This document shows, one piece after another, positions 1-64,000 of a stretch of 64,000 nucleotides of DNA. Under the pieces are notes generated by a model. That model made no database searches and was not told the origin of the DNA. It saw only the letters and a list, made by a program, of their open reading frames with translations. The DNA lies in NCBI GenBank assembly GCA_023653055.1, contig JAMNXR010000003.1:124001-188000 (forward strand), given 5' to 3'. This DNA comes from Burkholderiaceae bacterium (lineage in GTDB: Bacteria; Pseudomonadota; Gammaproteobacteria; Burkholderiales; Burkholderiaceae_B). The translations under genes were made by a program, and so were the position numbers. Within the stretch, counting starts at the first letter, position 1. Every line of letters begins with the position of its first letter.

Positions 1-1020
1 ATGGATGATCGTGCGCGCTCCCTGCTTAAAGCATTAATCGAACGGTACATTGATGACGGCCAGCCCGTCGGTTCCCGCACGCTCTCAAAATTATTCGATT
101 TATCGCCTGCCACCATTCGCAATGTGATGGCGGATCTCGAAGAATTCGGGCTGATTCACAGCCCGCACACGTCAGCCGGACGCGTGCCGACCCCAAAGGG
201 CTACCGCTTGTTTGTCGATACGATGTTGACCGCCAAACCTTTCGAGCTCGCCTCGACCTCCAACGTGCGGGACTTGCAGTCGGCTTCAGACCCCTCGCGT
301 GCCGTCAATGCGGCGGCCTCGATGTTGTCGAGCTTGACGCAATTTGCCGGGGTCGTCTTATCCCCTAAGCGCGCTCAGGTTTTCCGTCAGATCGAGTTTA
401 TCCGGCTCTCGGAAAAGCGTATTCTTCTTATTATTGTTACGCCGGATGGGGACGTACAAAATCGTATTTTGCTTACGCCACGTGACTACAGTAGTACCGC
501 GCTGATCGAGGCCGCTAATTTTTTCAATCACAACTTTGCGGGCAAGTCTTTCGCAGAGGTCAGGCAGACGCTTGCACAAGATCTTGCCCGGCTCCAAGAA
601 GACACGTCCCGTTTGATGCAGGCTGCTGTCGAGGCAGGTGCTGAGGCGGCGGATGAGGTTGAAACCATGGTAATTTCTGGTGAGCGCAGACTGCTTGATG
701 TCAATGAACTTGCGTCTGATATGGACCGTTTACGCAAAACGTTCTCGATGTTCGAGAAAAAAACCGACCTCATGCAGCTGCTTGAAGTCTCCAGCCGCGC
801 ACAAGGCGTTCAAATCTATATTGGTGGCGATTCTGATCTGGTGCCAACCGAGGACTTGTCCGTGATTACGGCCCCCTACAGCATTGACGGTCATGTGATC
901 GGGACGCTAGGTGTTATCGGTCCGACTCGGATGGCCTATGAGCGCGTGATCCCCATTGTCGACATTACGGCGCGCTTGCTTTCCAACGCGCTAAGCCACA
1001 ACTCTTCTGAGCGTTCTTAA
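1..1020 (+). CDS. hrcA: Heat-inducible transcription repressor HrcA
   Basis: HrcA represses chaperone genes by binding CIRCE operators, with GroEL modulating its activity. The 339-residue length is normal for the family. The N-terminal winged helix is clear: [11 protein letters not shown], then [14 protein letters not shown] as recognition helix and [20 protein letters not shown] as wing. A GAF-like middle and a C-terminal dimerisation part with [11 protein letters not shown] follow. The ATG is the first base of the window; [17 protein letters not shown] looks like the usual start, so the gene is probably complete, but its promoter and ribosome binding site lie outside. hemH begins one base after the stop. 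No CIRCE copy (TTAGCACTC-N9-GAGTGCTAA) was seen in this window, so its targets, probably groESL, are elsewhere. Confidence 0.95.
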
Positions 1021-1021
1021 T

Positions 1022-2089
1022 ATGCGATTTTGGCCCGAACCCAAGCGTGCAAAAGCACCTGCCCCTCGTTTTCTACCGTGGCCCAAGCCCTTTACAACAG
1101 CCCGCGTTGGGGTGTTATTGGTCAACCTAGGCACGCCGGATGCACCCACCCCTGCGGCGATTAAACGTTATCTGCGTGAGTTTTTATCTGATCCACGCGT
1201 GATCGAGATCCCTAAGCTTTTGTGGTGGCCGATTTTGAATGGTCCGATACTGTTGGCGCGTCCACGTAAGCTCGCGCCGCGTTATCAGAGTATTTGGATG
1301 GAGGAGGGTTCGCCGCTGTTGGTCTATACCCAGCGACAGACAGAGGGTTTGCGCAAAGTCTTTGCTGAACGGGGCCTCGCGGTCGAGGTTGAGACGGGCA
1401 TGCGCTATGGCAATCCTTCGATCAAGAGCGCCATGATGTCTTTGCGTGACCGTGGCTGCGAAAACATCTTGGTGGTTCCCCTTTATCCACAATACGCCTC
1501 CAGCACAACCGCCACCGTGGTGGATGCTGTCACGCAGGTGGCCGCTCATCTGCGCGACCAACCCGCGATGCGTTTTATTAAGCGCTTTCATACGCACCCC
1601 TCTTTTATCAAGCCTTTGGGTGATAAGATCGCGGCTTTTTGGGCTGAGCATGGCCGGCCACAAAAGTTGGTGATGAGCTTTCATGGTTTGCCCCAACAAT
1701 GCGTCAATATGGGCGATCCATACTGCAAGGACTCTTACGAGACGGCTCGCGCCCTCGCGTTGCATCTCGGGTTGACTGACGAGCAGTATCTCGTAACATT
1801 TCAAAGCCGTTTTGGGCCGGCCAAATGGTTGGAGCCCTACACCGAACCTACCGTCGAACGTCTTGCAAAAGAGGGTGTCACCGAGATCGATGTCGTGTGC
1901 CCGGGCTTTTTGGCGGATTGTCTTGAGACGCTTGAGGAAATCTCGATTGAGGTGGGGGATACGTTTAAGCATGCTGGCGGCAAGCAGTTTCGTTATATCT
2001 CAGCCTTAAATGATGATCCGGCTTGGATTCGCGCGCTGGCTGATATGGTTGAGGGACATCTTCAAGGCTGGCCGATCCGCGCCGAATAA
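1022..2089 (+). CDS. hemH: Ferrochelatase
   Basis: Ferrochelatase inserts Fe2+ into protoporphyrin IX, the last step of protoheme synthesis, at the inner face of the cytoplasmic membrane. The 355-residue product has the opening VGVLLVNLGTPDAPT (about 29-43), the active-site His in MSFHGLPQ (His221) and the signature PGFLADCLETLEEI near the C-terminus with the conserved acidic residues. The first 28 residues are a basic, Pro-rich extension before the core. The start is one base after the hrcA stop, so translation is probably coupled to hrcA. Heme supply fits the several cytochromes and the catalase-peroxidase in the window. Confidence 0.95.
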   Translation: MRFWPEPKRAKAPAPRFLPWPKPFTTARVGVLLVNLGTPDAPTPAAIKRYLREFLSDPRVIEIPKLLWWPILNGPILLARPRKLAPRYQSIWMEEGSPLLVYTQRQTEGLRKVFAERGLAVEVETGMRYGNPSIKSAMMSLRDRGCENILVVPLYPQYASSTTATVVDAVTQVAAHLRDQPAMRFIKRFHTHPSFIKPLGDKIAAFWAEHGRPQKLVMSFHGLPQQCVNMGDPYCKDSYETARALALHLGLTDEQYLVTFQSRFGPAKWLEPYTEPTVERLAKEGVTEIDVVCPGFLADCLETLEEISIEVGDTFKHAGGKQFRYISALNDDPAWIRALADMVEGHLQGWPIRAE

Positions 2090-2125
2090 ATTCGCTGAAA
2101 TCCGGTGAATTATTTTGTGTTTTCT

Positions 2126-2153
2126 CTTGAATATGGGGATTTTGCCCCCAAAT
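2126..2153 (+). promoter_or_regulatory. Probable sigma-32 promoter upstream of grpE
   Basis: The sequence holds CTTGAA (2126-2131), 14 bases, then CCCCAAAT (2146-2153). This resembles the heat-shock consensus CTTGAAA-N11-16-CCCCATNT. It lies about 35 bases before the grpE start in the hemH-grpE gap, so grpE can be heat-induced apart from hrcA-hemH. Assigned by motif only. Confidence 0.7.
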
Positions 2154-2187
2154 GCCTTATTAACAATGCATTTTTCTGGAGAAGACC

Positions 2188-2751
2188 ATGACGTCTCAAA
2201 ACGGTTCCGCGGACGCTCAGTCCGGCGCAGTCCACCAAGACAAACAGTCCTCGGGCGCCGAGGCGGCTCAGACTGAGGGCGAGTCCCTGGATCCGATCGA
2301 GCAGCTGGAGGCCGAATTGGCGGCAGCACTCGCTTTGGTGTCCGAGCATAAAGACCAGGTTCTTCGTGCGCACGCCGAGATGGAAAACGTACGTCGTCGC
2401 GCGCAGGACGAGGTATCAAAAGCACGCAAATTCGGCATCGAGTCTTTCGCTGAGAGCATGGTGCCGGTCAAAGACAGTCTTGAGGCTGCCTTAGCGCAGA
2501 CCGAGCAAAGCCAAGAAGATATGCGAGCAGGCATTGAAATGACCCTCAAACAGCTGGTCACGGGCTTTGAACGTAATCACCTCAAGGAAATTGCGCCAGC
2601 CTCCGGCACGAAATTTGACCCACATCAGCATCAGGCTATTGCCACCATTCCGGCGGAGCAAGAGGCCAATACGGTCGTTCAAACTCTGCAAAAAGGGTAT
2701 TTGATCGCGGATCGCGTGTTGCGCCCGGCGCTTGTCACTGTGGCAGCCTAA
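2188..2751 (+). CDS. grpE: Nucleotide exchange factor GrpE
   Basis: GrpE is the cytoplasmic co-chaperone that drives ADP release from DnaK. The 187-residue product has an acidic, low-complexity N-terminus (about 1-35), a long coiled coil with [16 protein letters not shown] and [20 protein letters not shown], then the beta-sheet head with FDPHQHQAI and the C-terminal signature [21 protein letters not shown]. The ATG follows CTGGAGAAGACC, a good ribosome binding site. It has its own heat-shock promoter and sits 121 bases upstream of dnaK, its partner. Confidence 0.96.
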
Positions 2752-2754
2752 GTG

Positions 2755-2772
2755 TTCAAAAACGTTTTTGAA
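2755..2772. repeat. Perfect 18-bp palindrome between grpE and dnaK
   Basis: TTCAAAAACGTTTTTGAA is an exact palindrome three bases after the grpE stop. It is AT-rich and lacks a GC stem followed by a T run, so it is a weak terminator at best. It could be an operator or an mRNA 3'-end stabiliser. It lies 20 bases upstream of the dnaK sigma-32 promoter. Confidence 0.5.
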
Positions 2773-2792
2773 TGAAAAAAGATGGATTTGGG

Positions 2793-2820
2793 CTTGAAAT
2801 CATCGATTTGCGCCCCATCT
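2793..2820 (+). promoter_or_regulatory. Sigma-32 promoter of dnaK
   Basis: CTTGAAA (2793-2799), a 13-base spacer, then CCCCATCT (2813-2820): an essentially perfect match to the sigma-32 consensus. Transcription would start near 2828, leaving a leader of about 45 bases before dnaK. No CIRCE element is present, so dnaK appears to be under sigma-32 control rather than HrcA. Confidence 0.85.
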
Positions 2821-2872
2821 TCTACTCATTCAGGTATTTCACTTCATTTTGATATTTTAAAGGACCTTCACC

Positions 2873-4816
2873 ATGGGTAAGATAATCGGTATCGACCTTG
2901 GCACTACCAACAGCTGCGTGGCCGTCATGGATGGCAATCAGGTCAAAATCCTGGAAAACGCTGAAGGCGCCCGCACCACACCTTCGATCGTCGCCTATAT
3001 GGAAGACGGCGAGACCTTGGTGGGCGCTCCTGCTAAGCGTCAGGCAGTCACCAATCCAACCAACACGTTGTACGCCGTCAAGCGTCTGATCGGCCGCAAG
3101 TTTTCCGAAGATGCTGTGCAAAAAGACATTCACCTCATGCCTTACAAAATTGTCAAAGCTGACAATGGCGATGCATGGGTTGAGGCTCAAAACAAAAAGC
3201 TCGCGCCTTCACAGGTCGCAGCAGATGTGTTGCGCAAAATGAAAAAGACCGCTGAGGATTTTCTCGGCGAAGAAGTGACAGAGGCCGTCATTACGGTGCC
3301 TGCTTACTTCAATGACAGCCAACGCCAGGCGACCAAAGACGCTGGCCGTATTGCTGGTTTGGACGTCAAGCGCATCATCAACGAACCGACTGCCGCTGCG
3401 TTGGCGTTCGGAATGGACAAGATGGAAAAAGGCGATCGTAAGATTGCGGTCTATGACTTGGGCGGTGGTACGTTCGATATTTCGATTATCGAAATCGCCG
3501 ATGTCGATGGTGAAAAGCAATTCGAGGTCTTGTCGACCAATGGCGACACCTTCTTGGGTGGTGAGGACTTTGACCAGCGCATCATCGAATACGTGATTGG
3601 CGAGTTCAAAAAAGAGCAGGGCGTAGACCTCTCCAAAGACGTGCTCGCGTTGCAGCGCCTGAAAGAAGCTGCTGAAAAGGCAAAGATTGAGTTGTCTTCC
3701 AGTCAGCAGACTGAAATCAACTTGCCTTACATCACTGCGGATGCTTCAGGTCCCAAGCACTTGAATCTGAAAATGACCCGTGCCAAGCTCGAGTCGTTAG
3801 TCGAGGAACTGATCGCTCGCACGATCGAGCCTTGCCGTATTGCGATCAAAGACGCTGGCGTCAAAGTCAGCGAAATTGATGACGTCATCTTGGTAGGCGG
3901 TATGACGCGCATGCCTAAGGTGCAGGAAAAGGTCAAAGAGTTCTTTGGTCGCGATCCACGCAAAGACGTCAACCCAGACGAGGCTGTCGCTGCAGGTGCG
4001 GCGATTCAGGGTTCGGTGTTGTCTGGTGATCGTAAAGACGTGTTGTTGTTGGACGTGACACCTTTGTCACTTGGTATTGAAACGCTCGGTGGCGTGATGA
4101 CCAAGATGATCACAAAGAACACGACCATTCCAACCCGTCACTCACAGGTGTTTTCCACAGCGGATGATAATCAGCCTGCCGTGACCATCAAGGTGTTCCA
4201 AGGTGAGCGCGAAATCGCTGCTGGCAACAAGACGTTGGGTGAGTTCAACCTCGAAGGTATTCCACCTGCTTCACGTGGTACGCCACAGATCGAAGTGACC
4301 TTTGATATCGATGCAAACGGTATCGTGCACGTGTCCGCTAAAGACAAAGGCACAGGCAAGGAAAACAAGATCACGATTCAGGCAAACTCAGGTCTGACCG
4401 AAGACGAGATCCAGCGCATGGTGAAAGACGCTGAGGCAAATGCTGAGGAAGATCACCGCATGGCTGAGTTGGCGATGGCGCGTAATAGTGCGGATGCTTT
4501 AGTGCACGCTACACGCAAGTCGTTGACGGAGTATGGTGACAAGCTTGAGGCAGAAGAGAAAACAGCGATCGAAGCTGCAATCACGGACGTCGAGGAAGTC
4601 TTGAAAAATGGCTCAGACAAAGCAGCGATCGACGCCAAAGTCGAATTGTTATCGGCTGCTTCGCAAAAGCTCGGTGAAAAGATGTACGCCGATGCTCAAG
4701 CTGCTCAGGCTGCTGCGCAGAGCGGTGCAGGCGCAGGCCCTGAGGCCGGTGCCAAACCCGCGGATGACAATGTGGTCGATGCTGAGTTCAAAGAAGTCAA
4801 GCGCGATCAAAAGTGA
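2873..4816 (+). CDS. dnaK: Chaperone DnaK (Hsp70)
   Basis: ATP-dependent Hsp70 chaperone working with DnaJ and GrpE on unfolded proteins in the cytoplasm. At 647 residues it is full length. The ATPase domain has the phosphate-1 motif [14 protein letters not shown] (about 5-18), [15 protein letters not shown], phosphate-2 [10 protein letters not shown] and the adenosine motif [14 protein letters not shown]. The linker [19 protein letters not shown] leads to the substrate-binding domain, an alpha-helical lid and an Ala/Gly-rich tail ending in VVDAEFKEV. The start follows AAAGGACC. A strong terminator lies between it and dnaJ, so dnaJ is likely expressed by partial read-through or its own promoter. 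Confidence 0.98.
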
Positions 4817-4838
4817 TCGCCTAGACTCATAAATGATT

Positions 4839-4878
4839 CGCCCGGGACTCTTTTAGAGCATCCCGGGCGCATTTTTTT
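4839..4878 (+). terminator. Rho-independent terminator after dnaK
   Basis: The perfect 9-bp stem CGCCCGGGA (4839-4847) / TCCCGGGCG (4861-4869) encloses a 13-base loop and is followed by CA and seven T residues. It ends 39 bases before dnaJ and should set a dnaK:dnaJ transcript ratio. Confidence 0.9.
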
Positions 4879-4917
4879 GCCCACCTTCATACTGTTTGAA
4901 TAAAAGAGCCTGAGATC

Positions 4918-6042
4918 ATGGCAAAACGCGATTTTTATGAAACCCTTGGCGTTGCTAAAAACGCCTCGGAAGATGACCTTAAAAAAGCCTACCGTAAGCT
5001 GGCGATGAAATACCATCCGGATCGCAATCCGGACAGCAAAGAAGCTGAAGAAAAATTTAAGCAAGCCAAAGAGGCTTACGAAATTTTGTCTGATGACAAT
5101 AAGCGTGCTGCGTATGATCGTTATGGACACGCGGGCGTCGATCCAAATGCCGCAGGCATGGGTGGTGCGGGCGGCGCTGGTTTTAGTGATTCTTTTGGCG
5201 ATATTTTTGGCGAAATTTTCGGTGCCGGACGTCGCGGCGGCGGTGGTGGGCCACAGGTTTACCGCGGCGCAGACCTCAAATACGCGATGGAAATTACCCT
5301 TGAACAGGCGGCTAACGGTTTTGATACCGAAATCCGCGTACCAAGTTGGGAAAATTGTGAGATTTGCAAAGGTAGCGGGGCCAAGTCAGGCACAACACCT
5401 AAAACGTGTCGTACTTGCGGTGGCTCTGGTGCGGTGCGCATGCAGCAAGGCTTTTTCAGCGTGCAGCAAACGTGTCCAACTTGTCACGGAAGTGGCAAGG
5501 AAATCACGGATCCTTGTGTGTCATGTGATGGTGTAGGACGGACACGTCGCAATAAAACACTTCAGGTCAAAATTCCTGCGGGTATTGATGACGGGATGCG
5601 TATCCGCTCCTCAGGTAATGGTGAACCTGGCATCAACGGTGGACCTTCCGGTGACTTGTATGTGGAGATCCATATCAAGGAACACAAGATTTTCCAACGA
5701 GAAAATGATGACTTGCATTGCGAGATGACCATTCCTTTTACGACCGCTGCGCTCGGTGGCGAAATTCAAGTGCCTACATTGAATGGCAAAGCCGAGATCA
5801 CGATTCCCGAAGGCACACAGTCCGGTAAAACATTCAGGCTGCGTGGCAAGGGCATCAAAGGCGTTCGGGGCGCATACCCAGGGGACTTGTACTGTCACTT
5901 TGTTGTGGAAACTCCTGTCAAGCTGACAGACGAGCAGAAAGCAATCCTGCGTCAGTTCGAGACTTCCTTGACAGAAGGTGGCGAGCGTCATTCTCCTCAG
6001 AGCAAGTCATGGACCGATCGTGTTAAGGATTTTTTCTCTTAA
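4918..6042 (+). CDS. dnaJ: Chaperone DnaJ (Hsp40)
   Basis: Co-chaperone that delivers substrates to DnaK and stimulates its ATPase. The 374-residue protein has all type I features: a J-domain with HPD at 33-35, a Gly/Phe-rich linker (about 76-115), four CxxCxGxG zinc motifs ([32 protein letters not shown]) and the C-terminal substrate domains with [20 protein letters not shown]. The ATG lies 39 bases after the dnaK terminator. It is followed by a hairpin terminator facing the convergent M16 protease gene. Confidence 0.97.
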
Positions 6043-6066
6043 GCATCGCGTCTGTTATCCATGAAT

Positions 6067-6101
6067 AAGGGCCGAATCTTCGTTTGAGATTCGGCCCTTT
6101 T
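6067..6101. terminator. Bidirectional terminator between dnaJ and the M16 protease
   Basis: A 13-bp stem, AAGGGCCGAATCT (6067-6079) with AGATTCGGCCCTT (6087-6099), has a 7-base loop. It ends in TTTT on the plus strand and has A residues on the other side, so it can serve the two converging genes. Confidence 0.88.
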
Positions 6102-6130
6102 CACTTAAAGCATATCCTCAGATCATCTTA

Positions 6131-8881
6131 CTACTGCTTCTTTTCAAAATCTCCCGCCGCCACACTGCTGAACTCTGCAGGCTTGAGATATTTGCGTATC
6201 ACGGTATTGACTTGCTCGGCAGAGAGCGTGGATAGTTTGCGATCCAGTTCGGCCGCCCAGGCAAATGTTCGGCCCGTGTCAAGGTAGTTGATCCAGGCCC
6301 CAGTCAAACCATTGTCCTGAGCACGCGCCAGCTTGCGATAGTTGAGCAATGCTTTGATCCCGTCTTGCACTTCAGTCTGGTTGAAACCGTCCTTCAGCAC
6401 CCGCTCAAACTCTTCGCGAATGGCGGCTTCAACTTTGTTACGGTTTTCTGGCGAAAAGATGGCATACACCCCCCAAGAACCACTTGGCTCGAAGGCCGAG
6501 ACGTTCAGTCGGGTCCGTACGTTGTAGGACAGACCTTCTTTTTCACGGACGCGCAGCCATAATCTTGAGGTCTCAGAGGTCCCGAGCAAAAAGTTTGCTA
6601 AGGACAGCGCTGCGTAATCCGCATCAGTATCTTGCATCTTTAAGGGCATCGCTGCTGTGTAAAACGCATTGGCTTTGTCGGGGGTGAGCGCTTGCATTTG
6701 AGCAGGTTTGATGTCGCGATAAGGTTGCGGGATACGTGCATAGGCTTGTCCGGCGCCCCATTGATTGAGAGATGCTGTGAGTGTGGCCTGTAGAGACGCG
6801 GGATCAAAACTACCCACAGCCGCACCCATTGCGTGCGCAGCGCCATAAAATGTTTGATGGAAGGTGACTAAGGACTCACGCTTAAGTGCCTCGACAGTGG
6901 CAAGCGACTCATCAAAGCTAGGTTGATAACGAATGTCATCTTTGGGCCAGGGATTGTCATGACGTGAAAGCATGCGTGTGGCTATCGCTGTAGGCTCGGT
7001 CATTGAGCTCTTGATCGAGGTCAGCAGCTTAGCTTTGTATTCATCGACTTCTGCTTGCGGAAAGTTTGCCTGACGGGCAGTATCCAGCACAAATTGAACG
7101 AGCGCATCGATATTGGCGCGTGTCGTAGACAAGCTGATGTTGAGCGTTGCACCAGAGCCAGATACGCTGACTTGACCGCCCAGCGCATCAATCCGATCCT
7201 TGATTTGTTGGCGCGTGAGCTGAGCCGTGCCGCTTAGCAAAAGATCTGGCGTTGCAATCGAGGCGATCCGTTGCCCCTTGAGCGAGCTCACATCACCAAA
7301 ATGCAGTTGAATCACGGTCTGAACGCGCTCTCCACGAGACTCTTTTGGCAATAGCGCGAGCTGTATGGAGCCATTTGTCAGTTTGACCGTTTTGCGCTGC
7401 GTGCGCTGGTCAATATTTTTTGGATCAGGATCAAAGGCTTCAGCTTGTTTCAGTTGTGCGTCGCCGACATAGTCTTTGAGCTCTGCAGCTAAGTCAGGTT
7501 TGCTCAGTGCAGGTGAGCGCAGCGGCTTTTCAGTGGGGATGTATTGACCCTCTGTACGATTAGATTGTGTCAGATAAAGATCGGCTGCTTGTTGAACCTG
7601 GGCCAGCGTGACGGCACGGATGCGATCACGCGCCAGAAACCAGAGGCGCCAATCACCCACTGCAGCGGCTTCGGATAAGCCTGCGCTTACTTTTTGGGCA
7701 TCACTGAACATTTGCTCCCAAGATTTCAACCATTGATTACGGACACGGTCTAACTCTTCTTGGGTAAACGGATGTTGAGCCAGTGACTCGAGCGTCTGGA
7801 CGAGCGTCTTGAGCGAGGCGGCCTGGTCCATGCCAGGTTGCAGACTTGCCCCAAACATCACGGTGCCAGGCGCAGTGCGATCCATGGTAAAGCCAAACAC
7901 GCTTGCGGCTTGTTTGGTGGGGACCATTGCTTTATAGAGGCGTCCCGAAGGGGTGTCGGAAACGATCATGCTGGCTAAATCGATTGCGGCGAAATCTTTG
8001 TGTGCGGCCGAAGGCACATGGTACATCGCTGCGACCAGAGGCGCGCCGCCTACGCGTCGCAAAATGACACTGCGCTCGCCGTCTTGTACAGGGTCTGTCG
8101 TGTACTCGGGGGGAAGCGTGCGGGAGGGACGTGGGATGCTTCCAAACGATTTCATCACATCGGCCAGAACAGTCGGTGTGTCAAACTTACCGGTCACAAT
8201 CAGCACGGCGTTGTCAGGCTGGTAGTACGTTTTGTAAAAAGCACGCAGTTGTCCAATGTCGACATTTTCAACATCTGAGCGCGCACCAATAGGCGTCTTG
8301 CCGTAGTTGTGCCACTCGTAGGCAATACTGAGCATCTTTTGCCACAGTATGCGAAAGGGGTTGTTTTCACCACTCTCCATTTCATTTCGAACAACCGTCA
8401 TTTCGGTGTCCAGATCTTCGCGCTTGATGCTGGCATTGATCATGGCATCCGCCTGCCAGTTTAAGTACCAAGCAAGCGTATCGGGATTGGCGGCAAAGCT
8501 TGCGTAATAGTTGGTGCGGTCTACGGAAGTCGTACCGTTGGCCTGAAGCCCCCGTTTTGAAAACTCACCAAGCGAGTTTGGCATAGTGGGTGTGCCCTTA
8601 AAGAGCATATGCTCAAGCAAATGGGCCATCCCCGTTTCGCCGTAGTTTTCATGGCGAGAGCCCACTAAATACGTCATGTTGACTGTCGTGGTGGGCTTGG
8701 ATTCGTCTGGCGCGAGCAAAATACGCAAACCATTGGATTCGAGACGGTATTCGGTAATTCCTTCAACGCTAGTCACCTTGGTGACACCAGCGGGAATGGC
8801 AGCGGCCATTGAGTGAGTTCCAATTAAGGCGAACGCGGCACCAATAAGGGTGCGCTTCAGGGCGTCAGTGAACAGCGACAT
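6131..8881 (-). CDS. Periplasmic M16 (pitrilysin/insulinase family) zinc protease
   Basis: Large exported zinc metallopeptidase of family M16; the substrate is unknown. The start at 8881 (MSLFTDALKRTLIGAAFALIG) is preferred to an in-frame ATG 13 codons upstream because it gives a clean signal peptide, cut near SMAAA, and has AGGA about 8 bases before it. The 916-residue product has two M16 units. The first carries the inverted zinc motif HLLEH (87-91) in GMAHLLEHMLFKGT and the downstream Glu region TVVRNEMESGENNP. The second, from about residue 480, has no HxxEH and is the usual inactive half. It ends a minus-strand run after MoxR, GNAT and VWA genes, 69 bases after the VWA stop. Confidence 0.92.
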   Translation of the reverse strand: MSLFTDALKRTLIGAAFALIGTHSMAAAIPAGVTKVTSVEGITEYRLESNGLRILLAPDESKPTTTVNMTYLVGSRHENYGETGMAHLLEHMLFKGTPTMPNSLGEFSKRGLQANGTTSVDRTNYYASFAANPDTLAWYLNWQADAMINASIKREDLDTEMTVVRNEMESGENNPFRILWQKMLSIAYEWHNYGKTPIGARSDVENVDIGQLRAFYKTYYQPDNAVLIVTGKFDTPTVLADVMKSFGSIPRPSRTLPPEYTTDPVQDGERSVILRRVGGAPLVAAMYHVPSAAHKDFAAIDLASMIVSDTPSGRLYKAMVPTKQAASVFGFTMDRTAPGTVMFGASLQPGMDQAASLKTLVQTLESLAQHPFTQEELDRVRNQWLKSWEQMFSDAQKVSAGLSEAAAVGDWRLWFLARDRIRAVTLAQVQQAADLYLTQSNRTEGQYIPTEKPLRSPALSKPDLAAELKDYVGDAQLKQAEAFDPDPKNIDQRTQRKTVKLTNGSIQLALLPKESRGERVQTVIQLHFGDVSSLKGQRIASIATPDLLLSGTAQLTRQQIKDRIDALGGQVSVSGSGATLNISLSTTRANIDALVQFVLDTARQANFPQAEVDEYKAKLLTSIKSSMTEPTAIATRMLSRHDNPWPKDDIRYQPSFDESLATVEALKRESLVTFHQTFYGAAHAMGAAVGSFDPASLQATLTASLNQWGAGQAYARIPQPYRDIKPAQMQALTPDKANAFYTAAMPLKMQDTDADYAALSLANFLLGTSETSRLWLRVREKEGLSYNVRTRLNVSAFEPSGSWGVYAIFSPENRNKVEAAIREEFERVLKDGFNQTEVQDGIKALLNYRKLARAQDNGLTGAWINYLDTGRTFAWAAELDRKLSTLSAEQVNTVIRKYLKPAEFSSVAAGDFEKKQ

Positions 8882-8950
8882 GTGAGGGTCCTGAAAGAAA
8901 CATCGAACCCGTTGGAGCACTGGCGCCCCAAATGGTTCACTTTTGAATGC

Positions 8951-10120
8951 TTACTTGGACAATAACCGCATCGCTTGCTCAATGCCGGAAACGGTCACAG
9001 GAAACATTTTGTCCTGGACAATATTGCGGATGATGGAAATCGATTGACGATATTGCCAGGAAGCTTGAGGTTCGGGGTTGAGCCAAACGGTTTTAGGCCA
9101 AGCATTGACCATGCGCTGCAACCATTCAGCGCCGGGTTCCTTGTTGTAATGCTCGACCGAACCGCCTGGCTGCAAAATTTCATAGGGACTCATGGTCGCG
9201 TCGCCCACAAAAATCAGTCTCCAGTCTGCGTTAAATTTGCGCAGGACATCCCAGGTTTCAAAGCGCTCCATTTGTCGGCGGCGATTCGATTTCCAAAGGT
9301 GCTCGTACGGGCAATTATGAAAATAGTACACCTCAAGATTTCTAAATTCGCTGCTAGCAGCTGAAAACAATTCTTCGACACGCGAGATGTGATCGTCCAT
9401 GCTGCCACCTACATCCAGCAACATCAGGACTTTTACATTGTTGTGGCGCTCGGGCACCATTTTGATGTCGAGATAGCCTGCGTTACGGGCGGTGCTCGCA
9501 ATGGTGTCACCCAGATCCAATTCAAAGTCTGAACCTTCGCGCGCAAAGCGTCTGAGGCGTCTGAGGGCAATCTTAAAATTACGGGTGCCCAGCTCAATTG
9601 AGTCATCGTAGTCTTTAAAGTTACGCTCATCCCATACTTTGACTGCTGAACGGCTACCACCGGTGCCGCCCACACGAATGCCCTCGGGATGTGAGCCACT
9701 GTTGCCAAACGGCGACGTGCCTCCTGTCCCGATCCATTTGCTGCCACCCTGATGACGTCCTTTTTGTTCTTCGAGGCGCTCTTTGAACATCTCCATCAGC
9801 TTGTCCCAGCCGTGCTTTTCAAGTTCAGCCTTTTGCTCGGGGGTGAGGCGCTTTTCAAGCTCCGCAACTAGCCAGTCCAACGGGATTTTTTTTCCTGCAG
9901 GGAGCTTTTGTTCGAGGCTGCGGTAATACGTAGCAAAGGCACGATCAAAACGATCAAAGAGTGTTTCATCTTTGATCAAGGTGGTCCGCGCGAGGTAGTA
10001 AAAATCCTCAAGCTTGGGCGGCATGATCGGACTTGACAATGCTTCGAGCAGTGTCAGGTACTCCTTGACTGAAACAAGGAGTTTTTGCGTGCGTAAGTGA
10101 TAAAAGAAGTCAACTAGCAT
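8951..10120 (-). CDS. VWA-domain protein, CoxE-like partner of MoxR ATPase
   Basis: The 389-residue cytoplasmic protein has no signal peptide or membrane segment. The C-terminal half is a von Willebrand A fold with a MIDAS motif DVGGS (236-240) after a hydrophobic strand VKVLMLL; the Gly in place of the middle Ser is a common variant of DxSxS in this family. The central part is Gly-rich and flexible (about 120-158), and the N-terminus is helical. Such proteins act with MoxR AAA+ ATPases as metal-insertion or assembly chaperones; the client here is unknown. The start overlaps the GNAT gene by 11 bases, giving tight translational coupling. Two cytochrome c genes lie divergently nearby, but a link is only a guess. 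Confidence 0.87.
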   Translation of the reverse strand: MLVDFFYHLRTQKLLVSVKEYLTLLEALSSPIMPPKLEDFYYLARTTLIKDETLFDRFDRAFATYYRSLEQKLPAGKKIPLDWLVAELEKRLTPEQKAELEKHGWDKLMEMFKERLEEQKGRHQGGSKWIGTGGTSPFGNSGSHPEGIRVGGTGGSRSAVKVWDERNFKDYDDSIELGTRNFKIALRRLRRFAREGSDFELDLGDTIASTARNAGYLDIKMVPERHNNVKVLMLLDVGGSMDDHISRVEELFSAASSEFRNLEVYYFHNCPYEHLWKSNRRRQMERFETWDVLRKFNADWRLIFVGDATMSPYEILQPGGSVEHYNKEPGAEWLQRMVNAWPKTVWLNPEPQASWQYRQSISIIRNIVQDKMFPVTVSGIEQAMRLLSK

Positions 10121-10727
10121 GGCGTTTGAGTTGATAGGTCAAGTGCGCGTGCACTTCGGGCCATTCGCCTTCGGTGACGCTATACATCACGGTATCCCTG
10201 ATCGTGCCGTCGCGCCGCAGCGCATGATGACGCAGAACGCCGTCTCTTTTGGCGCCCAAGCGTTCAATAGCGCGTTGAGAAGCATGGTTGAAATTGTCTG
10301 TACGCCAGCCGACGACCGCAGCGCCGAGCGTGTCAAAGGCATGCTCAAGCAAAAGCAGTTTGCAGGCCGTGTTCACATGGCTGCGTTGATGACTTTTGGC
10401 ATACCAGGTATAGCCAATCTCTAAGCGCGCGACCGCGGTGATAATGTCGTGATAACGCGTCGTACCAATGATTTCTTGGGTGCCAGCATGGATGACGACG
10501 AACGGCAACATATGTCCCGCAGCATAGCCATCAAGAGCCGTCTGAATGTAATGAGCGGTTTGCTCAGGCTCGGGTACCGACGTGACCCGCAGGTTCCAGA
10601 GTTCTCCGTCCCGCGCTGCCCGCGTGAGTCCCTCGGTGTGCGTGAGTGACAGGGGTTCAAGACGCACGCCATGCCCCGTCAGCACGCAAGGAGCCGGTGT
10701 CAGCGTAAAGCCTTGATCAATTGCCAT
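10110..10727 (-). CDS. GNAT-family N-acetyltransferase (RimJ/RimL type)
   Basis: The 205-residue protein looks like a RimJ/RimL-type acetyltransferase, which moves acetyl from acetyl-CoA to an amine, often a protein N-terminus. The fold begins at VRLEPLSLTHTEGL; the strand-4/CoA-loop region is IIGTTRYHDI then LEIGYTWYAKSHQRSHVNTACKLLLLEHAF, followed by GAAVVGWRTDNFNHASQRAIERLGAKRDGVLR, typical of this subfamily. AGGA lies about 11 bases upstream of the ATG. It overlaps moxR by 11 bases upstream and the VWA gene by 11 bases downstream, so it is embedded inside a MoxR-VWA pair that is normally adjacent. Its target is unknown. Confidence 0.9.
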   Translation of the reverse strand: MAIDQGFTLTPAPCVLTGHGVRLEPLSLTHTEGLTRAARDGELWNLRVTSVPEPEQTAHYIQTALDGYAAGHMLPFVVIHAGTQEIIGTTRYHDIITAVARLEIGYTWYAKSHQRSHVNTACKLLLLEHAFDTLGAAVVGWRTDNFNHASQRAIERLGAKRDGVLRHHALRRDGTIRDTVMYSVTEGEWPEVHAHLTYQLKRHAS

Positions 10728-11616
10728 TTGTTGATCCTGGAGGACGACGGGTCGTGCGGGTGACGGCAGCTAAACGCTCAAGCAGTTGAAGATCTTGCTC
10801 GTTTTTAAGCAGTGCGCCGGCCATCATCGGAATCGCGGTGGCCGCGTGTGCATCGATTTGCTCAGCAGTGGCATCCTCGGCAATCAGCAGACGCAGCCAG
10901 TCAAGAAATTCCGAAGTGGAGGGTTTCTTTTTCAGACCCGGTGCGTCGCGCAAAGCAAAAAATGTATCGAGTGCGGCGCGCAGGACATCCGCGTGCAAGT
11001 TGGCAAAGTGCACGTCGACAATGCTGCGCAACGTGTCACGATCCGGAAACCGAATGTAGTGAAAGAAGCATCTACGCAAAAATGCATCAGGTAGATCTTT
11101 TTCGTTGTTCGACGTAATAATCACCAACGGACGATGACGCGCCTTGACGGTTGAGCGTGTCTCGTAAACATGAAACTCCATTTGATCCAGTTCGCGTAAC
11201 AAGTCATTTGGAAATTCGATATCGGCCTTGTCAATCTCGTCAATCAGCAACACGACGGGCTCGGGTGCCTCGAAAGCCTGCCAGAGCACACCCTGCATGA
11301 TGTAGTTGCGGATATCTTTGACTTTTTCGTCGCCCAGTTGTGAGTCACGTAAACGCGACACCGCATCATATTCATATAGGCCTTGGTGCGCCTTGGTGGT
11401 GGATTTGATGTGCCATTGCAAAAGAGGGCGACCAAGCGCTGCGGCAACCTCCTCCGCTAGCATCGTCTTGCCTGTCCCAGGCTCGCCTTTAATGAGAAGG
11501 GGACGTTGTAGGGTCAGTGCGGCGTTGACAGCCAGTTTGAGATCGTCGGTTGCGACATAGCGCTCAGTGCCGTCAAAGCGGGTCATTTGTGCTGAAGAGG
11601 GGGTCTGGGAGGTCAT
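10717..11616 (-). CDS. MoxR-family AAA+ ATPase
   Basis: The 299-residue AAA+ ATPase has Walker A GEPGTGKT (about 43-50) in RPLLIKGEPGTGKTMLAEEVA, Walker B VVLLIDEIDKAD, sensor 1 PLVIITSNNEKDLPDAFLRRCFFHYIRFP and a C-terminal lid. MoxR proteins remodel or load cofactors into partner complexes together with VWA proteins; one is encoded two genes downstream. The chosen ATG at 11616 has no obvious Shine-Dalgarno sequence; an in-frame ATG at 11586 (MTRFDGTERYV) is also possible. It is first in the minus-strand run moxR-GNAT-VWA-M16 protease and divergent from the cytochrome c genes. Confidence 0.92.
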   Translation of the reverse strand: MTSQTPSSAQMTRFDGTERYVATDDLKLAVNAALTLQRPLLIKGEPGTGKTMLAEEVAAALGRPLLQWHIKSTTKAHQGLYEYDAVSRLRDSQLGDEKVKDIRNYIMQGVLWQAFEAPEPVVLLIDEIDKADIEFPNDLLRELDQMEFHVYETRSTVKARHRPLVIITSNNEKDLPDAFLRRCFFHYIRFPDRDTLRSIVDVHFANLHADVLRAALDTFFALRDAPGLKKKPSTSEFLDWLRLLIAEDATAEQIDAHAATAIPMMAGALLKNEQDLQLLERLAAVTRTTRRPPGSTNGN

Positions 11617-11707
11617 TATTTGCCAAAATGAAAGTGGTCAGAGTCTGTTGCTGTACATAATTGAAGTCTAATTTTTCCAATTATCGTACAATCCTAACGT
11701 TTTGCGG

Positions 11708-11724
11708 CCGGGAGTTGATCCCGG
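11708..11724 (+). promoter_or_regulatory. Leader hairpin before the cytochrome c pair
   Basis: A 6-bp stem, CCGGGA / TCCCGG, with a 5-base loop lies 30 bases before the first cytochrome ATG and is followed by GACTTTTCCC. It may be a 5'-UTR structure or weak attenuator. The rest of the 138-base gap shows only a poor promoter candidate (TACAAT near 11688). Confidence 0.3.
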
Positions 11725-11754
11725 GACTTTTCCCTGCCAGACCAAGAGTCCATT

Positions 11755-12159
11755 ATGAAGTTTCCGAACATGTTGCAATCTCAGTTTGTCGGCGCGACGA
11801 CCCCCCGTGCTTCGTTGTGCGCCCCGTTTTCCAGCAAGCTCGCCAAATTGGCGCTTGCTGCAGCCTGTACCGTGGCTCTCCCGGTTCTCGCCGCGGATCC
11901 TCCAAAGGGCAATATCGAAGCCGCCAAGGCCAAAGTGTCGATGTGTATTGGCTGCCACGGTATCCCTGGCTACCGTGCGAGTTTCCCCGAGATCTACTCA
12001 GTGCCCAAGATAGCCGGCCAGAATGAAAAGTACATTCAGGCGTCTTTGCGGGCCTACGCCACGGGTGAGCGTACCCATCCTACGATGGACGCCATTTCTA
12101 AGAGCCTGTCAGAACAGGACATGGCTGACTTGGCCGCCTATTACTCCAATCTCAAATAA
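11755..12159 (+). CDS. Class I cytochrome c, periplasmic
   Basis: Small exported monoheme cytochrome c of 134 residues. The signal region is long: a 30-residue polar N-terminus, then LAKLALAAACTVALPVLAA with probable cleavage near residue 47. The heme-binding motif is CIGCH (64-68); Met in THPTMDAIS is a likely sixth ligand. The C-terminal helix LSEQDMADLAAYYSNL is typical of the c553/c4 group. An ATG at residue 6 would shorten the odd N-terminus. It lies 12 bases before a second cytochrome c, so the two are one unit and probably pass electrons between a bc-type complex and terminal oxidases. Confidence 0.9.
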   Translation: MKFPNMLQSQFVGATTPRASLCAPFSSKLAKLALAAACTVALPVLAADPPKGNIEAAKAKVSMCIGCHGIPGYRASFPEIYSVPKIAGQNEKYIQASLRAYATGERTHPTMDAISKSLSEQDMADLAAYYSNLK

Positions 12160-12171
12160 TCGGGGGCTTAC

Positions 12172-12534
12172 ATGAAATATCTAACGCTCGCCCTCACTGG
12201 GGCTCTTTTGTTGGGTTCAGCCACGCTGAGCCAGGCAGCCGATTTGGCAGCAGGTAAAGCTGTCTGGGAAAAACTCAATTGTGCATCGTGCCACGGTGCG
12301 GATGCGGTCAAGTCGATTGATCCTTCTTACCCAATTTTGGCAGGTCAGCACGCTGACTTTTTGGCCCATGCTTTAAAAGCGTATCAGCGCGGTGCCTCTG
12401 GTGCCCCCGCTACAGCTAATGTGCGCAAAAACGCCATCATGGGCGCTTTTGCCAAGCAATTGTCACCTCAAGACATTAAAAACGTATCCGCGTGGTTGGC
12501 CGCACAGCCAGGACCGCTATCCGTTCGTCGCTAA
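12172..12534 (+). CDS. Class I cytochrome c, second of pair
   Basis: The 120-residue exported cytochrome has a clean signal peptide, MKYLTLALTGALLLGSATLSQAA. The heme motif CASCH is at 37-41, and Met in KNAIMGAFAKQL is the probable axial ligand. The helix LSPQDIKNVSAWLAAQPGPL closes the fold. It is co-transcribed with the preceding cytochrome (12-base gap). The two are related but not near-identical, resembling a c4-like di-domain split over two genes. Its partner oxidase cannot be named from sequence. Confidence 0.9.
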   Translation: MKYLTLALTGALLLGSATLSQAADLAAGKAVWEKLNCASCHGADAVKSIDPSYPILAGQHADFLAHALKAYQRGASGAPATANVRKNAIMGAFAKQLSPQDIKNVSAWLAAQPGPLSVRR

Positions 12535-12596
12535 GTCAGCCGTTCAATTAATCTCACTGAGACGCTATGCCTCAGTGAAGACCATCCGCCAATGTG

Positions 12597-13025
12597 TCAG
12601 TCTCGGCTGACTCTTTGGCGGATGAGCTCAATATAGGCCTCGCTATCCAGCGCAGTGCCCAAACGTTGGGATTCCCACACGACTTGCCCTAAACACTCCA
12701 TGATTTCATGCGCGGCGTGATGTGGATCTGTGCGGGACGCTAGTTTGTCGAATGCGGGTCGGATGCCTCTGGGGTGATCGATGGAGAGCTGCTCAGCGAT
12801 TGCGAGGTGCATTGAGAGGTGCAGAAAAGGATTGGTTTTGCCTTCTTCGACATTGAATTCCCGTGTCATTGAATCCTGCTGGACGAGGATTTCGTGGTAC
12901 TCGGGGTGCTGTTCGATCCAAGTCAGCGCGATATCCTCCAGCGGCGTCAAAACCTGCAGCGCTTTATGTTTACGCCATGTTTCTATAAAAAACTGGCGAA
13001 CTTGGTCACGCGAGGGATTGAACAT
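12597..13025 (-). CDS. DUF1841 family protein
   Basis: The 142-residue soluble protein matches the proteobacterial DUF1841 family: MFNPSRDQVRQFFIETWRKH at the start, the block ALTWIEQHPEYHEIL and the central NPFLHLSMHLAIAEQL, with HHAAHEIMECLGQVVWE near the end. The conserved His residues hint at a metal or active site, but no function is established. It stands alone on the minus strand, converging on the cytochrome c genes, with no visible operon partner. Confidence 0.85.
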   Translation of the reverse strand: MFNPSRDQVRQFFIETWRKHKALQVLTPLEDIALTWIEQHPEYHEILVQQDSMTREFNVEEGKTNPFLHLSMHLAIAEQLSIDHPRGIRPAFDKLASRTDPHHAAHEIMECLGQVVWESQRLGTALDSEAYIELIRQRVSRD

Positions 13026-13198
13026 AAATGGGGCAAAAACCTATTTAAATAAAAAGAAAATGTTGCATTTAGCCCCAAATTAGGGCATTCCCTGATGCGG
13101 TCTGCTGATCTGTGGCGCAGAATCAGATTCATGCAGGTGAGGGGACAACGCTCAATAAAGAGCATGCTAGCAGCAACGGCATCATAAAAAAGAAACGC

Positions 13199-13231
13199 AC
13201 AACGGCTGACACTTAAGGTGTCGGCCGTTGT
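13199..13231. other. Long hairpin in the DUF1841-DUF4212 gap
   Basis: A 14-bp stem, ACAACGGCTGACAC with GTGTCGGCCGTTGT (one T-G wobble), has a 5-base loop. No T run follows on the plus strand. On the minus strand a T-rich stretch begins about 6 bases after the stem, but the minus-strand gene DUF1841 lies downstream and would not be ended by it. It may form a leader structure for the symporter operon 48 bases on. Nothing else is evident in the 254-base gap. Confidence 0.45.
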
Positions 13232-13279
13232 CGCATCAGGCATCCCACTCCGATTTCTCGACCTTTTCCAATTAAACGC

Positions 13280-13555
13280 ATGACTGAGACTTCCAAGCCT
13301 GGCAGACCGATCCGTTACTGGCGCAGTAATTTGCGCCTGATCAGTATTTTGCTTGCGAGTTGGGGACTTGTCACTTTTGTCCCTGCATACTTTGCGAGCG
13401 CGCTCTCAGCATTGATGATTTTTGGCTGGCCGTTTCCGTTTTGGGTAGCGGCTTTTGGCGCACCTTTGGCATTTTTATTGATTGTTGGGTGGTATGCCTG
13501 GCGAATGGAAAAGCTCGATGCACGACGCAGAGCCCAAAAGGTGGAGCAGTCTTGA
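13280..13555 (+). CDS. DUF4212 small subunit of sodium/solute symporter
   Basis: The 91-residue protein has two membrane segments: about 19-42 (LRLISILLASWGLVTFVPAYFAS) and 50-73 (FPFWVAAFGAPLAFLLIVGWYAW). It ends in a charged tail. The N-terminal YWRSNLRLISILL pattern is that of DUF4212, which is nearly always encoded just before a large VC_2705-type sodium:solute symporter, as here. Its TGA overlaps the TTG start of the symporter. It is presumed to be an accessory subunit in the inner membrane. Confidence 0.88.
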   Translation: MTETSKPGRPIRYWRSNLRLISILLASWGLVTFVPAYFASALSALMIFGWPFPFWVAAFGAPLAFLLIVGWYAWRMEKLDARRRAQKVEQS

Positions 13556-15586
13556 CTCAGCCTCAATCCACGAACACACCGTCTCAGCAACAGGCCTTTA
13601 GCAGACGCTTGTTTCGGGGCTATGCAGCGTACACGGCAGGTTTTATTACGCTGGTCCTTTTGTTGGCGGTACTGGAAGTTTTTGGTCTGGAAAGGCAGTG
13701 GATTGGTTACGCCTTTTTGCTGTCGACTGTTGCCCTCTACGCGGGTATTGGCATCATGTGCCGGACGTCTGATCCCGTCGAGTATTACGTGGCTGGACGC
13801 CGAGTGCCCGCCATCTTTAACGGCATGGCCACGGCTGCGGACTGGATGTCTGTGGCCTCGTTTATTGGCATAGCCGGCACGCTCTATTTATCTGGCTATA
13901 ACGGGCTTGCCTATATTTTGGGATGGACGGGCGGCTATGTTTTGGTCGCGTTATTTTTGGCACCCTATTTGCGTAAGTTTGGTGGTTATACGATTCCAGA
14001 GTTTTTGGGCGCGCGCTTCGAAGGCAACTTACCTAGACTGGTAGGCGTCATATGTGCCGTCTTGTGTTCCTTTACTTATCTGGTCGCTCAGATTTATGGT
14101 GTCGGGATCATTACGACTCGCATGACAGGCATCTCATTCGAGCTTGGTATTTTTATTGGCTTAGGCGGAGTCTTGGTGTGCTCCTTTCTTGGCGGAATGC
14201 GGGCGGTCACGTGGACCCAGGTGGGTCAGTACATCATTCTCGTCATCGCATACCTCGTGCCTGTCATTTGGCTCGCTGTGAAGCAAACTGGCGACCCCGT
14301 GCCGCAGTTTGCGGCCAGTACTGTGCTGTCTGAGGTCGTCGCGCGCGAAAAAGTCTTGAGCCAAGACGAGGCTGAACTGGAAGTGAGAAATATTTGGCAA
14401 AGCCGTGCGGATCTGATGCAGTCAAGAATTTCAAAGCTTCCTGATTCTTGGGAGACAGAGAAACAGCAATTGACCGTGAAGCTGCTGCGTGCGCGTGCAA
14501 ACGATGCGCCAATGGTGGAAATACGTTCGTTGGAGCGAGCGTTCGCGACCTACCCAAAATCTGTCGAGGCAGCCCGAACGGTCTGGTCAAAAGCACGTGA
14601 TGATTTTGCGGCGCGCGCAGCGCCACCCATGTCGCATGCTGAACCTTTTGTCAGTAAAACTGATGAGTCACCAGATGCGGTGAGAAATAACTTTCTTGCC
14701 ACAGTGCTATGTCTTATGTTGGGGACAGCAGGATTGCCCCACATTTTGATGCGCTCACTGACGACGCCCTCGGTCGGGCATGCCCGTCAATCCGTGTTTT
14801 GGTCCTTGCTGTTTATTTTGCTGTTATATCTCACAGCCCCCGCGCTTGCGATCTTGGTGAAGTTTGAAATTTATAACAATCTGGTGGGGATGCCATTTGT
14901 AGATTTGCCTTCTTGGGTGAGTGCATGGTCTGCAGTCGATCGATCACTCATTAGTATTTTGGATCTCAATCACGATGGAATTGTTCAGCTCTCCGAGGTG
15001 CAGATTGGCGGAGATGTGATTGTCTTGGCGGCGCCGGAAATTGGTGGTTTGCCTTATGTGGTGTCTGGACTTGTCGCTGCGGGTGCATTGGCAGCTGCAC
15101 TTTCAACGGCAGACGGTTTATTGCTGACGCTTTCAAATGCCTTGTCTCATGACACCTTGTTACGTGATGTCTCATCGCGCATGCGTGGTGGGCGACAAGT
15201 GATCTTGTCAAAAGTGTTGCTGCTGGGGGTGGCCTTCACCGCCGCATGGGCTGCAACCTGGACACCCGCCGATATTTTATTTTTAGTCGGCGCCGCATTT
15301 TCAATCGCGGCTTCTACGTTTTTCCCCGTGCTGGTGATGGGGATTTTTTGGAAGCGCGCCAATCAATGGGGCGCAACAGCGGGGATGTTGGCAGGTTTGT
15401 TCACAACATTTTTTTATATGGTTCAGGCGCAACCTTGGCTGCGTGGGTGGGTGCTCAATGTGCCACGCAGTACACCCGTTGAGCTATGGTGGGATATTCA
15501 GCCGATCGCAGCCGGGGTGTTTGGTGCACCTGTCGCCTTCATTGTCATCATCTTGGTGTCTCTATGCACACCGAGACCAGCGCTCA

Positions 15587-17276
<1,690 letters not shown>

Positions 17277-17277
17277 T

Positions 17278-17283
17278 TATAAT
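17278..17283 (+). promoter_or_regulatory. Candidate -10 box before ftsK
   Basis: TATAAT is an exact -10 hexamer. No convincing -35 lies 16-18 bases upstream (TTGACA at 17240-17245 is too far). Transcription from it would start near 17290, at or next to the ATG at 17291. Confidence 0.4.
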
Positions 17284-17290
17284 GGCGACT

Positions 17291-19666
17291 ATGCCTATAC
17301 TGACCCCAGCCACTACGCGGACTTCGCGATCGACCCGAAATACCCGAAATGGGCCTTCGGTGATGCAAACTCGACTGCTTTCAATCTTACGGGAGGCGCG
17401 CTGGATTGTATTCGCCGCCTTAGCCGCCTGGTTGACGTTAGTCCTCGCCACTTGGAACGGTAGCGACCCGGGTTGGTCTCATTCTTTTGGGCGAGATGCG
17501 ACAGAACTCCATAATCGCGGTGGGCTGATTGGCGCCTATATTTCAGATGTCTTGTTGTATTTATTTGGTTTTTCAGCCTGGTGGCTGGTTGTTTTGCTCC
17601 TCCATCGGGTCCGCGCAGGGTATTTACGCCTTGCAAACCAGATTCGCACGCGTGGCGAGCCAGAAACCCTTGCCCGCGTTCGCTGGGAACAAGGCATCGG
17701 ATTTTTTATGGTGATGCTTGGTTCCGTAGGGCTTGAGGCATATCGTCTGAGCTCTTGGGGGATGAAGCTGCCCGCCCGTACCGATTTCACTAGTGGTGCG
17801 GGGGGAGTCATAGGACAAGACTGGTCAGGTTTTTTGTCTTCCGCAGTCGGATTTTCAGGTAGTACATTGATTTTATTGGCCTTAATTGTTTTCGGCTGCA
17901 GTTTATTTTTTGGTTTTTCTTGGTTGGCGATCGCGGAAAAAGTAGGTGGTGGTCTCGAATGGATCTGGCTCAAGGTCAAAAATGGCCGCGCTGCCAGACA
18001 AGATCGCCGCGCGGGTCAAGTCGCACAAGCCGTCAGGCATGAGCAGGTCGAGGCTAAGCATGAAAAAATCGTCCATGAACAGCCGGTGCGCATTGAGCCT
18101 GCGATTGTGGTGGTGGAAAAGTCCGAGCGTGTGCAAAAAGAAAAGCAACAATCGCTCTTCATTGAACCTTCTGTGACGGGCGACTTACCTGCCTTGAGTC
18201 TGCTGGATCAGCCCGGCGAGGCCTTTGAGACCGTTTCAGACGAAACGATTGAATACACCTCTCGCTTGATTGAGAAAAAACTGGCTGATTTTGGCGTCAC
18301 TGTTCAGGTGGTCGCGGCACAGGCAGGTCCCGTCATTACGCGTTATGAAATTGAGCCTGCGACGGGAGTCAAAGGCAGCCAGATCGTTAACTTAGCCAAG
18401 GATTTGGCACGTGCGTTGAGCCTGGTGAGCATCCGCGTCGTCGAGACGATCCCAGGCAAAAATTTGATGGGCTTTGAGCTCCCCAACCCACGCCGACAAA
18501 TGGTCAAGTTATCTGAGATTCTGGGTTCTCAGGTTTATCACTCAAGTACTTCAGTTGTCACCATGGCGCTTGGCAAAGACATCGCAGGCAATCCGGTTGT
18601 CGCGGATCTCGCCAAGATGCCTCACCTTCTGGTGGCGGGTACAACCGGTTCTGGTAAGTCCGTCGGAATCAATGCGATGATTTTGTCGCTGCTCTACAAA
18701 GCAGATGCTTCGCAGACGCGCCTGATTTTGATTGATCCTAAAATGCTCGAGATGAGCGTGTATGAGGGCATTCCTCACTTGTTGGCCCCAGTGGTGACCG
18801 ATATGCGTCAAGCCGCGAACGCGCTCAACTGGTGTGTCGGCGAGATGGAAAAACGCTATCGCCTCATGAGCAAGCTCGGTGTTCGCAATTTAACGGGTTA
18901 CAACAATAAAATTCGCGATGCGATTAAACGTGAGGAGCCTATTCCTAATCCGTTTTCGCTAACACCTGATGCACCAGAGCCTCTCAAAGAATTGCCAACC
19001 ATCGTCGTGGTGATTGATGAGTTAGCAGATTTGATGATGGTGGTGGGTAAAAAAATCGAAGAGTTGATCGCACGACTGGCCCAAAAGGCCCGTGCAGCCG
19101 GGATCCACCTGATTTTGGCGACGCAGCGTCCAAGCGTTGATGTCATTACCGGCCTGATCAAGGCAAATATCCCAACGCGTATCGCTTTCCAGGTTTCGTC
19201 CAAGATCGATTCACGTACGATCCTGGATCAAATGGGTGCGGAGGCGCTACTGGGTCAGGGCGATATGTTGTACATGCCACCCGGTACAGGATTGCCTGTG
19301 CGTGTGCACGGTGCGTTTGTCTCGGATGAGGAAGTACACCGCGTGGTGGAGTCACTGAAGTCGCAAGGTGAACCAGACTATATCGATGGCTTGCTCGAGG
19401 GCAGCTCAGAGGGCGAAACAGGCGATGGCGTGAGTAGCGTGACAGGGATGGCCAATGCCGAAGCGGATCCGATGTACGACCAGGCCGTTGAGGTGGTGCT
19501 GAAACATCGTCGCGCTTCAATTTCTCTTGTGCAACGTCATTTACGTATTGGTTACAACCGAGCAGCCCGCCTGCTCGAACAAATGGAAAACTCCGGTCTA
19601 GTCTCAACGATGCAGTCTAATGGGAATCGTGAAATTCTCGCCCCTAATGTGCCCCGCGAGGAATAA
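17291..19666 (+). CDS. ftsK: DNA translocase FtsK (SpoIIIE/FtsK family)
   Basis: Septal DNA pump that clears and aligns chromosome ends for XerCD at division. Translation may start at 17282, 17291 or 17363; none has a good Shine-Dalgarno sequence, and 17291 ([15 protein letters not shown]) fits the usual basic N-terminus. About 790 residues: four to five N-terminal membrane segments ([36 protein letters not shown], and others), a short charged linker, then the motor with Walker A GTTGSGKS (about 450-457), Walker [15 protein letters not shown] and [13 protein letters not shown]. The C-terminal gamma winged helix, [19 protein letters not shown], recognises KOPS. It is followed five bases later by lolA. 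Confidence 0.95.
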
Positions 19667-19671
19667 TCCGG

Positions 19672-20319
19672 ATGTTTCTTTTTTCAAAAATACGCGTGCT
19701 GATTTTGTCTGGTCTGCTGTTGGTCGCGGGCTTTGGGTTCGGTGCACCAGCGTTTGCGGATACGGCGCGCGAGCAACTTAGAGCGTTTGTTGACCAAGTG
19801 CAATCTGCGAGTGGTGATTTTTCTCAATACACAGTCGGACCTCAGGGACAGACCAAGCCGCCTCAGCGCGGAAGATTTTTATTCATGCGTCCGGGGCGCT
19901 TTAAGTGGGACGTGGTAAAGCCCTACGAGCAACAAATTGTGTCCAATGGGCGTGAGATTTATCAGTTTGATCCCGATCTTAATCAAGTCACCGTGCGCAA
20001 GGTCGATCAGGCGCTGGGTGCCTCACCCGCTGCGATTTTGTTTGGTTCAGGCTCCTTAGAGCAATCGTTTGAGGTGATGGCGCTTCCAGATCGCGAGGCG
20101 TTGGTTTGGCTACGTGCCAAGCCCAAGCAAGCCGATGCAGGTTTTGTGCATGTCGATCTTGGTTTCAAAGACGGCCTTCCGCATCGCATTATTTTGTTAG
20201 ATGCGTTTGGTCAGACCACGCACGTAGAGCTCGCGGGGCTCATACGCAATCCTGGCTTGTCCACGAGTAATTTTGATTTTGTTCCCCCCAAAGGGGCTGA
20301 CGTCGTCAGGATGCAATGA
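19672..20319 (+). CDS. lolA: Outer-membrane lipoprotein carrier LolA
   Basis: Periplasmic chaperone that takes lipoproteins from LolCDE to LolB. The 215-residue product has a signal peptide ([21 protein letters not shown], cut near residue 30), then [20 protein letters not shown], the conserved [31 protein letters not shown] with the Trp and Arg typical of LolA, and a C-terminal [10 protein letters not shown] motif. The ATG is five bases after ftsK, so it is probably co-transcribed. The ftsK-lolA-rarA-serS order is common in beta- and gammaproteobacteria; here the cyd genes sit between rarA and serS. Confidence 0.95.
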
Positions 20320-20355
20320 TGTCTTTCTCAGCCACCTCAGAGATTTGTTGTTGCG

Positions 20356-21672
20356 ATGGCTGATTTATTTAAAACATCACCTAAAGCACCTCTCGCTGAG
20401 GCTTTGCGACCTCGTACGTTAGAAGAGGTGGTTGGACAAAAGCACTTGCTTGGACCCGGAAAACCTTTGCGTGTCGCATTCGAGTCCGGACGTCCGCACT
20501 CCATGATTTTGTGGGGGCCACCCGGTGTCGGCAAAACGACCCTGGCTCGCCTGACCGCCAATGCATTTGACTGCGCATTTATTGCAATTTCCGCAGTATT
20601 TGCAGGGGTCAAAGAAATCCGTGCTGCGATGGATGAGGCGCAGCTAACGCTGGATCAATATCAGCGCCGGACACTCTTGTTCGTGGATGAAATTCATCGC
20701 TTTAACAAAGCGCAGCAGGATGCGTTGTTACCGTTCGTCGAGTCTGGGTTGGTCACTTTTATTGGCGCGACCACTGAAAACCCCTCCTTTGAAGTGAATG
20801 CGGCCTTGTTATCCCGCGCGCAGGTGTACGTATTGCAGTCGCTTGACGAAGCAGAGTTGCGCGAACTGTTGTTGCGTGCTCAGCAGACTGTCCTCAAAGA
20901 ACTCAGTTTTGAGGACGCTGCGCTGGATACCTTGATTGGTTACGCGGATGGTGATGCACGTCGTTTCTTGAGCCTGCTTGAGCAAGCAAGTGTGGCGGCG
21001 GACAATGCCGGCACGACACACGTCGATGTTGGTTTGGTCGAAAATGCCCTGAGCATGAGTGCGCGCCGATTCGATAAAGGGGGGGATAATTTTTACGATC
21101 AGATTTCTGCTCTGCATAAGTCCGTGCGTGGTTCAAATCCTGATGCCGCACTGTATTGGTTGACACGTATGCTCGACGGTGGCGCAGATCCAAAATATCT
21201 CGCCAGACGTATTATTCGCATGGCGTGGGAGGATATTGGTTTAGCGGACCCACGCGCCATGCAAATCGCCAATGATGCGGCCTTGACCTACGAGCGTCTG
21301 GGCTCTCCCGAAGGGGAGTTGGCCCTCGCGCAAGCGACCTTATATTTGGCAGTGGCAGCCAAAAGTAATGCGGGCTATCAGGCTTACAATCAAGCTGTCA
21401 CATTTGTTAAGCATAATGCTTCTTCAACAGTACCTATGCATTTGCGAAATGCGCCCACGAAACTTATGAAAGAGCTTGGGCATGGTCATGCCTATCGGTA
21501 CGCGCATGACGAGCCAGATGCGTATGCGGCAGGCGAGTCTTATTTGCCAGAGGGTATGCGTGAGCCAGGGTGGTATCAGCCTGTATCCCGCGGTTTGGAA
21601 ATAAAGATTGGCGAAAAACTCACGTATTTACGTGAGAAAGATCTACACGCTCGCAAGAGCAAAAAGGAGTAG
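20356..21672 (+). CDS. rarA: Replication-associated recombination protein A (RarA/MgsA)
   Basis: AAA+ ATPase of the clamp-loader clade acting at stalled replication forks. The 438-residue protein has [22 protein letters not shown] at the start, Walker [10 protein letters not shown] (about 55-63), Walker [22 protein letters not shown], sensor 1 [21 protein letters not shown] and the C-terminal tetramerisation part with [27 protein letters not shown] split over two helices. It starts 36 bases after lolA and ends five bases before cydA, so read-through into the oxidase genes is possible. Confidence 0.95.
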
Positions 21673-21676
21673 TGTG

Positions 21677-23155
21677 ATGGAATGGCTAGATGCATTGACA
21701 CTTGCCCGTATACAGTTTGCCTTCACGGTTAGCTTCCACATTATTTTCCCTGCCTTCTCCATCGGTTTGGCGAGTTACATGGCTGTTCTCAATGGTTTGC
21801 ACCTCTGGACGGGCAAAGAGGTCTACCTCACACTGTTTAATTATTGGAAAAAAATCTTTGCCGTCGCGTTCGGAATGGGCGTGGTCTCCGGTATCGTGAT
21901 GAGTTACCAGTTCGGGACCAACTGGAGTGTCTTTTCGGATAAGACGGGTCCAGTCCTCGGTCCGCTGATGGGGTATGAGGTGATGTCAGCCTTTTTCCTC
22001 GAGGCAGGTTTTCTGGGCGTCATGTTATTTGGCCGGACACGGGTGGGTCCCAAGCTGCACTTTTTTGCTACGGCAATGGTTGCACTCGGTACCTTCATGT
22101 CGGCATTTTGGATTTTGTCTGTTAACAGCTGGATGCAGACACCTGCAGGCTATTCGATCAACGACGTTGGACAGTTCATTGTCGAAGACTGGTTTGAGGT
22201 CATCTTTAATCCTTCATTTCCCTACCGTTTAGTGCACATGCTCTTGGCGGCGTATCTGACCACGGCCTTTATTGTTGGTGGTGTAGCGGCCTATCATTTG
22301 CTCAAAGAGCGCAAGCGGATGCAACAACCCGGTGCTGTGCCTGCGCCAGACCGTCAGGCGGCGACGCGTGTCATGTTTTCAATGGCGATGTGGATGGCTG
22401 CGATTGTTGCACCCATACAAATTTTTGCCGGTGATGCACACGGACTCAATACGCTTGAGTACCAGCCGGCCAAGATTGCGGCAATGGAGGGGCATACCGA
22501 GTCGTTGGGTAAGGCTCCGCTTATTTTGATCGGCATTCCAAATGCCAAAGAATCTCGCATTGATTATGCGATTTCCATTCCTTATTTAAGCAGTTTAATT
22601 TTGACCCACAGCTTTGATGGCGTTGTGCCGGGTATCAACGCTACTCCGGCCGCGGATCGTCCACCTTTAGGCATTGTTTTTTTCGCCTTTCGCTCGATGG
22701 TCGGTATCGGGATGCTGATGCTGTGTGTAGGACTTTGGAGCTTGTGGCTACGTTACCGGGGTCGTCTGTATGACACCCCTATGATGCATCGGTTGGTGAT
22801 GGTGATGGGGCCCTCTGGTTTTGTTGCCGTGCTGTCAGGCTGGATCGTGACGGAGGTGGGTCGTCAACCCTTCACTGTTTACAACTTACTGCGCACCGCA
22901 GACTCTGCCTCGCCAATTGATGCGACGGCCATAGCCTTTTCATTGGTGGCGTTTGTGATTGTTTATTTTGCTTTGTTTGGTGCGGGTGTCTACTACATCT
23001 TGCGTCTAATGAAGACTGCGCCCAGCGTGGATTCTGGCACAGCGGGTTTATCCATTCATGAGCCGATACGTGCCGCAGGTATTGTGCCTGGCCCGACGCT
23101 GGCGGCTAAAAGTACCCAGACAGGTGTGAATGGTGCCCAAGGGGATCGGACATGA
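21677..23155 (+). CDS. cydA: Cytochrome bd-type quinol oxidase subunit I
   Basis: Catalytic subunit of a bd oxidase: oxidises quinol and reduces O2 to water without proton pumping, in the inner membrane. The start MEWLDALTLARIQFAFTVSFH is preceded by AAAAAGGAG; an upstream in-frame ATG lies within rarA and is rejected. The 492-residue protein carries His21 for heme b595/d, GRQPFTVYNLLRTADSA, and the FEVIFNPSFPYRLVHMLLAAYL region around the heme b558 Met. The Q-loop is short. That and the downstream DUF2474 gene point to the CioA (cyanide-insensitive) branch. It overlaps cydB by ATGA. Confidence 0.94.
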   Translation: MEWLDALTLARIQFAFTVSFHIIFPAFSIGLASYMAVLNGLHLWTGKEVYLTLFNYWKKIFAVAFGMGVVSGIVMSYQFGTNWSVFSDKTGPVLGPLMGYEVMSAFFLEAGFLGVMLFGRTRVGPKLHFFATAMVALGTFMSAFWILSVNSWMQTPAGYSINDVGQFIVEDWFEVIFNPSFPYRLVHMLLAAYLTTAFIVGGVAAYHLLKERKRMQQPGAVPAPDRQAATRVMFSMAMWMAAIVAPIQIFAGDAHGLNTLEYQPAKIAAMEGHTESLGKAPLILIGIPNAKESRIDYAISIPYLSSLILTHSFDGVVPGINATPAADRPPLGIVFFAFRSMVGIGMLMLCVGLWSLWLRYRGRLYDTPMMHRLVMVMGPSGFVAVLSGWIVTEVGRQPFTVYNLLRTADSASPIDATAIAFSLVAFVIVYFALFGAGVYYILRLMKTAPSVDSGTAGLSIHEPIRAAGIVPGPTLAAKSTQTGVNGAQGDRT

Positions 23156-24156
23156 CACTCGATTACGCTTTGATATGGGCAGGCTTGATCGCTTTCGCCG
23201 TCTTGGCTTATGTGGTGCTGGATGGCTTTGATCTTGGTGTGGGCATTTTGTTTCCTTGGGCCAAAACGGAACAAGAACGCGATTTGATGATGAATTCGGT
23301 CGCACCTGTATGGGATGGCAATGAAACGTGGCTCGTCTTAGGTGGTGGCGGATTGTTTGCGGTCTTTCCCCTGGCGTATTCAATCATTATGCCTGCCCTG
23401 TACGCACCCATCTTCATTATGTTGCTCGCTTTGGTATTTCGTGGCGTAGCCTTCGAATTTCGCTGGAAGAGTAAAAATACTAAATACGTTTGGGATTGGG
23501 CGTTCGCTGGAGGGTCTTTCGTTGCAACGTTTGCCCAAGGTATCGCGCTTGGTGCGCTCGTGCAAGGTATTCAAATCTCGGGCCGTGCTTATTCGGGTGG
23601 CTGGTGGGACTGGTTATCGCCTTTTAGCTTACTAACGGGTTTGGCGTTAGTGGTCGGCTATGCCTTGCTGGGGGCGACGTGGCTTGTGCTTAAGACGGAT
23701 GGACCGGTTGAGGCGCGTGCGAAACGTGCGACAGCGGGTCTGGGCATCGTGATGTTGGGTCTCATCGTTCTGGTGAGTATTATTTCTCCGTTTTTACATG
23801 TGCATTTCATGCAAAAGTGGTTTGCTTGGCCGGCGATGTTGTTTGTGGCGCCAGTCCCAGTGCTCGTCTTGGTGTGTGCCTTTGCCTTGTTCCGCGGACT
23901 TCAGACCAACCGTCCCCTGATGTCCTTTTTAGCGGTGCAGGGGCTCTTTATATTGTCCTACATCGGGCTCGTTATCAGCTTTTTCCCCTATATGGTGCCC
24001 TCATCGGTCACACTCTGGCAAGCTGCGGCGCCCGACAATAGTTTGAAATTCCTGCTGGTCGGTGCAGTATTTCTCATCCCCATTATTTTGGCTTATAGCG
24101 CCTATGCGTATTGGGTCTTTCGTGGCAAAGTGGGCCCCACCCACGATTATCACTAG
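23152..24156 (+). CDS. cydB: Cytochrome bd-type quinol oxidase subunit II
   Basis: Partner of CydA in the inner membrane, giving structural support to the heme pocket. The 334-residue protein has eight or nine hydrophobic segments and the family start DYALIWAGLIAFAVLAYVVLDGFDLGVGILFPW; the block SVAPVWDGNETWLVLGGGGLFAVFP (split here over two segments) is diagnostic. Translation is coupled to cydA by an ATGA overlap. It is followed nine bases later by a 33-residue membrane peptide gene. Confidence 0.95.
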   Translation: MTLDYALIWAGLIAFAVLAYVVLDGFDLGVGILFPWAKTEQERDLMMNSVAPVWDGNETWLVLGGGGLFAVFPLAYSIIMPALYAPIFIMLLALVFRGVAFEFRWKSKNTKYVWDWAFAGGSFVATFAQGIALGALVQGIQISGRAYSGGWWDWLSPFSLLTGLALVVGYALLGATWLVLKTDGPVEARAKRATAGLGIVMLGLIVLVSIISPFLHVHFMQKWFAWPAMLFVAPVPVLVLVCAFALFRGLQTNRPLMSFLAVQGLFILSYIGLVISFFPYMVPSSVTLWQAAAPDNSLKFLLVGAVFLIPIILAYSAYAYWVFRGKVGPTHDYH

Positions 24157-24164
24157 GAGACGGC

Positions 24165-24266
24165 ATGAAACGCTGGGGATGGATGGTCTTGATCTGGTTG
24201 TTGAGCGTAGGGGCCTTGTCAGTGGTAGCGTGGTTGCTGCGGCGGATACAATACGCGATTCACTAG
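24165..24266 (+). CDS. DUF2474-type small subunit of bd oxidase
   Basis: A 33-codon gene, MKRWGWMVLIWLLSV... ending LLRRIQYAIH, starts nine bases after cydB with GGAGACGGC as ribosome binding site. It is one membrane helix (about 6-25) with a basic N-terminus and a following Arg pair. Position, size and the WGWMVLIW motif fit DUF2474, the small protein found after CioAB-type oxidases, analogous to CydX. It is likely to stabilise the heme sites of the oxidase. It ends 18 bases before serS. Confidence 0.8.
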   Translation: MKRWGWMVLIWLLSVGALSVVAWLLRRIQYAIH

Positions 24267-25628
<1,362 letters not shown>

Positions 25629-25660
25629 TTTTTCTTTCGTTTTGATGGGGTACTTACGAC

Positions 25661-26743
25661 ATGAAGTGTTGGCCGATGAGCATAATTAAAAAACTTATAA
25701 CCGCTTCAGCCTTAATGCTGTTTGGATTGTCTGTGACAAGCGGTAGTGCGTCCGCCACGCAAAGTTTTGGGCTCTATTTGCCGACCGCCCAGCAGCCTGC
25801 GCCAGCCTTTCCCTTTTTGCAAGGTGCGCTCAAAACACAAGCAGATGGGGCTTGGGACTTTTATCAAAAAACAATTGGACAGCCGCTGACAAATTTTGCT
25901 GCGGCAGAAATCGCACCCAAGGCGGGTGGTACGGTGTTTTATCCGTTCTCTGGTCCAGACTTTGTGACGCTTGCGCATGCGTTTCCAAGCGCTGATCGTT
26001 ACGTCATGGTGGCGATGCAGGCTGCAAATGCTCCGGTCACGCTCGCCACGATGCCCCCAGCCCGTGCGCAAGGTTTTCAAGCAAAATTTATGCGTGAATG
26101 GATGAAGTTCAGCCGACTGGCTTTTTTCCGAACGGATGATTTAAATGAAGACCAGCGTGACCAGTTTGCGCCGATCGGTGTAACGACAATTCTGTCAACG
26201 TTTGCCCTTTACTCTGGATATGATGTCATGGACATTTATCCCATTGCGTACGATGAACAGTCCGGCGACTTTGTTAAAAGTACAACGGGCCAATGGAAGT
26301 CTGTCCGGCTAGTGCTCAACAAGGCGGGCAAACCTGTCACGCTGGACTATGTCAGCTTAGATTTGTCAGATGCGAGCTTGAGTCAAAACGAACCGATGCG
26401 CAAATGGCTTGCTCGCGAGGCTAAAAATCCCGTGCTGATCAAAGCCGCTTCCCATCTTTTGCAGGAAACCTATTTTTCTGTAATGCGCGATATTTTGGTG
26501 GCAAACGCCACCATGGTGGTGCAGGATGAGACGGGTCTGAACTACACCTATTTGGCTGAGATTGGCCCAGTAGATTTGTACGGAGGATTTTTGTATCCAC
26601 ACGAGTTGTTTAATCGTAAAAAGCAAGAGTCGCTTGCAAAAGCCTACCGTGAGTCGACAAACGTTAAACCCTTGCCCTTTGCCTTTAGTTACAACAAAAC
26701 CAACGAACGAAGCAACGTCCAGGTTGTGCGTCGTCAAAACTAA
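25661..26743 (+). CDS. Exported protein of unknown function
   Basis: Not recognised as a characterised family. The 360-residue product has a signal peptide (SIIKKLITASALMLFGLSVTSGSASA) with cleavage near residue 33, so the mature protein is periplasmic or surface-located. Two starts are possible: ATG 25661, with GGGG 10 bases upstream, or ATG 25676 (MSIIKKLIT). Noticeable motifs are TVFYPFSGPDFVTLAHAFP, the repeated aromatic pattern LSTFALYSGYDVMDIYPI, and a C-terminal YLAEIGPVDLYGGFLYP block. No catalytic signature, lipobox or repeat was found. It stands alone, 32 bases after serS, and converges on an alpha/beta hydrolase gene. Confidence 0.8.
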   Translation: MKCWPMSIIKKLITASALMLFGLSVTSGSASATQSFGLYLPTAQQPAPAFPFLQGALKTQADGAWDFYQKTIGQPLTNFAAAEIAPKAGGTVFYPFSGPDFVTLAHAFPSADRYVMVAMQAANAPVTLATMPPARAQGFQAKFMREWMKFSRLAFFRTDDLNEDQRDQFAPIGVTTILSTFALYSGYDVMDIYPIAYDEQSGDFVKSTTGQWKSVRLVLNKAGKPVTLDYVSLDLSDASLSQNEPMRKWLAREAKNPVLIKAASHLLQETYFSVMRDILVANATMVVQDETGLNYTYLAEIGPVDLYGGFLYPHELFNRKKQESLAKAYRESTNVKPLPFAFSYNKTNERSNVQVVRRQN

Positions 26744-26797
26744 GGAATGCCGCGCTAATTTCAGTGCGCATCATTTCACGCGCATCGTTCCCCGCGT

Positions 26798-27676
26798 TTA
26801 TTTTTTACGCGCGAAGGCTTGCTGACTAAACTTTAAAACGGCCTGATTAAAACTGTCAGGCTCATCAACAAATAATGCGTGCCCGGCCTTGTCAAACATT
26901 GCGATGGTGATGAGATCTGGTGCACGTTTTTTTTGTAGCGCATCGCCTTGCTCTTTGAGCCAAGGCCGGATGGCAAAGAGTACAGGCACCTGTTGTTTTT
27001 GAAGCGTTTCGCTCCAATAGGTGCGGGGGTAGGGCTGATTGAGAAGCTGGATGGCGACATTTGGTGCAGCTTGAAGCGCGGAATCGAGGACGGCTTGTGC
27101 CAATAATGGTGGGGGTGTTTTACGATAAATGTCCTGACTAAAGGTGCGCATATATTGCTCACGTTTAACTGGATCGTTCATTGTTTGAGCAAAATTCGAA
27201 CGACGCCCAGCAGGAGGTTTGCCCTCGCCAACAGAGTTATCAATCAAAATCAGACCCCGCAGACCTTTAGGGTTGTAATTGGCGACGTAATCAAGCGATT
27301 CCAGCACACCCAGTGACCAGCCAGCTAGGACAAAATCTCCCACTTTGGTCGTTTTTACAAATTCGGCGATATCTTGAATCCGACGTTTGGGGGCGTGAGA
27401 AAGCGTGGTGACCTCCGAGAGTCCCTGCGATCTTGGATCGAGCGCTAAGACGCGATACGAGGAGGAGAGTGCTTCAAATTGTTTTTCAAATACGGCTGCG
27501 GGCATGAGCCAGCCAGGAATCAGCACAATTGTTTTGTCGCCACGTCCGGCTTCGATGTAATGCAGACGCACCCCGTCTGACGTTGTAAACGTATGATGAT
27601 GAACGGGGGCCGCTAAACCTAACGCAGGCCAGAGCGCAATAGACAGAACGCAGGCGAGTCTTTTGAATCGTTTCAT
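26798..27676 (-). CDS. Exported alpha/beta hydrolase
   Basis: The 292-residue protein has a signal peptide (MKRFKRLACVLSIALWPALGLAA) and an alpha/beta-hydrolase fold: TTSDGVRLHYIEAGRGDKTI, oxyanion region VLIPGWLMPAAVFE, nucleophile elbow VLAGWSLGVLE (GxSxG), the acidic residue region and a C-terminal His in MFDKAGHALFVDEPDSFNQAV. The fold suggests an esterase, lipase or haloperoxidase-like hydrolase in the periplasm; the substrate is unknown. It is divergent from the AroE-like gene, with 48 bases between. Confidence 0.9.
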   Translation of the reverse strand: MKRFKRLACVLSIALWPALGLAAPVHHHTFTTSDGVRLHYIEAGRGDKTIVLIPGWLMPAAVFEKQFEALSSSYRVLALDPRSQGLSEVTTLSHAPKRRIQDIAEFVKTTKVGDFVLAGWSLGVLESLDYVANYNPKGLRGLILIDNSVGEGKPPAGRRSNFAQTMNDPVKREQYMRTFSQDIYRKTPPPLLAQAVLDSALQAAPNVAIQLLNQPYPRTYWSETLQKQQVPVLFAIRPWLKEQGDALQKKRAPDLITIAMFDKAGHALFVDEPDSFNQAVLKFSQQAFARKK

Positions 27677-27724
27677 AGGTAAACTCCAGCATCAAAGTCT
27701 GAAAATCAATCACTCGCTGACATT

Positions 27725-28522
27725 ATGATGGAAATCACAGGAAATACGCGACTGTATGGCATCGTGGCCGACCCCGTCTCGCAGGTCAAGACACCACAAA
27801 CGATGCGTAAAGTCTTCGATCAAAGAGGGACGGATGGTGTGTTGGTTCCCATGCATGTGTCGTCAGAAAACTTGCCGGCCTTTGTGCAGGGCTTACGCAG
27901 TGTCTTGAATTTTGGCGGCATGATCGCGACGGTCCCACACAAAACAGCGATGGTAGACTTGTGCGATGACATTACTCCTGCCGCGCGTATGGTGGGTGCC
28001 GTCAATATCGTCCGCCGCAATTCAGACGGCAGTCTTTCAGGCGATATTTTAGATGGCCAAGGTTTTGTCGGTGGCTTGCGTCAGCACGGCATCGAGCCCA
28101 AGAGTCTGCGTGTGTTTCTGGGTGGGGCTGGCGGCGCAGCCAAGGCGATCGCTTTTGCCCTCGCGGATGCAGGCGTGGCACGTCTCGATCTTTACAACCG
28201 CACTCAGGCAAAAGCACAAGATATCATCGCGCGCTTGCAGGCCGTATACCCAATGGTTGCAATGGCCGCTGTAGGTGCGAGTCCTGTTGGCTATGATTTG
28301 GTGATCAATGCAACCTCGTTGGGCATGCGCCCAGAAGATCCATTTCCTTTTGATGTGAGCGGGTTGAGCGCAGATCAAACCGTTGCGGAAATTATCATGA
28401 CACCGACCTTGACGCCCTTACTGGCTGTGGCCCAGGAAAAAGGGTGTCGCATACAGTTTGGATTGCCAATGCTTGAGTGTCAGATCGAATTGATGGCGGA
28501 CTTTATGGGAGTCGCAAAATAA
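27725..28522 (+). CDS. Shikimate-dehydrogenase-like oxidoreductase with altered substrate site
   Basis: The 265-residue protein has the AroE fold: catalytic Lys in TVPHK (Lys73), GAVNIV (Asn94), LDGQGF (Asp110), the NADP loop VFLGGAGGAAKAIAFALADAG with YNRTQAKA, and MLECQIEL near the end. The two serines that hold the shikimate carboxylate in true AroE (HSxSP) are replaced: the segment here reads DPVSQVKTP, with Val21 and Thr23 in their places. The substrate is therefore probably not shikimate, and a canonical aroE is expected elsewhere. The start may be 27725 or 27728. The stop overlaps the GMC oxidoreductase start (TAATG), suggesting a shared catabolic route. Confidence 0.85.
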   Translation: MMEITGNTRLYGIVADPVSQVKTPQTMRKVFDQRGTDGVLVPMHVSSENLPAFVQGLRSVLNFGGMIATVPHKTAMVDLCDDITPAARMVGAVNIVRRNSDGSLSGDILDGQGFVGGLRQHGIEPKSLRVFLGGAGGAAKAIAFALADAGVARLDLYNRTQAKAQDIIARLQAVYPMVAMAAVGASPVGYDLVINATSLGMRPEDPFPFDVSGLSADQTVAEIIMTPTLTPLLAVAQEKGCRIQFGLPMLECQIELMADFMGVAK

Positions 28523-30120
28523 TGGAACAGTTTGACTATGTGATTGTCGGCGGTGGTACGGCCGCCTGTGTGCTGGCGAATCGCTTGACGGCCAATGGAC
28601 GCTATACCGTTCTGATGCTTGAGGCAGGCGGTGAGCCCGAGAGTATGTGGATCAAAATCCCTGCGGGCTTTACTAAGCTTCTCAATGATCCAATTTACAA
28701 CTGGCGTTTTGAAACCGAGCCCGAGGACAACACGCTAGGGCGAAAAATCGCGATTCCACGCGGCAAAGGCTTAGGAGGCTCGAGTCTGATCAATGGGATG
28801 ATTTATGTCCATGGACAGCCTGAGGATTACGACCATTGGGCCGCCATTGGCGCGACGGGCTGGTCAGCCCAAGATGTCGCGCCGTATTTTAAAAAAATGG
28901 AAACCTATTTGCCGGGTGATGAGGCGCGCGGCAAAGACGGCCCTATGCACATTCACCAAGTTAGTGAGCGTTATCCGCTCGCACATGCGTTGTTACAAGC
29001 GGCGCAACAAGACGGACAGCCCTTAAGCCAGGACTATAACGGTCGTACCCAAGAAGGGTTTGGTTATTACCAAGTCGCCCAAAAAGACGGTCAGCGCTGG
29101 AGCGTTGTGGAGGGTTATCTCAACCCCGTTCGCCAACGTAAAAACTTGACGATTCGCACGGGCGCCTTGGTGACGCAGGTCAATGTGACGGAAGGTCGTT
29201 GTACGGGCGTAACCTATCGCAACAAGGGCGAAGTGCATACGGTAAGTGCGCAGCGCGAGGTCATTCTCGCCGCTGGCGCCGTACAAACACCGCAGTTACT
29301 TGAGCTTTCGGGCATTGGCGATCCGGCGTTATTGCAGAAACTCGGTATCCCGCTCGTCTATGCAGCACCGCGTGTTGGAGAAAACTATATTGATCACTTT
29401 GCCACGCGGATGAACTGGCGTGTCAAAAATACGCAGACCTTAAACGAGCTTGCACAAGGTTGGCGGCTGGGCGTTGCGGCGCTTCAATACTTTACGCGCA
29501 AAAAAGGTCTGCTGACCCTCGGTACAGGTTTGGTGCATGGCTTTGTGAAAACGCAACCACAGAGTGTGACACCTGATGTGCAGTATTTCTTTATGCATGC
29601 GAGTTATGCAAATGCGGCGATTCGCAAATTGGACAATGCCCCAGGGATGACGATGGGAGTCGCGGGTTTGCGCCCGACTTCACAAGGCAGTATTCACTGC
29701 AAATCAAATGATCCCGCTCAAGGTCCTGCAATTCGCCCCAATTTTTTAGCGACGCAAGCGGATCGTCAAACCTTGATCGATGGAATGAAAGTCGCGCGTC
29801 AAATTGTGAGTCGGCCTGCGTTATCTCATTTCATAGATTTTGAAATGAGTCCGGGCCTGGGTGTGGAGACAGACGAACAATGGCTAGATTTCGCCCGCGC
29901 GAACGGTCAGACGATTTATCATCCAATCGGCACCTGTCGGATGGGTTCGGACGATCAGGCCGTGGTGGATGTCAGATTGCGCTTTAAGGGCTTGCAAGGC
30001 CTGCGAATCGTGGATGCTTCCGTTATGCCTGCGATGGTGTCGGGTAATACCCAGTCGCCCGTGATGATGGTCGCCGAGCGTGGTGCTGACTTGATCTTGG
30101 CGGATGCGGCTGCGACCTGA
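28522..30120 (+). CDS. GMC-family FAD oxidoreductase (choline/alcohol dehydrogenase-like)
   Basis: The 532-residue flavoenzyme has FAD-binding FDYVIVGGGTAACVLANRL at the N-terminus, GMC signature 1 GKGLGGSSLINGMIYVHGQPEDYD, signature 2 GAVQTPQLLELSGIG, and the C-terminal catalytic HPIGTCRMG with GNTQSPVMMVAERGADLI. It oxidises an alcohol group; the substrate could be choline, an aliphatic alcohol or a polyol. The start MEQFDYVIVGGG at 28522 overlaps the preceding stop by one base and has GGGAG upstream; a longer in-frame version would start inside the AroE-like gene. The pairing suggests consecutive oxidation of one hydroxylated compound. Confidence 0.92.
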   Translation: MEQFDYVIVGGGTAACVLANRLTANGRYTVLMLEAGGEPESMWIKIPAGFTKLLNDPIYNWRFETEPEDNTLGRKIAIPRGKGLGGSSLINGMIYVHGQPEDYDHWAAIGATGWSAQDVAPYFKKMETYLPGDEARGKDGPMHIHQVSERYPLAHALLQAAQQDGQPLSQDYNGRTQEGFGYYQVAQKDGQRWSVVEGYLNPVRQRKNLTIRTGALVTQVNVTEGRCTGVTYRNKGEVHTVSAQREVILAAGAVQTPQLLELSGIGDPALLQKLGIPLVYAAPRVGENYIDHFATRMNWRVKNTQTLNELAQGWRLGVAALQYFTRKKGLLTLGTGLVHGFVKTQPQSVTPDVQYFFMHASYANAAIRKLDNAPGMTMGVAGLRPTSQGSIHCKSNDPAQGPAIRPNFLATQADRQTLIDGMKVARQIVSRPALSHFIDFEMSPGLGVETDEQWLDFARANGQTIYHPIGTCRMGSDDQAVVDVRLRFKGLQGLRIVDASVMPAMVSGNTQSPVMMVAERGADLILADAAAT

Positions 30121-30125
30121 GGATC

Positions 30126-31754
30126 TTAGTCTGGCAGGTGTGCGTAGTGCGCGGCGAGCCTCAGAAACGCCGCGAGCTCCGGATCTCGACCCGTTTCTTC
30201 TTGGATAATGGCGCTGACTGCTGGTGCAATCGATCCCGCTAAACGGGCATCTAAAAACAATAAGCGCGAGCGCCTCGCCAACACATCTTCAACCGTGCGC
30301 GCGTATTCGTAACGCACAGCAAAACGCACCATGGCGGCCGTTAGACCGTCTCCAAGGTGCTGTGCCGAGCCTGGGAGCGATGAAACAGCATCTGCCTCAT
30401 CTCCATAGGCAGCCAGTCCAGGGGCCTCGTGCATGGAGTGCGAAACAGCTTGTCCTGATTGGGCGCCGACAAGCGTAAGCCGTTCGGTGGAGCAGGGTGC
30501 TTTTTCTTTCAGAAGCTTGGCATCCGTGCAGTGCTTGAGGACATCCTGTGCCATGGCACGATAGGTTGTCCATTTGCCACCTGTGACGGTCACTAATTGG
30601 CCTGGGCTGATCAACACGGTGTGTTCGCGACTGATTTTCTTGGTGTTACCCGCTGAGTCGGTCGGGGGTTTGACTAAAGGTCGTAGTCCTACCCAGATAC
30701 TTTTAATGTCAGCGCGTGTTGGTGCGCGGCGCAAGTATTTGCCGGCTTCGCGCAAAATGAAGGCAAGTTCCTCTTGAAAGGGTTCGGGCTCCACGCTGAG
30801 ATCTTGTCGGGGTGTGTCTGTAGTGCCCAGGATCACCTTGCCTAGCCATGGGACGGCAAACAGAACGCGCCCATCGCTTGTGTGCGGGACGATCAGCGCA
30901 TTTTCCCCCGGGAGGAAATCACGATCCACGACAACGTGCACACCCTGACTCGGTGCGACCATCGTCTGCGTCTTTTCGCCACGTGCTTCATCATCCAAGT
31001 GACGGATTTCATCGACCCAGACACCTGTTGCGTTCACAACGCATTGTGCTTGAATGGTGTAGGGCAAACCTGTCTCTACGTCTTGGGCAAGAATGCCGTT
31101 GACCCGATTCTCTGCATCATGCAGGAGTTCGACTGCGCGACAGTAGTTGATGAGGGTTGCCCCATGTTGGGCGGCGGTTCGGGCAAGTGCGAGTGCGAGT
31201 CGCGCATCATCAAATTGTCCATCCCAATATTGAACGGAACCTTTGAGTCCCTGAGTGTTGATGTTAGGGAGTTCGGATTGCGTTGCGGCGACCCCGTGAA
31301 AACGGGTACGTCCCAGGCTGCGACGGCCGGCAAGCAGATCGTAAACAAGCAAACCGATGCCATAAAACGGCTGTTCCCAAAAACGGTAACAGGGCATGAC
31401 AAAGGACAAGGCGCGCGCAAGATGCGGTGCGTTATGCAAAAGTGTGGCGCGCTCGTGCAGAGCTTCATAGACTAAAGAGATATTGCCCTGCGCAAGATAG
31501 CGCACGCCGCCGTGGACGAGTTTGGTCGAGCGCGAGGACGTGCCCTTGGCAAAGTCCGCTGCTTCTATCAGAACAACGGAATAGCCGCGCTTGGCCGCGT
31601 CGAGTGCCAAGCCCAGTCCTGTGGCGCCTCCACCGATGATGGCCAGATCAAAGGGCGTTTCGCGTTCGAGTTGAGACAGCAGTGTGCGTCGCTCGGTCGC
31701 AATTGGCATAGCGGGTGCTGCGTGGTGCGCTGAGTTTATTTGTGCATGCATCAT
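30126..31754 (-). CDS. glpD: Aerobic glycerol-3-phosphate dehydrogenase
   Basis: Membrane-associated FAD enzyme that oxidises glycerol 3-phosphate to dihydroxyacetone phosphate and passes electrons to quinone. The 542-residue protein has the FAD motif DLAIIGGGATGLGLALDAAKRGY after a 35-residue variable N-terminus, then KGTSSRSTKLVHGGVRYL, VNATGVWVDEI, and PWLGKVILGTTDTPRQDL. The start may be one codon later (double ATG). It lies nine bases after glpK, so one transcript encodes both steps of glycerol use. No glpF or glpR is nearby. Confidence 0.96.
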   Translation of the reverse strand: MMHAQINSAHHAAPAMPIATERRTLLSQLERETPFDLAIIGGGATGLGLALDAAKRGYSVVLIEAADFAKGTSSRSTKLVHGGVRYLAQGNISLVYEALHERATLLHNAPHLARALSFVMPCYRFWEQPFYGIGLLVYDLLAGRRSLGRTRFHGVAATQSELPNINTQGLKGSVQYWDGQFDDARLALALARTAAQHGATLINYCRAVELLHDAENRVNGILAQDVETGLPYTIQAQCVVNATGVWVDEIRHLDDEARGEKTQTMVAPSQGVHVVVDRDFLPGENALIVPHTSDGRVLFAVPWLGKVILGTTDTPRQDLSVEPEPFQEELAFILREAGKYLRRAPTRADIKSIWVGLRPLVKPPTDSAGNTKKISREHTVLISPGQLVTVTGGKWTTYRAMAQDVLKHCTDAKLLKEKAPCSTERLTLVGAQSGQAVSHSMHEAPGLAAYGDEADAVSSLPGSAQHLGDGLTAAMVRFAVRYEYARTVEDVLARRSRLLFLDARLAGSIAPAVSAIIQEETGRDPELAAFLRLAAHYAHLPD

Positions 31755-31763
31755 TGGGATAGT

Positions 31764-33281
31764 TTAGTCCTCAGACCAAGACTTGGCGCGCTCGACCGCT
31801 TGATGCCAGCGCGAACGTTTGGTGCTGCGCTCTGCATTCGACCACTGTGGCTCAAAATGTCTGTCTTCTTGCCACAGCGCTGAAATAACATGTGTGTCCG
31901 ACCAGAGACCGACTGCCAGTCCTCCCAGATACGCGGCACCTAGTGCAGTGGTCTCAACGATTTTAGGACGAACAACCGGCACACCGAGAATATTGGCCTG
32001 CATCTGGAGTAACAAATTATTTTTTGAGGCGCCACCATCGACACGTAACTCCGTCAGGGTCAAGCCCGCATCTTTTTCCATCGCTTCAAACACATCCGCG
32101 ACTTGCAGGGCAATCGCTTCAAGCGAAGCGCGGGCGATGTGTGCCTTGGTCGTTCCCCGAGTCATGCCGATCAGGGCGCCTCTCGCATGACCATCCCAGT
32201 AGGGCGCACCCAGCCCAGTGAATGCCGGCACCAGATAGGTATCCCCCACATCAGGCACGCTTTGCGCAAGTGCTTCAACCTCGCCCGCAGTTTGAATAAT
32301 ATTGAGGCCATCACGCAACCATTGGATGGTAGCGCCCCCCATAAAGACTGAGGCCTCTAGGCAGTATGTCGTGTGGGGTGCGGAATACTTAGCATCCGCA
32401 CGTTGCCAGCCAACGGTTGTGAGTAAATGATTGTGACTCGTGACAGGCTGAGAACCCGTATTGAGCAACATAAAGCATCCTGTCCCATAGGTGTTCTTTG
32501 CCATACCAGGTTCAAAACATCCTTGTCCAAAGGTGGCGGCCTGCTGATCTCCGATCATTGCGGTAATTGGAATCGTCCGGCCGAAGACTGAAGCCTCTGT
32601 TTGCGCCAATTGACCGGCACTCGGCACGACTCGAGGCAATACCTCGCGGGGGATATTCAGTATCTTTAGAAGTTCATCATCCCACTCTAACGTGTGCAAA
32701 TTAAACAGCAGTGTGCGCGACGCATTGCTCACATCTGTAATGTGGCTGCGACCTGCCGTCAGATTCCAGACGAGCCAACTGTCTATCGTGCCAAACGCGA
32801 GTTCGCCTCGCTCGGCGCGAGATCTGGCGCCGTCAATGTGATCTAACAGCCAAGCCAGCTTAGTCCCTGAAAAATAGGCATCAAGTACCAATCCTGTTTT
32901 GGCCTGGATCAAGTCCGAAAGACCTTGTTGTCGCAGGGCGGCACATTGATCCGCCGTGCGACGGTCCTGCCAAACGATCGCAGGCCCGACAGGTTGACCT
33001 GTTTGCCGATCCCATAAAACGGTGGTCTCGCGTTGGTTCGTGATTGCAAGCGCAGCAATATTTTCAGGGCTTGAGCACCGTTGGATGAGGGCTTGTGTGA
33101 CGTCGCGCTGTGTGGCCCAGATATCTCTCGCATCGTGTTCAACCCAACCCGGTTGGGGAAAGTGTTGCGCATACTCTTTCTGTGCCGAATCCACGATAGA
33201 ACCGTTTTCATCGAAAAGAATTGCCCGTGAGCTGGTGGTGCCTTGATCAAGCGCAAGGATATATCTCACACTTGCTTTCAT
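31764..33281 (-). CDS. glpK: Glycerol kinase
   Basis: ATP-dependent phosphorylation of glycerol to sn-glycerol 3-phosphate. The 505-residue protein has the FGGY-family N-terminus [21 protein letters not shown], the substrate residues in [12 protein letters not shown] and [13 protein letters not shown], and ATP-binding [22 protein letters not shown] with [25 protein letters not shown] (in segments). It is the first gene of glpK-glpD on the minus strand. The 234-base upstream gap contains three GTTAAC hexamers that may be operator sites. Confidence 0.97.
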
Positions 33282-33307
33282 GAACTGAATCCTTGTTGAA
33301 AAATGAC

Positions 33308-33414
33308 TGGTGTTAACGCTGTTTTCAATTGATTATGCATCTGCTTTGATTGAACATGGGCGATGAATCATCGTATTGGTGTTAACCCGAACGCCCGAAT
33401 CTTTTAAGGTTAAC
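33308..33414. promoter_or_regulatory. Cluster of GTTAAC palindromes in the glpK / amidohydrolase divergent region
   Basis: The 10-mer TGGTGTTAAC occurs twice in direct orientation (33308-33317 and 33377-33386), 69 bases apart. A third GTTAAC lies at 33409-33414 within AAGGTTAACTC. GTTAAC is itself palindromic. The cluster sits between two divergent catabolic operons and could bind a dimeric repressor of glp or of the amidohydrolase/TRAP genes. No match to the E. coli GlpR operator was seen. The rest of the 234-base gap shows no further structure. Confidence 0.4.
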
Positions 33415-33515
33415 TCAGGGCGGAACGTCAATCGCATTCTTAGCCCAGAAGTGCTTAAATTGCAGTCAGACTAATATGTCATAAATAAAAAATACTAGGG
33501 ACAACGCACGACACC

Positions 33516-34391
33516 ATGATGACATCAGAATATTTACCTTTCGATCCTTTGGTTGCTCCAAAGAATCGCTTACCCGCAGGCACGGTTGACTGCCATTTCC
33601 ACGTGTTTGAGGATCCTGCGATCTATCCTCATACCGCTAATCGCTCTTACACGCCCTCGCTCGCACCTTGGGCAGCTTTCGAGGCGATGAACAATACCAT
33701 TGGTGCGGATCGTGCCGTGTTGGTTCACCCTTCTGTGTATGGTCACGATCACGGCACCTTGTTCGACACGATGCGTGCGCATGCCGATCGTTTGCGCGCC
33801 GTTGCCGTTCTTTCGGTAGACAGCACCGACGCTGAAATTGAGCAACTCCATCAGGCCGGAACACGCGGCACGCGAGTCAATATCTTGTTTGCTGGCGGTA
33901 GTCAGCTCAGCGATGCCGAGTCCTTGGCGCGCCGGATTAAGCCGTTTGGCTGGCACATCCAGTTTTTGGTCGACGTGGCTGCGCAGCCGGATATTCCTGC
34001 TTGGGCGTCCAAGTTAGGCGTGCCTGTTGTCTTTGATCACTTTGGACACCCCTCTAAACCTGACGTCAATGACGCCGGATTTAAAAATATGTGTGCACTC
34101 GTGCAAGAGGGGACTGCTTGGGTGAAGTTGTCAGGCGCATATCGGGTCGTGGATCCTGCCAACAAGTGGGCAGCGATTCAGCCTTTTGTTGATGCGTTGC
34201 TCAATACGCGTACAGACCGTTTGGTATGGGGAACAGACTGGCCGCACCCCAATATTCCTGCGCCAATGCCTAATGATGGCGAGATCGCTGATACCGTTTT
34301 TAAATGGTTACCAACGGAGGCGTTACGTCAGCAAATTTTGGTTAAAAATCCTGAAGTGCTGTATGGGTTTGCACCGTTCGCAGGTCGTTAA
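33516..34391 (+). CDS. Amidohydrolase_2 family metal-dependent hydrolase (PDC lactonase-like)
   Basis: The 291-residue cytoplasmic TIM-barrel protein belongs to the amidohydrolase-2 family, close to 2-pyrone-4,6-dicarboxylate lactonases. VDCHFHVFEDPAIYP holds the HxH metal site, HPSVYGHDH follows, VVFDHFGHPSKPD carries further His ligands, and LVWGTDWPHPNI has the catalytic Asp. It hydrolyses a lactone or decarboxylates an aromatic or pyrone acid; the exact substrate is unknown. It is 52 bases upstream of a complete TRAP transporter, so the operon probably imports and opens one carboxylated compound. Confidence 0.88.
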   Translation: MMTSEYLPFDPLVAPKNRLPAGTVDCHFHVFEDPAIYPHTANRSYTPSLAPWAAFEAMNNTIGADRAVLVHPSVYGHDHGTLFDTMRAHADRLRAVAVLSVDSTDAEIEQLHQAGTRGTRVNILFAGGSQLSDAESLARRIKPFGWHIQFLVDVAAQPDIPAWASKLGVPVVFDHFGHPSKPDVNDAGFKNMCALVQEGTAWVKLSGAYRVVDPANKWAAIQPFVDALLNTRTDRLVWGTDWPHPNIPAPMPNDGEIADTVFKWLPTEALRQQILVKNPEVLYGFAPFAGR

Positions 34392-34443
34392 ATTCAACTT
34401 TTGACTTTTATTTATCAGTTTCAAACTATCTAGGAGATAAAAC

Positions 34444-35439
34444 ATGAAACGTCGTCACCTCTTGGCCGCTACGGCCGTTGTAACTGCAGCTTTTGCCTTT
34501 TCCATGCCAACACTGGCGAGCGCACAGACCGTGCTCAAGTTAGGTTGGACCACAGCGGATAGCCCGACCGACCCCTATGCGGTTGGCGCGCATGCATTTA
34601 AAGCTGCGGTCGAAAAGCTGTCTAAGGGCACAGTGCAAGTTCAGCTCTATCCTAACCGCCAACTTGGTGATGAAAAGCAAATGATGGAAGGCGTCCGTTT
34701 TGGTACGGTCGATTCAGCCATTATTACCAATGCCGTCATCGCACAAATTGAGCCCGCCTTCCAGATTAACGACTTGCCTTTCTTGTTCTCAAACGAAGCG
34801 CAAGCACAAAAGGCGTTGGACGGTAAAGTGGGCCAAGATCTGACCGCACTGTTGGTCAAGAAAAACATCATGGTGTTGGGCTACATGGAAGGTGGTTTCC
34901 GCCAGATGATTAACAACAAAAAACCCGTCAGTGCACCTGCTGACGTGTCGGGCGTGAAATATCGCGTGATGCAAAACCCTGTGTTTATTGACATGTTCAC
35001 TTCCTTGGGTGGTGCGGCGATTCCTATGGCCTGGGGTGAAACCTTTACTGCCGTTCAACAAGGCACCATCGATGGCCTGGAAATCCCGATCGCAGTGATC
35101 GACAGCAGCAAGATGTACGAAGTGACAAAGTTCTTGTCTTTGACAAACCACACATACTCCGCAATCGAGCTGATTCTTTCCAAGCGTGTGTTTGACAAAC
35201 TCAATGCCGAACAAAAGGCAGCGGTGATTGAGGCAGGTAAACAAGCGACAGCCATTCAGCGTCTGGCTGCAAACAAAAACGAAAAAGCGTTGCTGACAGG
35301 TCTTGAAAGCAAAGGCATGAAGGTCAATACAGTGGGTGATGTTGCGGCTTTCCGTGCTTCGGTTCAGCCGATGTACGAAAAAGCTAAAAAGACTGTTGGT
35401 GAAGCCATGGTCAATCAGGCTCTCGACTCAGTTAAGTAA
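34444..35439 (+). CDS. TRAP transporter solute-binding protein (DctP type)
   Basis: Periplasmic binding protein of a TRAP dicarboxylate-type transporter. The 331-residue protein has a signal peptide (MKRRHLLAATAVVTAAFAFS, cut after ASA near residue 28), then LKLGWTTADSPTDPYAVGAHAFKAAV, the ligand-binding Arg region GVKYRVMQNPVFIDMFTSLGGAAIPMAWGE (in segments) and GTIDGLEIPI. RBS CTAGGAG lies 10 bases upstream. It is followed by the small and large membrane subunits. The ligand is likely a carboxylic acid, probably the substrate or precursor of the amidohydrolase. Confidence 0.95.
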   Translation: MKRRHLLAATAVVTAAFAFSMPTLASAQTVLKLGWTTADSPTDPYAVGAHAFKAAVEKLSKGTVQVQLYPNRQLGDEKQMMEGVRFGTVDSAIITNAVIAQIEPAFQINDLPFLFSNEAQAQKALDGKVGQDLTALLVKKNIMVLGYMEGGFRQMINNKKPVSAPADVSGVKYRVMQNPVFIDMFTSLGGAAIPMAWGETFTAVQQGTIDGLEIPIAVIDSSKMYEVTKFLSLTNHTYSAIELILSKRVFDKLNAEQKAAVIEAGKQATAIQRLAANKNEKALLTGLESKGMKVNTVGDVAAFRASVQPMYEKAKKTVGEAMVNQALDSVK

Positions 35440-35467
35440 TATCAAAAGTAATGAGTAGGAAATACAG

Positions 35468-35938
35468 ATGCGCCGTTATTTTGATTTTTTAGAAAGGATC
35501 TTGAAGCTGACAGCTGTCACACTTGTGATGCTCATGCTTCTCGCTCTGGCGGCGCAAGTATTTTTGCGTTATGTATTTGGCAAGTCTCTGAGCTGGAGCG
35601 AGGAGCTTGCACTGCTGGGTTTCGCGTGGATTGTTGTGATCACGACGGCCATTGGCGTGCGACGCATGACACATGCCAGAATGGATTTGATGTTGAATAT
35701 ATTGCCCACCTCTTTACATAAGTGGTTAGAGAAGCTGATCGCATTACTACTGCTTGGTTTGGGTCTATTCATTGCGTATGCGGGCTGGGGATATTTTCAG
35801 GAAACACGCGGCTCGACTTCTGCTGCGGTAGGTTTTCCGATTGAGTTTCTCTACGCGGCAGCCCCCGCATTTGGTGTGCTGATTGCTTTATTTTCCTTTG
35901 AAAGGCTCATGCCTTGGGCGGAGTCTCTTGATGAGTAG
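35468..35938 (+). CDS. TRAP transporter small membrane subunit (DctQ type)
   Basis: The 156-residue inner-membrane protein has four hydrophobic segments. The second half of the first pair carries the DctQ pattern FLRYVFGKSLSWSEELALLGFAWIV, followed by GVRRMTHARMDLML. It pairs with the large subunit DctM in sodium-driven uptake. The gene starts 28 bases after the binding protein and overlaps dctM by eight bases. Confidence 0.94.
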   Translation: MRRYFDFLERILKLTAVTLVMLMLLALAAQVFLRYVFGKSLSWSEELALLGFAWIVVITTAIGVRRMTHARMDLMLNILPTSLHKWLEKLIALLLLGLGLFIAYAGWGYFQETRGSTSAAVGFPIEFLYAAAPAFGVLIALFSFERLMPWAESLDE

Positions 35939-37205
35939 TGTGGCGTGGTTGTTGTCCGCTGGTTTTGGTGTGTTGATGCTGCTTGGTGTGCCCTTTGCGT
36001 TTGCGATTGGCATTGTGGTGGCCATATCCTTGCTTGTGGCGGGTATTGAGCCATTACTGATGCCACAGTCGATCCTCGCGGGGACGCAGTCATTTTCTTT
36101 GCTGGCGATTCCGTTTTTTATGTTGGCCGGTGAGTTGATGTCAGCCGGTGGTTTGTCTGCACGATTGATTAAAGTGGCGGACGTTTTTGTTCGTCATCTG
36201 ACTGGCGGTCTTGGGCATGTCACGGTCTTGGCCGCCGCAATTTTTGCGGCGATTTCTGGTTCGGCACCCGCAACGACAGCTGCGATCGGTGCAATCATGA
36301 TTCCCGCGATGGCTGAGCGGGGCTATGGCAAAGGTTTTGCAACGGCCTTAGCCGTGAGTGCAGGTGTATTGGCACCGCTCATTCCACCTTCGATTGCGTT
36401 TGTCATCTGGGGCGTGATTGCTGAACAGTCTATTTCGAGACTGTTCAGTGCCGGTGTGTTGCCCGGCTTGGTGATGGCTTTTGGTCTGATGGTCGTGTGT
36501 TGGTGGCATGCCAAGCGGAACAAAATACCAACGCAGAAACGGGCAAGTCTTAAAGAAATCGGGCAAGCTTTGCGTGAGGGGATTTGGGCACTGTTAGCCC
36601 CCGTGATTGTGCTGGGCGGGATTTACGGAGGGGTGTTCACACCGACCGAGGCCGCTGTAGTCAGCTGCGTGTACGCGCTGTTTGTGGGCATGGTGATTGA
36701 AAAGCAGCTTAAGTTTGCAGATCTTTCCCCCATTATTTGGCGCTCACTCAAAATCACGGCAATTGTGATGTCAATCATTGTCTTTTCTGCCGGATTCGGT
36801 ATTTTGATTGCCCAAGAGCAGCTCGCGCCAAAGTTGGCCGCATGGCTGTCGCAAAATATTCAAGAAAAGTGGGTGATGTTACTTGTTTTGAATCTTGCCT
36901 TTTTCTTGTTGGCAGCTGTGATGGATGAAATCGCCATTATGGTGGTGCTTGGACCACTATTGATTGCGATTGCAAAAAGCTTTGCGATCGACCCCATTCA
37001 CTTTGGCGCCATTATTGTGACAAACGTTGCAATTGGAATGGCTGCGCCGCCAATCGGCTACTGCTTGTTTGTGGGTATGGCGATCAGTGGGCTCAAACTC
37101 GGTGAGGTGGCCTCAAAAATATGGCCGTTCATTGCCATCATGTTGGTGGTGTTGATGCTTGTGACCTACGTGCCTGAATTCTCATTGGCCTTTCAAGCGC
37201 GCTAG
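35931..37205 (+). CDS. TRAP transporter large membrane subunit (DctM type)
   Basis: The 424-residue permease has about 12 membrane segments. The start MSSVAWLLSAGFGVLMLLGVP overlaps the dctQ end by eight bases; an upstream in-frame ATG is inside dctQ and gives a charged, unlikely N-terminus. Diagnostic parts are SFSLLAIPFFMLAGELMSAGG, GSAPATTAAIGAIMIPAM, and VLAPLIPPSIAFVIWG. It carries the solute from the binding protein with Na+. It ends the amidohydrolase-TRAP operon, converging on queC with 31 bases between and no clear terminator. Confidence 0.95.
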   Translation: MSSVAWLLSAGFGVLMLLGVPFAFAIGIVVAISLLVAGIEPLLMPQSILAGTQSFSLLAIPFFMLAGELMSAGGLSARLIKVADVFVRHLTGGLGHVTVLAAAIFAAISGSAPATTAAIGAIMIPAMAERGYGKGFATALAVSAGVLAPLIPPSIAFVIWGVIAEQSISRLFSAGVLPGLVMAFGLMVVCWWHAKRNKIPTQKRASLKEIGQALREGIWALLAPVIVLGGIYGGVFTPTEAAVVSCVYALFVGMVIEKQLKFADLSPIIWRSLKITAIVMSIIVFSAGFGILIAQEQLAPKLAAWLSQNIQEKWVMLLVLNLAFFLLAAVMDEIAIMVVLGPLLIAIAKSFAIDPIHFGAIIVTNVAIGMAAPPIGYCLFVGMAISGLKLGEVASKIWPFIAIMLVVLMLVTYVPEFSLAFQAR

Positions 37206-37236
37206 TGCGCTTGCGTGTCCATAGAATGTCTTGTGG

Positions 37237-37947
37237 TCAGGTGGGAAACTTGAAGTTGAGCGGATCGACTAAGCCAAGCTCAGAAAAGCCCTTGGCACGC
37301 AGCAAGCAGGAATCGCACTGCTTACAAGGGGCGCCCTCTGGGCTCGGGTCATAACAACTCGTAGTTTCCGCGAAATCCACGCCTAGCGCCATGCCGCGGC
37401 GGATGATATCGGCTTTCGTCATCTTGACCAGAGGCGCACGGATCTTGAGACGCTGATGGCCTTCGACGCCTGCTTTGGTCGCGAGGTTGCCGAGGTGTTC
37501 AAACGCCTCAATGTATTCAGGGCGACAGTCCGGATAACCACTGTAGTCCATCGCATTGACGCCGACAAAAATATCCTGCGCACCGAGTACCTCAGCCCAA
37601 CCTAGCGCCAGACTTAAAAAGATCGTGTTGCGAGCGGGCACATAGGTGATTGGAATGCCAGCACTGATGTCGTCGACAGAGTGTCCCTTGGGAACAGGAA
37701 TGTCTGCCGTCAGTGCAGAGCCCCCAAAACTGCGTAAATCCAAATCAAGGATGACATGTTTCGCGACGCCGCGGGCACGCGCAAATTTCGTTGCTTTTTC
37801 AAGCTCTACAGAGTGACGTTGACCATAACGAAAGCTCAAGGCGAACACCTCGTAGCCTTCTTCCTGCGCGATCGCGAGCACGGTGGTCGAGTCCAAACCA
37901 CCGCTTAGCAAACACACTGCTCTTTTTGTCATACCGAGTCCCGACAT
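37237..37947 (-). CDS. queC: 7-cyano-7-deazaguanine synthase
   Basis: ATP-dependent conversion of 7-carboxy-7-deazaguanine to preQ0 for queuosine in tRNA. The 236-residue protein has the PP-loop SGGLDSTT (about 15-22), [35 protein letters not shown] and the zinc site near the C-terminus, [17 protein letters not shown] (four Cys). The start at 37947 overlaps the mmsA stop as TAATG; ATG 37932 ([12 protein letters not shown]), with GGGA upstream, is equally possible. No other queuosine gene is in the window. It is cotranscribed with mmsA, apparently by chance. Confidence 0.95.
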
Positions 37948-39470
37948 TACTTGGCGGTTGGCATGACAAACTCGGCGCCTTTGCCGATGGTTTCAGGCCA
38001 GCGCTGCATGATGGACTTTTGCTTGGTGTAGAAACGCACACCCTCTTCGCCGTAGGCATGCATGTCGCCAAACAAGCTCTTTTTCCATCCACCGAAACCA
38101 TGCCAGGCCATCGGCACAGGAATCGGCACGTTGATACCCACCATACCTACCTGGATGCGGCGGCCAAACTCGCGGGCCACGTTACCGTCACGGGTGTAGC
38201 AAGACACACCATTGCCGAACTCATGTGCATTGATAAGGTCCACAGCTTGAGCAAAGTCTTTCACGCGCACGCAGCCGAGAACGGGTCCAAAAATCTCTTC
38301 TTTGTAGATGCGCATTTCTGGCGTGACATGATCAAATAGTGAGCCACCAGTAAAGAACCCATGCTCGTGGCCGGGAACCTTGATGCCACGTCCATCCACC
38401 ACCAGTTTGGCGCCTTCTTTGACGCCGATATCAATATAGCCCTCGATACGTTCAAGTGCCTGGCGGGTCACGATCGGCCCCATCTCCGCATCGAGCTCCA
38501 GACCATTTTTAATCTTCAGTGTTTTTGCGCGTTCAGCGAGCAAAGGCACAATTTTGTCAGCAACATCGCCGACCAGTACTGCAACAGAAATCGCCATGCA
38601 GCGCTCGCCAGCAGAGCCGTAGGCCGCGCCAATCAACCCGTCCACAGCTTGTTCGATGTCCGCATCGGGCATCACAACCATATGGTTTTTCGCGCCTCCC
38701 AGCGCTTGGACGCGTTTGCCGAGGTCGGCGCCACGTTGGTAGATGTACTGGGCAATCGGTGTGGAGCCTACAAAGCTGATGGCTTTAACGTCGGGGTGCT
38801 CAAGCAAACCGTCTACGGCGACTTTGTCGCCTTGGACGACGTTAAATACGCCATCGGGCAGACCCGCTTTCTTGAACAACTCAGCCATGAAGATTGAGGC
38901 CGAAGGATCGCGTTCGCTAGGTTTGAGGACAAAACAGTTGCCCGCCGCAATCGCGACAGGGAACATCCAGCATGGCACCATGCAAGGGAAGTTAAATGGC
39001 GTCACACCAGCCACTACGCCCAGCGGTTGGCGCAAGGTCCAATTGTCAATGCCAGTCGACACCTGGTCGGTGAAGTCGCCTTTAAGTAGTTGGGGCATCC
39101 CGCAAGCGAATTCGACGATGTCGATGCCACGCATGACCTCGCCCTGAGCATCCGTGAACACCTTTCCGTGTTCCTGGGTGATGATCGAGGCGAGTTCGTC
39201 CTTGTGCGTGTTAAGCAGTGCCAAAAAGTTGTTCATAATGCGCGCACGGCGGATCGGGGGGGTATCTGACCAGGCCGGGAAGGCGGATTGGGCACTCGCA
39301 ACCGCTTCGTTGACGGTCTCCAGACTGGCCAGCTCGACCTTGCGGGTGGCCTGACCCGTCGCGGGGTTAAATACGTCCTGACTCCGTGCACCGGGGTGCG
39401 TGACGGCTTTGCCGTGAATCCATTGCGAGACGACAGCGGGGATAGTAGGCATGGGAGGCTGCTTGGACAT
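37947..39470 (-). CDS. mmsA: Methylmalonate-semialdehyde dehydrogenase (CoA-acylating)
   Basis: NAD-dependent enzyme that turns methylmalonate semialdehyde into propionyl-CoA (or malonate semialdehyde to acetyl-CoA), used in valine, myo-inositol or beta-alanine breakdown. The 507-residue protein has the ALDH core: [47 protein letters not shown], and catalytic Cys in [31 protein letters not shown] near the end is typical of MmsA. It is divergent from the acyl-chain operon with a 136-base gap holding a perfect inverted repeat. Propionyl-CoA or acetyl-CoA could feed acyl synthesis, but this link is inferred. Confidence 0.95.
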
Positions 39471-39523
39471 ACGTGTTCCTTTGGCGTGAAAGCGAAATCA
39501 ATCAATCCTTCATTGTAAGATGG

Positions 39524-39538
39524 TCAGACCGTATCTGA
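39524..39538. promoter_or_regulatory. Inverted repeat in the mmsA / acyl-operon divergent promoter region
   Basis: TCAGA-CCGTA-TCTGA is a perfect 5-bp inverted repeat with a 5-base spacer, 54 bases upstream of mmsA and 69 bases before the FabL-like gene. Size and place fit an operator for one or both divergent units. No regulator gene lies beside it. Confidence 0.35.
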
Positions 39539-39606
39539 GACGGATATTGGTCGCTTTTCTTGATCTTGGTTAAACTTTCGCTTTCCTTTGGAGTGAATCC
39601 CCCATT

Positions 39607-40362
39607 ATGAGTCTGCCCCTGTCCGGTAAAGTTGCCCTAGTCACTGGAGCCGCACGCGGCATTGGTCGTGCATGTGCCTTGAAATTGGCCTCTGCCGGTT
39701 GCGATATTGTCGCCAACTACTACAACAGCTCTGATGAAGCAGAGGCTGTATGTGCCGAAGTCCGCGCCATGGGCAGACGTGCGATTGCCGTCCAGGCCAG
39801 TGTTGGCGTACCAGACAGCGTGGCCGAAATGTTTGAGGTCATCACCAAAGAGTTTGGTCATCTCGATATCGTTATCAGCAACGCCGCCTCGGGCGTTCTC
39901 AAGCCGGCGATGGATATGACGCTCAAGCACTTCCGCTGGTGCCTCGAGACCAATGCCTTCGCAGTGAATTTGTTGGCGCAGCACGCTGCTCCCTTGATGA
40001 AAAATGGCGGTCGTATCGTGGCAATGTCCAGCCTCGGCGCGCAGCGAGCAATGCCCCATTACGGATTTATTGGTGCGTCCAAGGCCGCTCTCGAGTCGCT
40101 CGTGCGGTCGCTGGCCCAGGAACTCGGTCCACGCGGGATTCGCGTCAATACGGTCTCTGCTGGTGTGGTCGACACCGATGCCTTGAGTCACTTTCCCAAC
40201 CGGGATCAGGTGTTGGCTGAATTCGCTGCGCGTACCCCAGTCGGCCCAAGCCTGTTACCTGCTAACGTAGCGGATGCGGTGTATCTGCTGTGCTTGCCAG
40301 AGGCCGCGTGGGTCAACGGTCACACCTTGGTTGTAGACGGCGGTTTCGCCATTTCGGGTTAA
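39607..40362 (+). CDS. FabL-type enoyl-ACP reductase-like SDR
   Basis: The 251-residue short-chain dehydrogenase/reductase has the NAD(P) motif TGAARGIG (13-20) and SNAAS instead of NNAG. The catalytic Tyr and Lys are six residues apart: Tyr152-x6-Lys159 in HYGFIGASK, not the Tyr-x3-Lys of ordinary SDRs. Tyr-x6-Lys is the mark of enoyl-ACP reductases, and the surroundings (SSLGAQRAMP, AALESLVRSLAQELGPRGIRV, VSAGVVDTDAL) resemble Bacillus FabL. It would reduce the enoyl-ACP double bond, giving saturated chains. It is first of a seven-gene operon and five bases before a FabG-like gene. Enoyl reductase function is inferred. Confidence 0.82.
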   Translation: MSLPLSGKVALVTGAARGIGRACALKLASAGCDIVANYYNSSDEAEAVCAEVRAMGRRAIAVQASVGVPDSVAEMFEVITKEFGHLDIVISNAASGVLKPAMDMTLKHFRWCLETNAFAVNLLAQHAAPLMKNGGRIVAMSSLGAQRAMPHYGFIGASKAALESLVRSLAQELGPRGIRVNTVSAGVVDTDALSHFPNRDQVLAEFAARTPVGPSLLPANVADAVYLLCLPEAAWVNGHTLVVDGGFAISG

Positions 40363-40367
40363 AAATT

Positions 40368-41126
40368 ATGACGTTCAAATCTGGTTTAGCTGGCAAAGTG
40401 GCCATCGTGACAGGTGGTTCTCGCGGGATTGGTCGTGCGATTGTTGAAACGCTCGCAGGCGAGGGCGTCAATGTGACCTTTTTTTATAAAGGCAACCAAA
40501 CTGCTGCTGAAGAGGTGGTTGCAGCGGTGACCGCCGCAGGCGGGCAGGCAACTGCCATGCAAGTCGATGTCAGTGATGCGGCAGCCTGCGCGGCGGCGGT
40601 TGAGTCTATCGGTGAGCGTTGCGAACGCATTGATATCCTGATCAATAATGCGGGTATTGTGCGCGATAACTTGATGGCCGCCATGGAGGATGAGGAGATC
40701 TCGTCCGTACTCAACACCAATGTCGGTGGCGTTTTTAACGTTGCCCGGCCGGTGATCCCTTATATGATGTCCCAGCGTGCAGGCCGAATCGTCAATCTGT
40801 CCTCGGTCGCCGGGGCCAAAGCCGGTCGCGGTCAGGCTAATTATGCCGCGAGCAAGGGCGCCGTTGATGCACTCACCCGGGCCATGGCTGTTGAGCTGGC
40901 GCCGCGCAAGATTTTGGTCAATGCGGTCGCCCCGGGTGTCATTGAGACTGAAATGTCTCAACAAGTCCGTGATTTGGCTGCAGACGAGGTAAAGGGCAAC
41001 ATTCTGTTAAAACGGTATGGTGCAGCCCAAGATGTTGCGAATGCAGTAGCATTCTTAGTGTCAGACATGGCTGGATACGTCACCGGACAGATCCTTTACG
41101 TCGATGGCGGCTTTAAAATGGGCTGA
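40368..41126 (+). CDS. FabG-type 3-oxoacyl-ACP reductase
   Basis: The 252-residue SDR has TGGSRGIG (cofactor), NNAGIVRDNLM, the Ser of LSSVAG and Tyr-x3-Lys in NYAASK, then PGVIETEM and the C-terminal GQILYVDGGFKMG; these are FabG features. It would reduce the 3-ketoacyl-ACP made by the ketosynthase with NADPH. The start at 40368 is five bases after the preceding stop; a longer in-frame reading would sit inside the FabL-like gene. A separate housekeeping fabG is expected elsewhere, making this a pathway-specific copy. A 96-base gap separates it from the carrier protein. Confidence 0.9.
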   Translation: MTFKSGLAGKVAIVTGGSRGIGRAIVETLAGEGVNVTFFYKGNQTAAEEVVAAVTAAGGQATAMQVDVSDAAACAAAVESIGERCERIDILINNAGIVRDNLMAAMEDEEISSVLNTNVGGVFNVARPVIPYMMSQRAGRIVNLSSVAGAKAGRGQANYAASKGAVDALTRAMAVELAPRKILVNAVAPGVIETEMSQQVRDLAADEVKGNILLKRYGAAQDVANAVAFLVSDMAGYVTGQILYVDGGFKMG

Positions 41127-41222
41127 AACAGGGGACATCGTGCCTGACTCAGCAGTTTCACGAGGCGGGATTTCCCTATAGTTGGGTTAAAATAGCGCGC
41201 GTTGACATATACGGAGTAAATC

Positions 41223-41651
41223 ATGGCTGAAGCAGTCATCTCTAAAGAAGAAATCATGGCAGTCTTCCCGACTGTCCAAAAAACGATGGCCGATGCATTG
41301 GGCTGTGATGTGGATGACATCAAGTTAGACGTCTCTCTGATCGAGGGTCTGGACGCTGAGTCAATCGACTTTTTGGATATGGTGTTCCGCCTTGAGCGCG
41401 CCTTTAAAATCAAGGTCCCGCGTGGCAAGATTATCGAAGACGTGCGCGGCGATATGCCTGTGGCCGAATTCGAAGAAAACGGCGTCCTGACCGAAAAAGG
41501 TTTGGCGCGTTTGCGTGAGTACTTGTCCGAAATCGACGCCTCACGCTTCAAAACGCCTATGCGTGTTGATCACATTGCGCGTCTTTACACACCTGAAACG
41601 TTCTGCAAGCTCGTGGTCCGCGCACAGCGTGAGTCACAAGCCGCTGGCTGA
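41223..41651 (+). CDS. Acyl carrier protein with extended C-terminus
   Basis: The 142-residue protein has an acyl-carrier fold in its first 90 residues. The phosphopantetheine site is Ser47 in GLDAESIDFLDMVFRLE, with the expected acidic residue before and Ile after it. The length is unusual: ordinary FAS ACPs have about 80 residues. The extra part (about 91-142) reads GLARLREYLSEIDASRF then YTPETFCKLVVRAQ, helical and mildly basic, and may be a docking segment. CGGAG precedes the ATG. It is followed one base later by the dehydratase gene. TTGACA and TAAAAT hexamers occur in the upstream gap but are not spaced as a promoter. Confidence 0.87.
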   Translation: MAEAVISKEEIMAVFPTVQKTMADALGCDVDDIKLDVSLIEGLDAESIDFLDMVFRLERAFKIKVPRGKIIEDVRGDMPVAEFEENGVLTEKGLARLREYLSEIDASRFKTPMRVDHIARLYTPETFCKLVVRAQRESQAAG

Positions 41652-41652
41652 T

Positions 41653-42573
41653 ATGGCTGTCTCAATGGCGCAGGCCTCTGAGGCCTCGCCAGATGGTGCT
41701 GTGGGTGTTGAAGGTGGCCCTGGTGGCTTAGGTTGTCGCTTCGCGGCGTTTTCATTCGTCGATCGCATCACCCAAATCGAAGGGACGTCCCGAGTATGCG
41801 GTTTCTATACGATCCCAGCAGAAGTCTCTCATTTCCCTGTGAGCCTAGTCGCTGAAGCAATCGGTCAGCTCGCGGCCTGGGTGGCGATGTCGGTCGTGGG
41901 TTTTACACACCGTCCTGTTGCGGCACTCGCGGGCGATACTCGGATGCATCGCCCGCCCAGAGCGGGAGACACACTTGAGTTGATTGTCGACATTGAGTCG
42001 TGCGATGCCGAGTCGATCCAATATCGTGGTCGTGCTTTGGTTGACGGCCAACTCATTTTAGAGCTGAGTGATACCTTGGGCTCTATGCTCGACATTCTCG
42101 AGTTTGACGAACCGAACGCCTTGCGCGCAGATTTTGCATTATTGACCTCAACAGGCCGCGCGCCCGGTGCCTTCAAAGGTGTACCGATGCCCGTGCTTCA
42201 CGACCTCGTAGGAGAGGGTAGTCAGCGACTCGAGGTGAATTTATTCGTGCCCTCTGAGGCCGCATTTTTCTTAGACCACTTTCCACGACGGCCGGTTTTT
42301 CCTGCGACATTGATGCTGGATGCGCAACTGCAACTCGCTCAGCGTCTGGCCGAAACATTGGCAGGTGGTGCTGTACGTGTTCAGCGCATCACAAACGTCA
42401 AGGTGCGTGCATTTACCGCTCCTGGCGCAACGCTGATGTTGTTTGCCGAGGCTGCCGAGCCTGGCCAAACAGACGTTGAACCTATTTTGATTAAAGTCGG
42501 CGCTCAGGCTGAGGGCCGCACGATTGCAGGTGCCAAGATGTTTTTTGTCCCTGACTCCGGAGAAACCGCATGA
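41653..42573 (+). CDS. Two-hotdog 3-hydroxyacyl-ACP dehydratase (FabA/FabZ-like)
   Basis: The 306-residue protein reads as two hotdog units. Unit 1 (about 30-150) has AEVSHFPVSLVAEAIGQLAAW: His60-Phe-Pro runs straight into the Glu-containing helix, with the usual PxxPG loop missing. Unit 2 (about 190-300) has FFLDHFPRRPVFPATLMLDAQ, with His209 in the full HFPxxPVxP motif of FabZ, but Asp rather than Glu in the helix. It would dehydrate 3-hydroxyacyl-ACP. Active sites could be formed between the halves, as in DH tandem proteins. The start is one base after the ACP stop; the end overlaps the ketosynthase start as ATGA. Confidence 0.82.
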   Translation: MAVSMAQASEASPDGAVGVEGGPGGLGCRFAAFSFVDRITQIEGTSRVCGFYTIPAEVSHFPVSLVAEAIGQLAAWVAMSVVGFTHRPVAALAGDTRMHRPPRAGDTLELIVDIESCDAESIQYRGRALVDGQLILELSDTLGSMLDILEFDEPNALRADFALLTSTGRAPGAFKGVPMPVLHDLVGEGSQRLEVNLFVPSEAAFFLDHFPRRPVFPATLMLDAQLQLAQRLAETLAGGAVRVQRITNVKVRAFTAPGATLMLFAEAAEPGQTDVEPILIKVGAQAEGRTIAGAKMFFVPDSGETA

Positions 42574-43883
42574 CCGCAAGACGTCGCGTAGCGATTACTG
42601 GCATTGGACTTGTCACACCCGCAGGCTTGGACGTGGCCTCCACTTGGGCACGCATCAAAGCTGCCAAGGGATGTGCAGGTCCTATTACGATTTTTGACGC
42701 TTCTGGTTTTTCTACGCGTATCGCGGCCGAGGTCAAAGGCTTTGACGACCTGCCTCCTCTGGATGATCGCAAGCTGCTCAAATACGCCAGCCGTGCACAT
42801 CGTTTCGCCATTGGCGCAGCAGACCAAGCCATCGCAGACGCAGGGATTCGACCCACGCAACAAGACGCTGCACGCTGGGGTTGTGTGGTGGGCGCTGGCA
42901 TGATGACGGTCGCGCACGACGAAATCGCGGCCATTCAACAAGCTGCTGCACCCCAAGGTGAGTTCGAGCCTTCTGCTATTTTGGCTGAGCCGGTTGCTAG
43001 CGATGTCATGGCTTTTAGCCGCAGCTTGTCTACAGCGGGCGTTTCGTTGCTGCTGCGTCGTTTCGGAATCCGCGGCTATGCGTCGACTGTCCACACTGCG
43101 TGTGCGTCAGGTGGTCAAGCCATCGGCACGGCGTTGCGTTTGATTCGTCGCGGTGTTGCGGATCGCGTGCTGACCGGCGGATTCGATTCCATGATTTCAC
43201 CGGTCGGTTTGTCAGGCTTTTGTTTGCTTTCTGCCGTTTCGCCTGACAATGACGCACCAGACCGCGCCAGCCGTCCGTTCGATTTGACGCGTAACGGTTT
43301 TGTCTTGGGTGAGGGGGCGGGTTTCCTTGTCCTCGAAGAGTGGAACAGTGCGGTTCAGCGTGGCGCTACCATTTATGCTGAGTTGGCGGGTGATGGTAAT
43401 TCACTGTCGTCGTACCGAATTACCGACTCGCATCCCTCGGGCGATGGTCCGATTCAGGCGATGCGCCGTGCGATTTACGATGCCGGTGGGACGGAAAGCG
43501 ATATCAATTATTTAAATGCGCATGGCACTTCTACGCCGATGAATGACCGCAGCGAGTGTGCAGCTGTCCATGCTGTCTTTGGTGAACGTGCGATGGAGGT
43601 GGGCGTGAGCTCCACCAAGAGCGTCACAGGCCACCTCATTGCCGCTGCCGGAGCCGTTGAGGCTGGATTTTGCGCCTTGGCGATTCGTGATGGTTTGATG
43701 CCTCCGAGTGCCAATCTGCGTGAACTTGACCCCGATTGTGCTGTGGATATCGTACGCGATGTGCCACGTCCAGCCCGTATCGGCATGGCGCTCTCCAATT
43801 CCCTTGGTTTTGGCGGTAGCAATAGTTGTTTGGCTTTCAGGCACCCCGAAGAAACCGCGGCGTTGATCGCTGCAGGACGGTAA
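42570..43883 (+). CDS. Beta-ketoacyl-ACP synthase (FabF-like, catalytically intact)
   Basis: The 437-residue condensing enzyme has the full triad: Cys178 in HTACASG, His318 in NAHGTSTPMND and His355 in STKSVTGHLIAAAG, plus Lys350. The N-terminus VAITGIGLVTPAG and GEGAGFLVLEEW are standard for FabB/FabF. It condenses malonyl-ACP with a growing acyl chain. The next gene encodes a second ketosynthase lacking the Cys, so the two may form a KS-alpha/KS-beta heterodimer as in type II polyketide and aryl polyene systems. Translation is coupled to the dehydratase by ATGA. Confidence 0.93.
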   Translation: MTARRRVAITGIGLVTPAGLDVASTWARIKAAKGCAGPITIFDASGFSTRIAAEVKGFDDLPPLDDRKLLKYASRAHRFAIGAADQAIADAGIRPTQQDAARWGCVVGAGMMTVAHDEIAAIQQAAAPQGEFEPSAILAEPVASDVMAFSRSLSTAGVSLLLRRFGIRGYASTVHTACASGGQAIGTALRLIRRGVADRVLTGGFDSMISPVGLSGFCLLSAVSPDNDAPDRASRPFDLTRNGFVLGEGAGFLVLEEWNSAVQRGATIYAELAGDGNSLSSYRITDSHPSGDGPIQAMRRAIYDAGGTESDINYLNAHGTSTPMNDRSECAAVHAVFGERAMEVGVSSTKSVTGHLIAAAGAVEAGFCALAIRDGLMPPSANLRELDPDCAVDIVRDVPRPARIGMALSNSLGFGGSNSCLAFRHPEETAALIAAGR

Positions 43884-43888
43884 TAGTT

Positions 43889-45166
43889 ATGACCCGTATT
43901 GTGATCACTGGTAATAGTGCGATTTGTGGCGCAGGCCAAGACCCCACCAGCATCATCGACACCTTGCTCCAAGGTCAGTCGGCACTTGCGCCTATTGCTG
44001 CATGGGACGCTGAAAAGTGGAACGGCAGTTTGGCGGCCGAGGTCAAGGATTACAACGGCGGCAAGCTGTTGGGCGATCGTAAATTGCTCAAATTAGTTCG
44101 CCGTTCAGATGTCTTTGGCATCTATACGGGGACACAGGCAATCGAGCAAGCAGGCCTGCCTGCCTGGCGCGAATCATTGGATGAAAAAATAGCCAATGAT
44201 TATGCAGACCAGACAGGTTGCTATGTGGGCTCAGGGGGTGGAGCCTTTGAGGTCAACTATGACTACTTCCCCTTGATGGCCGAAACAGGCGGTAGCCTAG
44301 CCAAGTTCGGCCAGGAATTGTCCAGCATGGTCAATCCAATGTGGCTGCTGCGTTCCTTGCCGAACAACGTACTCTGTCATGTCAGTATTCGTAATCAGCT
44401 CAAAGGCCCTAACGGCTGCATCACCAATCACACGACGAGTGGGATATTGTCGGTCATTGAAAGTGCCTGGGCCTTGCGTGAAGGCGATGCACAGCGTGTG
44501 GTGGCGATTGGTCATGATGCACCGATCGAGCCACAAACTTTGCTCTATCTGGACAAAGTTGGCCTGATTTCCAAGGACTTGCTGCGTCCTTACGACGTAC
44601 AACACAATGGCTGTTTGCTCGGAGAGGGCGCTGCTTCGCTTGTGCTAGAGACAGAGGCTTCTGCGCAAGAGCGCGGCGCCACCATCTTGGGTGAATACCT
44701 CGGGGGCGGCGATGCTTCAGAGGGTGAGGGCATCTTTGATGTACGAGCAGATGGTGACGGCCTGAGCCGTGCGATTGAATGCGCTCTGTCTGACGCAGGC
44801 CTCAAACCTGCAGATGTTGGCATGATTGTGGCCCACGCAAATGGGACCCAAGCTTCTGATTGTTCTGAGGCGGCAGCTTTGTTGCGTGTATTTGGCAATG
44901 ACATGCCCCCCGTCACTGGATTCAAATGGTCGATCGGTCATCTTTTTGCAGCCTCTGGTGCAATCGATGTTTCGCTGGGATTGGAAGCATGCCGCAGGAA
45001 TGTTGTGCCTGGTATTGCAAGCCTTGAACAGCTTGCACCTGGATGTGCTGGTCTCAATGTGAGCCGGGAAAATCGCCCTGCACGTAGCGATATCGTCTTG
45101 GTATTGTGCCGAGGCTTTGCCGGCACCAATGCGGCAGTCCTGTTACGCGCTACGCGCGAGCGTTGA
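43889..45166 (+). CDS. Ketosynthase-like chain-length-factor-type protein without catalytic Cys
   Basis: The 425-residue thiolase-fold protein begins MTRIVITGNSAICGAGQDP and aligns along its length with the preceding ketosynthase. The nucleophile motif reads TNHTTSG, placing Thr182 where the partner has Cys178. The first His is also moved: HANGT (His316, Asn318) instead of NAHGT. The second His survives in KWSIGH (His351). It therefore cannot run a normal condensation and resembles a KS-beta/chain-length factor. The start at 43889 is five bases after the previous stop; a longer version would overlap it. The end lies next to the PPTase-acyltransferase fusion. Confidence 0.88.
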   Translation: MTRIVITGNSAICGAGQDPTSIIDTLLQGQSALAPIAAWDAEKWNGSLAAEVKDYNGGKLLGDRKLLKLVRRSDVFGIYTGTQAIEQAGLPAWRESLDEKIANDYADQTGCYVGSGGGAFEVNYDYFPLMAETGGSLAKFGQELSSMVNPMWLLRSLPNNVLCHVSIRNQLKGPNGCITNHTTSGILSVIESAWALREGDAQRVVAIGHDAPIEPQTLLYLDKVGLISKDLLRPYDVQHNGCLLGEGAASLVLETEASAQERGATILGEYLGGGDASEGEGIFDVRADGDGLSRAIECALSDAGLKPADVGMIVAHANGTQASDCSEAAALLRVFGNDMPPVTGFKWSIGHLFAASGAIDVSLGLEACRRNVVPGIASLEQLAPGCAGLNVSRENRPARSDIVLVLCRGFAGTNAAVLLRATRER

Positions 45167-45171
45167 ATGGC

Positions 45172-46446
45172 GTGACGCAACCAAACGCACCGCAAAATGC
45201 ACCACAGAACGCACAGCCGAACGCTTCGTTCGAAGGTGCGTCATTACCAGACGGTTGTGCAGTCGATACCGTTGAAATTATGCGTGTGGCGCGCTTGCTT
45301 GAAGCGATGCCTGGCGAACTCGACAAGCTTTTTTCTTTGCGCGAAATCGAGGATGCGGGGGAGGGGCCAGGACGCACTGCCAGTCTTGCCGCACGGTTCG
45401 CCGCCAAAGAGGCCTGCCTCAAATTATTTCCGCGCGAAACTGCACTAAACATCATCACAGCGATGGATTTTTCTGTTGTAAAAGACGAATACGGTGCGCC
45501 TCATATTGCAGTCACACCTGCCGCTGAAATCGTGATGGGTCGTCACTTAGTTCAGACAATCAAAATTTCGCTGACCCATAGTGAAACAACCGCGACCGCA
45601 GTGGCCCTTAGGATTCAACGCAATATCAAGCCCTCTTGGGGTGGACGATTTATTTTCCGCTGGTTGCCTTATCGCCGTGCAGTCATTTTAGAAAATCTCA
45701 ATCGTGTATATTGCGCAAATGTTGCGCCCTCGCAGGTTGCTTTACTCGCCCAGGCGCACTACAGCCATTTACTCTCACTACTCAAAGAACTGATTCAGTT
45801 CCGTTTTTTGTCTGAGGCACGTAAAAAATCAATCGTGAGGGTCGAGGGCGTCGATGGCATGATCCAAGCGTTCGAGGCGGGCAAGGGGATTTTGATTCTG
45901 ACAGGTCACTTTGGAAATTTCGAGGTGTCCACGGTCGCCGGGATTGAGCATTTCCCCCAGGTCAAAGGGCGGATCCATTTTTTGAGACGTCCGATCAAAC
46001 CGAAGTGGTTGAGCGACTTACTGACCCGGCGCTTTAATCAAGCAGGTTTCGGTGTAGTAGGTCGGCGGGGCTCTCTCGAAGAAATCGTCTCAACGATCGA
46101 GTCAGGTGATGCGATTGTGTTCCCCTTTGATCAGTACGCACGTCGTCCAGAGGGCATTGAGGTCGAGTTTTTTGGTCAGGCAGCGGGTACGTATAAAAGT
46201 ATGGCCATTATTGCCTTGGCGACGGGTGCACCGGTGATTCCTGCTGCCTCTTGGCGAGAGCCCGATGGTACGCATGTGCTCAAATTCTTTCCTGCGCTTG
46301 CTCCTGTGCTGGATGATGACGTGGGTCAGGAAATTATAAAAAATACCCGCGTGTATAACCAGGCGCTTGAACTTTCGATTGTTCGTCATCCAGAGCAATG
46401 GTGGTGGGTCCATCGTCGCTGGAAAAATCAAAAGCCCCGCAAGTAG
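45172..46446 (+). CDS. Fusion: AcpS-type phosphopantetheinyl transferase + LpxL/HtrB-like acyltransferase
   Basis: One uninterrupted frame carries two enzymes. Residues about 28-150 match holo-ACP synthase: GCAVDTVEIMRV, AARFAAKEACLKLF and KISLTHSETTATAVAL, the three AcpS motifs. Residues about 155-424 match the LpxL/HtrB lipid acyltransferases, with catalytic LTGHFGNFE (His246, Glu251), VFPFDQYA, and the C-terminal HPEQWWWVHRRWK. Before the PPTase is a short Asn-Ala-Pro-Gln repeat. No ATG lies near; GTG 45172 is chosen, with TTG 45163 (overlapping the previous stop as TTGA) as the alternative. It would activate the operon's ACP and hand its acyl chain to an acceptor at the membrane. Confidence 0.88.
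   Translation: MTQPNAPQNAPQNAQPNASFEGASLPDGCAVDTVEIMRVARLLEAMPGELDKLFSLREIEDAGEGPGRTASLAARFAAKEACLKLFPRETALNIITAMDFSVVKDEYGAPHIAVTPAAEIVMGRHLVQTIKISLTHSETTATAVALRIQRNIKPSWGGRFIFRWLPYRRAVILENLNRVYCANVAPSQVALLAQAHYSHLLSLLKELIQFRFLSEARKKSIVRVEGVDGMIQAFEAGKGILILTGHFGNFEVSTVAGIEHFPQVKGRIHFLRRPIKPKWLSDLLTRRFNQAGFGVVGRRGSLEEIVSTIESGDAIVFPFDQYARRPEGIEVEFFGQAAGTYKSMAIIALATGAPVIPAASWREPDGTHVLKFFPALAPVLDDDVGQEIIKNTRVYNQALELSIVRHPEQWWWVHRRWKNQKPRK
45184..45225 (+). repeat. 12-bp-period repeat encoding Asn-Ala-Pro-Gln
   Basis: Three and a half imperfect 12-base units (AACGCACCGCAA, AATGCACCACAG, AACGCACAGCCG, AACGCT) encode NAPQ-NAPQ-NAQP-NA just after the presumed start of the fusion gene. It is a flexible linker and may vary in length between strains. 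Confidence 0.75.
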
Positions 46447-46456
46447 CGAGGCTTTT
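46430..46456 (+). terminator. Terminator at the end of the acyl-chain operon
   Basis: AAAAGCCCCGC (46430-46440), loop AAGTA, GCGAGGCTTTT (46446-46456), with one C-A mismatch, ending in TTTT. The stop codon of the fusion gene spans the loop and the first stem base, so the hairpin overlaps the coding end. The A run on the other side lets it also serve the convergent lipoprotein gene. Confidence 0.75.
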
Positions 46457-46478
46457 GGGTAAAACACGCACTTAAGTT

Positions 46479-46709
46479 TTACTGACCTTGCTCGTGCTTG
46501 TTATACACATAGCCACCCAGCGTACCTATTGCCGCGCCACCGATCGCGCCCCAGATAGGGTTGCCATGCGCGAGTGCCGTAATGCCTGCGCCTGCTGCTG
46601 CACCAATCGCACCGCCCGAGAGTAAGCGTTGTTGCTCGGTATTCATGTTTGAACAGCCTGTCAAAGTGAGGGCTGCAACAAGAGGAAGAGCCAATAGAAT
46701 TTTTTTCAT
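46479..46709 (-). CDS. Small glycine-zipper lipoprotein
   Basis: The 76-residue product has a lipoprotein signal, MKKILLALPLVAALTLTGC, with lipobox LTGC (Cys19), and then SGGAIGAAAGAGITALAHGNPIWGAIGGAAIGTLGGYVYN, a classic glycine zipper of two helices, as in OmpA-like/osmotic-inducible lipoproteins. CCAGGAG precedes the ATG at 46709; an upstream in-frame ATG gives no signal. It is probably anchored in the outer membrane. Function not established. Confidence 0.85.
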   Translation of the reverse strand: MKKILLALPLVAALTLTGCSNMNTEQQRLLSGGAIGAAAGAGITALAHGNPIWGAIGGAAIGTLGGYVYNKHEQGQ

Positions 46710-46769
46710 GGTAGTACTCCTGGAATACTTGAATTCAAAAGAGATCAGTTTCAAATATTGAAATAGACT

Positions 46770-47141
46770 TTATTTTTTGCAAGGCAATGTCTCTGCTAGG
46801 AAGCGCAGGATCGTGTCAGCGGCAGACATTTGATTGAACTTAGGATTGGAGGCCGACCATTTCACGAAGCCATCAATGTAATCCTGTCGTGTATTTTTGG
46901 AGTTTTCAGCGCAAATAAAAGCAGGCGCTCTTTTGGGGTGACGCGTGATCAGGTAAGTTTCAAACACACCTTGACCAAAACCATGACAGAAGTTTTGCGC
47001 GGCCACATCCGTTTTCTGGTTGCACATCGCCACATAATCTTGGGTAGATGTGAAGGACGATTTAGGTGCTTGTGCGATCGCTGTGTTTGCTGCGCTCAAC
47101 AACAACACACAGGCTCCTGCTGCGGCAAATTTAAATTTCAT
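46770..47141 (-). CDS. Rap1a/Tai-like exported protein (possible orphan immunity protein)
   Basis: The 123-residue product has a signal peptide (MKFKFAAAGACVLLLSAANTAIA) and CAGGAGAC upstream of the ATG at 47141. The mature part shows Cys spacing like the Rap1a/Tai family of periplasmic amidase-immunity proteins: an early Cys in YVAMCNQ, NFCHGFGQGVFETYL, a central APAFICAEN, a DYIDGFVKWSASNPKFNQMSAADTI helix and a final LAETLPC. No toxin or type VI secretion gene is in the window, so an immunity role is only suggested by family resemblance. It lies between two glycine-zipper lipoproteins. Confidence 0.65.
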   Translation of the reverse strand: MKFKFAAAGACVLLLSAANTAIAQAPKSSFTSTQDYVAMCNQKTDVAAQNFCHGFGQGVFETYLITRHPKRAPAFICAENSKNTRQDYIDGFVKWSASNPKFNQMSAADTILRFLAETLPCKK

Positions 47142-47257
47142 TTCAGTCTCCTGATAGTGGATGAGGAAAGCGCATTTCGAGAGCAGGAAAAGTGGTAAGT
47201 AACACCCGCTTAGCGTTACAATTCGATAACGGCTTTTAACAAAGCTTAACAAATTTA

Positions 47258-47707
47258 ATGAGAATGATGATGTTTAGACAAATTTCTAAAGTAGCGTTAT
47301 CCCTTTTGGTTGCCTTGGGTTTGGTGGCTTGTGCACCAACGGGCCCTAGCGCCCCGATGGAAATCCGTTCTGGCGTGGTCGAGCAGATCAATGCAACGCA
47401 GATCAAAAACAGCCATGAAACAGGCGTTGGCGCTGTTATCGGTGGCTTGGGTGGTCTCGGGGTGGGCGCACTGATTGGTGCGGGTACGGGTAAGGCGGTT
47501 GCAATGGTCTTGGGCGCAATTGGTGGCGCTGTGGCCGGCAATGAAATCCAAAAACACTATGACAAACCTGTCGAGGGTCAGCAGGTTTTTGTGCGCACAA
47601 GCGGTGGCGTGTTGGTGAGTGTTACACAGCCAACAAGCAACTTGCGTGTGGGTCAAAAGGTCTACATTGAGGGTGCAGGCACAGAAGCACGTGTGATTGC
47701 CCAATAA
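47258..47707 (+). CDS. SlyB-like glycine-zipper outer-membrane lipoprotein
   Basis: The 149-residue product has a lipoprotein signal with lipobox LVAC (in ALSLLVALGLVACAPTGP), then a SlyB-like body: SGVVEQINATQIKNSHETGVGA, the glycine zipper GLGGLGVGALIGAGTGKAVAMV (spanning two helices), GNEIQKHYDKPVEGQQVFV and a C-terminal beta part LRVGQKVYIEG. Four in-frame ATGs occur in the first five codons; none has a strong ribosome binding site, so the exact start is open. It is likely an outer-membrane structural lipoprotein. A strong terminator follows. Confidence 0.85.
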   Translation: MRMMMFRQISKVALSLLVALGLVACAPTGPSAPMEIRSGVVEQINATQIKNSHETGVGAVIGGLGGLGVGALIGAGTGKAVAMVLGAIGGAVAGNEIQKHYDKPVEGQQVFVRTSGGVLVSVTQPTSNLRVGQKVYIEGAGTEARVIAQ

Positions 47708-47723
47708 TTGAGTATTGGTCATT

Positions 47724-47761
47724 AAAAAAGCTGCAACAGAAGTCCTGTTGCAGCTTTTTTT
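47724..47761 (+). terminator. Terminator after the SlyB-like gene (bidirectional)
   Basis: A run of A residues and GCTGCAACAG pairs with CTGTTGCAGC and a run of T residues, giving a stem of up to 16 bp with a short loop. The symmetry lets it end transcripts from both the SlyB-like gene and the convergent HiPIP gene. Confidence 0.92.
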
Positions 47762-47808
47762 ATGCCAACTGAGATGGTGCTAACGCTCTCAGCTGATATT
47801 TCAAGCCA

Positions 47809-48114
47809 TTAGGCTTTCTTGATGTACGCATTACACCAGCCTGGGCCGGCAACCAGTTTTCCTGGGAAAATCGTACAGGTGCCTGCGTCAGCGGTTTTGC
47901 TGGCATAGAGTTGGCAGTTTGAGCAAAGCTGACCCTCAGCGAACTTAGGGAATTTTGCTTTGTCGATCGTTTTGGTGTTTTCTTTGTAACCCAAGGCAAT
48001 TGCAGTGGGTTCGGCTTCGCCGAGCATGGCTTGTGCCTGCGCCTGACTGGCCATGGTCATTGAGGCCAAACCGGCGGTCGTGTAGATCATGAACTGGCGA
48101 CGTGAAGGTTGCAT
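47809..48114 (-). CDS. High-potential iron-sulfur protein (HiPIP)
   Basis: Periplasmic [4Fe-4S] electron carrier. The 101-residue precursor has a Tat signal, SRRQFM (4-9), followed by a hydrophobic stretch and cleavage near AQAQA. Four Cys at 64, 67, 80 and 94 (LCSNCQLY, GTCTIF, GWCNAY) have HiPIP spacing. It may carry electrons to a terminal oxidase alongside the cytochromes c encoded earlier in the window. It is divergent from the amidase gene, with a 213-base gap in which no convincing promoter hexamers or repeats were found. Confidence 0.92.
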   Translation of the reverse strand: MQPSRRQFMIYTTAGLASMTMASQAQAQAMLGEAEPTAIALGYKENTKTIDKAKFPKFAEGQLCSNCQLYASKTADAGTCTIFPGKLVAGPGWCNAYIKKA

Positions 48115-48327
48115 GGTCGTATCCTGTGTGAGTTTGCATCAGACGATGCGGACTTCAATTTTATCTCTTTACATGATCAAAAAAGTGCGAATAGACCCAT
48201 CGCGCTAGGGGATAGCCCCGTTTTTGAACTGAGTATCCGCAAAAGCTTGCTTGACCCCACGCCCGGTGTTCCTTACATTGTCGAATTGACCTTGCGCGCA
48301 AGCGCCCCCTAACGAAGAGCTAGTCTG

Positions 48328-49680
48328 ATGATCCATATTCAAGAAACAATCGACCAATTGAATCAGCGCCTGATGCGCGGTGAGATCACCCGCGAGGCAC
48401 TGGTCGCAGGTGCCTTAGAAGCAGCGGGCCAGCCCGCAGCTAAGAGCGTCTTTACTAAGCTTTACCCCGAGGCGGCACTCGCCGCCGCGCGTGCCGCCGA
48501 CGCCTCGCATAAAGCAGGTGTTCGTTTGCCCCCCTTAGCAGGATTGCCGGTTTCGATTAAAGACTTGTATGGTGTAGCAGGTGAAACCACGATGGCGGGT
48601 TCTATCGTGTGCAAGGGCGAACCCGTTCAAACTCAGGATGCGCCTGTCGTGACTCGCCTACGCGCAGCAGGTTCGGCGATTGTGGGTAAAACCAATATGA
48701 CCGAATTTGCGTTCTCTGGCATCGGTATCAATCCTCACTATGGCACGCCGGTCAATCCAACTGATCAGACGGTTGCTCGCGTACCTGGCGGCTCTTCATC
48801 GGGTGCGGGTGTTTCGGTGGCCTTGGGTCTTTCTGTGGCAGGTCTTGGCTCTGACACGGGCGGTTCGATTCGTATTCCAGCGGCCTTGTGTGGCATTGTG
48901 GGTTTTAAAAGTACGCAAAACCGTGTGCCCTTAGAGGGTGCGTTAGAGCTGTCCCGTGCGCTGGATACGGTTTGTGCCATGACGCGCAGTGTTCAGGATT
49001 GCATCACGGTAGATGCCGTTCTTTCGGGTGCCCTGTTGCCCGTGCGTCGCAGACCGATTGCCGGAATGCGTTTGGCCGTCCCCCAGACCGTGGTGCTCGA
49101 TGGCTTGGACAGCACCGTCGCGCAAGCGTTTGATCGTAGTTTGTCTATTTTGTCTGAAGCTGGTGCGCAGATTATCGAGATCCCGCTGACGGAGTTTGCA
49201 GACATCCCCAAGGTCAACTCACCCGGTGGTCTCTCACCGATTGAAGCGTACGCTGTGCACCATGAGCGTTTGGCGCGTGCGCAAGCCCAGTTTGACCAAC
49301 GTGTGGCGGCCCGTGTGATGTTGGGTGCCCCAATCACTGCCCAACAGTACATTGCACTGCTAGACAAGCGTCGCACATGGATTGCCAGTGTTGAACGCGC
49401 GATTGAGGGCTTTGACGCATTAATGTGCCCCACGGTGCCAACGGTAGCACCTGAGCTTGAAAAGTTGATTGCTTCCGATGAGGCCTTCTTTAAAGCGAAT
49501 GGTCAGATGTTGCGCAATACCTTCACCATTAACTTGTTGGATGGATGCTCCTATAGCTTGCCTTGCCACCGAGAGGGAGAGTTGCCGGTGGGGCTCATGC
49601 TGTCTTCTGTGCATGGGGACGATGCGCGCTTGTCTGCGGTTGCCTTGGCCGTCGAAGATGCTTTGAGTGCGCACCGATGA
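48328..49680 (+). CDS. Amidase-signature family hydrolase
   Basis: The 450-residue enzyme has the Ser-cisSer-Lys triad of the amidase signature family: Lys78 in PVSIKDLYG, the Gly/Ser-rich VPGGSSSGAGVSVALGLSVAGLGSDTGGS split over its loop (Ser156 region and Ser180) and RIPAALCGIVGFKST. It resembles GatA-like proteins, but no gatB or gatC is adjacent and the C-terminal half differs, so a stand-alone amide hydrolase is more likely; the substrate is unknown. Its stop overlaps the kinase start as ATGA, so the two are translationally coupled. Confidence 0.9.
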   Translation: MIHIQETIDQLNQRLMRGEITREALVAGALEAAGQPAAKSVFTKLYPEAALAAARAADASHKAGVRLPPLAGLPVSIKDLYGVAGETTMAGSIVCKGEPVQTQDAPVVTRLRAAGSAIVGKTNMTEFAFSGIGINPHYGTPVNPTDQTVARVPGGSSSGAGVSVALGLSVAGLGSDTGGSIRIPAALCGIVGFKSTQNRVPLEGALELSRALDTVCAMTRSVQDCITVDAVLSGALLPVRRRPIAGMRLAVPQTVVLDGLDSTVAQAFDRSLSILSEAGAQIIEIPLTEFADIPKVNSPGGLSPIEAYAVHHERLARAQAQFDQRVAARVMLGAPITAQQYIALLDKRRTWIASVERAIEGFDALMCPTVPTVAPELEKLIASDEAFFKANGQMLRNTFTINLLDGCSYSLPCHREGELPVGLMLSSVHGDDARLSAVALAVEDALSAHR

Positions 49681-50528
49681 AGACCCCTCCTAGACTCAAG
49701 CCCCTCGTAGAGGAGGGGTTGGTCGATGAGGTCTTGAGCCAATTGATGAGTGGCAAAGAAGCGACCGTATACGTTGTTCGCAGTGGCGAATCTATTCGTT
49801 GTGCCAAGGTATACAAGGACGCGAAACAGCGCAGTTTTAAAAATGCGGTGTCTTATACCGAAGGCCGCAAAGTCAAAAATAGCCGCCAGGCGCGCGCCAT
49901 GGAAAAGGGTACGCGCTATGGACGGCAGATGCAGGAAGAGCTCTGGCAAAACGCCGAGGTGGATGCTTTGTTCCGCTTGGCAAATGCTGGTGTGCGTGTG
50001 CCGCAACCTTTTATTTGCACGGATGGTGTCTTGCTCATGGAGCTTGTCACTGATGCTGAGGGCGATGTGGCGCCTAGACTCAATGACGTTGAGCTCACCC
50101 CCGAGCGCGCGCGCGAGTGTCATGCTTACCTCATCAATCAGGTCGTAAGAATGCTGTGTGCGGGCATTATTCATGGCGACTTGTCTGAATACAATATTTT
50201 GATGGCCACAGACGGCCCCGTGATCATCGACTTGCCGCAAGCCGTGGATGCCGCAGGTAACAACGAAGCACGACCGATGTTGTTGCGAGATGTTCAGAAC
50301 CTGGCGATTTATTTTGGGCAGTTTGCACCAGAGCTGCTGGCGACCGATTTTGGTAAAGAAATCTGGAAACTGTACGAAGCTGGGCAGCTGACACCAGAAT
50401 ATGCCCTGACTGGCCATTTTGAAGCGGATACCACGCCTGTCGATATGGACGGACTGATGCACGAAATCGAAGAGACTCGGCGCGAACAAGAGGCGCTGCT
50501 CAGGCGTTTGCAGGAGCGCCAAGAGTAA
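49677..50528 (+). CDS. RIO1-like protein kinase (PA4780 type)
   Basis: The 283-residue bacterial RIO-family serine kinase starts at MKTPPRLKPLVEEGLVDEVL, where ATG overlaps the amidase TGA. Visible parts are the flexible ATP loop LMSGKEATVYVV, Lys44 in CAKVYKD, the catalytic loop IIHGDLSEYNIL (Asp168, Asn173) and the metal-binding IIDLPQAV (Asp185) that replaces DFG in RIO kinases. The C-terminal tail is a charged helix. Eukaryotic relatives act in ribosome maturation; the bacterial target is not established. Confidence 0.9.
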   Translation: MKTPPRLKPLVEEGLVDEVLSQLMSGKEATVYVVRSGESIRCAKVYKDAKQRSFKNAVSYTEGRKVKNSRQARAMEKGTRYGRQMQEELWQNAEVDALFRLANAGVRVPQPFICTDGVLLMELVTDAEGDVAPRLNDVELTPERARECHAYLINQVVRMLCAGIIHGDLSEYNILMATDGPVIIDLPQAVDAAGNNEARPMLLRDVQNLAIYFGQFAPELLATDFGKEIWKLYEAGQLTPEYALTGHFEADTTPVDMDGLMHEIEETRREQEALLRRLQERQE

Positions 50529-50575
50529 TCAAGCCGGCGACGCTCTTCGCTCCGAGCATCCTATCCGGGCGTGGC

Positions 50576-50581
50576 TATAAT
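50576..50581 (+). promoter_or_regulatory. Candidate -10 box of ilvE
   Basis: TATAAT lies 32 bases before the ilvE ATG, in an 85-base gap; no good -35 was found at the right distance. A leader of about 25 bases would result. No attenuator-like leader peptide is visible. Confidence 0.45.
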
Positions 50582-50613
50582 CAACCACTATATTCAATCC
50601 TCTGACACCTTCC

Positions 50614-51711
50614 ATGACTACGAACACATCTCTGGTTTTCAAGGCAACGCGCTCGTCAAACCCACGCTCGGTTGCTGAGCGCGAGGCCATTCTGGCGAAC
50701 CCTGGCTTTGGTAAGTACTTCACGGATCACATGGTTTCAATCGACTGGACCGTCGAGGACGGTTGGTATGATCCCCAGGTCAAGCCCTATGGCCCTTTGC
50801 TGCTGGATCCTGCCGCCTCTGTCCTGCACTATGCCCAAGAGATTTTCGAAGGTATGAAGGCCTATCGGCATGCAGATGGATCGGTATGGACGTTCCGTCC
50901 TGAAGTCAATGCGGGAAGGTTGCAGCGTTCCGCACATCGTCTGGCGTTGCCAGAGTTACCAACAGACTTGTTTCTTGAGTCGATCAAGCAAATGGTAGCG
51001 ACCGACCATGCTTGGGTGCCATCGGCGCCTGACATGAGTTTGTATCTGCGCCCTTTTATGATTGCCAACGAAAACTTTCTGGGTGTCCGCGCAGCTCAAA
51101 AAGCAGCCTATTTTGTGATTGCCAGTCCAGTGGGACCCTATTTTGCAAAGGGCGTTGCGCCCGTCTCGATCTGGTTGGTTGAGGACTATTCACGTGCCGC
51201 GCACGGTGGCACAGGCGCAGCAAAATGCGGTGGAAACTACTCTGCCTCATTATTGCCCCAAAAAGAAGCCTATGAAAATGGTTGTTCACAGGTCTTGTTT
51301 CTAGATGCCCAAGAGGGCAAATACCTCGAAGAACTCGGTGGGATGAACATCTTTTTAGTTAAAAAAGATGGCACGCTCGTGACCCCTGATTTGACGGGCA
51401 GCATTCTCGAAGGCGTCACACGCGCCAGCATTATCCAGCTTGCAAAAGATCGTGGCCATCAGGTCGAAGAGCGCAAAATTTCGATCGACGAGTGGCGCCA
51501 GGGTATTGCTTCGGGTGATTATGTTGAAGCATTTGCCTGCGGTACAGCGGCTGTTGTTGCCCCTATTGCAGCACTCAAAGGACGCGGCTTTATTGCTGGC
51601 GATGAGAGTGCGCCAGCGGGTAAGCTCACGATGGCCTTGCGTCAGGAACTCACTGATATTCAATACGGACGCCAACCTGACCGCCACGGCTGGCTTAAGC
51701 GTTTGGTCTAG
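50614..51711 (+). CDS. ilvE: Branched-chain amino acid aminotransferase
   Basis: PLP-dependent fold-type IV transaminase for leucine, isoleucine and valine. The 365-residue protein is of the longer (eukaryotic-like, type II) class: LHYAQEIFEGMKAYRHADGSVWTFRPEVN, then the PLP Lys in GTGAAKCGGNYSASLLPQKEAYENG (Lys before CGGNYA-like motif), QVLFLDAQEGKYLEELGGMN and EAFACGTAAVVAPI. The start MTTNTSLVFKATRS is the only reasonable one. The next gene begins four bases after its stop but looks unrelated. Confidence 0.95.
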   Translation: MTTNTSLVFKATRSSNPRSVAEREAILANPGFGKYFTDHMVSIDWTVEDGWYDPQVKPYGPLLLDPAASVLHYAQEIFEGMKAYRHADGSVWTFRPEVNAGRLQRSAHRLALPELPTDLFLESIKQMVATDHAWVPSAPDMSLYLRPFMIANENFLGVRAAQKAAYFVIASPVGPYFAKGVAPVSIWLVEDYSRAAHGGTGAAKCGGNYSASLLPQKEAYENGCSQVLFLDAQEGKYLEELGGMNIFLVKKDGTLVTPDLTGSILEGVTRASIIQLAKDRGHQVEERKISIDEWRQGIASGDYVEAFACGTAAVVAPIAALKGRGFIAGDESAPAGKLTMALRQELTDIQYGRQPDRHGWLKRLV

Positions 51712-51715
51712 ACGC

Positions 51716-53059
51716 GTGCCCTTCTTTAACGCTTCGCGCGCAGTCAACTTCATCGTTATTCTGCTGGGCGGAGTTCTGATGATTTGGCCGGCCCTGTGGA
51801 ACGGCTATCCGCTCCTCTACACCGATACGCACGTATTTATCAACCAACCTACGCCCGGACATTTCAATTGGGATAAACCGTTTATTTACGGCCCTTGGAT
51901 GTTACTTTCCCATGCTTGGTATTCGCTTTGGGGAACTGTGTTGGTCCAAGGTGTGCTTCTTTCGCAGTTAGTCTGGCTGGCTCAACAGACGGTTGGATCT
52001 GTCACACCGCTGCGCCACCTTCTTGTCTGTTTAGTTTTGTCGCTGTTGACTGGAGCCTCTTGGTTTGTATCACTTTTAATGCCAGACATTTTTTCTGGCA
52101 TGGCGTTATTAAGTATTTTTATTCTGGGCTTTTCTAACAGACTGACCCGAGCCATGACCGTGTGGGTCAGCTTGCTTGGAGCGTTTGCGATTGCAGTTCA
52201 TCTCTCACATCTTGTGATCACAGCAGCGTGCCTACTTGTTGTACTTGTGTTGAGATGGCGACGTTTTGGCTACGCAGTGCTCCCCCTTGTGATTGCGCTG
52301 GTGGCATTGCTAGGCACGACCATGTATATGTTTAACAAGGTCTCAGTGTCTCCCTTTGGGTCGGTATTTATGTTGGCGCGTATGTCTGCGGACGGAAACG
52401 TCAAAAGCATTTTGGAAAAATATTGCCCTGAGAAATCGTGGCATTTATGTACATGGAAAGATCGTCTAGCCAAAGACAGTGATGACTTTATGTGGGATGC
52501 CAGCGGTCCTGTGTGGACCCATCCAGGCGGTCCAATTGGACTGGCACCCGAGGCGTCAGAGATTGTTGCCTTGGCTGTGCGCACTCGGCCTTGGCAGGTC
52601 TTGTGGTCTGCGACGCAGAACACCGTGACTCAGCTCACAATGGTCAAGCTTGTCGACACGATTCAACCTAACGGGTTAGATCAGACCGTTGTTAAAAGTG
52701 TTGAAAAGTTTTTTCCGTCCGCTGAGCTTGAGCGATACAAAAACGCTAAACAAGTTCAAGGCACGATGCTTGAGCGTGTGTCTTTTGTGAGTGCTGTCGG
52801 TACAGCGACCGTACTGCTTGGTTTTTTGCTGAGTATTTATGTATTGATGCAGGCCTGGCGAAGGCGCGATTGGACGGCATTGGCTTTGATTGCAATGATT
52901 TGGATCGGTGTACTCGCCAACGCCTTTGCTACGGGTGGTTTGTCCAAACCCCATTATCGTTATCAGACACGCATTGCATGGTTACTCGTTTTACCACCCT
53001 TGCTGTTATGGCCTTACAAAAAAAAGAGCGGCCCTGCAATACAGAGCCGCTCTAATTAA
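51716..53059 (+). CDS. Uncharacterised polytopic membrane protein
   Basis: About 447 residues, with GTG 51716 as the likely start four bases after ilvE; the next in-frame ATG (51778) would remove half of the first helix, and upstream ATGs lie inside ilvE. It has roughly ten hydrophobic segments. After the first helix comes WNGYPLLYTDTHVFINQ and WDKPFIYGPWMLLSHAW, a loop with acidic residues next to the membrane as seen in GT-C-type glycosyltransferases, but this is only a resemblance. A large extracytoplasmic part (about 230-360) separates the two helix groups. The family is not recognised. The last codons contain a minus-strand terminator. Confidence 0.8.
   Translation: MPFFNASRAVNFIVILLGGVLMIWPALWNGYPLLYTDTHVFINQPTPGHFNWDKPFIYGPWMLLSHAWYSLWGTVLVQGVLLSQLVWLAQQTVGSVTPLRHLLVCLVLSLLTGASWFVSLLMPDIFSGMALLSIFILGFSNRLTRAMTVWVSLLGAFAIAVHLSHLVITAACLLVVLVLRWRRFGYAVLPLVIALVALLGTTMYMFNKVSVSPFGSVFMLARMSADGNVKSILEKYCPEKSWHLCTWKDRLAKDSDDFMWDASGPVWTHPGGPIGLAPEASEIVALAVRTRPWQVLWSATQNTVTQLTMVKLVDTIQPNGLDQTVVKSVEKFFPSAELERYKNAKQVQGTMLERVSFVSAVGTATVLLGFLLSIYVLMQAWRRRDWTALALIAMIWIGVLANAFATGGLSKPHYRYQTRIAWLLVLPPLLLWPYKKKSGPAIQSRSN
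53018..53053 (-). terminator. Minus-strand terminator inside the end of the membrane-protein gene
   Basis: AGAGCGGC (53025-53032) pairs with GCCGCTCT (53046-53053). Read on the minus strand, the stem is followed by eight T residues (A run at 53018-53025). It ends the Bug gene that stops at 53070 and lies wholly within the plus-strand coding sequence ending at 53059. Confidence 0.85.
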
Positions 53060-53069
53060 AACCAGATGT

Positions 53070-54056
53070 TTACTCTGGTTTGATATTGCTTGTCTTAATC
53101 ACGCGCGCCCACTTGTCAATTTCGCCTTTGACAAAAGCTTGTAAGGCCTCAGGTGTGCTGCCTTCAAGATCAATGCCCTGAGCCAAAAGATTTTCTTTCA
53201 ACTGCGGATCAAGCAGTACCGCATTGATTTCCTTGTTGAGCTTGTCGATGATGGGTTTTGGTGTGCCCGTTGGTGCGAAAAATCCATAGCTCGCGACTGA
53301 TTCAAACCCTGGATAGCCAGACTCTGCCACCGTTGGGACGTCGGGAATCAAGGGTGAACGCTTTGATGTGGTGATGGCAAGCGCTCTGACTTTTTTGTCC
53401 TTTAGCATGGACAAGTAGGGAGGGAGGGTATCAAGTGCCATGGTCACACGACCAGAGATCAAGTCAGGCATTAAAAATGAAGTGCCCTTGTAGGGAACGT
53501 GGAGCACATCAAGCCCTGCGGTTGACTTAAACATTTCACAGGTTAGATGAATCAGCCCACCTGTACCCGAGGATCCGCAGGTTAACTTGCCCGGATTCGC
53601 TTTTGCATACGCCACTAATTCCGCTAAATTTTTTGCAGGGACTTCGTTACCTACTACGACAATATTGCTGAGCGTGCCCGCAGCTGAAATGGGCATTAAG
53701 TCCTTTTGAAAGTTGTAGCCCGGATCCTTGTGGTACGAGACAGAGATCGAGTGTGAACCAATTGAACCCATCAACAAGGTGTAACCATCAGGTGCCGCCT
53801 TGGCCACTGTTGCTGCGCCAATGTTGGCGCCAGCGCCTGGCCTGTTTTCAATGATGACAGGCTGTCCAATTCGCTGGGAAAGCTTTTCAGTAATGGCACG
53901 CGTGAGAATGTCGGTGGCGCCACCGGCGGGGAAGGGCACGACCACTTTGATCGGCTTGTTGGGATATGTGTCTTGAGCCGAGGCAGTCGTGGTGAGTGCG
54001 GATGACAATGCCACAGCAGCCAGAGTCAGTTTAAAAACATTAGATAAGACGTTCAC
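53070..54056 (-). CDS. Bug-family tripartite tricarboxylate binding protein
   Basis: The 328-residue periplasmic binding protein has a signal peptide (VFKLTLAAVALSSALTTTASA) and the Bug fold: YPNKPIKVVVPFPAGGATDILTRAI, VIIENRPGAGANIGAATVAKAAPDGYTLLMG split over the first lobe, LTCGSSGTGGLIHLTCEMFK and LDVLHVPYKGTSFLMPDLISGRV. Such proteins bind carboxylates, amino acids or related solutes for TctAB permeases. No tctA or tctB is nearby, so it is an orphan as is common in Alcaligenaceae. It is followed by a hairpin terminator. Confidence 0.94.
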   Translation of the reverse strand: MNVLSNVFKLTLAAVALSSALTTTASAQDTYPNKPIKVVVPFPAGGATDILTRAITEKLSQRIGQPVIIENRPGAGANIGAATVAKAAPDGYTLLMGSIGSHSISVSYHKDPGYNFQKDLMPISAAGTLSNIVVVGNEVPAKNLAELVAYAKANPGKLTCGSSGTGGLIHLTCEMFKSTAGLDVLHVPYKGTSFLMPDLISGRVTMALDTLPPYLSMLKDKKVRALAITTSKRSPLIPDVPTVAESGYPGFESVASYGFFAPTGTPKPIIDKLNKEINAVLLDPQLKENLLAQGIDLEGSTPEALQAFVKGEIDKWARVIKTSNIKPE

Positions 54057-54158
54057 GCGCGTTCCTTAAGAAGGTTGAACTGAAGATAGAGCAACGCCCT
54101 CAGTTGAGGGGTTCGTTAAAAATAAAGCAAGTTTTATGCCCGAAAGGGAGCCAGACTT

Positions 54159-55127
54159 TTATTCTTGCTTAATTTTGGCTTTTTGAATTAGGGCATCGTA
54201 CATTTTTAGTTCGCGGCTGATAATCGCTTCGAACTCAGCTGGAGAGTTGCCGACCAAATCGTTACCCCCTTTGGTTTGCAAGGCCTGTATGACCTCAGGG
54301 TCTTTGACGGCTTGCAACACGGCAGCATTGAGTTGTTGAATGATAGCCGTGTCAGTTTTAGCAGGTGCAAACAAGCCGATAAACTGAGTGACATCAAAGT
54401 CTTTGAAACCTGCCTCAGCCATTGTCGGCACATCGGGCAAAGAGCTTGCTCGCTTTGGACCTGAAACGGCAAAGGCACGCAATCTGTTGTCTTTAATCAG
54501 TGGTGTAGCGGTTAACACGGTATCAAACGTGAATGTCAGTTGACCGCCCATTAGATCAACCAAAGCTGGTGCACTGCCCTTATAGGGTGCGTGAATAAAT
54601 TGCGTATTACTTGTCAGCGCGAACATTTCACCCGCCAAGTGCCCGCCTCCACCAATCCCTGTTGAGCCATAGCTCAGCTTGCCGGGTTGGCTGCGTGCTT
54701 GTGTCACGATATCTTGAATACTCTTGATGGATGAGGCCGTCGGCACTACTAAAACGTATTGAAAGGTCAGGACTTGACTAATAGGACGTAAATCTTTGAC
54801 CGGATCGTACGGAACTTTTGCGTAAAGCACGGGGTTGATCACTATGGGTCCGCTTGCCGTCAGCAATAGCGTGTAGCCATCGGGCGCTGATTTTGCAACG
54901 GCATCTGTGCCAATCCCACCATTCGCACCACCTCGGTTCTCAACGACAACAGGGACGTTGAGAATGTCAGACATTTTTTTTGCCAGCACGCGACCTGTGA
55001 TGTCGGCATTACCGCCAGCGGGATACGGGACGATAATTTTGATTGGTTTATTTGGATAGGATTGTGCCACCGCAGCAGTGGTCAGCAATGTCATCGCAAA
55101 CGCTGCAAGGACCTGAGTGATTTTCAT
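54159..55127 (-). CDS. Bug-family tripartite tricarboxylate binding protein, second copy
   Basis: The 322-residue periplasmic protein has the start MKITQVLAAFAMTLLTTAAVAQ at 55127 with GGAGACAAT upstream; an upstream in-frame ATG lacks a ribosome binding site. It shows SYPNKPIKIIVPYPAGGNADITGRVLAK, VVENRGGANGGIGTDAVAKSAPDGYTLLL in parts, YGSTGIGGGGHLAGEMF and FIHAPYKGSAPALVDLMGGQL. It is clearly paralogous to the Bug protein 102 bases downstream but well diverged, so an old duplication or separate origin is likely. No permease gene is linked. It is divergent from katG. Confidence 0.94.
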   Translation of the reverse strand: MKITQVLAAFAMTLLTTAAVAQSYPNKPIKIIVPYPAGGNADITGRVLAKKMSDILNVPVVVENRGGANGGIGTDAVAKSAPDGYTLLLTASGPIVINPVLYAKVPYDPVKDLRPISQVLTFQYVLVVPTASSIKSIQDIVTQARSQPGKLSYGSTGIGGGGHLAGEMFALTSNTQFIHAPYKGSAPALVDLMGGQLTFTFDTVLTATPLIKDNRLRAFAVSGPKRASSLPDVPTMAEAGFKDFDVTQFIGLFAPAKTDTAIIQQLNAAVLQAVKDPEVIQALQTKGGNDLVGNSPAEFEAIISRELKMYDALIQKAKIKQE

Positions 55128-55224
55128 ATTGTCTCCATGAATGTGCTTATACCAAGCTAAGTGTATCAATCGATTACCTACAAGATGTGACGTGGCTATG
55201 ACGAATATTAATAAAAACAATTAG

Positions 55225-57423
<2,199 letters not shown>

Positions 57424-57450
57424 GTGATTGGTCAGACTGAGTAAAGTTGG

Positions 57451-57480
57451 GGGGCTCTGCGCAAACAGAGCCCCTTTTTT
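57451..57480 (+). terminator. Terminator after katG
   Basis: GGGGCTCTG (57451-57459) pairs with CAGAGCCCC (57466-57474) around a 6-base loop, followed by six T residues. Confidence 0.93.
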
Positions 57481-58601
57481 AAGTTGTCCCTAACCGTGCC
57501 TCACGGTCATCCTCTTGCTTGGCGATGACCGCAGTGGCCAGGCTATTGCCCACAACGTTTGTCGCGGTACGACCCATGTCAAAAAACTGATCGATTCCGA
57601 TAATCAGAAGCAGTCCAGCCTCCGGCAAATGAAATAAAGGCAAGGTCGCGGCGACCACGACAAGCGATCCTCGCGCAACGCCTGCCATGCCTTTACTTGT
57701 GACCATCAAAACAAGTAACAGCGCGACTTGCTGGCCAAAACTCAAGTCAATATTAAAAGCCTGCGCAATGAACAGCACAGCAAAGGCTTGATACATCATT
57801 GAGCCATCGAGATTAAATGAATAGCCCAGAGGTAAAACAAAGCCAGATACGCGTTGCTTGACCCCAAACTTGTCGAGTGCTTCCATTGTTTTAGGGTATG
57901 CCGCTTCGCTACTGGCTGTCGCGAATGCCACTAAGAGCGGTTCGCACACCCGGACCTTCAACGGTAATCGAGGCTGCGATCGCGGTAAAAACAGCGAGGG
58001 GTGCAAATTGCATCACATAGTCTGTGATTTTGAACATCACATTTGCTAACTCGTCGATCATTTGAAAAAGCGTAGTGGCACCCTTGCTCTTAATGTGTGC
58101 CAATCCCATTCCGAAGAACAAGGAAAAAATAAGAATTTGCAAGATCTCATTTTTTGACATGGCCTCAGCAATACTTGTGGGCACCAGGTGCGCAACAAAG
58201 GTGCGCAAGTTAAAGCCGGCTGCTTCAACCCCAGTTTTCACGCTATCGACCGGAACGGTCATATTGAGACCCGCTCCCGGCTGAAACGCATTGGCCAGAA
58301 ACATGCCCACAGAAAGAGAGATGATGGCGGCTGTCACAAACCAGACCATGGCCTTGAGACCGATGCGACCCACCGCACCCGAACCACTCATGCTGGATAA
58401 GCCCGATACCAGTGTGGCAAACACTAGCGGCGCAATCACCATCTTGATCAGCCTCAGGAAGATATCTGTCACGAGACTAAAATACTCGGAGATGTCTTTC
58501 GCCATTGCGGCGTCGATGGCCACCTCGTGACACAGCCAACCTACTAAAATACCCAATACCATGGCGATCACGATATTGCGGGTCAGTTTCTTGGCATTCA
58601 T
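57479..58601 (-). pseudogene. Broken dicarboxylate/amino acid:cation symporter (DAACS/GltP-DctA family)
   Basis: Two overlapping frames together make most of one symporter. The N-terminal part (start 58601, MNAKKLTRNIVIAMVLGILVG) is intact through FAPLAVFTAIAASITVEGPGV, then runs to a stop at 57909. The C-terminal part continues in another frame from EPLLVAFATASSEAAYPKTMEAL through SFNLDGSMMYQAFAVLFIAQ to a stop at 57479. The join lies near 57945. The two parts total about 370 residues against about 420 for the family, and the helix pair normally between them is missing. This is thus a deletion of roughly 150 bases that also shifts the frame, not a single-base error. The transporter is surely inactive. 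Confidence 0.88.
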
Positions 58602-58695
58602 TATGAAATTTCCTGGGATTATTCAATAATGGGGGCGATCATACCCCTTTTAAATTATGTATTTATTTCAATGACTGACTGTCCATAAACTCAAG

Positions 58696-59460
58696 ATGCG
58701 TTCTTTTTTTCTGAGATATTTAGTGTGCTGCGCACTTCCTCTGTTTTGGATCAACCAATCCTCGGCGGCGGAGGTCAGCGTGGCCGTGGCGGCTAATTTC
58801 TCAGCGCCCATGAAAGTCATTGCCCAGGCGTTTGAGCGCGAGACGGGCCACAAGGCCGTATTGTCCTTTGGCGCGACAGGTCAGTTGTACGCGCAGATTA
58901 GAAATGGTGCGCCCTTTTCTATTTTGTTCGCGGCAGATGAACTGACGCCTGCAAAGATAGGAAAAGAAGGCTTGGGCGTGGCGGGCACGACGTTTACCTA
59001 CGCCATCGGTCAGCTGGTGCTGTGGAGTAAAAATCCTGGACGCGTAGATGAGCAGGGTGAAATCTTAAAGAAGGGGAGTTTTACCAGGCTTGCGATTGCC
59101 AATCCAAAACTCGCACCCTATGGCGCTGCAGCGATCGAGGTGTTGAATCATTTGGGTGTCATGCACCAAGTCAAACCCAAGATCGTCGAGGGTGCCAATA
59201 TCGCCCAAACCTTTCAGTTCGTTTTTTCTGAAAACGCAGAGTTAGGATTCGTCGCACTCTCTCAAGTCTATGAAAACGGTAAGCTCAAGCAAGGTTCAGG
59301 TTGGCTTGTGCCCAAGTCGCTCTATTCGCCCATCAAGCAAGATGCGATTTTGCTCAACCCTGGTCGTGATAATCCTGCAGCGCGCGCGTTGATGCAATAT
59401 TTGCAAAGTGACGCGGCCAAGCGTGTGATCCAAAATTTTGGTTACGAAATAAAAATATGA
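58696..59460 (+). CDS. modA: Molybdate ABC transporter binding protein
   Basis: Periplasmic molybdate/tungstate-binding protein. The 254-residue precursor has a signal peptide ([21 protein letters not shown]), then [47 protein letters not shown] in parts, [19 protein letters not shown] and FVALSQVY, all typical of ModA; Ser and Ala/Tyr of these segments line the oxyanion site. It overlaps modB by ATGA. No ModE-type operator was recognised upstream, and no modE gene is in the window. Confidence 0.95.
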
Positions 59461-60146
59461 GTTCACCTTTGACTCCTGAGGCGATGCAGGCGATATTGCT
59501 CACGCTCAAGCTTGCTTCGTTGACAACGCTTTTATTACTGTTGATCGCGACACCGTTGGCGTGGTGGCTCTCTCAGACACATTCGCGGTGGAGAGCACCC
59601 ATCAGTGCACTTGTCACCTTGCCATTGGTCCTGCCACCAACAGTGCTTGGTTTTTATATCCTAGTTGTGCTGGGACCTCAGGGCTGGATTGGGCAGTTCA
59701 CGCAGACGCTCGGCTTAGGTGTCTTGTCTTTCTCCTTTACGGGTTTACTGATTGGTTCGATTATTTTTTCACTGCCCTTTGCTGTCCAGCCGATTCAGTA
59801 TGCCTTTGAGGCCATCGGTAAGCGACCGATGGAGGTAGCCGCTACTTTACGCGCCAGTCCGCTTGATGCATTTTTCTCAGTTGCCTTGCCCTTAGCAAAA
59901 CCCGGTTTATTGACTGCTACCGTGTTGAGCTTTGCACATACCGTAGGAGAGTTTGGTGTAGTGCTAATGATCGGCGGCAATATCCCCGGTCAGACGAGCG
60001 TCGTCTCCACGCAAATCTACGGCCATGTCGAGGCCATGGAATATACCCAAGCCCATTGGCTCGCAGCTGGAATGGTGGTTTTTTCGTTTGGTGTCTTGTT
60101 GGCGCTATCGCGACTCAAGCGTCGCAGTGATCGAGTCATGCCATGA
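59457..60146 (+). CDS. modB: Molybdate ABC transporter permease
   Basis: The 229-residue inner-membrane permease has five or six hydrophobic segments, [24 protein letters not shown] near the N-terminal third and the EAA-type coupling loop [27 protein letters not shown] with the conserved Gly. It pairs with ModC. Both ends overlap the neighbouring genes by four bases (ATGA). Confidence 0.96.
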
Positions 60147-61288
60147 AAGATATCGTGACAAGCGCTCAAGTAGAAACCTCGGGTTTTCATCTTCAGTTGA
60201 GCTTGAGTCTTGCAGACTTTACGCTCAATATCGATCAACGTTTGCCGGCGCAGGGCATTACGGTTTTATTTGGTCCCTCTGGATCGGGCAAGACGACGGT
60301 GTTGCGATGCTTGGCAGGCCTTGAACAGGCTACGGGTGTCATTTCATTTAAAGATGAAATATGGCAAAACAGCGCAAGCAATATCTTTAAGCCGACATGG
60401 CAGCGCGAAATTGGTTACGTATTCCAAGAAGCAAGTTTGTTTGAGCACATGGATGTGCGCGCCAATCTTCATTTCGGGTTACGCCGCGTAAAAGGGATTG
60501 ACCGAGCTGAACAGACGCAAGATCTCGATGCGGCGGTGGCGCTCCTCGGGATTGCTCATCTGCTTGATCGCTCGGTGATCAGCCTCTCGGGAGGTGAGCG
60601 TCAGCGAGTGGCGATAGCGCGCGCCTTGGCAACACGCCCAAAATTACTGTTGCTTGACGAACCGCTCGCTTCGTTGGACATCGCAAGACGCAAGGAAGTA
60701 TTGCCTTGGCTTGAACGGCTGCACCAAGAGCTCCGTATTCCAATTCTCTATGTCACGCATTCCATAGATGAACTTGTCCGTCTGGCCGATCATGTCGTGC
60801 TGTTAGACAAGGGGGCCGTGCAGGGCAGTGGTTCAATTTCGCAGGTGCTAGGATCAAACGATGTGGCGCGGCTTCTTGGCGATGAAGCTAGCGTCATTGC
60901 AATGGGTGAGATCACAGAGCAAGAGGTCCAAGACCAAACAGTGCGGGTGCGCTTTGGCGGTGGCCATGTCTGGGTGCCAGACCATATTCTACCTGTGGGA
61001 CAAACAGTTCGCTTACGGATTCTTGCACGGGATGTGAGCCTTTCCCTTTATAGGCATGAGGACACGACGATCCAAAATTGTTTGCAAGGAGTGATCGAAA
61101 CGATCGAACCTGATGTATCTGCTTCGCAAGCATTAGTGCGTGTGCGATGCGGTCAAGAGATGATTCTGAGCCACGTGCCGCAACACGCGCTCTCTCGACT
61201 TGGGCTGATAGTGGGATCAAGTGTGTGGTGTCAGATCAAATCTATGATGTTGCTAGAAAAAAAAGAACCAGCCGAAGCTGGTTCTTAA
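60143..61288 (+). CDS. modC: Molybdate ABC transporter ATP-binding protein
   Basis: The 381-residue ATPase of the molybdate importer has Walker [16 protein letters not shown]-loop [14 protein letters not shown], signature [17 protein letters not shown], Walker [13 protein letters not shown] and His switch in YVTHSIDE. The C-terminal part (about 270-375) is a molybdate-binding Mop/TOBE domain, with [14 protein letters not shown], which gives feedback control. The last codons, encoding KKEPAEAGS, also form the stem of a minus-strand terminator. Imported molybdate would serve Mo-cofactor enzymes elsewhere. Confidence 0.96.
61257..61286 (-). terminator. Minus-strand terminator inside the end of modC
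   Basis: AAGAACCAGC (61263-61272), a CGAA tetraloop, and GCTGGTTCTT (61277-61286). Read on the minus strand, the stem is followed by a run of T residues (A run at 61257-61264). It ends the acylase gene that stops at 61306. The hairpin lies wholly in modC codons. Confidence 0.88.
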
Positions 61289-61305
61289 ATCAAACACAAA
61301 CTAAT

Positions 61306-62415
61306 TTAATTAAGCTGAATATAAGTCTGAGGTCTATCTAAATCATAGACCTTGATCTCTTTCGCATTCATATCAGCTTTTTTGAAGTCAAATGCTTGAA
61401 CATTCGTGTTGGCAAACATTTTGACGTAGTACATCATATTTTTATTATCAGCCACAACACTCCACTCGGTCGTCTCAACCCCACCCGCACCGCCACCATA
61501 AGGGTTGCTGGCAGATAAGGAGATTGCACCCGGTGGAATGTCAAAACTACCCAAGATATGCCAGGCAGTATTTGTTTGCTGAGTAGAGCTCAGATTGGTT
61601 GGAGCCGACTTTGACAAAAATAAGGCGCGAATGAAACGGCTAGGACTTAAGTAATCGCCTGGCAAACCATGCAATCCACTACCAGAACTAGGTGGGCCAT
61701 AGTTGGTGCCGTTAATGACCAAGGGCGCTTTCTCAACAGGGGTGAGATTGGCATAGTTACCAATGTTGTTGAGGTGCTCTGAAAAGAGCGGGTCGTTTGT
61801 CATGACGCCCGTTGGGTTAACCGTAGCAAGCAACTCACCTTTAGAGTATTCAATCACAAGACTCTTGCCGGCGGCATCATGCAGGGTCATCCGTACGGTA
61901 ACAGTCTGATTATGAAAAGATGGAACGACTGACCGATTGACCTTGATCTTTTTAAATCCCGCAATCACTTCATCAATTGTGGCAAAGTTGGTTAACGCGT
62001 ACACCAACATTTGCGTCGAGGCAATACTGTTAGCAGAGTCTGCAGGCGCGACATCCTGGTACTGAGCTGTATTAGGTGCATAGAGCAATCCACCAACCAA
62101 GCCTTTTTCGTTCATGCCATCAACCAGCACCGGTAAACCAAGTGCATTCATACCAGCCACTGCATACTTTGTCGTCCAGTTCAAACCCGTGCCAGGTTTG
62201 CCGTCAACACCGACGCCCAATGCTTTGTAGTTGCGGGGGGTAACGGCTAATTTAGAATTAAGTGGCGTACCGAATTCCATGGTGCGGCCATAGACAAAGC
62301 CGCCATCATTGGCCTTGAGTAAAAAGCTCGTGCAGGCATGACTCACTAAGGGAGAAAAAGCAAAAGTAGCTGCTAGAGAGGCTGCGACGATCTTTTTGAT
62401 GATTTTTTGTTTCAT
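61306..62415 (-). CDS. Exported linear-amide hydrolase (penicillin V acylase / choloylglycine hydrolase family)
   Basis: The 369-residue precursor starts at 62415 (AGGA upstream) with signal MKQKIIKKIVAASLAATFAFSPLVSHA, cut just before Cys28 in ACTSFLL. This makes Cys the new N-terminus, as needed for an Ntn hydrolase. Further family motifs are GRTMEFGTPL (Arg and Asp-equivalent region), GMNEKGLVGGLLY, VMTNDPLFSEHL with the conserved Asn, and PGDYLSPSRFIRALF with the Arg. Gram-negative members act on penicillin V or acyl-homoserine lactones in the periplasm; the substrate here is unknown. It is divergent from eutB with a 175-base gap showing no clear operator. Confidence 0.9.
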   Translation of the reverse strand: MKQKIIKKIVAASLAATFAFSPLVSHACTSFLLKANDGGFVYGRTMEFGTPLNSKLAVTPRNYKALGVGVDGKPGTGLNWTTKYAVAGMNALGLPVLVDGMNEKGLVGGLLYAPNTAQYQDVAPADSANSIASTQMLVYALTNFATIDEVIAGFKKIKVNRSVVPSFHNQTVTVRMTLHDAAGKSLVIEYSKGELLATVNPTGVMTNDPLFSEHLNNIGNYANLTPVEKAPLVINGTNYGPPSSGSGLHGLPGDYLSPSRFIRALFLSKSAPTNLSSTQQTNTAWHILGSFDIPPGAISLSASNPYGGGAGGVETTEWSVVADNKNMMYYVKMFANTNVQAFDFKKADMNAKEIKVYDLDRPQTYIQLN

Positions 62416-62590
62416 GGAAATCCTATCGAGGGTTAAATTAGGCTTAAAAAACTGTAGCATGACTTTGTGAAAGTAAAGTTTCACTTATATGTAATGATCG
62501 CTGTTAACCGATTTGGGCCTCTGAGTCAGTTTTTCTAATGACTAGATTAGCGTAAAACCATATGCATACAAACCTTGGTTTGAAAAATTT

Positions 62591-63982
62591 ATGACAAGTT
62601 ATCGCCATACGATTGGGCAGCACAACTATATTTTTAAGGATATCAAAGACCTTTTGGCTAGAGCAACGCCAATAAGATCGGGCGACTATCTGGCAGGATT
62701 AGGCGCTGTGAATGCCCAAGAGCGGGTCGCTGCGCAAATGGCTTTAGCAGCCCTTCCACTTAAAGCCTTTTTGAATGATTTAGTTATTCCCTATGAATGC
62801 GATGAAATATCAAGGCTCATTATTGACAGTCATGATGCGCAAGCTTTCAAAACAGTGTCGCATCTTACAGTTGGAGATTTTAGGAATTGGTTACTGAGTG
62901 ATGAGGCAGATGCAACTGCTTTGCAGGCATTGTCAAAAGGGCTGACCCCAGAAATGGTGGCCGCCGTGTCCAAAATTATGCGGATACAAGACTTAGTAAT
63001 TGTCAGCAAGAAATGTGAGGTGGTGAGCAAGTTCAGAAGCACGATTGGTTTACGAGGTCGACTCGCCACCCGACTCCAGCCGAATCATCCAACTGATGAC
63101 CCCGTAGGAATCGCGGCAAGCATATTAGACGGACTTCTCAACGGCGCAGGTGACGCAGTGATCGGAATTAACCCAGCATCCGATAATGTGACTCAAGTAT
63201 CGTTGCTGATCAAAATGCTGGATGAAATCATTCAACAGTATCAGATACCAACACAATCTTGCGTGTTGACACATGTGACGAACACAATCATGGCAATTGA
63301 ATCTGGCGCGCCCGTCGATCTTGTCTTTCAATCAATTACTGGAACTGAAGCGGCAAATCGGAGTTTTGGAATAGATTTGAATTTATTAGCTGAGGCACGT
63401 GATGCAGCGGCCTCTCTAAAACGTGGCACAGTTGGCAACAATGTCATGTATTTCGAAACGGGCCAAGGGAGCGCCTTATCTGCACAAGCAAATTTAGGCG
63501 TAGATCAGCAAACCTGCGAGGCTCGCGCCTATGCAGTTGCACGTCACTTTGCCCCATTGCTTGTCAACTCTGTAGTTGGGTTTATTGGGCCAGAGTACCT
63601 TTATGATAGTAAGCAAATTATTAGAGCTGGCCTAGAAGATCATTTCTGCGGAAAATTACTTGGCCTACCGATGGGCTGTGATGTCTGCTACACCAATCAT
63701 GCTGAAGCAGATCAAGATGACATGGATGTATTGTTAACGATGCTTGGCGTCGCAGGATGCAACTTCATCATGGGCGTGCCAGGTGCTGATGACATCATGC
63801 TGAACTATCAAACGACATCATTTCATGATGCGCTATATGCTAGAAGAGTGCTGAGCCTGAAGCCCGCACCAGAATTTGAAATATGGCTACAAAGCATGGG
63901 CATCATCACTGATAATAAAATCATTACACTTAGTCATGACTTGCCGAATGGTTTTGCAAAAGCTTTGCAGCGGATAACATGA
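62591..63982 (+). CDS. eutB: Ethanolamine ammonia-lyase large subunit
   Basis: Adenosylcobalamin-dependent enzyme that converts ethanolamine to acetaldehyde and ammonia; EutB holds the substrate site. The 463-residue protein has the family start YRHTIGQHNYIFKDIKDLLARATP, then RSTIGLRGRLATRLQPNHPTDD, QSITGTEAANRSFGIDL, MYFETGQGSALSAQAN, the GLPMGCDVCYTNHAEADQDD cluster and GVPGADDIMLNYQTTSFHD. The stop overlaps eutC by ATGA. The region is AT-richer than the rest of the window. No eut microcompartment gene is on this side. Confidence 0.96.
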   Translation: MTSYRHTIGQHNYIFKDIKDLLARATPIRSGDYLAGLGAVNAQERVAAQMALAALPLKAFLNDLVIPYECDEISRLIIDSHDAQAFKTVSHLTVGDFRNWLLSDEADATALQALSKGLTPEMVAAVSKIMRIQDLVIVSKKCEVVSKFRSTIGLRGRLATRLQPNHPTDDPVGIAASILDGLLNGAGDAVIGINPASDNVTQVSLLIKMLDEIIQQYQIPTQSCVLTHVTNTIMAIESGAPVDLVFQSITGTEAANRSFGIDLNLLAEARDAAASLKRGTVGNNVMYFETGQGSALSAQANLGVDQQTCEARAYAVARHFAPLLVNSVVGFIGPEYLYDSKQIIRAGLEDHFCGKLLGLPMGCDVCYTNHAEADQDDMDVLLTMLGVAGCNFIMGVPGADDIMLNYQTTSFHDALYARRVLSLKPAPEFEIWLQSMGIITDNKIITLSHDLPNGFAKALQRIT

Positions 63983-64000
63983 ATACTTCTGATAATGAAT
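63979..64000 (+). CDS. eutC: Ethanolamine ammonia-lyase small subunit, 5' fragment
   Basis: Only seven codons are inside the window (MNTSDNE). The ATG overlaps the eutB stop as ATGA, and eutC follows eutB in nearly all genomes, so identity is inferred from position. The product would bind the cobalamin cofactor with EutB. Confidence 0.6.

What the first reader, a model, noticed from the sequence alone, without database searches (positions are those of the whole stretch)
39607..46446. Self-contained seven-gene acyl-chain (type II FAS/PKS-like) operon with its own ER, KR, ACP, DH, KS, CLF, PPTase and acyltransferase
Genes run on one strand with mostly 5-base or smaller gaps, apart from 96 bases before the ACP. 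Every step is present in one copy: chain extension (ketosynthase pair), ketoreduction, dehydration, enoyl reduction, carrier, carrier activation, and an LpxL-like transferase. The enoyl reductase separates it from aryl polyene clusters, which leave double bonds; no ammonia-lyase or AMP ligase is present. A fully reduced special acyl chain passed to a lipid, glycolipid or protein is the simplest reading. The product is unknown to me and this is my best candidate for an undescribed system.
Basis: partly seen in the sequence, partly recalled or inferred. Interest (0 to 1): 0.88.

Follow-up and report, generated by a model that had tools for sequence, protein, structure and literature searches.

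The report
Private acyl-chain operon, probably lipid A
A freshwater bacterium carries a private set of fatty-acid-making genes, shared with some distant bacteria and with a shorter relative in Legionella-like genomes, which probably builds an unusually long fatty chain and attaches it to the outer-membrane lipid A.

Summary
The operon is real: seven + strand genes at 39607-46446 (ER, KR, ACP, DH, KS, CLF, and a PPTase fused to an LpxL-like acyltransferase), catalytic residues as expected. It is not housekeeping: plsX-fabH-fabD-fabG-acpP-fabF lie on another contig. All seven genes in this order occur in 58 of 80 fetched relatives (15 of the other 22 are cut by contig ends): Zwartia, Jezberella, Sheuella, other Burkholderiales, Verrucomicrobiota, one Methylomirabilota. 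A shorter form (ACP-DH-KS-CLF-LpxL, usually with ER nearby) occurs in Dot/Icm-bearing genomes; its CLF is in 89 of 93 genomes of one such family, inferred to be Legionellaceae, none with AcpXL over cut-off. [quoted passage not shown] An LpxO-like lipid A hydroxylase lies by the transferase in six loci. Best reading: a dedicated type II FAS making a very-long-chain (or otherwise special) saturated chain that LpxL moves to lipid A. It works like rhizobial acpXL-lpxXL but is not that family: ACP, reductase, KS pair and transferase fail its tests. Chain length and acceptor in Zwartia are inferred. New variant of a known kind; it predicts unusual lipid A in three phyla and offers candidate genes for Legionella.

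The parts
39607..40362 (+). FabL-type enoyl-ACP reductase (SDR, Y-x6-K active site), 251 aa
   Evidence: NF005975 337.6 bits vs cut-off 328; best solved relative 3oic, enoyl-ACP reductase [NADPH], E 1.2e-62, next molecule 1.6e-40; Tyr and Lys of Y-x6-K in 60 of 61 aligned rows, 1 gap
40368..41126 (+). FabG-type 3-oxoacyl-ACP reductase, 252 aa
   Evidence: NF009466 238.3 bits vs cut-off 222; TIGR01830 263.9, below its cut-off 297.75; Ser, Tyr and Lys (Y-x3-K) in 66 of 66 rows
41223..41651 (+). special acyl carrier protein, 142 aa, with a conserved C-terminal extension of about 65 residues
   Evidence: PF00550; Ser47 in 65 of 65 rows; extension with invariant T-F-x-K in the 22 aligned homologues
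41653..42573 (+). double-hotdog-type 3-hydroxyacyl-ACP dehydratase, 306 aa
   Evidence: PF07977 matches the second half; the first-half hotdog is inferred from a weak FabZ match and the alignment; His209 73 of 73; Glu68 invariant in the 23-row alignment A4
42570..43883 (+). ketosynthase (condensing subunit), 437 aa
   Evidence: NF005589 407.3 bits vs 387; Cys 77 of 78 (1 gap), both His 78 of 78; one clade, 100/99
43889..45166 (+). chain-length-factor-like ketosynthase partner, 425 aa
   Evidence: first catalytic His replaced by Asn in 78 of 81 rows (2 Asp, 1 gap); Cys position T 32, C 23, S 21, A 5; own clade, 99/99
45172..46446 (+). fusion: AcpS-type phosphopantetheinyl transferase + LpxL/LpxM-type acyltransferase, 424 aa
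   Evidence: PF01648 27.3 bits (cut-off 25) and PF03279 113 bits (cut-off 22.3); HX4E in 74 of 76 rows, 2 gaps; the two are separate genes in L043
46429..46457 (.). 12-pair hairpin at the operon end, scored as terminator on the - strand only
   Evidence: terminator-like sites in the region are not more numerous than in shuffles

Best explanation
The operon is a self-standing type II fatty acid synthase for one special acyl chain of lipid A. The fused PPTase arms the operon's own ACP (inferred). The KS-CLF pair extends the chain with malonyl units supplied by the housekeeping FabD (inferred). KR, double-hotdog DH and FabL-type ER reduce each unit fully (from family and intact active sites). The CLF-like subunit sets a length beyond that of the housekeeping system, most likely a very long chain of about C26-C30, as in Legionella and rhizobia (inferred from homology, distribution and architecture). 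The LpxL-type domain moves the finished chain from its ACP to a hydroxyl of a lipid A primary acyl chain (inferred). Lipid A then leaves by the normal MsbA/Lpt route (recalled), which would explain why the operon has no exporter.
For: All parts and catalytic residues present. Housekeeping FAS is separate in the same genome. The transfer domain is a Lip_A_acyltrans with HX4E, additional to two other such genes. Gene order conserved in 58 of 80 loci, three phyla. A homologue of lipid A hydroxylase LpxO lies directly after the transferase in five loci and 1.1 kb after it in a sixth; the one copy scored has 438 bits, under the cut-off of 500. Homologous clusters occur in 6 of 7 class genomes tested that carry DotI/IcmL; the CLF is in 89 of 93 genomes of the family of G240; 0 of 93 have AcpXL over cut-off, 85 have a weaker hit, and the one whose place I checked (G240) lies in the operon's own ACP. 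[quoted passage not shown] L. pneumophila gene numbers fit: ACP lpg0359, ketosynthases lpg0361 and lpg0362 (PMC13200437, passages). Same logic as rhizobial acpXL-lpxXL.
Against: No chemistry of Zwartia lipid A was found. The published fatty acid table of Z. vadi, Z. panacis and Z. hollandica lists nothing above C18, though the method is not made for such chains (PMC10535154, passages; method range recalled). The Legionella-like clusters differ: KR in 1 of 6 loci (L038), no PPTase between CLF and LpxL in 4 of 6, no ER seen in L042 or L043, DH only 25-29% identical. The name Legionellaceae is inferred. In other loci an upstream gene set (condensation-like acyltransferase, methyltransferase, lipoprotein) could mean another acceptor. 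KS and CLF score higher against FabF than against the rhizobial proteins. The named LpxL models are not reached.
Confidence: 0.58

Rival explanations
1. The same synthase makes a special saturated chain, but the transferase puts it on another acceptor (phospholipid, aminolipid, glycolipid or a secreted ester) rather than lipid A.
For: The transferase forms its own clade, apart from the other PF03279 copies and rhizobial LpxXL; 14-18 loci have upstream genes for a condensation-like acyltransferase, membrane methyltransferase and lipoprotein; Z. vadi has unidentified amino- and phospholipids (PMC10535154, passages).
Against: LpxO-like gene by the transferase in six loci; Legionella-like relatives and their known lipid A acids; no exporter in the window operon.
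Confidence: 0.2
2. The operon makes a medium-length special chain for lipid A, for example the iso-C14:0 reported at 1.9, 2.1 and 5.7% in three Zwartia species that carry it, not a very long chain.
For: In the printed table iso-C14:0 is the only branched acid named on its own at 1% or more in Z. vadi and Z. panacis; Z. panacis also has a mixed feature at 3.2% that may be branched (PMC10535154, passages). Both genomes hold the operon.
Against: No species without the operon was compared; the operon has no starter enzyme for branched primers; Legionella-like relatives point to C28-C30 products.
Confidence: 0.13
3. A back-up or stress copy of ordinary fatty acid synthesis.
For: Among the proteins compared the KS profile scores FabF highest (406.8 and 416.3 bits).
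Against: Own ACP with unique extension, CLF, double-hotdog DH and fused transferase; complete housekeeping cluster elsewhere.
Confidence: 0.05
4. An aryl-polyene-like or polyketide product.
For: KS-CLF pairing and acyltransferase are shared with the aryl polyene cluster.
Against: Enoyl reductase in all 58 complete loci; no acyl-CoA synthetase, MMPL, LolA or second ACP as in the E. coli cluster; KS and DH profiles score the APE proteins low.
Confidence: 0.04

Closest known systems
Rhizobial acpXL-fabZXL-fabF2XL-fabF1XL-(adhXL)-lpxXL cluster (27-hydroxyoctacosanoic acid of lipid A)
   Same: Special ACP, DH, active KS plus inactive KS partner, reductase and LpxL-type transferase, adjacent and co-directional; two of the five AcpXL loci fetched here also hold a KR
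   Different: FabL-type SDR instead of medium-chain alcohol dehydrogenase; double-hotdog DH; ACP below AcpXL cut-off; KS, CLF and transferase in separate clades; PPTase fused to the transferase
Cluster of Dot/Icm-bearing, Legionella-like genomes (ACP-DH-KS-CLF-LpxL with ER nearby; perhaps lpg0359-lpg0363 of L. pneumophila, not sequence-tested, the ends recalled)
   Same: Homologous ER (58-64%), KS (52-57%), CLF (40-44%), LpxL (43-44%) and ACP (42-55%); same order from ACP on
   Different: KR only in L038; no PPTase between CLF and LpxL in L038, L039, L040, L042, separate gene in L043, L041 ends there; ER not seen in L042 and L043; DH only 25-29% identical
Aryl polyene cluster of E. coli CFT073
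   Same: KS, CLF, KR, DH, ACP and acyltransferase genes together
   Different: No enoyl reductase annotated; has acyl-CoA synthetase, MMPL, LolA, glycosyltransferase, second ACP
FabL of Bacillus (solved as 3oic; organism recalled)
   Same: Family model and Y-x6-K met
   Different: Here part of a dedicated operon with its own ACP

Membership tests
Rhizobial acpXL-lpxXL cluster | ACP of the AcpXL family (NF005079 over 83 bits) | tested here: not met
   35.7 bits; 0 of 93 Legionella-like genomes over cut-off
Rhizobial acpXL-lpxXL cluster | KS pair in the FabF1XL and FabF2XL clades | tested here: not met
   operon KS and CLF form separate clades, 100/99 and 99/99 (four loci of each XL type)
Rhizobial acpXL-lpxXL cluster | transferase in the LpxXL clade | tested here: not met
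   separate clade, 100/99 (four LpxXL rows)
Rhizobial acpXL-lpxXL cluster | alcohol-dehydrogenase-type reductase | tested here: not met
   SDR FabL type instead; Bradyrhizobium ORS278 also lacks adhXL (PMC5613085, passages)
Rhizobial acpXL-lpxXL cluster | very-long-chain acid on lipid A | not testable with these tools
   needs mass spectrometry
Aryl polyene cluster | no enoyl reductase; exporters and acyl-CoA synthetase present | tested here: not met
Housekeeping FAS II | genome's main fabF/fabG/acpP set | tested here: not met
   main set on C22 with plsX, fabH, fabD
FabL enoyl-ACP reductase | NF005975 over cut-off and Y-x6-K | tested here: met
   337.6 vs 328 bits; 60 of 61 rows, 1 gap
KS-CLF pair | active Cys-His-His KS beside a KS lacking the catalytic set | tested here: met
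   Cys position of the CLF is still Cys in 23 of 81; dimer formation not tested
Lip_A_acyltrans (LpxL/LpxM superfamily) | PF03279 over cut-off with HX4D/E motif | tested here: met
   113 bits vs 22.3; 74 of 76 rows, 2 gaps
LpxL proper (lipid A acceptor) | named LpxL/HtrB models over their cut-offs | tested here: not met
   best NF006270, 108.7 bits vs 248

The most novel reading that the evidence does not exclude
This is a second, independently assembled very-long-chain acyl system for lipid A, spread over Pseudomonadota, Verrucomicrobiota and Methylomirabilota, and its Legionella-type branch is the source of the C28-C30 lipid A acids of Legionella, for which my searches showed no named genes. 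Because it has no starter enzyme, its KS-CLF may begin from acetoacetyl or 3-hydroxybutyryl units, leaving the oxo or hydroxy group at the (omega-1) carbon that these acids carry (my inference, untested).
Probability: 0.4. Interest if true: 0.78.

Novelty: new variant of a known kind. Interest (0 to 1): 0.62.

Why it matters
It predicts membrane-spanning or otherwise special lipid A chains in freshwater beta-proteobacteria and in Verrucomicrobiota, where I saw none described in the listings and passages read. It offers candidate genes for an old chemical observation, the very-long-chain acids of Legionella reported in 1992 (reference seen). It shows two clusters of separate make-up with the same design: private ACP, KS with inactive partner, private reductase and private LpxL-type transferase. 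It also gives a cultured genus (Zwartia) in which to test this.

Tried and rejected
Rejected: housekeeping FAS (a second full set exists); aryl polyene (comparison); membership in the rhizobial XL family; plasmid spread (no plasmid record matches at E 1e-40); foreign base composition (operon 55.0% GC; equal-sized stretches across the window, operon included, 48.7-55.7%). Promoter- and terminator-like sites were no more numerous than in shuffles. My early guess that the ACP is specially close to AcpXL did not hold: with the operon ACP profile AcpXL scores 43.0-55.0 bits and ordinary AcpP 43.3-46.7. The iso-C14:0 link has no negative control. Broader searches were mostly negative: 1 of 299 phylum genomes, the own one, and 1 of 194 genomes in the phylum of a verrucomicrobial centre, the centre itself; only the first few candidates per genome are scored, so these and the counts are lower bounds. 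Tree limits: long branches (APE rows, some XL and PF03279 rows) are unsure; the join of operon KS with FabF is weak (86/64), and the PF03279 gene of the Methylomirabilota genome (L143) sits beside the operon transferases (95/89). Script limits: my PPT profile contains whole fused proteins and my KR profile contains ER rows from loci without KR, so labels rest on the best score.

Literature: ten searches of an open-access library; in the listings and passages seen, no paper describes this seven-gene operon or names the Legionella genes for its very-long-chain acids. [quoted passage not shown] I did not see that source, so a Legionella link may already be in print.
Full report
What is there. The window (G000:C7:124001-188000) holds seven + strand genes at 39607-46446: ER 39607-40362, KR 40368-41126, ACP 41223-41651, DH 41653-42573, KS 42570-43883, CLF 43889-45166 and a PPTase-LpxL fusion 45172-46446, with gaps of 5, 96, 1, -4, 5 and 5 bases. 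Family models agree. The ER passes the FabL equivalog cut-off (337.6 vs 328 bits) and its best solved relative is 3oic, an enoyl-ACP reductase. There are eight activities in seven genes, and no FabH or FabD.

Active sites. Rows come from the 80 fetched loci plus the window, where a gene scored high enough. ER Tyr and Lys of Y-x6-K: 60 of 61 (1 gap). KR Ser, Tyr and Lys: 66 of 66. ACP Ser: 65 of 65. KS Cys: 77 of 78 (1 gap), both His 78 of 78. DH His: 73 of 73. LpxL His and Glu: 74 of 76 (2 gaps). The CLF has Asn for the first catalytic His in 78 of 81 (2 Asp, 1 gap), and Thr 32, Cys 23, Ser 21, Ala 5 at the Cys position. So one ketosynthase is intact and its partner lacks at least the first His. 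The DH looks like a double hotdog, with the His in the second half and an invariant Glu68 in the first.

Not housekeeping. Contig C22 holds plsX, fabH, fabD, fabG, acpP and fabF in a row (L020; names from the sequences as I read them, fabG and fabF also by match to the operon). The genome has two other Lip_A_acyltrans genes, in open frames of 315 and 302 aa, so the operon's copy is an addition. Of 20 operon-bearing genomes searched, 19 have at least two PF03279 genes; G850 has one.

Distribution. In the same family 12 of 200 genomes have the CLF, in 2 of 43 genera, 10 of them in the own genus (own genome included), where one more genome has none. In the class 8 of 369 have it, own included; in a phylum sample only the own genome of 299. 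A scan of one genome collection with two CLF patterns gave 242 stretches, 230 of them relatives; the best 80 were fetched. Titles name Zwartia vadi, Z. panacis, Z. hollandica, Jezberella montanilacus, a Sheuella MAG, other Alcaligenaceae and Burkholderiales, Verrucomicrobiota and one Methylomirabilota. In 58 of 80 all seven genes lie in the same order; of the other 22, 15 are cut by contig ends, 3 are lone CLFs and 4 lack called ER, alone or with KR and/or ACP. KS, CLF and transferase of the operon each form one clade. A sample of the phylum of a verrucomicrobial centre gave only that centre among 194. The system is patchy but coherent.

Neighbours. In the Zwartia group the operon stands beside unrelated genes. 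In L077, L078, L079, L080 and L097 an LpxO-like gene follows the transferase directly (overlapping as called in L080), in L101 about 1.1 kb on; only the L078 copy was scored, 438.3 bits against a cut-off of 500. Upstream of the ER in L078 lie genes with homologues in many other loci: an ICMT/PEMT-type methyltransferase (14 other loci), a protein without family that looks secreted by eye (18), a condensation-like acyltransferase (17; family match in L103 and L101, below Pfam's cut-off) and a likely lipoprotein (18). These argue for an envelope lipid, the LpxO-like gene for lipid A in particular.

The Legionella link. Six of the seven non-own class genomes with the CLF carry DotI/IcmL of the Dot/Icm system; G214 does not. 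Three of the six belong to one family, f44. In 93 genomes of that family the CLF is found in 89, in 32 of 33 genera; two of the four misses are 0.5-Mb genomes. None of the 93 has an AcpXL over the curated cut-off; weaker hits occur in 85, and in G240, the one place I checked, the hit lies inside the operon's ACP gene. Gene content varies: ER is present in L038-L041, KR only in L038, PPTase as a separate gene only in L043. A review says that L. [quoted passage not shown] Another paper lists ACP lpg0359 among three ACPs and lpg0361 and lpg0362 as FabB, with no special role in the passages seen (PMC13200437); the numbering fits ACP-(DH)-KS-CLF, but I did not test those sequences. Thus a homologous cluster is near-universal where very-long-chain lipid A seems near-universal and the rhizobial ACP is absent. 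This is correlation, not proof.

Comparison with the rhizobial cluster. The rhizobial set is acpXL, fabZXL, fabF2XL, fabF1XL, adhXL, lpxXL (PMC11901934, passages). AcpXL over cut-off was found in 13 of 150 phylum genomes; five loci, unnamed and presumably alpha-proteobacterial, were fetched. They show the same design: ACP, DH and a KS pair in all five, an LpxL-type gene in four, a KR in two, and an inactive second KS in the four aligned. But operon KS and CLF score FabF higher than the XL proteins, the ACP profile scores AcpXL and AcpP alike, the trees separate them, and ACP, reductase and transferase fail the family tests. It works like that system; it is not a member of it.

Mechanism, shown and inferred. 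Shown: gene content, order, residues, separate housekeeping set, distribution. Inferred: PPTase arms the operon's ACP; malonyl units come from FabD; the KS-CLF pair builds a long saturated chain; the LpxL domain moves it to lipid A. Chain length in Zwartia is inferred from Legionella-like homologues. The published Zwartia table lists acids up to C18 and iso-C14:0 at 1.9, 2.1 and 5.7% (PMC10535154, passages), which neither shows nor excludes a very long chain; the iso acid is the basis of a rival.

Verdict. It is a new variant of a known kind: a dedicated acyl-chain synthase and transferase, most likely for very-long-chain lipid A, built from different parts than the rhizobial one.

Noticed in passing
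L061:10001-12267 and L069:9953-12266 (also L113): A lone CLF copy with no other operon gene beside it; in L061 and L069 a fatty acid desaturase-type gene follows (PF00487 scored in L061 only). L061/L054, L069/L055 and L113/L074 come from the same MAGs, the partners holding the operon. A spare chain-length factor plus desaturase may tune the product.
   Followed up: partly
L078:1425-5642, L103:2225-4596, L116:1619-5751: Conserved upstream genes: ICMT/PEMT-like membrane methyltransferase, a protein without family that looks secreted, condensation-like acyltransferase, likely lipoprotein with a weak alpha/beta hydrolase match.
   Followed up: partly
L021:5001-16821 (G000:C26): Own genome also has a fatty-acyl-AMP-ligase-type PKS (2489 aa) followed by an NRPS and preceded by a phenylalanine-4-monooxygenase-like gene: a separate lipopeptide-type cluster.
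   Followed up: partly
window 46479-47252 (-): Downstream of the operon: a glycine-zipper-like protein (below Pfam's cut-offs) and a protein with the Rap1a immunity domain, both on the - strand.
   Followed up: no
L026:7182-8449 (G089): The CLF gene of this one-contig genome is interrupted, and no ACP was called in its operon.
   Followed up: no
L052, L056, L073, L074, L089: Record titles (Bordetella parapertussis, Methylopumilus) sit oddly with CLFs 80% like Zwartia's; probably mislabelled MAGs.
   Followed up: no
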